Of a stretch of DNA of 22,453 nt, positions 1-22,453 are shown one piece after another; within the stretch, counting starts at the first letter, position 1; the number at the start of each line of letters is the position of its first letter. Both the position numbers and the translations under genes were made by a program. The notes under the pieces were generated by a model, which worked only from the letters and a program-made list of their open reading frames with translations, was not told the origin of the DNA and did no database searches. This DNA comes from a virus: the IMG/VR virus record IMGVR_UViG_3300011116_000004, positions 1 through 22,453 of that record; one strand, given 5' to 3'.

Positions 1-126
1 CACAGCGACAGGCAGACCCGCGTTGTTGAGCAAACTTGGTGGCGGTGCACGCAATGCGACAAGTACTTCAAGCGCCGTGAGGAGGCCGAGAGACACGCCA
101 GACGCGAGCACAGCGACAAGAAATGA
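1..126 (+). CDS. C2H2 zinc-finger small protein (C-terminal part, 5' truncated by window)
   Basis: An open frame runs from the first base to a TGA at 124-126, giving 41 residues of a protein whose start lies outside the window. It contains WWRCTQC followed by DKYF and ends HARREHSDKK. The cysteines and histidines fit C-X2-C-X12-H-X4-H (codons at 46, 55, 94 and 109). The aromatic residue at the usual C-X3-F position is present, and Ala stands where Leu is usual. This is the classical C2H2 zinc-finger pattern, so a small nucleic-acid-binding protein is inferred. The tail is strongly basic (RREEAERHARR). The stop overlaps the start of the next gene (ATGA at 123-126), so the two are probably translationally coupled. 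The fold is inferred from spacing only, and the number of fingers in the full protein is unknown. Confidence 0.72.
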   Translation, partial: HSDRQTRVVEQTWWRCTQCDKYFKRREEAERHARREHSDKK

Positions 127-491
127 AGTCAACACGCCTGCCACGCATCATTGATTTGCTGACCATCAATGCCATGACGGCGCATGAGGTGGCCGCCAAG
201 GTGTACTGCACCCAAAGGTCTGCGCAGATTCTGATTGCGAGGCTGCGCAAGTCTGGTCTGGTGTACATCTCAGAGTGGCGCAGGATTGGAAACGTCCCTG
301 TGGCGGTCTACAGCTACGGCATCGGCGCTGACGCGACAAGGCCAAAGCCTTTGACGCCAAGAGAGAGGCTCATTAAGTGGAGAGCCAAAGAGTCCCTCGA
401 TGACCACGCCTTTCGGATGGCGAGGGAGCGTGCCAAGAAGTGGAAGATTAAGCGCGACCCTCTGGTGGCTGCGCTGTTTGGAGAGAGATGA
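123..491 (+). CDS. Winged-helix DNA-binding protein (putative regulator)
   Basis: This 122-aa basic protein has an N-terminal region (about residues 5-65) that reads as a winged helix. The helix MTAHEVAAKVYCT is followed by a recognition-type helix QRSAQILIARLRKSGLV, then a beta wing, YISEWRRIGNVPVAVYSYG. The C-terminal half is basic (PKPLTPRERLIKWRAK, ARERAKKWKIKRD) and ends DPLVAALFGER. The pattern resembles small MarR/IclR-like winged-helix proteins in phage early regions. The target is unknown. It starts inside the zinc-finger gene (ATGA overlap) and its TGA overlaps the next start (ATGATG at 488-493), so three small genes form a coupled plus-strand operon. No strong Shine-Dalgarno precedes the ATG at 123 (only AAGAA), which fits coupling. 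The HTH assignment is fairly secure; a regulatory role is inference. Confidence 0.8.
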   Translation: MKSTRLPRIIDLLTINAMTAHEVAAKVYCTQRSAQILIARLRKSGLVYISEWRRIGNVPVAVYSYGIGADATRPKPLTPRERLIKWRAKESLDDHAFRMARERAKKWKIKRDPLVAALFGER

Positions 492-679
492 TGAAACGAT
501 TAGAAGACATGACACCAGAAGAAAAGCTGGAGGCGATTAACACTCTCCAGCTCTACATTGAGTCGGCTGTTGAATCAGAACAAGATCAGCCAGCAGACTT
601 CAAGATTGAAACTCAGCACAGGATTGACTTGGTGATGGTTAATCTAAAAGAGATTTTTGGGTTTCAACATAATTCATGA
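488..679 (+). CDS. Small acidic hypothetical protein, last gene of the plus-strand operon
   Basis: This 63-aa protein begins MMKRLEDMTPEEKLEAI and is mostly predicted helix, acidic, with no membrane segment. I do not recognise the family. The start is either ATG 488 or ATG 491. GGAG at 480-483 lies 4 nt from the first and 7 nt from the second, so 491 may be used; the ATGATG junction overlaps the stop of the winged-helix gene. The last 41 bp overlap, tail to tail, the 3' end of the convergent leftward late operon (stop codons at 677-679 and 639-641). No terminator separates the two transcription units here. Confidence 0.7.
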   Translation: MMKRLEDMTPEEKLEAINTLQLYIESAVESEQDQPADFKIETQHRIDLVMVNLKEIFGFQHNS

Positions 680-1910
680 GGTTGTCCAGCCACTCTTGAT
701 TGGTTGGCTGGATTGGCTTGGAGAGCTGGAACGATCTCACGTCACCACTCTCAGGCGCTTTGATTTCTCGGCGCATCTTGTACCAATCAGGAAACAAAAC
801 CTCTTTAGGTAATGACTGCTCAAACCCGCCAAAGTATTGACCAGCCAATTGTGTGTCATATGTCTTGTGTGGCGATACTGGATTTGTAATCAGTTGAGCG
901 CCAGGCTGCATCTTTCCAATTGCGAGGCCACCAGAATACATTGGCTCATTCAGCAGCAATGGATCTGTGATGGCATATCGTGTGTAGGCGATGTTGGGGA
1001 AGCCAGCATTTTGAAATTTGTCCAACTGCATTCTGTCAACAAATACATGACGCAGTGCACCATTTGATTCAAGCTGTGCACGCGAGTCTGGATTCATCAC
1101 GCCTTTCCACTCTGGCCGCAATGCTTTTACTTCGCGGTCAAATGCAGCAATGTTTTTCTTTGATATCTTGCCTGCCTTCATTTGTTCAAGCAGCGCGTCA
1201 GACATCATGGTGTTGAAGTTCATCGACTCTGGACCCATTGCCGAATAAACGCCAAACACATCACCTTTGCCGACTCTAGCCGCCTCATCAATTGTGTTTT
1301 GCAATGACTTAGCCGCACCATACTCTGATGCCCAAATAGACCCAGTTGGTGACTGCATCCTCATGAAGTCATATCCACCCTCAAGTGGCACTGGTGTTTG
1401 GAATTTAATGTCACCAACGCCAAGAAGATTTTGGCCTGCGGCAGATCTGTCGCCAACGAATGGGACGATTGCGCCGCCTTGCATCTTCTCTGGTGAGGCA
1501 ATGATCTTTGGCGGCAAATTCGCAATGGGCTGCAAGTCCATCTTCATCTCTGAAATTGGAATAGGCAACTTCTTTCCAGCGCCAATGTCGTGCCAATAGC
1601 CAAGCTCTCTGGCTTGTGCTGCACTCATTCGCGGCGCTTTCGCAACCATACCAGCAGGCGCAACGCCCATTGGACCGGCCATCGTCATGTTGGTCAGCTC
1701 TTCAAAGGCGGCCTGATCGGTCACCTTGGCGGGATTCTTTTTGTCGCCAAATGCGCGAGCATTCAGATCACGCCACTTCTTCTGTGACTCCTGCATCTGC
1801 GACAAGCTGCCTTGCAGCAGGCCGCCAATGCCTTGCAAGGCCTGCGTCCTGTTCGGGTCTTGCATGTACCCTAAGACATCGCCAAGAAGCCCTGTGAATT
1901 GATCTGCCAT
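639..1910 (-). CDS. Predicted ejected/internal virion protein, last gene of the late operon
   Basis: This 423-aa protein has an N-terminal segment (MADQFTGLLGDVLGYM, then a QALQGIGGLLQGSL helix) resembling short virion-association segments of phage ejection proteins. The globular remainder includes VPLEGGYDFMRM, IWASEYGAAKSL, GVYSAMGPESMNFNTM, KGVMNPDSRAQL, ALRHVFVDRM and FPNIAYTRYAITDPLLL, ending in a helix overlapping the convergent operon. From memory, similar blocks recur at the ends of virion proteins in uncultured aquatic phages. No named catalytic family could be assigned. It is the fourth gene after the internal-protein cluster, where T7-like phages keep gp14-gp16. The start ATG at 1910 has only a weak purine stretch (TGAGAT) and sits 9 bp after the upstream stop. 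A virion role rests on position and composition. Whether the globular part is an enzyme or effector delivered into the host is open. Confidence 0.75.
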   Translation of the reverse strand: MADQFTGLLGDVLGYMQDPNRTQALQGIGGLLQGSLSQMQESQKKWRDLNARAFGDKKNPAKVTDQAAFEELTNMTMAGPMGVAPAGMVAKAPRMSAAQARELGYWHDIGAGKKLPIPISEMKMDLQPIANLPPKIIASPEKMQGGAIVPFVGDRSAAGQNLLGVGDIKFQTPVPLEGGYDFMRMQSPTGSIWASEYGAAKSLQNTIDEAARVGKGDVFGVYSAMGPESMNFNTMMSDALLEQMKAGKISKKNIAAFDREVKALRPEWKGVMNPDSRAQLESNGALRHVFVDRMQLDKFQNAGFPNIAYTRYAITDPLLLNEPMYSGGLAIGKMQPGAQLITNPVSPHKTYDTQLAGQYFGGFEQSLPKEVLFPDWYKMRREIKAPESGDVRSFQLSKPIQPTNQEWLDNLMNYVETQKSLLD

Positions 1911-1919
1911 GGTGTTATC

Positions 1920-3926
1920 TCAATCAAGAAGACCTGGGACAAGCTGACCAGCTGTTGTTGATGTACCAGCTGCGCGAACCTGTTGCTGCATTGCGCGTCT
2001 GCGCAGCTCATCCATGACTGGCGTCAAGCTCGTCAATAGTTGTTGCTGTTGCGCAAAACTTGGATCAAAAACACTGCGGCTTATTAGCTCTGCAACATTC
2101 TCATCCATGCCTTGCAATCGTGGAGCCAGTTGGCGCATCATGTTCATACCGCCACCAACAAGATCGCCCCTTGCCATTTGAGTGCCAGCTTCAATTACGT
2201 CAGTTGGCGATGGACCCTGCAATTCAGCGATGTCTTGCTGTATTGGTGCGGTAGGTGACACACCCTCAATGCGTGATCGTGTGACGGCCATCTGGCGCTC
2301 ACGCTCAAGATTCTTGACGAATGCTTCATACTCGCCAGTCGAATTGAAGATGGTCTTCATGCGGTCCCGCATTTCGCGGTTGTTCAAAAACTTGTCGGCA
2401 ATGTTTGCCGTTTCGCGCATCCCATAAATCTCGTCACGCAAAGACTGGACAGCGCCAAGTCGATACATCTCGCGCTCCGCATCGCCTGGGAATTTCTTCA
2501 TCTCTTTGGAAATTTCTGATGGGGTCTTCTTTAAGAAGTTCTTAGAACCCAATTCCAGCGCATCTTTCAACAATGACTCGTCATAAAACACTTTGACGGC
2601 CTCTTTGTAAACCGGCACGCCTGTGTCTTTGTCTGAGATTGCATTCAATAAAGAAATACGCAAATCATCAAGATCGTTTGCACGTGTTCCTTTCCCTGCT
2701 TTCCTTGCCTCGTTTGCAGCGTCTCCAACGTATTTATAAGCCTTGTCAAGCAAGATCATGTCGTTGTCAGGCAGATCTGCATATTGCGGCAACTTGCGAG
2801 CATCACTGATGGCATTCTGAATGTCTTTTGACTTTCTCAGCAAATTGTCAATTGCAAATGAATTGACCTGACCAGCAGACAGCGCCTGCTTATAAAGTGG
2901 CGCAGCTTGCTCGGCTCTGCGCAGAATAATCTCATCAGCAACTTCACCAATGTCGCGCTCTCCAATGGCGGTGAATTCTGTGATGTCTCTTGTGATTCTT
3001 GGGCCAGTACCTATGGCGCGCTCAGTCAACATTTGACGTGTTTCTGTTTGAGCTGCGTTTGGTATAGCCAAGGCTCCACGGCCCAATCGGCGCATAGACT
3101 CGCCAGCGTAATCTGCCAAGGTTTCATCTCTTGCGCCATATCTGGCAACAACATCAGCTTGGCGTGTTGCCAATTCTTGTGGAGACACACCTTCTTGAGC
3201 CAGCTTCTTCGCAATAAGCTGTTGAGCTTTTGTGGTGGCATCAACTGGTTGAGTCAAGCCGGTAAATTCCCCCAACTTGCGTCCACCAGTTCCAACTGTT
3301 GTTGTCACAGCTGGAGCCGCACCGCCCAATACAAGGCCAGCAGTGCCGCCAATAGCGCCGCCCAATACTCTGTTACCCAAGCCACCTTCAGCGCCGCCAG
3401 CGCCAGCAGCCGCACCTGATGCAGCTCCATAACCCATGCCACGCAAGATGTTTGTGCCAAGCCCTGGCAATGCGGCAGCCGTGCGTGTTGCGCCTGTCAC
3501 TGCTGCTGGACCTGTTGCGCCGCCAGTAAATGGGGCCGCGATCAATGCCGCTGCTGTCGGTACTAGGCCGCCAACAAGCTCACCTGTAAATGATCGGCCA
3601 GGATACTGCTCTTCATATTGCTTGATGCCAGCCCTGACTCTTGCTAATTGATTCTGATACTCAGGGCCACTGATTGCGCCAGCCTTTAATGCGGCCTCAA
3701 TTTCATCAGCGGTGTTGAATGTCAACCCTTGCAAGAATGACCGGCCAAAACCAGCTTCAACAGGAGCGCCGCCAACTTTCTTGGCGCTTGCAACTGCTGC
3801 TTGAAATTTTGTTGGCGTAAAGCCTTCAGACTTGAGGTATCCAATAATGTCAGACTCTGGAGCATTTTGCTCCATCATTTTTCGCACATTGTCTCCAACG
3901 CGATTGACGTTTGATTGTTCTGCCAT
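1920..3926 (-). CDS. Predicted DNA-ejection (pilot) protein with Gly/Ala-rich membrane-active segment
   Basis: This is a 668-aa protein. Residues 1-50 are helical (VRKMMEQNAPESDIIGYL). Then comes GRSFLQGLTFNTADEIEAAL, a block I recognise from many phage internal virion proteins. A long hydrophobic Gly/Ala-rich stretch follows (about residues 115-215), with repeated AAGAGGAEGGLGN- and GGAIGGTAGLVLGG-type segments that could insert in membranes. The C-terminal 450 residues are charged and alpha-helical. This is typical of ejection proteins that leave the capsid with the DNA and form a channel across the envelope. It starts by TAATG overlap with the preceding gene's stop, with AAGGAG 7 nt upstream of ATG 3926. 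Family-level function is inference from composition and gene order; the coding call is certain. Confidence 0.82.
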   Translation of the reverse strand: MAEQSNVNRVGDNVRKMMEQNAPESDIIGYLKSEGFTPTKFQAAVASAKKVGGAPVEAGFGRSFLQGLTFNTADEIEAALKAGAISGPEYQNQLARVRAGIKQYEEQYPGRSFTGELVGGLVPTAAALIAAPFTGGATGPAAVTGATRTAAALPGLGTNILRGMGYGAASGAAAGAGGAEGGLGNRVLGGAIGGTAGLVLGGAAPAVTTTVGTGGRKLGEFTGLTQPVDATTKAQQLIAKKLAQEGVSPQELATRQADVVARYGARDETLADYAGESMRRLGRGALAIPNAAQTETRQMLTERAIGTGPRITRDITEFTAIGERDIGEVADEIILRRAEQAAPLYKQALSAGQVNSFAIDNLLRKSKDIQNAISDARKLPQYADLPDNDMILLDKAYKYVGDAANEARKAGKGTRANDLDDLRISLLNAISDKDTGVPVYKEAVKVFYDESLLKDALELGSKNFLKKTPSEISKEMKKFPGDAEREMYRLGAVQSLRDEIYGMRETANIADKFLNNREMRDRMKTIFNSTGEYEAFVKNLERERQMAVTRSRIEGVSPTAPIQQDIAELQGPSPTDVIEAGTQMARGDLVGGGMNMMRQLAPRLQGMDENVAELISRSVFDPSFAQQQQLLTSLTPVMDELRRRAMQQQVRAAGTSTTAGQLVPGLLD

Positions 3927-5605
3927 TATTTGCTCCTTGGAGTCAGGCCATATTGATTTGTGTATGTGGCGTTAGTTTTTTGTTTGCCTTGATTTTTAAG
4001 AGCTTCTTCAGCAACTTCAGTTGGTGTCTTGATGCGCTTAAATGGATCATAAACAATTTGATTCGGATTCAACTTGTACTCTCTTGCAACACCTGTATAT
4101 CTTTGAATCAAGTCATTTGACAGCTCTCTTTGAGACTCAATGATGTTTCTTGCTTGCGCATAAAAATCTTGTCTAATAGTTGGAGCCAATGACTCGCCAG
4201 TCAAAGCCTTGTTGTACATGGCTCTTACTGAGTCTGGGACACTGCCAGCATTCTGAGCCGTGGCTTGTTCGCCTTGCATGACGGTTGAGCCTGGATCAAG
4301 AATCTTCATGTAGCCATAGACCAATGAAATGTCTCCAGCTGCTGACGGGTTAAGGGCAGCCGCCTCAACTTTTCTAAAGGCCTGCGCCAATTCTGTATAT
4401 GGTTTTACTTGCGCTGAGAATTCAGATCTCAAGTCCTTTTCATTGGCAAATGCCTTGCCTGTGCCAGGAATGATTGGCTGCGGGCCAGTAGCCGCAGGCG
4501 CAGGCGCAGGCACAGCCGCACCTGGCATCGGTGGGCCAGTGCGTGATGGAGCTGCCGCTGCCGCTGGCGCTGGAGCTGGCGCAGTAGGCATCCCGCCTCG
4601 GACACCACCACCACCACCGCCAATAGTAAAGTACCCACCTTCAGCACTGCCAACAACTTGAGGAGGAAGTGTTTTAGGGAACACTGTGCCAGGCTTGACT
4701 TCGTAAGGATTAACGAATCTCACGCCGCCACCAGTATCAATTTTCTCTGGCGGTATCAATGGCGTAAAGCCAGATACAACCTTACTTGTGCCATCGTCAT
4801 ACATCTGCACCAGCGTTGGCTTTCCATCAGCACCCATTACTTGCTGTGGCTGACCGACTGGCTTGGCAGCCAATGCTTGTTCGGCTGGAACAAAACCGCC
4901 AGTCTTTGTGCGCAAATAGAACTTGCCATCAGCAGCTTTGAATGGCTCGCCAACTGTTTCCTGTGCAAACTTCATCCCTGCTGGGATAGGCACAAATTGA
5001 CCTGTTTTTGTACGCTGATATTGCGTGCCATCTGTGGCGGTGAAGATGTCACCAGTAATTTCTGCTGGCTGCATAAACTTCAACGCCTCTGGGATGCCCT
5101 TCTCGGGAGGCAAGGCCGCCAACAGTTGGCGCATTTGTGGACTCAAGTTGGCCGCTCCAGTAGGAGAGACTCTTGGCGCTGGTTGGCCGATCATCTCTGC
5201 ACGCTGAACTGTTGGGCCAACAGGCATACCTGGCGCTGAAATAGCTTGCTGTGGGCTGATCTCCATACCTTCGGTAGGCTGGCCCATCAAATATCGCTGA
5301 TAGGCTTCCTGTGAGGCCTGTGCTCGTTTGGCTTCATCCATCTTCTGCTTAGTCAGCAGCTGATTGATGGCGCTTTGCTGTGCATCGACATAGCCCTTGG
5401 AGCCAGCCTGCAATGCGCCGCCCAAGGCCTGTCCAAAGCTGATGCGCTGAGTGCTGGGGCCACCAGCTTGAAGCAGTGCGGCGGCAGCTTGAAACATTGC
5501 CTGACGCTGAATAGCCTCGCGCTGTTTGTCGTTCAGATACTCATTGAGGCCATTGTCGCCACCGCCAAACAATAAGCCGCCAAGATCAAAAGGATTTGTT
5601 GCCAT
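3926..5605 (-). CDS. Predicted internal virion / ejection protein, Pro/Ala-rich
   Basis: This 559-aa protein starts MATNPFDLGGLLFGGGDNGL. A helical Gln/Ala-rich segment follows (AIQRQAMFQAAAALLQAGG; ISFGQALGGALQAGSKGY), similar to phage internal virion proteins. The middle has two repeated beta-type blocks: GDIFTATDGTQYQRTKTGQFVP and, about 40 residues later, EPFKAADGKFYLRTKTGGFVP. A Pro/Ala linker (TAPAPAPAAAAAP and similar) leads to a helical C-terminal domain ending in KINK-poor basic sequence. The ATG at 5605 has GGGG 7-8 nt upstream; that GGGG overlaps the previous gene's stop. It is followed by TAATG coupling to the 668-aa ejection protein. A role in DNA ejection or internal-core assembly is inferred from neighbours and composition. 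Confidence 0.8.
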   Translation of the reverse strand: MATNPFDLGGLLFGGGDNGLNEYLNDKQREAIQRQAMFQAAAALLQAGGPSTQRISFGQALGGALQAGSKGYVDAQQSAINQLLTKQKMDEAKRAQASQEAYQRYLMGQPTEGMEISPQQAISAPGMPVGPTVQRAEMIGQPAPRVSPTGAANLSPQMRQLLAALPPEKGIPEALKFMQPAEITGDIFTATDGTQYQRTKTGQFVPIPAGMKFAQETVGEPFKAADGKFYLRTKTGGFVPAEQALAAKPVGQPQQVMGADGKPTLVQMYDDGTSKVVSGFTPLIPPEKIDTGGGVRFVNPYEVKPGTVFPKTLPPQVVGSAEGGYFTIGGGGGGVRGGMPTAPAPAPAAAAAPSRTGPPMPGAAVPAPAPAATGPQPIIPGTGKAFANEKDLRSEFSAQVKPYTELAQAFRKVEAAALNPSAAGDISLVYGYMKILDPGSTVMQGEQATAQNAGSVPDSVRAMYNKALTGESLAPTIRQDFYAQARNIIESQRELSNDLIQRYTGVAREYKLNPNQIVYDPFKRIKTPTEVAEEALKNQGKQKTNATYTNQYGLTPRSK

Positions 5606-5608
5606 GAT

Positions 5609-6340
5609 TTACCCCAAAAGACCAAGTCCAGCACCAATAATCGCACCAGTTGGACCGCCAATCTGATAACCGGCAGCCGCACCACCCAAAGCACTTGATG
5701 CTGGGTTTTTATAAATTGGCGTTGTTGATGTGCCTCCCAAATTGGCAGGAGACAATCCCAACGCGCCCTGCGCAATCTGAAGTTTCTGCAAATCCAAATT
5801 GCGTGCAGCGTCCAACTGAGCCTGCGCTAGCTGCTGACGTGCACCGCCAAGGCCAAGCACAGTCTGAGCGCCTTGCAGACCCATCTGACGTGCAGCTTGA
5901 GCCATCTGAGCCGCTGTGCCATAACCTTGCTGGCGCATCTGAGCACCAGTCTTTGCGGCCTGCGCAAGCGCGGCTTGATCTGTCAGAGACTGCTGCACGC
6001 CATAGCGAGAGCCACCAAAGGCCTTGGCGGCAGTAGCTTGCTGCGCATTCTGAATCGCAGCCATCTGGCGTGATTGCTCAATGTCGCCCAATGTGCCTTG
6101 GATGACTTGCTGCTCATAAGGATTCATGAATTCTTGAATGCTGGCCTGATTGAATGGTGTCAAGCCAATATTTGTCAGAGCCTCTTCGCCACGCTGATAC
6201 AGAGGATTGAATCCAGCAAACTGCTGTACTGGCAAAGCGCCAGCAACACTGCGAGCCTGCTCCAGATTCTTGAAATACTCTTCCTTGATCTGTGGATCAA
6301 TACTGGTTGTCGTAGTTGAATCGCCGCCGCCTTTTGACAT
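5609..6340 (-). CDS. Predicted internal virion protein, Gln/Ala-rich helical (gp14-like position)
   Basis: This is a 243-aa protein starting MSKGGGDSTTTTS. I chose ATG 6340 because AAGGGG lies 6 nt upstream and the start falls just after the stop of the preceding gene; the longer frame to 6373 would overlap that gene and lacks a good site. After a low-complexity N-terminus there is a segment with FNPLYQRGEEAL and FMNPYEQQVIQGTL. A long Gln/Ala-rich amphipathic helix region follows (about residues 85-190). The C-terminus is Gly/Ala-rich and hydrophobic (ALGGAAAGYQIGGPTGAII), plausibly membrane-inserting. The same architecture occurs in small internal core proteins of podoviruses, first of an ejection-protein set. 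Exact function is inferred. Confidence 0.8.
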   Translation of the reverse strand: MSKGGGDSTTTTSIDPQIKEEYFKNLEQARSVAGALPVQQFAGFNPLYQRGEEALTNIGLTPFNQASIQEFMNPYEQQVIQGTLGDIEQSRQMAAIQNAQQATAAKAFGGSRYGVQQSLTDQAALAQAAKTGAQMRQQGYGTAAQMAQAARQMGLQGAQTVLGLGGARQQLAQAQLDAARNLDLQKLQIAQGALGLSPANLGGTSTTPIYKNPASSALGGAAAGYQIGGPTGAIIGAGLGLLG

Positions 6341-6350
6341 GTCTTTCCCC

Positions 6351-7538
6351 TTAAACCGTTTCGCCGTTTTCACGAATGAATTTTGTATCAGTTCCCAAGG
6401 TGTTGAACACCTTCATCCAGAACTTCTCAACTGGCTTGAATAACCAGCCATGCTTGTTTTCGCCATAGTGGTACTTGCCGTATGACACCAATGGGTCTGC
6501 AAATGTCTTTGCCACAAAGAACTTGAAGATGCGAGATTCGCGCATCAATGGGACAAATACCTCGGCCAGCTTGTAGTAGCCACGGCGGTTTTTGTCTGTC
6601 ATCTTCTCATCGCGGTATCTACGCACAACGGCATCCATCGTGCCGTCACCATATCGAGCTTCCAGCATGATGAAGCAGCATCCACCGCCTCCACCACCGC
6701 CGCCTCCACCACCGCCACCAGATGAAGTGCCAGCACCTGCGGCCATGCCGCCAGCGCCAGTACCCATGGCGGCTGCGCCACCACCGCTGCCGCTGGCAAC
6801 ACCGCCGCCGCCTCCAGATGAACCGCCACCACCGCCGCCGCCAGCGCCATGAAGTCCAAGGCTGGCTGCTGTTGCGCCTGGTGCAATTGAAGATGTAGTC
6901 CCTGCGGCCATGCCTGATGGCCCAAATCCCAATGCGCCAGCATTACCTGATGTTGCGCCTGGTGCACCAAAGCCTGCACTCATGAGGCCGCCATCGCCTG
7001 GCGATGTGACTCCATCACCTTCAGCAGGCGATAACTCGCCAACAGTGACAACACCCTGTTTTTCTCCACCAAGCAAACCATCGCCCAAAGTGAATGGCAA
7101 GAATCCTGCATAACCCATCTTCTTGGCGGCAAGATCAGCCAACTGCAAAGGCATTGGCGTCAATAATTTGTTGATAAAGTCAGCATTCTTTTTCTGGAAT
7201 TCTGCCAATTCTGTTGGCGTCATGGCGTCAAAGAATTGATCAATGCGCTGCTGTTCAGCTGCGCTTCTGCCGCCACCACGTCCACCAGCAGCATTCAAGG
7301 CATTCAGCTCGTCAACCATCTCCTCAACAGTGCGAGGCGCAAATATTCCAGTCTTATAGCCGCCAGCACTTTGAGGAACGCCAGTCACATTGGCAGGCTC
7401 TGCCGCCATCTGTTGCATGATCTGCTGGTAGTAATTGGTAGGCGTAGGCGCTTGACCCTGTCCAAGCAAACCAGTATTCCATTGTGCTGGTGGCAAATTA
7501 CGCCATGCTTGACTTGCTAAATAATCTTCGTAAGCCAT
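6351..7538 (-). CDS. Gly-rich virion-associated protein with CFI-box-like C-terminal domain
   Basis: This is a 395-aa protein starting MAYEDYLASQAWR. I prefer ATG 7538 because AAGGAA lies 9 nt upstream; an upstream in-frame ATG at 7568 would overlap the previous gene. Residues 1-190 contain helices typical of virion proteins. Residues about 190-286 are Gly/Ala/Ser-rich and end in a run of 13 glycines. Residues 287-395 form a separate domain starting CCFIMLEARYGDGTM, then VVRRYRDEKM, NRRGYYKLAEVFVPLM and DPLVSYGKYHYG. The CFI....A.YG...VV..YRD pattern resembles the CFI-box-CTERM domain as I remember it. The domain sits at the C-terminus behind a flexible linker, as in that family. It lies between the GNAT-like gene and the internal virion cluster, so a virion location is likely. 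Function unknown. Confidence 0.82.
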   Translation of the reverse strand: MAYEDYLASQAWRNLPPAQWNTGLLGQGQAPTPTNYYQQIMQQMAAEPANVTGVPQSAGGYKTGIFAPRTVEEMVDELNALNAAGGRGGGRSAAEQQRIDQFFDAMTPTELAEFQKKNADFINKLLTPMPLQLADLAAKKMGYAGFLPFTLGDGLLGGEKQGVVTVGELSPAEGDGVTSPGDGGLMSAGFGAPGATSGNAGALGFGPSGMAAGTTSSIAPGATAASLGLHGAGGGGGGGSSGGGGGVASGSGGGAAAMGTGAGGMAAGAGTSSGGGGGGGGGGGGGCCFIMLEARYGDGTMDAVVRRYRDEKMTDKNRRGYYKLAEVFVPLMRESRIFKFFVAKTFADPLVSYGKYHYGENKHGWLFKPVEKFWMKVFNTLGTDTKFIRENGETV

Positions 7539-7540
7539 GA

Positions 7541-7903
7541 TCAAAGTTCCTTGCTTAAGATGAACCACTTAGGCTCATATCCTTCATCTTTTAAGAATGT
7601 CTTGGACCAGCCTGGACGGCCAGCCAAAGATACTCGCGTGCAACCTATGCTCTTACCCCAAGACTCGATCAAAGGTCGCATCATCTTGAGTTCATCTAGG
7701 TCGCCGCCAGCAAGGAAATAATGCAAGTCCTTAAGCTGCGGGTAGACAATGATCTCTGTCACCACCGCTGAATTCAAGCCAGGCCAGAATTGAAATCTGC
7801 CCTGTTGCAATCCTTCAGCAATATCCTCTATTTTGTGTGTTCCTCCAGAGTATTCTAAGGCGGCCACCACATGATGGCGCAGTCTCTCAAAATCTCCATC
7901 CAT
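7541..7903 (-). CDS. GNAT-like fold phage protein
   Basis: This 120-aa protein starts at ATG 7903, overlapping the stop of the nozzle gene by one base (TGATG); TTG 7906 is a less likely start. It contains IEDIAEGLQQGRFQFWPG, then strands (AVVTEIIVYPQLKDLHYFLAGG), a helix DELKMMRPLIESWGKSIGC and a final VSLAGRPGWSKTFLKDEGYEP. The order strand, helix, strand and GR.GW....L...GY matches small GNAT-like proteins found beside tail genes in many phages. The glycine-rich Q/R-X2-G-X-G/A acetyl-CoA loop is not evident, so catalysis is doubtful and a structural or assembly role is possible. Position between nozzle and internal virion genes is consistent with that. Confidence 0.75.
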   Translation of the reverse strand: MDGDFERLRHHVVAALEYSGGTHKIEDIAEGLQQGRFQFWPGLNSAVVTEIIVYPQLKDLHYFLAGGDLDELKMMRPLIESWGKSIGCTRVSLAGRPGWSKTFLKDEGYEPKWFILSKEL

Positions 7904-9384
7904 CAACGCTTACCCGCCGCCACAGCTTCCAATCTCATGACGCCAACACGCCAATCGTCTAGCACGTCACCAGTCACAATCATCTTGACCTGACGGCCAG
8001 AGAATCTCGCATCAGTTGGCTGTGAGGCTGAATATGGACCATGCGTTGTCTCGGTTGACGTTGGATACATTCGCGTCTTGAAGCTGATGGCAACCTCGCC
8101 CAGCGTCTGCTCATCAGGGATCACCTGACGCACCGACATGATGTTGTCACCCTGACCAATCTCAAAGGGTCCAGACTCGGCATAGACAGTCCCGCCGTCA
8201 TAGGTGAAGCCAACCTCATGCTCGTAGATGTAGGAGTCAGTTGACACCATCAGGGGATTCAAATAGACACCCCGATCAGTTCCAGCGGTGCGAGCCATGG
8301 AGCCAATGTTCCAGTGGTTTTCGCGGTAGTTGAAAGTGACGTAGGAATCAACCTCGTTGCTGGCGCTGGATGGGTAGAACCACCAGATCTCGCCATACTT
8401 GGAGTTGTGGACCGCATAGACCTTGGATGACTGGTTGTAGTTCATGTTCTGAAATACATAGTCAGAGACATCGCAGGGAAGTGGCTTGACATAACCGTCA
8501 AATATCCAGAAGCCTGATTTGCTCATCCACATGGCGGCAGTGTCGATGGCGGCCACAGCCTGAGAGGAAATCAGACCGCATCCAGAGCCAGCCTTTTCAA
8601 AGGCATAGACATAGGGCAGGCCGACATAGCTGGCGGTGTGCACGTCAACGTCAGTGAAAAGCAAATTGATGCCGCGCACCTTCTTGCCAGCCTTCAACGC
8701 GCCAACTGTTTGCAACTCAAAGTCACCAGCCTGATTGGTGGCCGCAGCCGTCCAGACAGTATTGTTTTCCTGATCGCACCACTTCACCATCCGAGGATTG
8801 CCACCAGCGCCAAGAGCAAAGATGAAACGTTCGGCGGTTGACAGCAAGGCTGCGCAACCTGTCGGCGCATTGGTGATGGCCGCCGCCAAGGTTGGCGTAG
8901 AGAAGCCCAACTGCCACTCGTACAGCTTGCCATCGGCGTCCGAACAGGCCACCAAGTACTCACCCCAAGTGTCCAAGGACCATGTGGTGGCAGGTGTCAC
9001 AGTGCCACTATCTGGACGCGCCACGCCATAAGAGTATGAGCCGTAGGGTCCATAGCCGAAACCAGTCTTGATGGTGGCGTCAGCCACGCCAGCTGTGAAC
9101 CCTGTGGGCGTGATGTCTTTAAGTGTCCCAGCCTCGTTCATGGCGTAGAGATTGGATTCAGTTCCCGCAGCGATCCAACGATCCCCGCTGTTGTCCCGCC
9201 AAGTCAAAAGACCACGGCACTTGCCTGTCAGTTGGCTTGTTGACTTCTTACGCCACCCGCCAATTGGGCGCAAGGTGTTCTCAAACCAGCGTACAAGGTT
9301 GGCGGCAAACCACCGCCCAGCAGACTGATACTCAGTGCCGTTGCGGTAGATGCCTGGTGGGATTTTGAGTGGTACGAATGCCAT
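7903..9384 (-). CDS. Tail nozzle / P22 gp10-like DNA-stabilisation protein
   Basis: This 493-aa beta-rich protein starts MAFVPLKIPPGIYRNGTEYQ, then GRWFAANLVRWFENTLRPIGGW, a signature start of phage tail-hub/stabilisation proteins. Repeated strands follow (for example DRWIAAGTESNLYAM, GEYLVACSDADGKLYEW, TAERFIFALG, PRMVKWCDQENNTVW). They suggest a beta-propeller like P22 gp10 and the nozzle of SU10-type podoviruses, which closes the tail tube and holds DNA in the capsid. Later blocks include AMWMSKSGFWIFDG, EIWWFYPSSASNEVDSYVTFNY and DRGVYLNPLMV. Only a poor ribosome-binding site precedes ATG 9384 (spacer GCATAATTAAGCC). It lies downstream of the C1q-like protein. Family call is by pattern and length. 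Confidence 0.82.
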   Translation of the reverse strand: MAFVPLKIPPGIYRNGTEYQSAGRWFAANLVRWFENTLRPIGGWRKKSTSQLTGKCRGLLTWRDNSGDRWIAAGTESNLYAMNEAGTLKDITPTGFTAGVADATIKTGFGYGPYGSYSYGVARPDSGTVTPATTWSLDTWGEYLVACSDADGKLYEWQLGFSTPTLAAAITNAPTGCAALLSTAERFIFALGAGGNPRMVKWCDQENNTVWTAAATNQAGDFELQTVGALKAGKKVRGINLLFTDVDVHTASYVGLPYVYAFEKAGSGCGLISSQAVAAIDTAAMWMSKSGFWIFDGYVKPLPCDVSDYVFQNMNYNQSSKVYAVHNSKYGEIWWFYPSSASNEVDSYVTFNYRENHWNIGSMARTAGTDRGVYLNPLMVSTDSYIYEHEVGFTYDGGTVYAESGPFEIGQGDNIMSVRQVIPDEQTLGEVAISFKTRMYPTSTETTHGPYSASQPTDARFSGRQVKMIVTGDVLDDWRVGVMRLEAVAAGKR

Positions 9385-9391
9385 GGCTTAA

Positions 9392-10057
9392 TTATGCGGT
9401 TTCTTGCGACAAATTGGACACAAAGCTCAAAGTCGCAATGGCTGACGGGACGGCTGGCCTTGTCGGTGAAGTGCCTGCGGCAAAATGCTCAAGGCTGACA
9501 CCCACGTCTGTTGGCCGCCACATGATTTGCACATAGTCGCTGGCCGCCAAACTTACAAAGAAGTTCATCGCGGCAATCAAATGGGATGGGTCGCCTGATG
9601 ACTTTCTCGGGCCAAGACTGAATCGAGAGTTTGAATTGGCAATGTCAGTGCCGTTCTTTCTGAACCAGACATCAACGTCTTGCGTGTCATTGGTGGTGTT
9701 CTTGAACTGGACGCTGAACTGCACGTTATAGATGCCAGACTGCGCCACATTCAGTCTTGACGAATTCGACAAGGTGACGCCATTGCTGAAGTCGGTGGTG
9801 TCAAAGGTGATGGCGTAGGCCGTGGTGGTGTTGGCCGCCGTCTGGTCTGTGGAGTCCTGAAACGCGCCATAAGGGTTGTTGATCCACTTCCCACCCCTTG
9901 GCCCAAACAACGCAGAGAGCACCCCTGTGAGCTTGGCAAAGTAGACATTCAGGCCGCCAAAGGATTGACCAAAGAACCTCTCATCGTAGAAATTCACTGG
10001 CGTGCCAAGGTTTGGCGGCGCTGGGGTGGTGATCTGCTGTGAAAGGTTTGTAGCCAT
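9392..10057 (-). CDS. C1q/TNF-like jelly-roll virion protein
   Basis: This is a 221-aa protein. After a Pro-rich N-terminus and a helical segment (GGLNVYFAKLTGVLSALF), the C-terminal half shows the C1q/TNF jelly-roll strand pattern: TTTAYAITFDTTDFSNGV, NVAQSGIYNVQFSVQF, DVDVWFRKNGTDIANSNS, NFFVSLAASDYVQIMW, ATLSFVSN. Such domains occur in phage tail or decoration proteins, usually as trimers. The gene lies between the endolysin and nozzle genes. Its start ATG 10057 has no clear Shine-Dalgarno and follows the endolysin stop by 8 bp, with leader GCATAATTTGAATC. A structural role is inferred. Confidence 0.8.
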   Translation of the reverse strand: MATNLSQQITTPAPPNLGTPVNFYDERFFGQSFGGLNVYFAKLTGVLSALFGPRGGKWINNPYGAFQDSTDQTAANTTTAYAITFDTTDFSNGVTLSNSSRLNVAQSGIYNVQFSVQFKNTTNDTQDVDVWFRKNGTDIANSNSRFSLGPRKSSGDPSHLIAAMNFFVSLAASDYVQIMWRPTDVGVSLEHFAAGTSPTRPAVPSAIATLSFVSNLSQETA

Positions 10058-10065
10058 GATTCAAA

Positions 10066-10530
10066 TTATGCGACTAGACCAGGCAAATATTGCGTCTTGC
10101 CAGCAACCTTGGTGGCTGTCAGCTCTTGCTTCTTTAGGTTGTTCGGGTCATAGCTGACATGGACCCAGCCGCTGTCTGGAATGCCTGGCGTATAAAACTC
10201 AAGGATGAGCTGGGTGTAGTCCAAGTTATCCATGATCCACTGTGCAAGGTCAGCATTGGCAACACCAGGGATCTCAATGTCAGCCGCCATGCCCTTGCAG
10301 TGGTCGCTGGTCTTTGACCCGCCGACAGCTGCGTTGGACTCTGGGCTGCGGTAAGCAGAATTCACCTTCACGCCCTTGCCGTAATGGTCACGCACAGGCT
10401 GCAATACCTTCTCGCACAGCAGGCGCAGGTTTTCTGTCGCCTCTTCATCTGGCGTGTTGTCAAAGCCCATGCGCAGGGCTGTTTCGGATTTGCTCAGTTC
10501 ATGCAGGGAAAAGTTAGCGGTCAGATTCAT
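10066..10530 (-). CDS. Endolysin, M15 family zinc peptidase
   Basis: This is a 154-aa protein with the Peptidase_M15 arrangement: SAYRSPESNAAVGG (residues 58-71), then TSDHCKGMAADIEI with the predicted zinc ligands H77 and D84, and GWVHVSY carrying H124. Families with this layout cut L-Ala-D-Glu or D-Ala-D-Ala type bonds in peptidoglycan; which bond is cut here cannot be read from the sequence. There is no signal peptide or membrane segment, so release would depend on a holin. The start overlaps the Rz stop (ATGA, 10530-10527), with an AAAGG-type site upstream. It closes the cassette holin-like, Rz/Rz1, endolysin. Confidence 0.9.
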   Translation of the reverse strand: MNLTANFSLHELSKSETALRMGFDNTPDEEATENLRLLCEKVLQPVRDHYGKGVKVNSAYRSPESNAAVGGSKTSDHCKGMAADIEIPGVANADLAQWIMDNLDYTQLILEFYTPGIPDSGWVHVSYDPNNLKKQELTATKVAGKTQYLPGLVA

Positions 10531-10994
10531 TTGATACCTTTCTGTGATTCAAGGGCTTGGTTGTACAAATCGATGCAAGCATTGAGCTTGGTGATGGCGC
10601 GATCACCCTCCTCTGCTATTGCGAAAAGAGCTTTTCCAAACGCTGGGTCAAGCTCGGATCGTGCTTCTCCTGCACTATCTCCGCTGGCAACGGCGGTATC
10701 TGTGGCGGCTGGTACGGGGCAGGTCGTTTTGACAGGAACCCGCAACTTGTAAGTGCCAGCATCAATAGCAGCATCGCGCTGTTGCGCGGCCAGTTTGGCT
10801 TTTTCATTCGTTACCCTCAGTGCATTTGCGGTGGTTGTTACAGCGGCCTCCAAGGCCTTCTCCTTGGCTCTGGCCTCGGTGTTTAAGCGATCAACCTCGG
10901 CCTGCTGGGCCTCTTGCTCATAGTGCTTGCCGGTGCAGTAGCCACCGCCAAACACAAGGACCAGCACCAGCAGACCGCCAAGAAGATCCTTCAT
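10527..10994 (-). CDS. Rz: Inner-membrane spanin subunit (Rz-like)
   Basis: This 155-aa protein has an N-terminal uncleaved anchor (DLLGGLLVLVLVFGGGYC, residues 3-20) and then a charged coiled-coil region (EQEAQQAEVDRLNTEAR..., about 26-80). A periplasmic C-terminal part carries TCPVPAATDTAV and a final helix. This is the i-spanin layout; with Rz1 it spans the periplasm and fuses inner and outer membranes at lysis. A separate frame inside it encodes the lipoprotein partner. It overlaps the holin-like gene by 4 bp (ATGA, 10994-10991) and the endolysin by 4 bp. The family call rests on topology plus the embedded lipoprotein rather than on strong sequence identity. Confidence 0.85.
   Translation of the reverse strand: MKDLLGGLLVLVLVFGGGYCTGKHYEQEAQQAEVDRLNTEARAKEKALEAAVTTTANALRVTNEKAKLAAQQRDAAIDAGTYKLRVPVKTTCPVPAATDTAVASGDSAGEARSELDPAFGKALFAIAEEGDRAITKLNACIDLYNQALESQKGIK
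10616..10807 (-). CDS. Rz1: Outer-membrane spanin lipoprotein (Rz1-like), embedded in Rz
   Basis: This 63-aa protein is encoded wholly within the Rz gene in another frame. It has a lipoprotein signal: MKKPNWPRNS, a hydrophobic stretch MLLLMLAL, then lipobox LTSC with C22 as the expected lipidated cysteine. The mature part is proline-rich (RPAPYQPPQIPPLP) and ends in a short helix (SLTQRLEKLF). This is the o-spanin pattern of lambda Rz1: outer-membrane lipoprotein, Pro-rich linker, contact with Rz. Nesting of Rz1 inside Rz is known in lambda, and a chance frame would not combine a lipobox with a Pro-rich linker at this place. The ATG at 10807 has only a weak site (GGGTAACGA). Confidence 0.9.
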   Translation of the reverse strand: MKKPNWPRNSAMLLLMLALTSCGFLSKRPAPYQPPQIPPLPAEIVQEKHDPSLTQRLEKLFSQ

Positions 10995-11323
10995 GGCTTT
11001 GGCGGCTCATCGTTGTCGTTGTCAATAGTCTCTGCCTTGGCAGTAGCCGTGGCAACGGCAGCAGACACCGCCTTGCGGCCAGCCACACCGCCCAGCACGC
11101 CAGTGCAAAGCAGCATGATGTCGTTGATCATCTTGGTGTAGACCTTGTCAATTGGGGCCATAGATGACATCGGTTGGGTGACGAACGTCACAGAATAGAT
11201 GAAGCTGAAACAGCTACCCAGCAAGATGATGGAGATCACAAATATCACCCAAGCCCACACGCGGGCCTCGATCTCCTCTGGCGATAGACGGTTGTTTGGT
11301 TTATATCCAACTGTAGCCATCAT
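10991..11323 (-). CDS. Holin-like small membrane protein
   Basis: This is a 110-aa protein. A hydrophilic N-terminus (KPNNRLSPEEIEAR) leads to a strong transmembrane segment (VWAWVIFVISIILLGSCFS, about 22-44). A loop with TQPMSSMAPIDKVYTK and a second weaker segment (IMLLCTGVLGGVAGRKAV, about 69-86) follow. The acidic/Pro tail (DNDNDEPPKP) is cytoplasmic by charge. Two membrane segments and a position directly before the spanin and endolysin genes suggest a holin, although the family is not named. AGGAG precedes ATG 11323 by 5 nt and ATG 11320 by 8 nt, so either start is possible. Its start overlaps the lipoprotein stop. Confidence 0.75.
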   Translation of the reverse strand: MMATVGYKPNNRLSPEEIEARVWAWVIFVISIILLGSCFSFIYSVTFVTQPMSSMAPIDKVYTKMINDIMLLCTGVLGGVAGRKAVSAAVATATAKAETIDNDNDEPPKP

Positions 11324-11523
11324 TTCTTCTCCTGTTCTGGTTTGATAAGTTGGTCAGGACATGTGCCTGTGGCGGTGCAAATTGGCGTCTTGCACTCAGC
11401 AAGTTCCCAATTCTTTGGATCTTGGCAAGGGTATCTGAAGCGGTCTTCGCAGCCAGCCAGCAACCCGCAGAGGACGCCAACGCAAACAGTTAGCGCCAGC
11501 AGTGAAAGATCATGTTTTGTCAT
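11320..11523 (-). CDS. Cysteine-rich phage lipoprotein
   Basis: This is a 67-aa protein starting MTKHDLSLLALTV; ATG 11523 is chosen because AGGAG lies 10 nt upstream and the longer frame would lie in the preceding gene. The signal segment ends in lipobox LAGC (C25). The mature part, CEDRFRYPCQDPKNWELAEC then KTPICTATGTCPDQL, has four more cysteines (33, 44, 49, 55), suitable for two disulfides in the periplasm. From memory this FRYPCQDP...C....C....TCPD pattern recurs in aquatic phages beside lysis genes. Possible roles are a lysis accessory or superinfection exclusion at the envelope; neither is shown. It overlaps the upstream small membrane gene by 14 bp and the holin-like gene by 4 bp. Confidence 0.82.
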   Translation of the reverse strand: MTKHDLSLLALTVCVGVLCGLLAGCEDRFRYPCQDPKNWELAECKTPICTATGTCPDQLIKPEQEKK

Positions 11524-11677
11524 TCTTGCGTTTCTCCTGTTCCATCTCACGTCTTAATTTCTGGACCTTCTCAACCTCTTGCTTCACCTCGTGCTTTGCC
11601 TCCAAGATGTCGAGATACAGCATTGCGCCAAGCGGAAGAAGCAGAGCCACCAACACACATGCAGCGATCCAACCCAT
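11510..11677 (-). CDS. Small membrane protein with coiled-coil tail
   Basis: This is a 55-aa protein: MGWIAACVLVALLLPLGAML (one transmembrane segment, residues 3-23), then a charged coiled coil (DILEAKHEVKQEVEKVQKL and on to the end). ATG 11677 is preferred because it overlaps the preceding stop as TAATG and has GGGGG about 9 nt upstream. The same frame can be read from ATG 11800 (96 aa), adding 41 low-complexity residues that overlap 124 bp of the preceding gene; I consider that less likely. The layout resembles an i-spanin-like or holin-accessory protein. Function unknown. Confidence 0.7.
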   Translation of the reverse strand: MGWIAACVLVALLLPLGAMLYLDILEAKHEVKQEVEKVQKLRREMEQEKRKNDKT

Positions 11678-12378
11678 TATGCTTTCCCCCAGCGACTCAC
11701 GAGGAGAAGCCACAGCCACAGGTACAGGAGGAATATAGAAGTCGCCACCACTGCTGCCAGTTTTAGCTGGACGTTTCTTTGCTCCTGCCGTTGTAGCCAT
11801 GCTGCTTCCCGCTTTTTCGCCTCCTGTTTCAGCCTTGCCTTCTCCTGTTCCTCTGAGATGACATCCCTCATCTTGAACACATCTGAGTACAGCGAACCCA
11901 TCTCAGGTGGTGACTGATAGACCATAGTCTCTCTGATCGTCACCTCAAGTTTTGCCATCTCCTGTTGAGCCATGACGCGCTTGAGTGCGGCCTCCATGTG
12001 ATTCTGGTCAGGGTCATAGACTGTCTGGCTCTTCTCTTCTTCCTCCCTGATGTGCGCCGCCAACTGCTCTTGCAGTCTGAAGAATTCGGTCAGGTTTTTG
12101 ACAATGTCGATCTTGACCTGTGTCTCATCGACTGCGACATAGGCTGCCTTCTTTTTCGCCAAAGGCTTTGACGTTGACTGCTTTGGCTTTGGTTTGCTTC
12201 CAAAGAACTTGAGAAGCTGATTCCAAAATCCTTGAACCTCTTTGCCAATTGCAATGACTTCGTCAGCAGTGGCCTTGATCTCAACAAAAGACTCTTTGGC
12301 CTGCTTGTAAAGCTCACATCCAGCTTGGATGTTCTTGACAAGTCCAGCTGCAAGGAGGCAGATGCTGATCGGATCAAT
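11677..12378 (-). CDS. Membrane-anchored phage protein with proposed ATT start
   Basis: This protein is 233 aa if translation begins at ATT 12378, directly after the TAA of the upstream gene; it is 161 aa if begun at TTG 12162. The extension reads (M)DPISICLLAAGLVKNI then AGCELYKQAKESF, VIAIGKEVQGFWNQLLKFFG and a basic KPKPKQSTSKP linker. It is continuous with the body, which contains LTEFFRLQEQLAAHIREEEE, YDPDQNHMEAALKRVM, RETMVYQSPPEMGSLYSDVF and a C-terminal membrane segment (AAVVATSIFLLYLWLWLLLV). Similar proteins I remember begin MDP and carry both parts. GGGG at 12385-12388 stands 6 nt before the ATT. No ATG exists in the 5' part. Function unknown; it lies in the membrane-protein cluster before the lysis genes. 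Confidence 0.75.
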   Translation of the reverse strand: MDPISICLLAAGLVKNIQAGCELYKQAKESFVEIKATADEVIAIGKEVQGFWNQLLKFFGSKPKPKQSTSKPLAKKKAAYVAVDETQVKIDIVKNLTEFFRLQEQLAAHIREEEEKSQTVYDPDQNHMEAALKRVMAQQEMAKLEVTIRETMVYQSPPEMGSLYSDVFKMRDVISEEQEKARLKQEAKKREAAWLQRQEQRNVQLKLAAVVATSIFLLYLWLWLLLVSRWGKA

Positions 12379-12388
12379 TTATAGCCCC
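12376..12388 (-). promoter_or_regulatory. Proposed ribosome-binding site with ATT start codon
   Basis: On the minus strand GGGG (12388-12385) is followed by CTATAA (which contains the stop of the upstream gene) and then ATT at 12378-12376. The spacing is 6 nt. ATT is one of the rare start codons that initiation factor 3 discriminates against (infC is the classical case). The abutting stop would supply ribosomes by re-initiation. Confidence 0.55.
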
Positions 12389-12573
12389 AAGAGTTTCTTG
12401 ACGATGTCAGCAGCAACGCCTGGTCCAAACAAGATGGCGGCAATCACGATGTAAAGCTGAATCTCAATCTTCTCCATGCGCTTCTTGCCAGACTCCAGCT
12501 TGTCCTCAATGGCCTTGTAACGCTGATCGCAGATCGCCTGATGGATGGCGAATTCTTTTTCTACGCTATCCAC
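12379..12573 (-). CDS. Small membrane protein, XhlA-like layout
   Basis: This is a 64-aa protein with a GTG start at 12573 (GAGG 6 nt upstream). The first 38 residues form a charged helix or coiled coil ([20 protein letters not shown], then ESGKKRMEKIEIQ). One transmembrane segment follows (LYIVIAAILFGPGVAADIV), then VKKLLGL. This layout, an N-terminal coil plus a single C-terminal helix, matches small haemolysin XhlA/holin-accessory proteins. The stop TAA is directly followed by the ATT start of the next gene, and the start overlaps the 52-aa tail-fibre-associated gene by 8 bp. The lysis role is an inference from layout and position. Confidence 0.78.
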   Translation of the reverse strand: MDSVEKEFAIHQAICDQRYKAIEDKLESGKKRMEKIEIQLYIVIAAILFGPGVAADIVKKLLGL

Positions 12574-12724
12574 CTGTCACCTCATCTGCTGGCTCTGGTG
12601 TGTTGCCTTCAGCCACCCAAGCAAGATAGGCTTGGTAGTCGGTGTTGGCGGGGTCAAATGGGATAAAAGACTTTGCATCTTTTATAACCCCATTGCCAAA
12701 GTTAGATAACTTATATGTGGTCAT
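12566..12724 (-). CDS. Short tail-fibre-associated protein (assembly-chaperone-like)
   Basis: This is a 52-aa protein that is easy to miss: [20 protein letters not shown], then [20 protein letters not shown] and [12 protein letters not shown], ending TAG at 12568-12566. The block FIP.DP.N.DYQ.YL.W...GNTP.PAD is frequent in small proteins encoded right after tail fibres and in tail-fibre assembly proteins. It begins inside the stop of the tail fibre gene (ATGA, 12724-12721), so it should be made together with the fibre. It overlaps the GTG of the next gene by 8 bp. A chaperone or fibre-accessory role is inferred from position and this motif. Confidence 0.85.
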
Positions 12725-14118
12725 AGTTCTGTTCCGCTTGTATCAAAGTATGTTGTTGAACCTGAAGCATAAAACTCTGCAAATCCAGTTGAGACGACCC
12801 TACCAGAAATAGAACACCCATGTACGGATGAGCCACTACCAGCAGGCTGAGCAGTTAAATTAGCTGTGGTAAATGTTCCATTTGTATTTATTGACGGAGC
12901 TGTTCTCATTTGAACTGGGAAAAGCACATTCAAAGTTAGGTATTGATTTGTAGTGTTATACCCAGCAACCCAAGGAAACAGACTTGAACCGCCAAATCGG
13001 TAGTAATACCGCTGACACAAAGCCAACTCAGTACCATACGGCCTGTAGTCAAAGCTCGTTGCTGTTGAGCCTTTTTCCAGTTGAACGCCTGTGATGTAGA
13101 ACGTAGCACCGTTTGTGGATACCACGTTGACTTGGCCAGTAGCACCAAACTTGTTTGAACCTGTCCAAGCACCAGCAGTTCCAGCATATGTGCTACCAAC
13201 GCCAAGAGAAAATTTCAACTCAATACCAGCACCATTTGTTGTTAACCAAGTGCCAGATGTATCACCAGCAACTGTTACAGATTTCTGCTCCCAAGTGTTT
13301 GCGGCGCTGATTGTGTACGTAAATGGGTAAGCCCTTGAACCACCGCTGTTATTTAAAGTTCCACCAAAAGTTCCAGTCAAACTAGAACGAACCCAAAAAG
13401 AGATGGTGATTGTTGACGCAGATGCACTACCCCATGATAAGTCTGCGGTATTAAGTCCTTCAATGACTTGTCCAATTGTGTAGAAATCTCCAGCACCTAC
13501 TGATGTTGCCGCTAAAGAGGTAACACCCAAATATTCAGAAAACCCTGCTGGTGCAGAAACTCCTGCAATTGTTTGCTCAACTGAAAATTTAGATGCTACT
13601 GTGCAATCTGCATACCAACGGTCAAGCGTATATCTAAAAGTTGTCGGCGTAACACTCGCCCCCGCATTCCTCTGGTCTATGACCATTGCGCCATTGATGA
13701 TGCGGTTTTTGAAGCCCATTGAGCTGGACGCATTGAACACTGTTGAGCCATTGACCTTGGCAGTGATTTCGCCAGTTCCTTTGGACACCAGTTCAAAGCC
13801 AATGTTTGTATCTCCACCAGTGGCAGACAGTGATGGCTTGTTTCCAGTCGCAGCGTTTGTCAGAGTAACTTCATTCACAGCAGACGCTGTTGCAGAAACC
13901 TTGAGCAATTCATTGCCATTGGTGTCGATAACATCACCAACCAGTTTGAGCTTCTTCCCAGATCCGACATTCAAGCCAACTGATGTGCCTGTGCCATCAG
14001 CGGCAAAGACAGCATCGACCAAATCTAGATCCGTATTTACCTTATTTCCCCACGTGTCAGTACTGGCCCCTACCTCGGGCTTTGTAAGTAACAGGTTGCT
14101 GGTTGTGGTATCTGCCAT
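12721..14118 (-). CDS. Tail fibre / receptor-binding protein
   Basis: This is a 465-aa protein. The N-terminus (residues 1-45: [21 protein letters not shown]) is a virion-attachment type segment seen in many phage fibres. Residues 50-135 are beta-rich with spaced Gly and Asn. At 140-170, [20 protein letters not shown] then YTLDRWYAD is a well-known motif of fibre tips with a carbohydrate-binding-like jelly roll (FSVEQTI..., [31 protein letters not shown] at 341-360). It ends in a small beta domain after [14 protein letters not shown]. It would bind a surface glycan or protein; the receptor cannot be read. ATG 14118 has AGGAG 6 nt upstream. The stop couples to the 52-aa protein. Confidence 0.87.
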
Positions 14119-14127
14119 TTAAAACTC

Positions 14128-14832
14128 CTATGCGGCCTCTTGCCAAGTGATTGAATTGTCCGATAAATCAGACCAAGTTTCTGATGAGTCTGAAACAGGT
14201 GTCCAGCTCTCAGAGGAATCTGCGACTGGTGTCCAGCTTGCCGATGTGTCTGAATCTGGTGTCCAGCTCTCGCTGGTGTCTGGAATGGCTCCCCAGCCAA
14301 ATCCAATCATCACACCAACAGCGCAGATCGAATCAACGCCGGTGATCTCAATAGAAACAGAATTGGTGACAGTGCCGACATCGCCTGTGCCTTCAACGCC
14401 AGTGATGTCTTGAAACGAAATAACCTCTGCCGACAAAGTGCCAACAGCACCAGTCGCGGCATTGCCTGTGATTGATGTGGTGCTGGCAACGCCAACAGAG
14501 TCAACAGCGCCAGTCGCTGCATTGCCAGATACATCAAATGCACTGGTTGCCGCGACACTGCCAACCGCCAAGGTTGACGCATTGCCAGTGACTGCAAATG
14601 TTGATGTCGCTAATACCGATTCAACAGCACAGGTGGACGCATTGCCAGAGATGGCAATGGATACAGTCAGCCCGACTGTGCCGACATTGCCTGTGGCAAT
14701 CGTTCCATCTTCTTGGATTGATCGGCTTGCAAGCAGGTTTCCAACGGCGGTGGCAGAAGAATTGCCGCTGATAACGACATTGCCTATGCCGTAAACGCCC
14801 CTGCCGTAATAGCCTGTTCCATATGCAGCCAT
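14128..14832 (-). CDS. Repeat-containing tail/fibre-associated protein
   Basis: This is a 234-aa protein built from two repeat types. Residues 1-22 (MAAYGTGYYGRGVYGIG) form a Gly/Tyr-rich start. Residues 23-173 hold imperfect repeats of about 20 residues of the form GNA(A/S)T.AV.S...T..(I/V)(S/T). Residues 180-230 hold 10-residue units with a tryptophan every tenth position (SW TPVSDSSE and variants). Similar repeat proteins lie next to tail fibres in uncultured aquatic phages. I cannot name the family. Start ATG 14832 has AGGGG 7 nt upstream. The repeats suggest a beta-structured rod or adhesive surface protein; this is inference. Confidence 0.82.
   Translation of the reverse strand: MAAYGTGYYGRGVYGIGNVVISGNSSATAVGNLLASRSIQEDGTIATGNVGTVGLTVSIAISGNASTCAVESVLATSTFAVTGNASTLAVGSVAATSAFDVSGNAATGAVDSVGVASTTSITGNAATGAVGTLSAEVISFQDITGVEGTGDVGTVTNSVSIEITGVDSICAVGVMIGFGWGAIPDTSESWTPDSDTSASWTPVADSSESWTPVSDSSETWSDLSDNSITWQEAA
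14143..14295 (-). repeat. 30-nt tandem repeat encoding 10-residue Trp units
   Basis: Six TGG (Trp) codons lie exactly 30 bases apart on the minus strand, with plus-strand CCA at 14143, 14173, 14203, 14233, 14263 and 14293. The core GGTGTCCAGCT is identical at 14198, 14228 and 14258. Units read WGAIPDTSES, WTPDSDTSAS, WTPVADSSES, WTPVSDSSET, WSDLSDNSIT. The outer units have diverged in sequence but kept the spacing. Confidence 0.9.
14314..14766 (-). repeat. 60-nt imperfect repeat encoding ~20-residue units
   Basis: Gly residues opening the units fall at positions 23, 63, 83, 103, 123, 145 and 165 of the repeat protein, so the period is 20 residues (one 40 step and one 22 step). Unit core: (T/S)GNA(A/S)T.AV(G/D/E)S followed by a short strand-like stretch. 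The units are diverged at DNA level. Confidence 0.8.
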
Positions 14833-14848
14833 GCCGCTGCCCCTACAT

Positions 14849-15304
14849 TCAAGCCAGCCTGATCAGGCCAGTGCTTGCATCGTTGGTCGGCATGGTCAGG
14901 GTGAATGTCCCAGCAGTCACTGTCTGACTGCCGAATGTGTGGACGCTGACTGCCTTGTTTGATTGGGTCGAGTTATAGATCAGGACCGCATCAAAGGCTG
15001 TTGACAAGGTCACGGCTGAGTAGCTGATGCTGGCGCTTGGCGTCACAAAAGCTGTCGTGCCGCTGGTGCTTGGAGGCGTGCCAAATGTCACTGTCACACC
15101 GCCTGCGGTGTAGCCTGTACCTGTCACCTCACCTGTGGAGCTGTAGGCCGTGGTAGATGCATTGACAGTGGCAGAGGCCAAGTACAAGGCGGCCTTGAAT
15201 GTGTCGGCGGTGGTCGCTGCGCGAACAACACCAGTGCCGAAATTGTGGTGGCCGACCAGCAGCTCGCCCTTGAAACTGGTGCACATGGCTTGCGTGTTAG
15301 CGAT
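14849..15304 (-). CDS. Phage decoration/structural protein with proposed ATC start
   Basis: The body from ATG 15286 (145 aa) begins MCTSFKGELLVGHHNFGTG, then has KAALYLASATVNASTTAYSS and STGEVTGTGYTAGGVTVTFG. Later it has AFDAVLIYNSTQSNKAVSVH and a final strand. From memory this family of small phage virion proteins usually starts MAITQAMC followed by SFK. Here the codons before ATG 15286 encode IANTQA, so the family start aligns with ATC 15304, giving 151 aa. GGGA at 15314-15311 lies 6 nt before the ATC, whereas nothing suitable precedes ATG 15286. Role: likely a head or tail surface protein; function not proven. Confidence 0.8.
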   Translation of the reverse strand: MANTQAMCTSFKGELLVGHHNFGTGVVRAATTADTFKAALYLASATVNASTTAYSSTGEVTGTGYTAGGVTVTFGTPPSTSGTTAFVTPSASISYSAVTLSTAFDAVLIYNSTQSNKAVSVHTFGSQTVTAGTFTLTMPTNDASTGLIRLA

Positions 15305-15319
15305 GATAGTTCCCTTCTT
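15302..15319 (-). promoter_or_regulatory. Proposed ribosome-binding site with ATC start codon
   Basis: On the minus strand AAGAAGGGA (15319-15311) is followed by ACTATC and then ATC at 15304-15302. The nearest in-frame ATG is 18 nt further on and has no purine-rich site at normal distance. The upstream in-frame stop is at 15325-15323, so translation must begin after it. Confidence 0.5.
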
Positions 15320-15332
15320 GGGTTATACCCAA
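15318..15332 (-). other. Small hairpin between genes, just 5' of the ATC-start gene
   Basis: TTGGGT and ACCCAA form a perfect 6-bp stem around a 3-nt loop, immediately downstream of the 63-aa gene's stop. Its last two bases overlap the purine-rich binding site of the next gene. No U-tract follows, so it is not an obvious terminator. It could modulate access to the binding site. Confidence 0.5.
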
Positions 15333-15333
15333 C

Positions 15334-15525
15334 TCAAGTAATTGATTGACTGATGCCGTCAGCAAAGACACTGCGCTTGAGCACCATGTGGACAGACCGA
15401 TGCACCAATTCGCCATCCAACCAGTACTCTACCCAGCTCGTTGTCTCGGTGTCGTTGTCAAGAGAACCTTCACGCTTTTCAAGCAGTGACTCGTCCATCT
15501 CGCCCTTGGTGGTGGTAATCATCAT
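15334..15525 (-). CDS. Small conserved phage protein
   Basis: This is a 63-aa acidic protein: MMITTTKGEMDESLLEKREG, then TTSWVEYWLDGELVHRSVHM and VLKRSVFADG. It has no membrane segment. The WVEYWLDGELVHRS.H.VLK block is, from memory, a recurring small protein in aquatic podoviruses near head-tail genes. No function is known to me. ATG 15525 (AAGGA 7 nt upstream) overlaps the adaptor stop (ATGATG); ATG 15522 is an alternative start. Position between adaptor and decoration-type protein suggests a virion or assembly role. Confidence 0.75.
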   Translation of the reverse strand: MMITTTKGEMDESLLEKREGSLDNDTETTSWVEYWLDGELVHRSVHMVLKRSVFADGISQSIT

Positions 15526-16151
15526 CCAAATGTCCTTGCTCTTGCCAAAATCGCACCGCCTGATGTAGAACCGCGATCATCTGCAATCTGCAACTGATCC
15601 AGTCCTGCCTGATAAAGCGATGACCACACTTGGATTCTCGCATCGTCTTGCAGGTATGGCGCAGCCTGCAACAAAGCACCATACAAATACACATCAGGCG
15701 CTTGCGTCAGCAGCCAGTTGGTTGCAACTGTTGATGACAACTTTGTCAACTTGGCGTAGTACACCAGCTCTGCCGTATATGCGCCGTCAGGGATTGGAAG
15801 CAGTCGGAATTGGTTTCCAACCACTGTGAAATACAGTGGCTTGCCGCTGGACAAGTAGGTGGTGTTCGACAACTGATCCATGGCGTCAATTGTCTGAAAT
15901 GTCAGGTTGGTCACTGGGTTGGTGTTGATCTTGATGGCCTTGGCCTCCAAGAAGTCATCAGGCACAGTGCCATATTCAGCAGCCGCCGCAAATGAGGCAT
16001 TGGCTCTCACAATCATCTGACGGGTGCGCAGCTGGCGCTCGATCTGAGCCTCTGCCAAGCTGATGAAGTCAGGGATGGTGGCCGTCAAGTCTGACCTGTT
16101 GAGCCAGTCGGCCAGCGAGGCCTTGAGTTCGGTGTATGTCGTGAGTGCCAT
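15522..16151 (-). CDS. Head-tail adaptor protein
   Basis: This is a 209-aa protein starting MALTTYTELKASLADWLNR. ATG 16151 overlaps the preceding stop as TAATG, with AGAGG 7 nt upstream; the frame extends to 16190 but only by overlapping the glycosyltransferase gene. Features: TIPDFISLAEAQIERQLRTR (helical), GTVPDDFLEAKAIKI, YLSSGKPLYFTVVGNQFRLL, GAYTAELVYYAKLTKLS and WLLTQAPDVYLYGALLQAAP. This order (DFI.LAE..I.R.LR.R, then P.DFLE, then a hydrophobic helix with LYGAL..A) is the signature of podovirus adaptor proteins such as those of SU10-type phages, which bridge portal and nozzle. Functional call is by pattern. Confidence 0.85.
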   Translation of the reverse strand: MALTTYTELKASLADWLNRSDLTATIPDFISLAEAQIERQLRTRQMIVRANASFAAAAEYGTVPDDFLEAKAIKINTNPVTNLTFQTIDAMDQLSNTTYLSSGKPLYFTVVGNQFRLLPIPDGAYTAELVYYAKLTKLSSTVATNWLLTQAPDVYLYGALLQAAPYLQDDARIQVWSSLYQAGLDQLQIADDRGSTSGGAILARARTFG

Positions 16152-16804
16152 TAGACTGCCTCTTTTTCCATCTCTTCTTTGACGATCCAAGTGTGGTCGT
16201 GTCTGAATTCAAACGTGCCAATGTGGCCGATCTCTTTCGAGACATCATGGTCAATATACACCTTGTAGCCCAGCTCCTGCGCCTTCTTACAAAAGAACAC
16301 ATCCTCGCCCATGTAGCCGCGAGTGCCAGTCTGCCAAGGCATATCAAACCATGGCTCTGTCATGCCCTCAAATACACCGCGCTTGATCATCATGATGCCA
16401 GTGCCGACAGATCCAATCTCTTCCAAGCCTGTTGACTCGGGCATGGTGTAGATGGGCTGGCGCTTTCCGTTCTCATCGTAATTCTGCGCAGTCGGGCCTG
16501 TAGGCATCCTGCGCCGTGCGCAGTTGGCTGCCACGATGTCCACATCATGCGCCAGCAGTCGCTGGATCATGTCTTGCGGAAATGTCATGTCAGAGTCAAT
16601 GAACAGGATATGGCTGCATCCTTCGCGCATCGCATCCAAGCAAAGATCAGCACGCTGATTCTGGATCAGTGTGCCTTGCAGGATCTTCAAGCTCACAGCG
16701 TCAGTGGTGTTGAGCGTGTGGTACGCCACCATGTTGACCATGCAATAGGTGTAATTGGTGTGGACCATGTCCCGCGCTGGGGTGCAGACTGCGATGTAGT
16801 TCAT
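16151..16804 (-). CDS. Glycosyltransferase, GT-A-like
   Basis: This is a 217-aa protein. N-terminal strand YIAVCTPARD, then QGTLIQNQRADLCLDAM and SHILFIDSDMTFPQDMI: the D70-S-D72 element fits the metal-binding DXD motif of GT-A enzymes. IVAANCARRR, IGSVGTGIMMIKR and YMGEDVFFCKKAQELGYKVY (GED at 166-168) follow, with HDVSKEIGHIG at the end. This is the usual layout of phage glycosyltransferases. It would transfer a sugar from a nucleotide donor, but neither donor nor acceptor is readable. It sits between capsid and adaptor genes, coupled by ATGA to the 104-aa gene and by TAATG to the adaptor. That suggests late expression and perhaps glycosylation of a virion protein; action on host surface glycans is an alternative. 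Confidence 0.85.
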   Translation of the reverse strand: MNYIAVCTPARDMVHTNYTYCMVNMVAYHTLNTTDAVSLKILQGTLIQNQRADLCLDAMREGCSHILFIDSDMTFPQDMIQRLLAHDVDIVAANCARRRMPTGPTAQNYDENGKRQPIYTMPESTGLEEIGSVGTGIMMIKRGVFEGMTEPWFDMPWQTGTRGYMGEDVFFCKKAQELGYKVYIDHDVSKEIGHIGTFEFRHDHTWIVKEEMEKEAV

Positions 16805-17115
16805 ACTTTCCCTGGGCGTGTTCTAAAGAATTTGTTGTCAGGATCGTTCAACCATTTTTTCATGTAAGCCTCGTCATCAATCTTGCCCTCGGCCTTCATC
16901 TGGTAGTACAGAGACTCAGGGATGCTGGCAACGTGATGCCAATCACCTTTCCAGTTTGCCTTCTCGTCAACGGCAGCCAAGTCGCGCTTGTTGGCCTCGA
17001 TGACGGCAGTGATGTCCTGAGAAGTCTGAATCGTTGCCTCATCAGTGTCTTCGTTGTAGTGCCAGGTGCGGGTCAGACCTTGGTCGGGGTTTGCATCAAA
17101 AAATCGTTTTTCCAT
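16801..17115 (-). CDS. Conserved phage protein of unknown function after the capsid gene
   Basis: This is a 104-aa protein: MEKRFFDANPDQGLTRTWHY then DEATIQTSQDITAVIEANKR, ANWKGDWHHVASIPESLYYQ, DEAYMKKWLNDPDNKFFRTR and PGKV. No membrane or catalytic motif is recognised. The HHVASIP and WLND....FRTRPG.V blocks recur in aquatic podoviruses, downstream of the capsid gene, from memory. ATG 17115 has no purine-rich site at normal spacing. An AAGAGGA lies 5' of a perfect hairpin that ends 6 nt before the ATG (see the hairpin entry). Virion or assembly role inferred from position. Confidence 0.78.
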   Translation of the reverse strand: MEKRFFDANPDQGLTRTWHYNEDTDEATIQTSQDITAVIEANKRDLAAVDEKANWKGDWHHVASIPESLYYQMKAEGKIDDEAYMKKWLNDPDNKFFRTRPGKV

Positions 17116-17121
17116 ATAAGT

Positions 17122-17152
17122 AAGGGGAGGATTGCTCCTCCCCTTTCCTCTT
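17122..17152 (-). promoter_or_regulatory. Hairpin between capsid gene and next gene, with a flanking Shine-Dalgarno
   Basis: On the minus strand AAGAGGA (17152-17146) is followed at once by a perfect 10-bp stem, AAGGGGAGGA and TCCTCCCCTT, closed by a GCAA (GNRA-type) loop at 17135-17132. Six bases then precede ATG 17115. In linear RNA the Shine-Dalgarno is 30 nt from the AUG; with the hairpin folded it is 6 nt away. No U-run follows the stem, so a standard terminator is unlikely. It may also stabilise the 3' end of capsid mRNA. Confidence 0.7.
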
Positions 17153-17158
17153 AATTGA

Positions 17159-18121
17159 TTAAGAAGTGATCAAGTCTGCTGCCAGACCGTGTGCGTTCTC
17201 AGCCAACACTTTGTGGCCCCACTCAATCAACAGCATGCGCTTCTCAGCGTCACCTGTCTTGGCAAGTTCAACTTGTTGGTAAGGACGCAGGACAGTCATC
17301 TTTGCGTACTCGGGGTCGATCACCCACGCATCGCGCTCGCGCTGGAAGCGGTTGGCGATCACAGCCACGTTGCCGAAGTCGGAAACGTAGATGTCAACAG
17401 CACCGATCAACACGGCAGGCTTTTCGCCGCCATTGATGTTGAAACGGCTGGAAGCGATACCAGAGAAGCCAGACACGCGCTGCTTGTTAACAGGGCCGCA
17501 CATCAGGATCTTTGGAGTACCACCAGCAGACCACACCTTTTGAATCACATTCTTCAGAATGGTTTCAGTGAAAGTGCGCACGTTGCCGTCAGTGCGGGCA
17601 CTGTTTGGCAAGGTGGTGTAGCTGGGGTCAACGCCGTTGGTCTGCTTGTCAGTGTTGGTCTTGACAAACGCGCCCAAAGAAGCAGTCACGCGAGCTGTGG
17701 TGGTGTTGCCTGCAACAGCAACGCCGCCATTCAACATGACGAATTCTTGGTCACGCTTCAACTCAGCACCGCGCTTGGCGATCTGATAAGCCAACTCAGA
17801 ACGGCGGCCAGCTTTGTTGACCACTTCTTCAGTGTTGGACAACACGATGGTCTTGCGGCTGATCTGTGCATAGTTGGTCAAACGCACAGTGGCAGTCACT
17901 GAATCAAAAGATGCGACATCGTCACCTTCCAACTGGGCGTTGGCGGCGGCATCTGCCAGTGCATCTGTTTGCCATTCAAACAAGGTGTTGGAGACAGTCT
18001 CACGGCCAATGTTGGACATGTAAGGAGTCTCTTCGGGAGAGATGTTGGTGATCACATTGCTGAGATCTTCGCGGATACCCTTTGCAGAGTAGGTGGTGAA
18101 TGTATTGCTAACGATAGACAT
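17159..18121 (-). CDS. Major capsid protein (DUF5309/SU10-like)
   Basis: This is a 320-aa protein: MSIVSNTFTTYSAKGIREDL, ISPEETPYMSNIGRETVSNT, FEWQTDALADAAANAQLEGD, LTNYAQISRKTIVLSNTEEV and ELAYQIAKRGAELKRDQEFV. Later IASSRFNINGGEKPAVLIG, VDIYVSDFGNVAVIANRF and the hydrophobic end LLIEWGHKVLAEN. The SP.ETP....IG......FEWQTD.L pattern and the late YVSDFG.V.V..NRF block are those of the HK97-fold capsid family of SU10-type podoviruses. ATG 18121 has AAAGGA 6 nt upstream, a strong site fitting a highly expressed product. It follows the scaffold gene by 9 bp and is followed by a hairpin. Confidence 0.9.
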   Translation of the reverse strand: MSIVSNTFTTYSAKGIREDLSNVITNISPEETPYMSNIGRETVSNTLFEWQTDALADAAANAQLEGDDVASFDSVTATVRLTNYAQISRKTIVLSNTEEVVNKAGRRSELAYQIAKRGAELKRDQEFVMLNGGVAVAGNTTTARVTASLGAFVKTNTDKQTNGVDPSYTTLPNSARTDGNVRTFTETILKNVIQKVWSAGGTPKILMCGPVNKQRVSGFSGIASSRFNINGGEKPAVLIGAVDIYVSDFGNVAVIANRFQRERDAWVIDPEYAKMTVLRPYQQVELAKTGDAEKRMLLIEWGHKVLAENAHGLAADLITS

Positions 18122-18130
18122 GATGGTCCT

Positions 18131-19123
18131 TTATTTCAAGAGTTTGTAGATTGCATCAGCCGCATCATCGACACGGCCAGTTTTTGCTAGACGCTGTTGT
18201 GCTCGCATTGCTTCTGTATTGCTTGAAACTCTCCCTGCTGCACCAGGCTTGGCAGGTCTTGGGCCGTTGTTGGTCACTGGCTTGATCTGTCCACGCTTGG
18301 ACATCATCTGGTCATAGAGTGCCGCTTTTCGCAGCATCACAACCGCCCTGTGATCAATCACACTCTTAAGTTCATCAGGTGTGAATCCGACCTTTTGGCC
18401 GAATTGAACAAGCATTGCCTTTTCAGCTTGAGCCTTCTTCGCGTCCTTCCACTCAGGGATGGCCGCCACCAAAGCCTCTTGCTCTTGAGCTAACAGCATC
18501 TGACGCTGTTGCACTTGTTCCTGCTGGGATAACTGAGCCAGCCGCTGCTGTTCGGATTGAATAGCCGCCGCCTTCTCTTGATTCTCCCGCATCACCTCGC
18601 GCTGCCTTACCCATTCAATGGGGTCTTCGTTATAAAGACGGTCCCAATCAACTTGAGGCTGCGCTGCCTGCTGAACCTGTGCCTGTAGAGCACCTAACAA
18701 TTGAGCATATTGCTCACGCTCGGCACGCACTGCCTGCAACTCTGCCTCGGTCTGCTTTCTGGCCTCGGCAATTTGCTGCGTTTTGCGTGTGTAATCCTGA
18801 GTCCTTGAATATCCCTTCTGAAGTTCGTCCAGCGTCACCTCGACTTCTTTACCGTCAACCTTGACGGTGAAGACTTGTGGCTGGTCTTCCTCCTCGGAAT
18901 CTCCCTCCTCTTCGGATTGTTCGGGATCAGTTTCATCGCTGGATGCGTCTGCATCGTCCAGCAACTCCTCATCTCCCGCCGCGCCCTCATCGGGCAACTG
19001 CGCCTCGCTGCTCTCCTCTTGTCCCTCATCGGGGAGCATCCCAGCAAGTGCATCGGCTGCTTCAGCCATATTCATTGGACCTTGTACAACACTCGCCGCT
19101 GGCGTTGGTGCTACTGTTTGCAT
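18131..19123 (-). CDS. Scaffolding protein
   Basis: This is a 330-aa protein directly upstream of the capsid gene. Residues 31-82 are strongly acidic (DEEL, DDADASSDETDPEQSEEEG). Residues 84-118 carry FTVKVDGKEVEVTLDELQKG then YSRTQDYTRKTQ, a motif found in many phage scaffold or minor head proteins. A long Gln/Glu/Ala-rich coiled coil (about 118-240) follows, and the C-terminus is basic with PRPAKPGAAGRVSS and a final helix. Acidic body plus helical coil plus basic C-terminus is the usual build of scaffolds, which bind coat protein through the C-terminus. ATG 19123 has AAGGAA about 8 nt upstream. Confidence 0.85.
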   Translation of the reverse strand: MQTVAPTPAASVVQGPMNMAEAADALAGMLPDEGQEESSEAQLPDEGAAGDEELLDDADASSDETDPEQSEEEGDSEEEDQPQVFTVKVDGKEVEVTLDELQKGYSRTQDYTRKTQQIAEARKQTEAELQAVRAEREQYAQLLGALQAQVQQAAQPQVDWDRLYNEDPIEWVRQREVMRENQEKAAAIQSEQQRLAQLSQQEQVQQRQMLLAQEQEALVAAIPEWKDAKKAQAEKAMLVQFGQKVGFTPDELKSVIDHRAVVMLRKAALYDQMMSKRGQIKPVTNNGPRPAKPGAAGRVSSNTEAMRAQQRLAKTGRVDDAADAIYKLLK

Positions 19124-19139
19124 TGGTCGGTTTCCTTAT

Positions 19140-19400
19140 TTAAACAAGATTCTTTTGCGCACGCTCAATGGCGCGTTGCGCCACCTTGCCGTTGTCAATC
19201 ATTTTGGTGAGTTCGTTTTTGAAGTTCTCAATGGCACGCAACTGCGCCCAGATCACCTCGCGCCGTGAGGCCTCATCAGGCTTGCTGTTCTCAAACTCCC
19301 AATGCAAGTCACCGCGCATCTTCTCCAAGGCCGTGGCGAACACCTCATCTTGTAAGAATTGTTCGGACCTGCGGCCTTTTCTAACCTGTTCTTCGTTCAT
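19140..19400 (-). CDS. Small helical protein between portal and scaffold
   Basis: This is an 86-aa all-helical charged protein: MNEEQVRKGRRSEQFLQDEV, ALEKMRGDLHWEFENSKPDE, VIWAQLRAIENFKNELTKMI and DNGKVAQRAIERAQ. It has no membrane segment. Proteins of this size and kind between portal and scaffold genes are common in podoviruses, and their role is unclear to me. Start ATG 19400 overlaps the portal stop (ATGA, 19400-19397). It may take part in prohead assembly. Confidence 0.78.
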   Translation of the reverse strand: MNEEQVRKGRRSEQFLQDEVFATALEKMRGDLHWEFENSKPDEASRREVIWAQLRAIENFKNELTKMIDNGKVAQRAIERAQKNLV

Positions 19401-21562
19401 TGAGCCATTCCATTAAGGTTGATGGGTGGAGGCACATTTGCCGCTGTCTGCACCGCCTGTTGGACGATGGCCGCCTGCTGCTTCATGGCCTCACGATCTA
19501 AATTCTGCATTGCCGCAATCTCGGCAGTGCTGATTTGTGTGCCGTACTTTAACTCAAGTTCGTATTTCTTGAGCATTAAGTCCTGCGCCAATTGATCTCT
19601 TCGATAATCGTCATCGCGGATCATCTTCTCGCGCTGCAACTCCAGCTCGGCGGCCTTCTTCTGGATGTCGGCCTGAATAGACTGAGCCTGCACCTGTGCC
19701 AGCACCTCTTCAGGGGTTGGCTTTGGTGCGTCAGCCTGTGGCAATTGGAAGTCGGCAGGCAAGGATTGGAAGTAGCTGGAGGCGTCCTTCATGCCTGACA
19801 GCTCCACAATCTTCTGGATTGTGCGGATGTACATGGCTGGCGTCACCACAGGGTTGGCAAGGCCAAACTGCTGCATGATCTGCTCTTGCTTGCCTGCGAT
19901 CATGGTCATGGCTTGGATCTTCTCGTTCACATCGCCATTGCCCAAGCCAATATTGACGTTGACGTCCATGCTGGCATCCCAAACGCGAGGATCAATCTGC
20001 ACCCACTCATTACGCAAACGCACCATGCGTGGCTTGTCTTGGTGGGTGGTCATGAGATACAAGATACCCTTAAAGAGCTTCTTCATGCCCTCGGCCAAGA
20101 TTCGCGCTTGCAGCTCAAGCCTTGACTGGCTGGCGCTGACAGTGGCGGCAACAGCCGCCTTGGTGGTTGACTGCAACGCGTCAGCGTCCAACCCCATCGC
20201 GGCCTTGGACATGCCGGTGCGGTCTTCGCGCATCTGGTCCATGTAGTCCATCATGGCAAAGGCAGGCTGGCCGACAAATGGTGAGCTGAACGGCTGCACC
20301 ATGCCTGGTGCACGCATGCGAATAATCGCGCCAGTCTCGTTGTTCAGCACATCGTCAATATTGACCTGCCCCTCGACCACCGCAGTGCGTGGGTGGATTG
20401 ACTGCGCCAAAGAGTCCAAGGTGTTACGCATGATCTCTGACTTGATCTCTTGGATGTCATGCGTGATGTCAAAGATCGACATGGCTTCCAGCGGGGAAGT
20501 GTGTGGCTCTGGATCACAAGGGAAGTCTACAAATGGGATGTAGCTGGCGGGTAAATTCCGCACCATGGTGTAGCCCGAACCCATGCAGCAAATCTTGCGC
20601 AACTCAGGAATGCCGTCACCGTCAAAGTCAATCCGCATATAAGCCTCAACGTACAAGACCCGTTGCTGCATGGGATTCATGCTGTCGCCAGCGCCCATGG
20701 TGGTGGACAGTGGCTGGCGTGCCAAGTACTCGTCATTGGAGTCCAAGTCGGTGGAGGAGATGTTCTCCTCGATCTCGTCTTGGTCATAGCCCATGGCGAT
20801 CAGGTCGGAGACAGTCGCCATCTGGCGGTGGGCGATGATGCCTGCATCCTCAAACGATCTTGCCCTGCGGTCCAGAATCAACTCCTCTGGCGGCACGGCC
20901 ATGATACGAATACGGCCATCTTTGGTGCTGCGCTTGATCTCAACGTCATGGATCATCGGCACAGGCATCTCCATGCCGGTGGTGGGATCGACCTGCGGCA
21001 TCGCGCCAGGCTCTGGATAGCTGACAACAATCTTGACCTCTGCGCCCTCTTGCATCAGCACCTGCAAGGTCTGGTCATCCAAGCCCGAATATTCCTCAAT
21101 CTTGACCTCTTCGACCTCTTCCCACCAGTACTTGGCAATGCCGCACTTGCGCACCAAGCTGTCCTTGAACAAGGCATAGGTGGTCATGAAACCATTGTTG
21201 TCGGAGGTGAAGATGTAGTTGGCGTAATCAGTCGCCTGCTGCGCACCAGCCACATCTTCGGGGCCGCGAGGCACATATTCCACGACATTCTCAGTGGAGA
21301 AAAATACCTTCATGAGACTTGGCAGCATGGCCGAGACAGTGTCTCGCACCTCCATCGCCACCACCTGAGAGCGGCCATCTTCCTCGTTTCCAAAAGGGTC
21401 GCCGCGATAGTACTCAGTGCCCTTGGCGCGGATGGGGGAGACATCGGAGTCGATGTAGCTGACAGCGTCCTCCAGCTCGGCAGCCACAATGCCCTGCAAC
21501 TCGGTGTCATCCATGGGGTCCATGGCCGCGATGTCGGTGCTGATATTCATGTCGTTGATCAT
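19397..21562 (-). CDS. Portal protein
   Basis: This is a 721-aa protein from ATG 21562 (AAGGA 8 nt upstream, ATGA overlap with the previous stop); an extension to 21628 lies inside the upstream gene. Landmarks: ELEDAVSYIDSDVSPIRAKG, EYYRGDPFGNEEDGRSQVV and MEVRDTVSAMLPSLMKVFF (about 30-90), then FKDSLVRKCGIAKYWWEEVE, FDGDGIPELRKICCMG, PYASYIPF-like FVDFPCDPEPHTSPL and MDQMREDRTGMSKAAMGLDA. A long helix follows near the C-terminus (about 640-700, Gln/Lys/Glu-rich), fitting a barrel or crown helix. This is the podovirus portal/connector layout: a dodecameric ring through which DNA passes. The 600-700 aa class fits the length. Confidence 0.87.
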   Translation of the reverse strand: MINDMNISTDIAAMDPMDDTELQGIVAAELEDAVSYIDSDVSPIRAKGTEYYRGDPFGNEEDGRSQVVAMEVRDTVSAMLPSLMKVFFSTENVVEYVPRGPEDVAGAQQATDYANYIFTSDNNGFMTTYALFKDSLVRKCGIAKYWWEEVEEVKIEEYSGLDDQTLQVLMQEGAEVKIVVSYPEPGAMPQVDPTTGMEMPVPMIHDVEIKRSTKDGRIRIMAVPPEELILDRRARSFEDAGIIAHRQMATVSDLIAMGYDQDEIEENISSTDLDSNDEYLARQPLSTTMGAGDSMNPMQQRVLYVEAYMRIDFDGDGIPELRKICCMGSGYTMVRNLPASYIPFVDFPCDPEPHTSPLEAMSIFDITHDIQEIKSEIMRNTLDSLAQSIHPRTAVVEGQVNIDDVLNNETGAIIRMRAPGMVQPFSSPFVGQPAFAMMDYMDQMREDRTGMSKAAMGLDADALQSTTKAAVAATVSASQSRLELQARILAEGMKKLFKGILYLMTTHQDKPRMVRLRNEWVQIDPRVWDASMDVNVNIGLGNGDVNEKIQAMTMIAGKQEQIMQQFGLANPVVTPAMYIRTIQKIVELSGMKDASSYFQSLPADFQLPQADAPKPTPEEVLAQVQAQSIQADIQKKAAELELQREKMIRDDDYRRDQLAQDLMLKKYELELKYGTQISTAEIAAMQNLDREAMKQQAAIVQQAVQTAANVPPPINLNGMAQ

Positions 21563-21849
21563 TTCTTGTTCCTTGCAGATATGGCTTTGGCCTTGGCACG
21601 CGCATCGGCCTTTGATGAGGCTCCCCACGCCTTCAATGACAGCAGCAAGCGCGTTGGCTCGCCGTCCTTCATCTCAGGGCCAGGCATGTTGCCCATTCTC
21701 GCAAGGAATGATGCCCTGCGCGGGTTGTCGCCTGACTTCACAGGCGCTTTCAGATTCATGCCCTCGGCCTTGGCACTGGCTCGTCCCTTGGCGTTCAGGC
21801 CGCCGCTTGGGCTTTTTCCCTCTTTACGCTGCCACGCTGGTGTTTTCAT
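21559..21849 (-). CDS. Small basic protein, DUF6321-like
   Basis: This is a 96-aa very basic protein: MKTPAWQRKEGKSPSGGLNA, KGRASAKAEGMNLKAPVKSG, DNPRRASFLARMGNMPGPEM and SLKAWGASSKADARAKAKAI. The WQRKEGKNP.GGLN.KGR and SFLARM.NMPGP blocks are those of a small family I recall as DUF6321, found in phages and bacteria. Basic charge suggests nucleic-acid contact. It lies between methyltransferase and portal, overlapping the former by 26 bp and the portal by 4 bp. Function unknown. Confidence 0.82.
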   Translation of the reverse strand: MKTPAWQRKEGKSPSGGLNAKGRASAKAEGMNLKAPVKSGDNPRRASFLARMGNMPGPEMKDGEPTRLLLSLKAWGASSKADARAKAKAISARNKK

Positions 21850-22381
21850 AAGGTACTTTCTTCAGCACAACATACATGGAGTCAACTGCGCGAGGCAAAC
21901 GCATCACCTCGTCTTGCGGCAATTTTAGGCTCGCACCATACTCGCTGAGACGCATCTCCAAATGCGCCACCTCAAACCGCGAACCCTTCCAGCCCAAGTA
22001 CCACGCCCAATCGCAGTAATAAACCCATGACTTCTCGTTGAACGCCCTCACATGGGTCGGGTCTTGCCACGCGCCGTGGCTCAACTCATAGGGGACATGG
22101 ATGTGCATCTCGCCGCCATCGCAGAGCAAATCCCTGCAATTAGTCATGGCCTGCACCAGATCAGGGATGTGCTCGAGCACGTCAAAGGCCAAGATCTTCT
22201 CAAAGCAAAATGGCTTGATGACAACCTCTAAGCCGTCAAACTTGACCACCTCACCATAGGTCAATTTGGAAGTATCCACCACCCAATCGGCCCCAACATC
22301 GCTGCGGATGTCGGCATTGATGCAGTCAGGTCTGGCGTCCTTGCCAGAGCCGAGATTAAGAACCAAACCAGTCTTTTGCAT
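21824..22381 (-). CDS. SAM-dependent methyltransferase, type-11-like
   Basis: This is a 185-aa protein. Motif I is LNLGSGKDA (residues 9-17), followed by NADIRSD with acidic D24 for SAM ribose binding. DVLEHIPDLVQAMTNC (67-82) and LLCDGGEMHIHVPYE match the post-motif regions of class I methyltransferases. Then HGAWQDPTHVRAFNEKSW, a block common in phage-encoded enzymes of this type. The substrate is unknown; it lacks a DNA-methylase target motif such as DPPY or SPP. It overlaps the upstream partial gene by 26 bp and the next by 26 bp. Together with the glycosyltransferase it suggests modification of a virion or host surface molecule. Confidence 0.85.
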   Translation of the reverse strand: MQKTGLVLNLGSGKDARPDCINADIRSDVGADWVVDTSKLTYGEVVKFDGLEVVIKPFCFEKILAFDVLEHIPDLVQAMTNCRDLLCDGGEMHIHVPYELSHGAWQDPTHVRAFNEKSWVYYCDWAWYLGWKGSRFEVAHLEMRLSEYGASLKLPQDEVMRLPRAVDSMYVVLKKVPYENTSVAA

Positions 22382-22453
22382 ATTTCGGCCTGTTCTTGCG
22401 AATCCACGGCACGGCCTGCTGGATCAGTCTCTCGCCATTCAAGCCAATTGTCT
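22356..22453 (-). CDS. C-terminal end of an unidentified gene (5' part outside window)
   Basis: An open frame on the minus strand enters at the right edge and ends TAA at 22358-22356. It encodes IGLNGERLIQQAVPWIRKNR then PKYAKDWFGS. The reading frame overlaps the methyltransferase start by 26 bp, the same kind of overlap seen elsewhere. The end is basic and helical. I cannot name the product from 31 residues; a terminase or another sugar/nucleic-acid enzyme would fit the position upstream of the portal, but neither is supported by a motif. Confidence 0.6.
   Translation of the reverse strand, partial: TIGLNGERLIQQAVPWIRKNRPKYAKDWFGS

Follow-up and report, generated by a model that had tools for sequence, protein, structure and literature searches.

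The window analysed here is a 22,453-base record of an uncultivated virus, in which a gene for a 395-residue protein ends in a discrete C-terminal domain, hereafter the CC domain (Table 1). This domain of the window protein, CCFIMLEARYGDGTMDAVVRRYRDEKMTDKNRRGYYKLAEVFVPLMRESRIFKFFVAKTFADPLVSYGKYHYGENKHGWLFKPVEKFWMKVFNTLGTDTKFIRENGETV, reads CCFIMLEARYG...RENGETV, and CCFIMLEARYG begins at residue 287 (window position 6680). The glycine run before it is encoded by a mixture of GGT, GGC and GGA codons and not by a single pure repeat. The window protein gave zero matches in Pfam, NCBIfam and PHROG scans. An earlier note on this DNA had described the 395-residue reading frame, the 13-glycine run and the discrete C-terminal domain, all of which were borne out by the sequence. 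It had also placed the gene in a virion operon; the portal, scaffold, major head protein, tail adaptor-like and tail fibre genes indeed lie on the same strand as the carrier gene, and it is by gene order that the protein itself is putatively assigned to the virion.

Table 1. Features of the window around the carrier gene and other features of the same record
Feature	Position	Strand	Remarks
Carrier gene, 395-aa protein	6351..7538	minus	ATG at 7538; stop codon 6351-6353
109-aa CC-type CFI-box-like C-terminal domain, residues 287-395	6354..6680	minus	predicted all-helical
Cys-Cys pair, residues 287-288	6675..6680	minus	second Cys aligns with the CFI-box Cys (hhalign)
Linker of exactly 13 glycines, residues 274-286	6681..6719	minus	directly before CC
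Gly/Ala-rich N-terminal body	6720..7538	minus	family-specific; unlike the bodies of other carriers
Proline-rich open frame	6592-6852	plus	antisense to the glycine run; by-product of Gly codons
Virion structural protein, upstream	7903..9384	minus	phrog_3287
Downstream gene ending in a Gly-zipper-like stretch	5609..6340	minus	weak Gly-zipper_YMGG match
Two large proteins, position of podophage ejection proteins	1920..5605	minus	phrog_13634; phrog_5880
Acetyltransferase-like gene (by sequence reading)	7544-7906	minus	phrog_22172, function not annotated
Glycosyltransferase-like gene	16151-16804	minus	within structural region
Methyltransferase-like gene	21827-22381	minus	within structural region

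The gene immediately downstream of the carrier is a conserved neighbour in 34 CC loci, and its likelier start would be the ATG at MSKGGG. Farther downstream, the phrog_5880 protein showed a weak tape-measure match. This gene order is similar to that of the region encoding the ejection proteins in P22-like podophages, suggesting that the window protein and the other carriers are virion or ejected proteins. No single common phage gene was found always to adjoin the CC domain; several different neighbours occurred instead. In 14 HMO-2011-type loci, a methyltransferase gene overlapped the 3' end of the CC gene (for example, L081:8314-9009 and L290:6308-7012).

Viral relatives of the domain numbered 132 in the first scan and at least 171 with the alignment, and 80 loci were retained in each scan. 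In the 80 loci from the 132 relatives, the 109-residue domain was 73–100% identical to that of the window, so the reading frame is not a product of chance. Of the 82 domains that ran to a stop codon, 81 measured exactly 109 residues from CC to the last residue. The domain always ended its protein. The bodies that carry it are of at least seven unrelated kinds, among them DUF4815-type proteins and large ones adjoining the portal gene, and the linkers before it consist of poly-Gly, poly-Ser, Gly/Asp, KGF or Gly-zipper stretches. The Cys pair was found in every one of the 86 distinct domains that cover its position. In a Cys-independent test, loci were searched for DNA encoding RGYYK.AEV..P, so that the cysteines were not used as bait; this search returned 88 distinct domains (85 with CCF, one with CCW, and two cut by the contig end before CC). 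About half of the alignment columns were invariant across 37 CC-domain sequences. Between the window and locus L003, the domains were 100% identical in protein and 95% identical in DNA, indicating that the protein sequence is under selection, and the bodies were 75% identical. The bodies of L013, L035, L044 and L052 matched that of the window at 32–37% over aligned columns, with domains 79–90% identical.

Nearly all copies of the CC domain came from uncultivated viruses, and the isolates carrying it were two Roseobacter phages, CRP-13 and CRP-345. The close-relative scan of 84,980 species genomes yielded no genuine copy; its only bacterial genome match (L153) lay on the strand opposite a kinase-like gene and was dismissed as a chance match. 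Plasmids contained no copy of the phage-type CC domain.

The CFI box is a bacterial C-terminal domain of unassigned function. Annotations of it exist in plasmids and genomes of both bacteria and archaea. Bacterial proteins that bear such relatives of the CC domain include cold-shock, TPR, kinase, calcium-binding and CAP proteins; no papers naming it were found in the open-access literature. One canonical CFI-box protein in a bacterial genome (L156) also has a Cys-Cys pair (RKRCCYITTAC).

The earlier note had likened the C-terminal segment to this family, proposed a search of residues 287–395 against the family model, and named the lack of any score together with variable cysteines as what would speak against the idea. 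Against that model (NCBIfam NF041770.1; 69 positions, curated cut-off 40 bits), the window domain gave no match at E ≤ 10, and the Cys pair was invariant, also among the domains retrieved by the Cys-free pattern. Two sister phage domains scored 16.0–16.1 bits (E 0.007–0.008), which is below the cut-off; for both, NF041770 ranked first among 18,950 models, and its profile position 1 fell on the second Cys. Six plasmid proteins used as positive controls scored 54–87 bits. Alignment of the phage domains with canonical CFI boxes by hhalign gave a probability of 91–93%, a score of 37–39 and P values of 3e-7 to 1e-6, and began at the second Cys of the phage domain; the maximum among 300 column shuffles, which test composition and not every bias, was 18.4. 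The canonical alignment started from a seed query, and six of its matches were then confirmed by NF041770.

The AF2 model of a canonical CFI box contained helices at 2–8, 14–25, 31–53 and 55–73 (pLDDT 92). That of the phage domain, built on an alignment of shallow diversity and numbered from the second Cys, contained helices at about 3–9, 16–25, 28–47, 49–70 and 77–94, with a moderate pLDDT of 75. Compared by helix positions, the helix order was the same in the two models, and the phage domain had one helix more. Searches of the PDB by sequence gave nothing convincing for the phage domain, Foldseek with the phage-domain model found no PDB match at E ≤ 0.001, and VIA fold comparison to the PDB reached a Z of at most 2.2, with no useful match. 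In BFVD, the phage domain matched A0A516LWU8, a protein of 433 residues (TM 0.73, 21% identity).

The two domain types share the extreme C-terminal position on otherwise unrelated proteins, often behind a linker, as well as the Cys-Phe-Ile start, the R.[YFW]RD helix and the order of helices; moreover, phage ctYwJ313 has a true CFI box at the same slot. The phage type differs in an extra preceding Cys, in one residue inserted before YG, in an extra C-terminal helix, and in a length of 109 residues versus about 70–75. From these comparisons, we conclude that the CC domain is a remote homologue of the CFI box, and not a member by the curated rule. Of the two phage cysteines, it is the second that matches the Cys of the CFI box; the first is peculiar to this phage branch.

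In HMO-2011-type podophages, the gene that lies between those for portal and coat encodes homologous bodies in several isolates. The morphogenesis modules of CRP-9 and CRP-13 have been described as HMO-2011-type (PMC8528129). The CRP-13 and CRP-345 proteins (gp55 and gp62) run through poly-Ser or poly-Gly into a CC domain at the end. In ctYwJ313 (MW202701, UOF80731.1), a canonical CFI box scoring 52 bits, above the cut-off, stands behind GGGGGGGGGAG (nine glycines). The C-terminus of HMO-2011 gp49 is VICTELYKQG...RGYHYWAIPMVPVMRK, the tip of CRP-1 gp49 is CYVATALNAKG, and CRP-9, CRP-2 and CRP-212 have related bodies with other endings. CC or VICTEL (CTEL) tips were found on bodies 51% identical over 721 columns, CC or CYVATAL tips on bodies 54% identical over about 630 residues, and a canonical CFI box or VICTEL on bodies 47% identical over 432 columns. 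Between L058 and L003, the bodies were 91% identical and the tips only 81%; between L044 and L045, the tips were 98% identical and the bodies unrelated. Related phages replace the CC tip by other Cys-led tips at one slot. This pattern of exchange demonstrates modularity, and says nothing on what the tip binds.

The VICTELYKQG cassette occurred in 61 viral loci (L292:5933-6280 and L297–L358), also behind Gly-zipper linkers, and matched no family model. Like the CC domain, it is C-terminal and Cys-led, stands behind variable linkers on homologous bodies, and has a core, [RK]GY..WA.P.V..MRK, in register with RGYYKLAEV.VPLMR of the CC domain; unlike it, the cassette has one Cys, shifted by about two positions. 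Its profile scored 29.0 against the CC domain (shuffle maximum 25.6) and 19.7 against the CFI box (shuffle maximum 15.9), which is suggestive of a kinship with both. The CYVATALNAKG cassette was found in 30 viral loci (L294 and L363–L392), and its alignment with the CFI box covered the first 10 columns only. The CC type, the canonical CFI box and the VICTEL type look mutually related.

The CC domain is very probably a divergent, swappable CFI-box-like cassette. This helical cassette forms the very end of unrelated phage proteins, and we propose that its flexible or Gly-zipper linker lets the tip reach out from the body. The tip would then bind a single conserved partner, which is more likely to be a component of the host or envelope than a surface peculiar to virions. 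The Cys pair, placed where helix 1 starts, would stay uncleaved and would stabilise or touch this partner by way of a metal, a thiol or the membrane interface. Being portable, strictly terminal, flexibly tethered and exchanged on homologous bodies, the domain behaves like a docking tip. A host or envelope partner is the likelier one because the near-identical domain occurs on proteins of different virion positions and because bacterial relatives exist without a virion. Docking to the host, read from sequence patterns, is a tentative step that we consider plausible at somewhat less than even chances, and the statement as a whole, an exchangeable linker-tethered CFI-box homologue that docks on a conserved partner, falls just short of an even chance.

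Portal, head or ejection genes repeatedly lie close to the carriers, which leaves room for a common virion partner, and the extreme C-terminal position is fixed. Both observations would also suit a clamp for assembly inside the virion, in which the domain self-associates or binds the portal or core, and disulfides or a metal site of the Cys pair lock the protein in the particle. A candidate for such a partner is encoded next door in several loci. In L035, L044, L077 and L182, the gene 2 bases downstream of the CC gene starts with a Cys-less CFI-fold domain with the motif [ED]GGF[IV]G[AV]AAV..., in which the Cys is substituted; L051, L251 and L269 also carry this domain. The L035 copy is 36% identical to the CFI box of ctYwJ313 over 107 residues, and the L044 copy, though N-terminal, scored 42.6 bits to NF041770, above the cut-off. 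It is possible that this neighbour is a partner of the CC domain. However, a clamp fits poorly with the presence of a near-identical domain on proteins of different virion positions, including the DUF4815-type, with canonical CFI boxes in bacterial proteins that have no virion role, and with related bodies that lack the CC tip. We therefore regard an intravirion clamp as unlikely, although it is the strongest of the alternatives.

The likeness to the CFI box could also reflect convergence on a Cys-led helical motif in place of homology. The window copy misses the family model, indels are needed in the alignment, and the canonical second half, GR..[IV]..YY..SP, is replaced by RRGYYKLAEV.VPLMR in the phage type; it was aligned as RRGYYKLAEVFVP, in which YY and P correspond and G-R and S do not. 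Nevertheless, the hhalign score far exceeded that of the shuffles even without the motif, remaining at 29.4 after removal of everything through CFI/YG. We also scanned 4,713 non-redundant ORFs with a canonical-only HMM, which was built without the ctYwJ313 CFI box and included a few viral-contig members. At E ≤ 1, it matched 53 CC, 9 CTEL, 4 canonical and 7 Cys-less domains and zero unrelated ORFs; the reversed-ORF control gave one match. Because the ORF set had been fetched by searching for these cassettes, the scan shows specificity and not abundance. Together with the similar helix order and the shared slot on homologous bodies, these results make convergence improbable, and the resemblance proposed in the earlier note holds as remote homology, without a match of the window copy to the family model.

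The same note had raised covalent attachment, lipidation or processing of the cysteine, which would mean either a cut where the linker joins the Cys or a lipid on that Cys. An invariant Cys pair immediately behind a flexible linker invites this idea, and a handful of carriers have a TM-like Gly-zipper stretch that runs up to CC. The idea was not supported by the window protein, which has no signal peptide-like segment or lipobox: its N-terminus is MAYEDYLASQAWRN, its highest 19-residue hydropathy anywhere is 0.91, and the Cys lies at residue 287. The residue preceding CC varied (G 57, L 9, S 7, A 3, D 3, V 2, and also F, P, T, E and M), as it does in canonical CFI boxes, which argues against a fixed Gly-Cys cleavage site. 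The Cys-less paralogue keeps the CFI fold, indicating that the fold does not need the Cys. Furthermore, no Hint/Hedgehog-type domain was matched by Pfam in the window protein, and its AF2 model was all-helical, not a Hint beta fold. Lipoprotein-type lipidation is thus not supported and Gly-Cys cleavage is disfavoured; we judge processing of the Cys, of either kind, to be slightly less probable still than convergence. In L237 (a 568-residue ORF) and L287, a DUF4815-like carrier has an internal segment recognised by eye as Hint/intein-like (ECFIAGTQISMYDG...VVHN), which precedes a Gly-zipper and then the CC domain.

Peptidase_S74 and intramolecular chaperone domains of phage fibres are a conserved C-terminal module common to unrelated phage proteins. 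The CC domain is likewise a conserved C-terminal module on unrelated phage proteins, but it differs in its all-helical prediction and shows no sign of autoproteolysis; neither the window protein nor ten relatives matched Peptidase_S74 in Pfam.

Low-complexity linkers are easy crossover sites and exchange is clearly evident, as would be expected if the module were just carried along when repetitive linkers recombine and had no selected function of its own, but the invariant half of the alignment columns and the conservation of protein over DNA between the window and L003 make this very improbable.

Returning to the exchangeable docking tip, the CFI box, CC and VICTEL types may form one superfamily of tips that are swapped on internal virion or ejected proteins and plug a conserved host component, with bacterial CFI-box proteins using the same plug for their own targeting. 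We consider this broader reading rather unlikely as it stands; if true, it would offer a first handle on what the CFI box does. The CFI box is now tied to a phage branch that is invisible to the NF041770 model, and the exchange of tips makes its function testable in the isolated phages CRP-13, CRP-345, HMO-2011 and HTVC033P. With these cassettes, it also becomes possible to annotate the C-terminal ends of numerous proteins from marine and freshwater phages that presently lack a family. The best viral fold match of the canonical CFI-box model was A0A6J5QZ65 in BFVD (TM 0.69), which is named "Intramolecular chaperone auto-processing domain containing protein" and matches the canonical model in part; this suggests that CFI-type tips occur on fibre-like proteins too.
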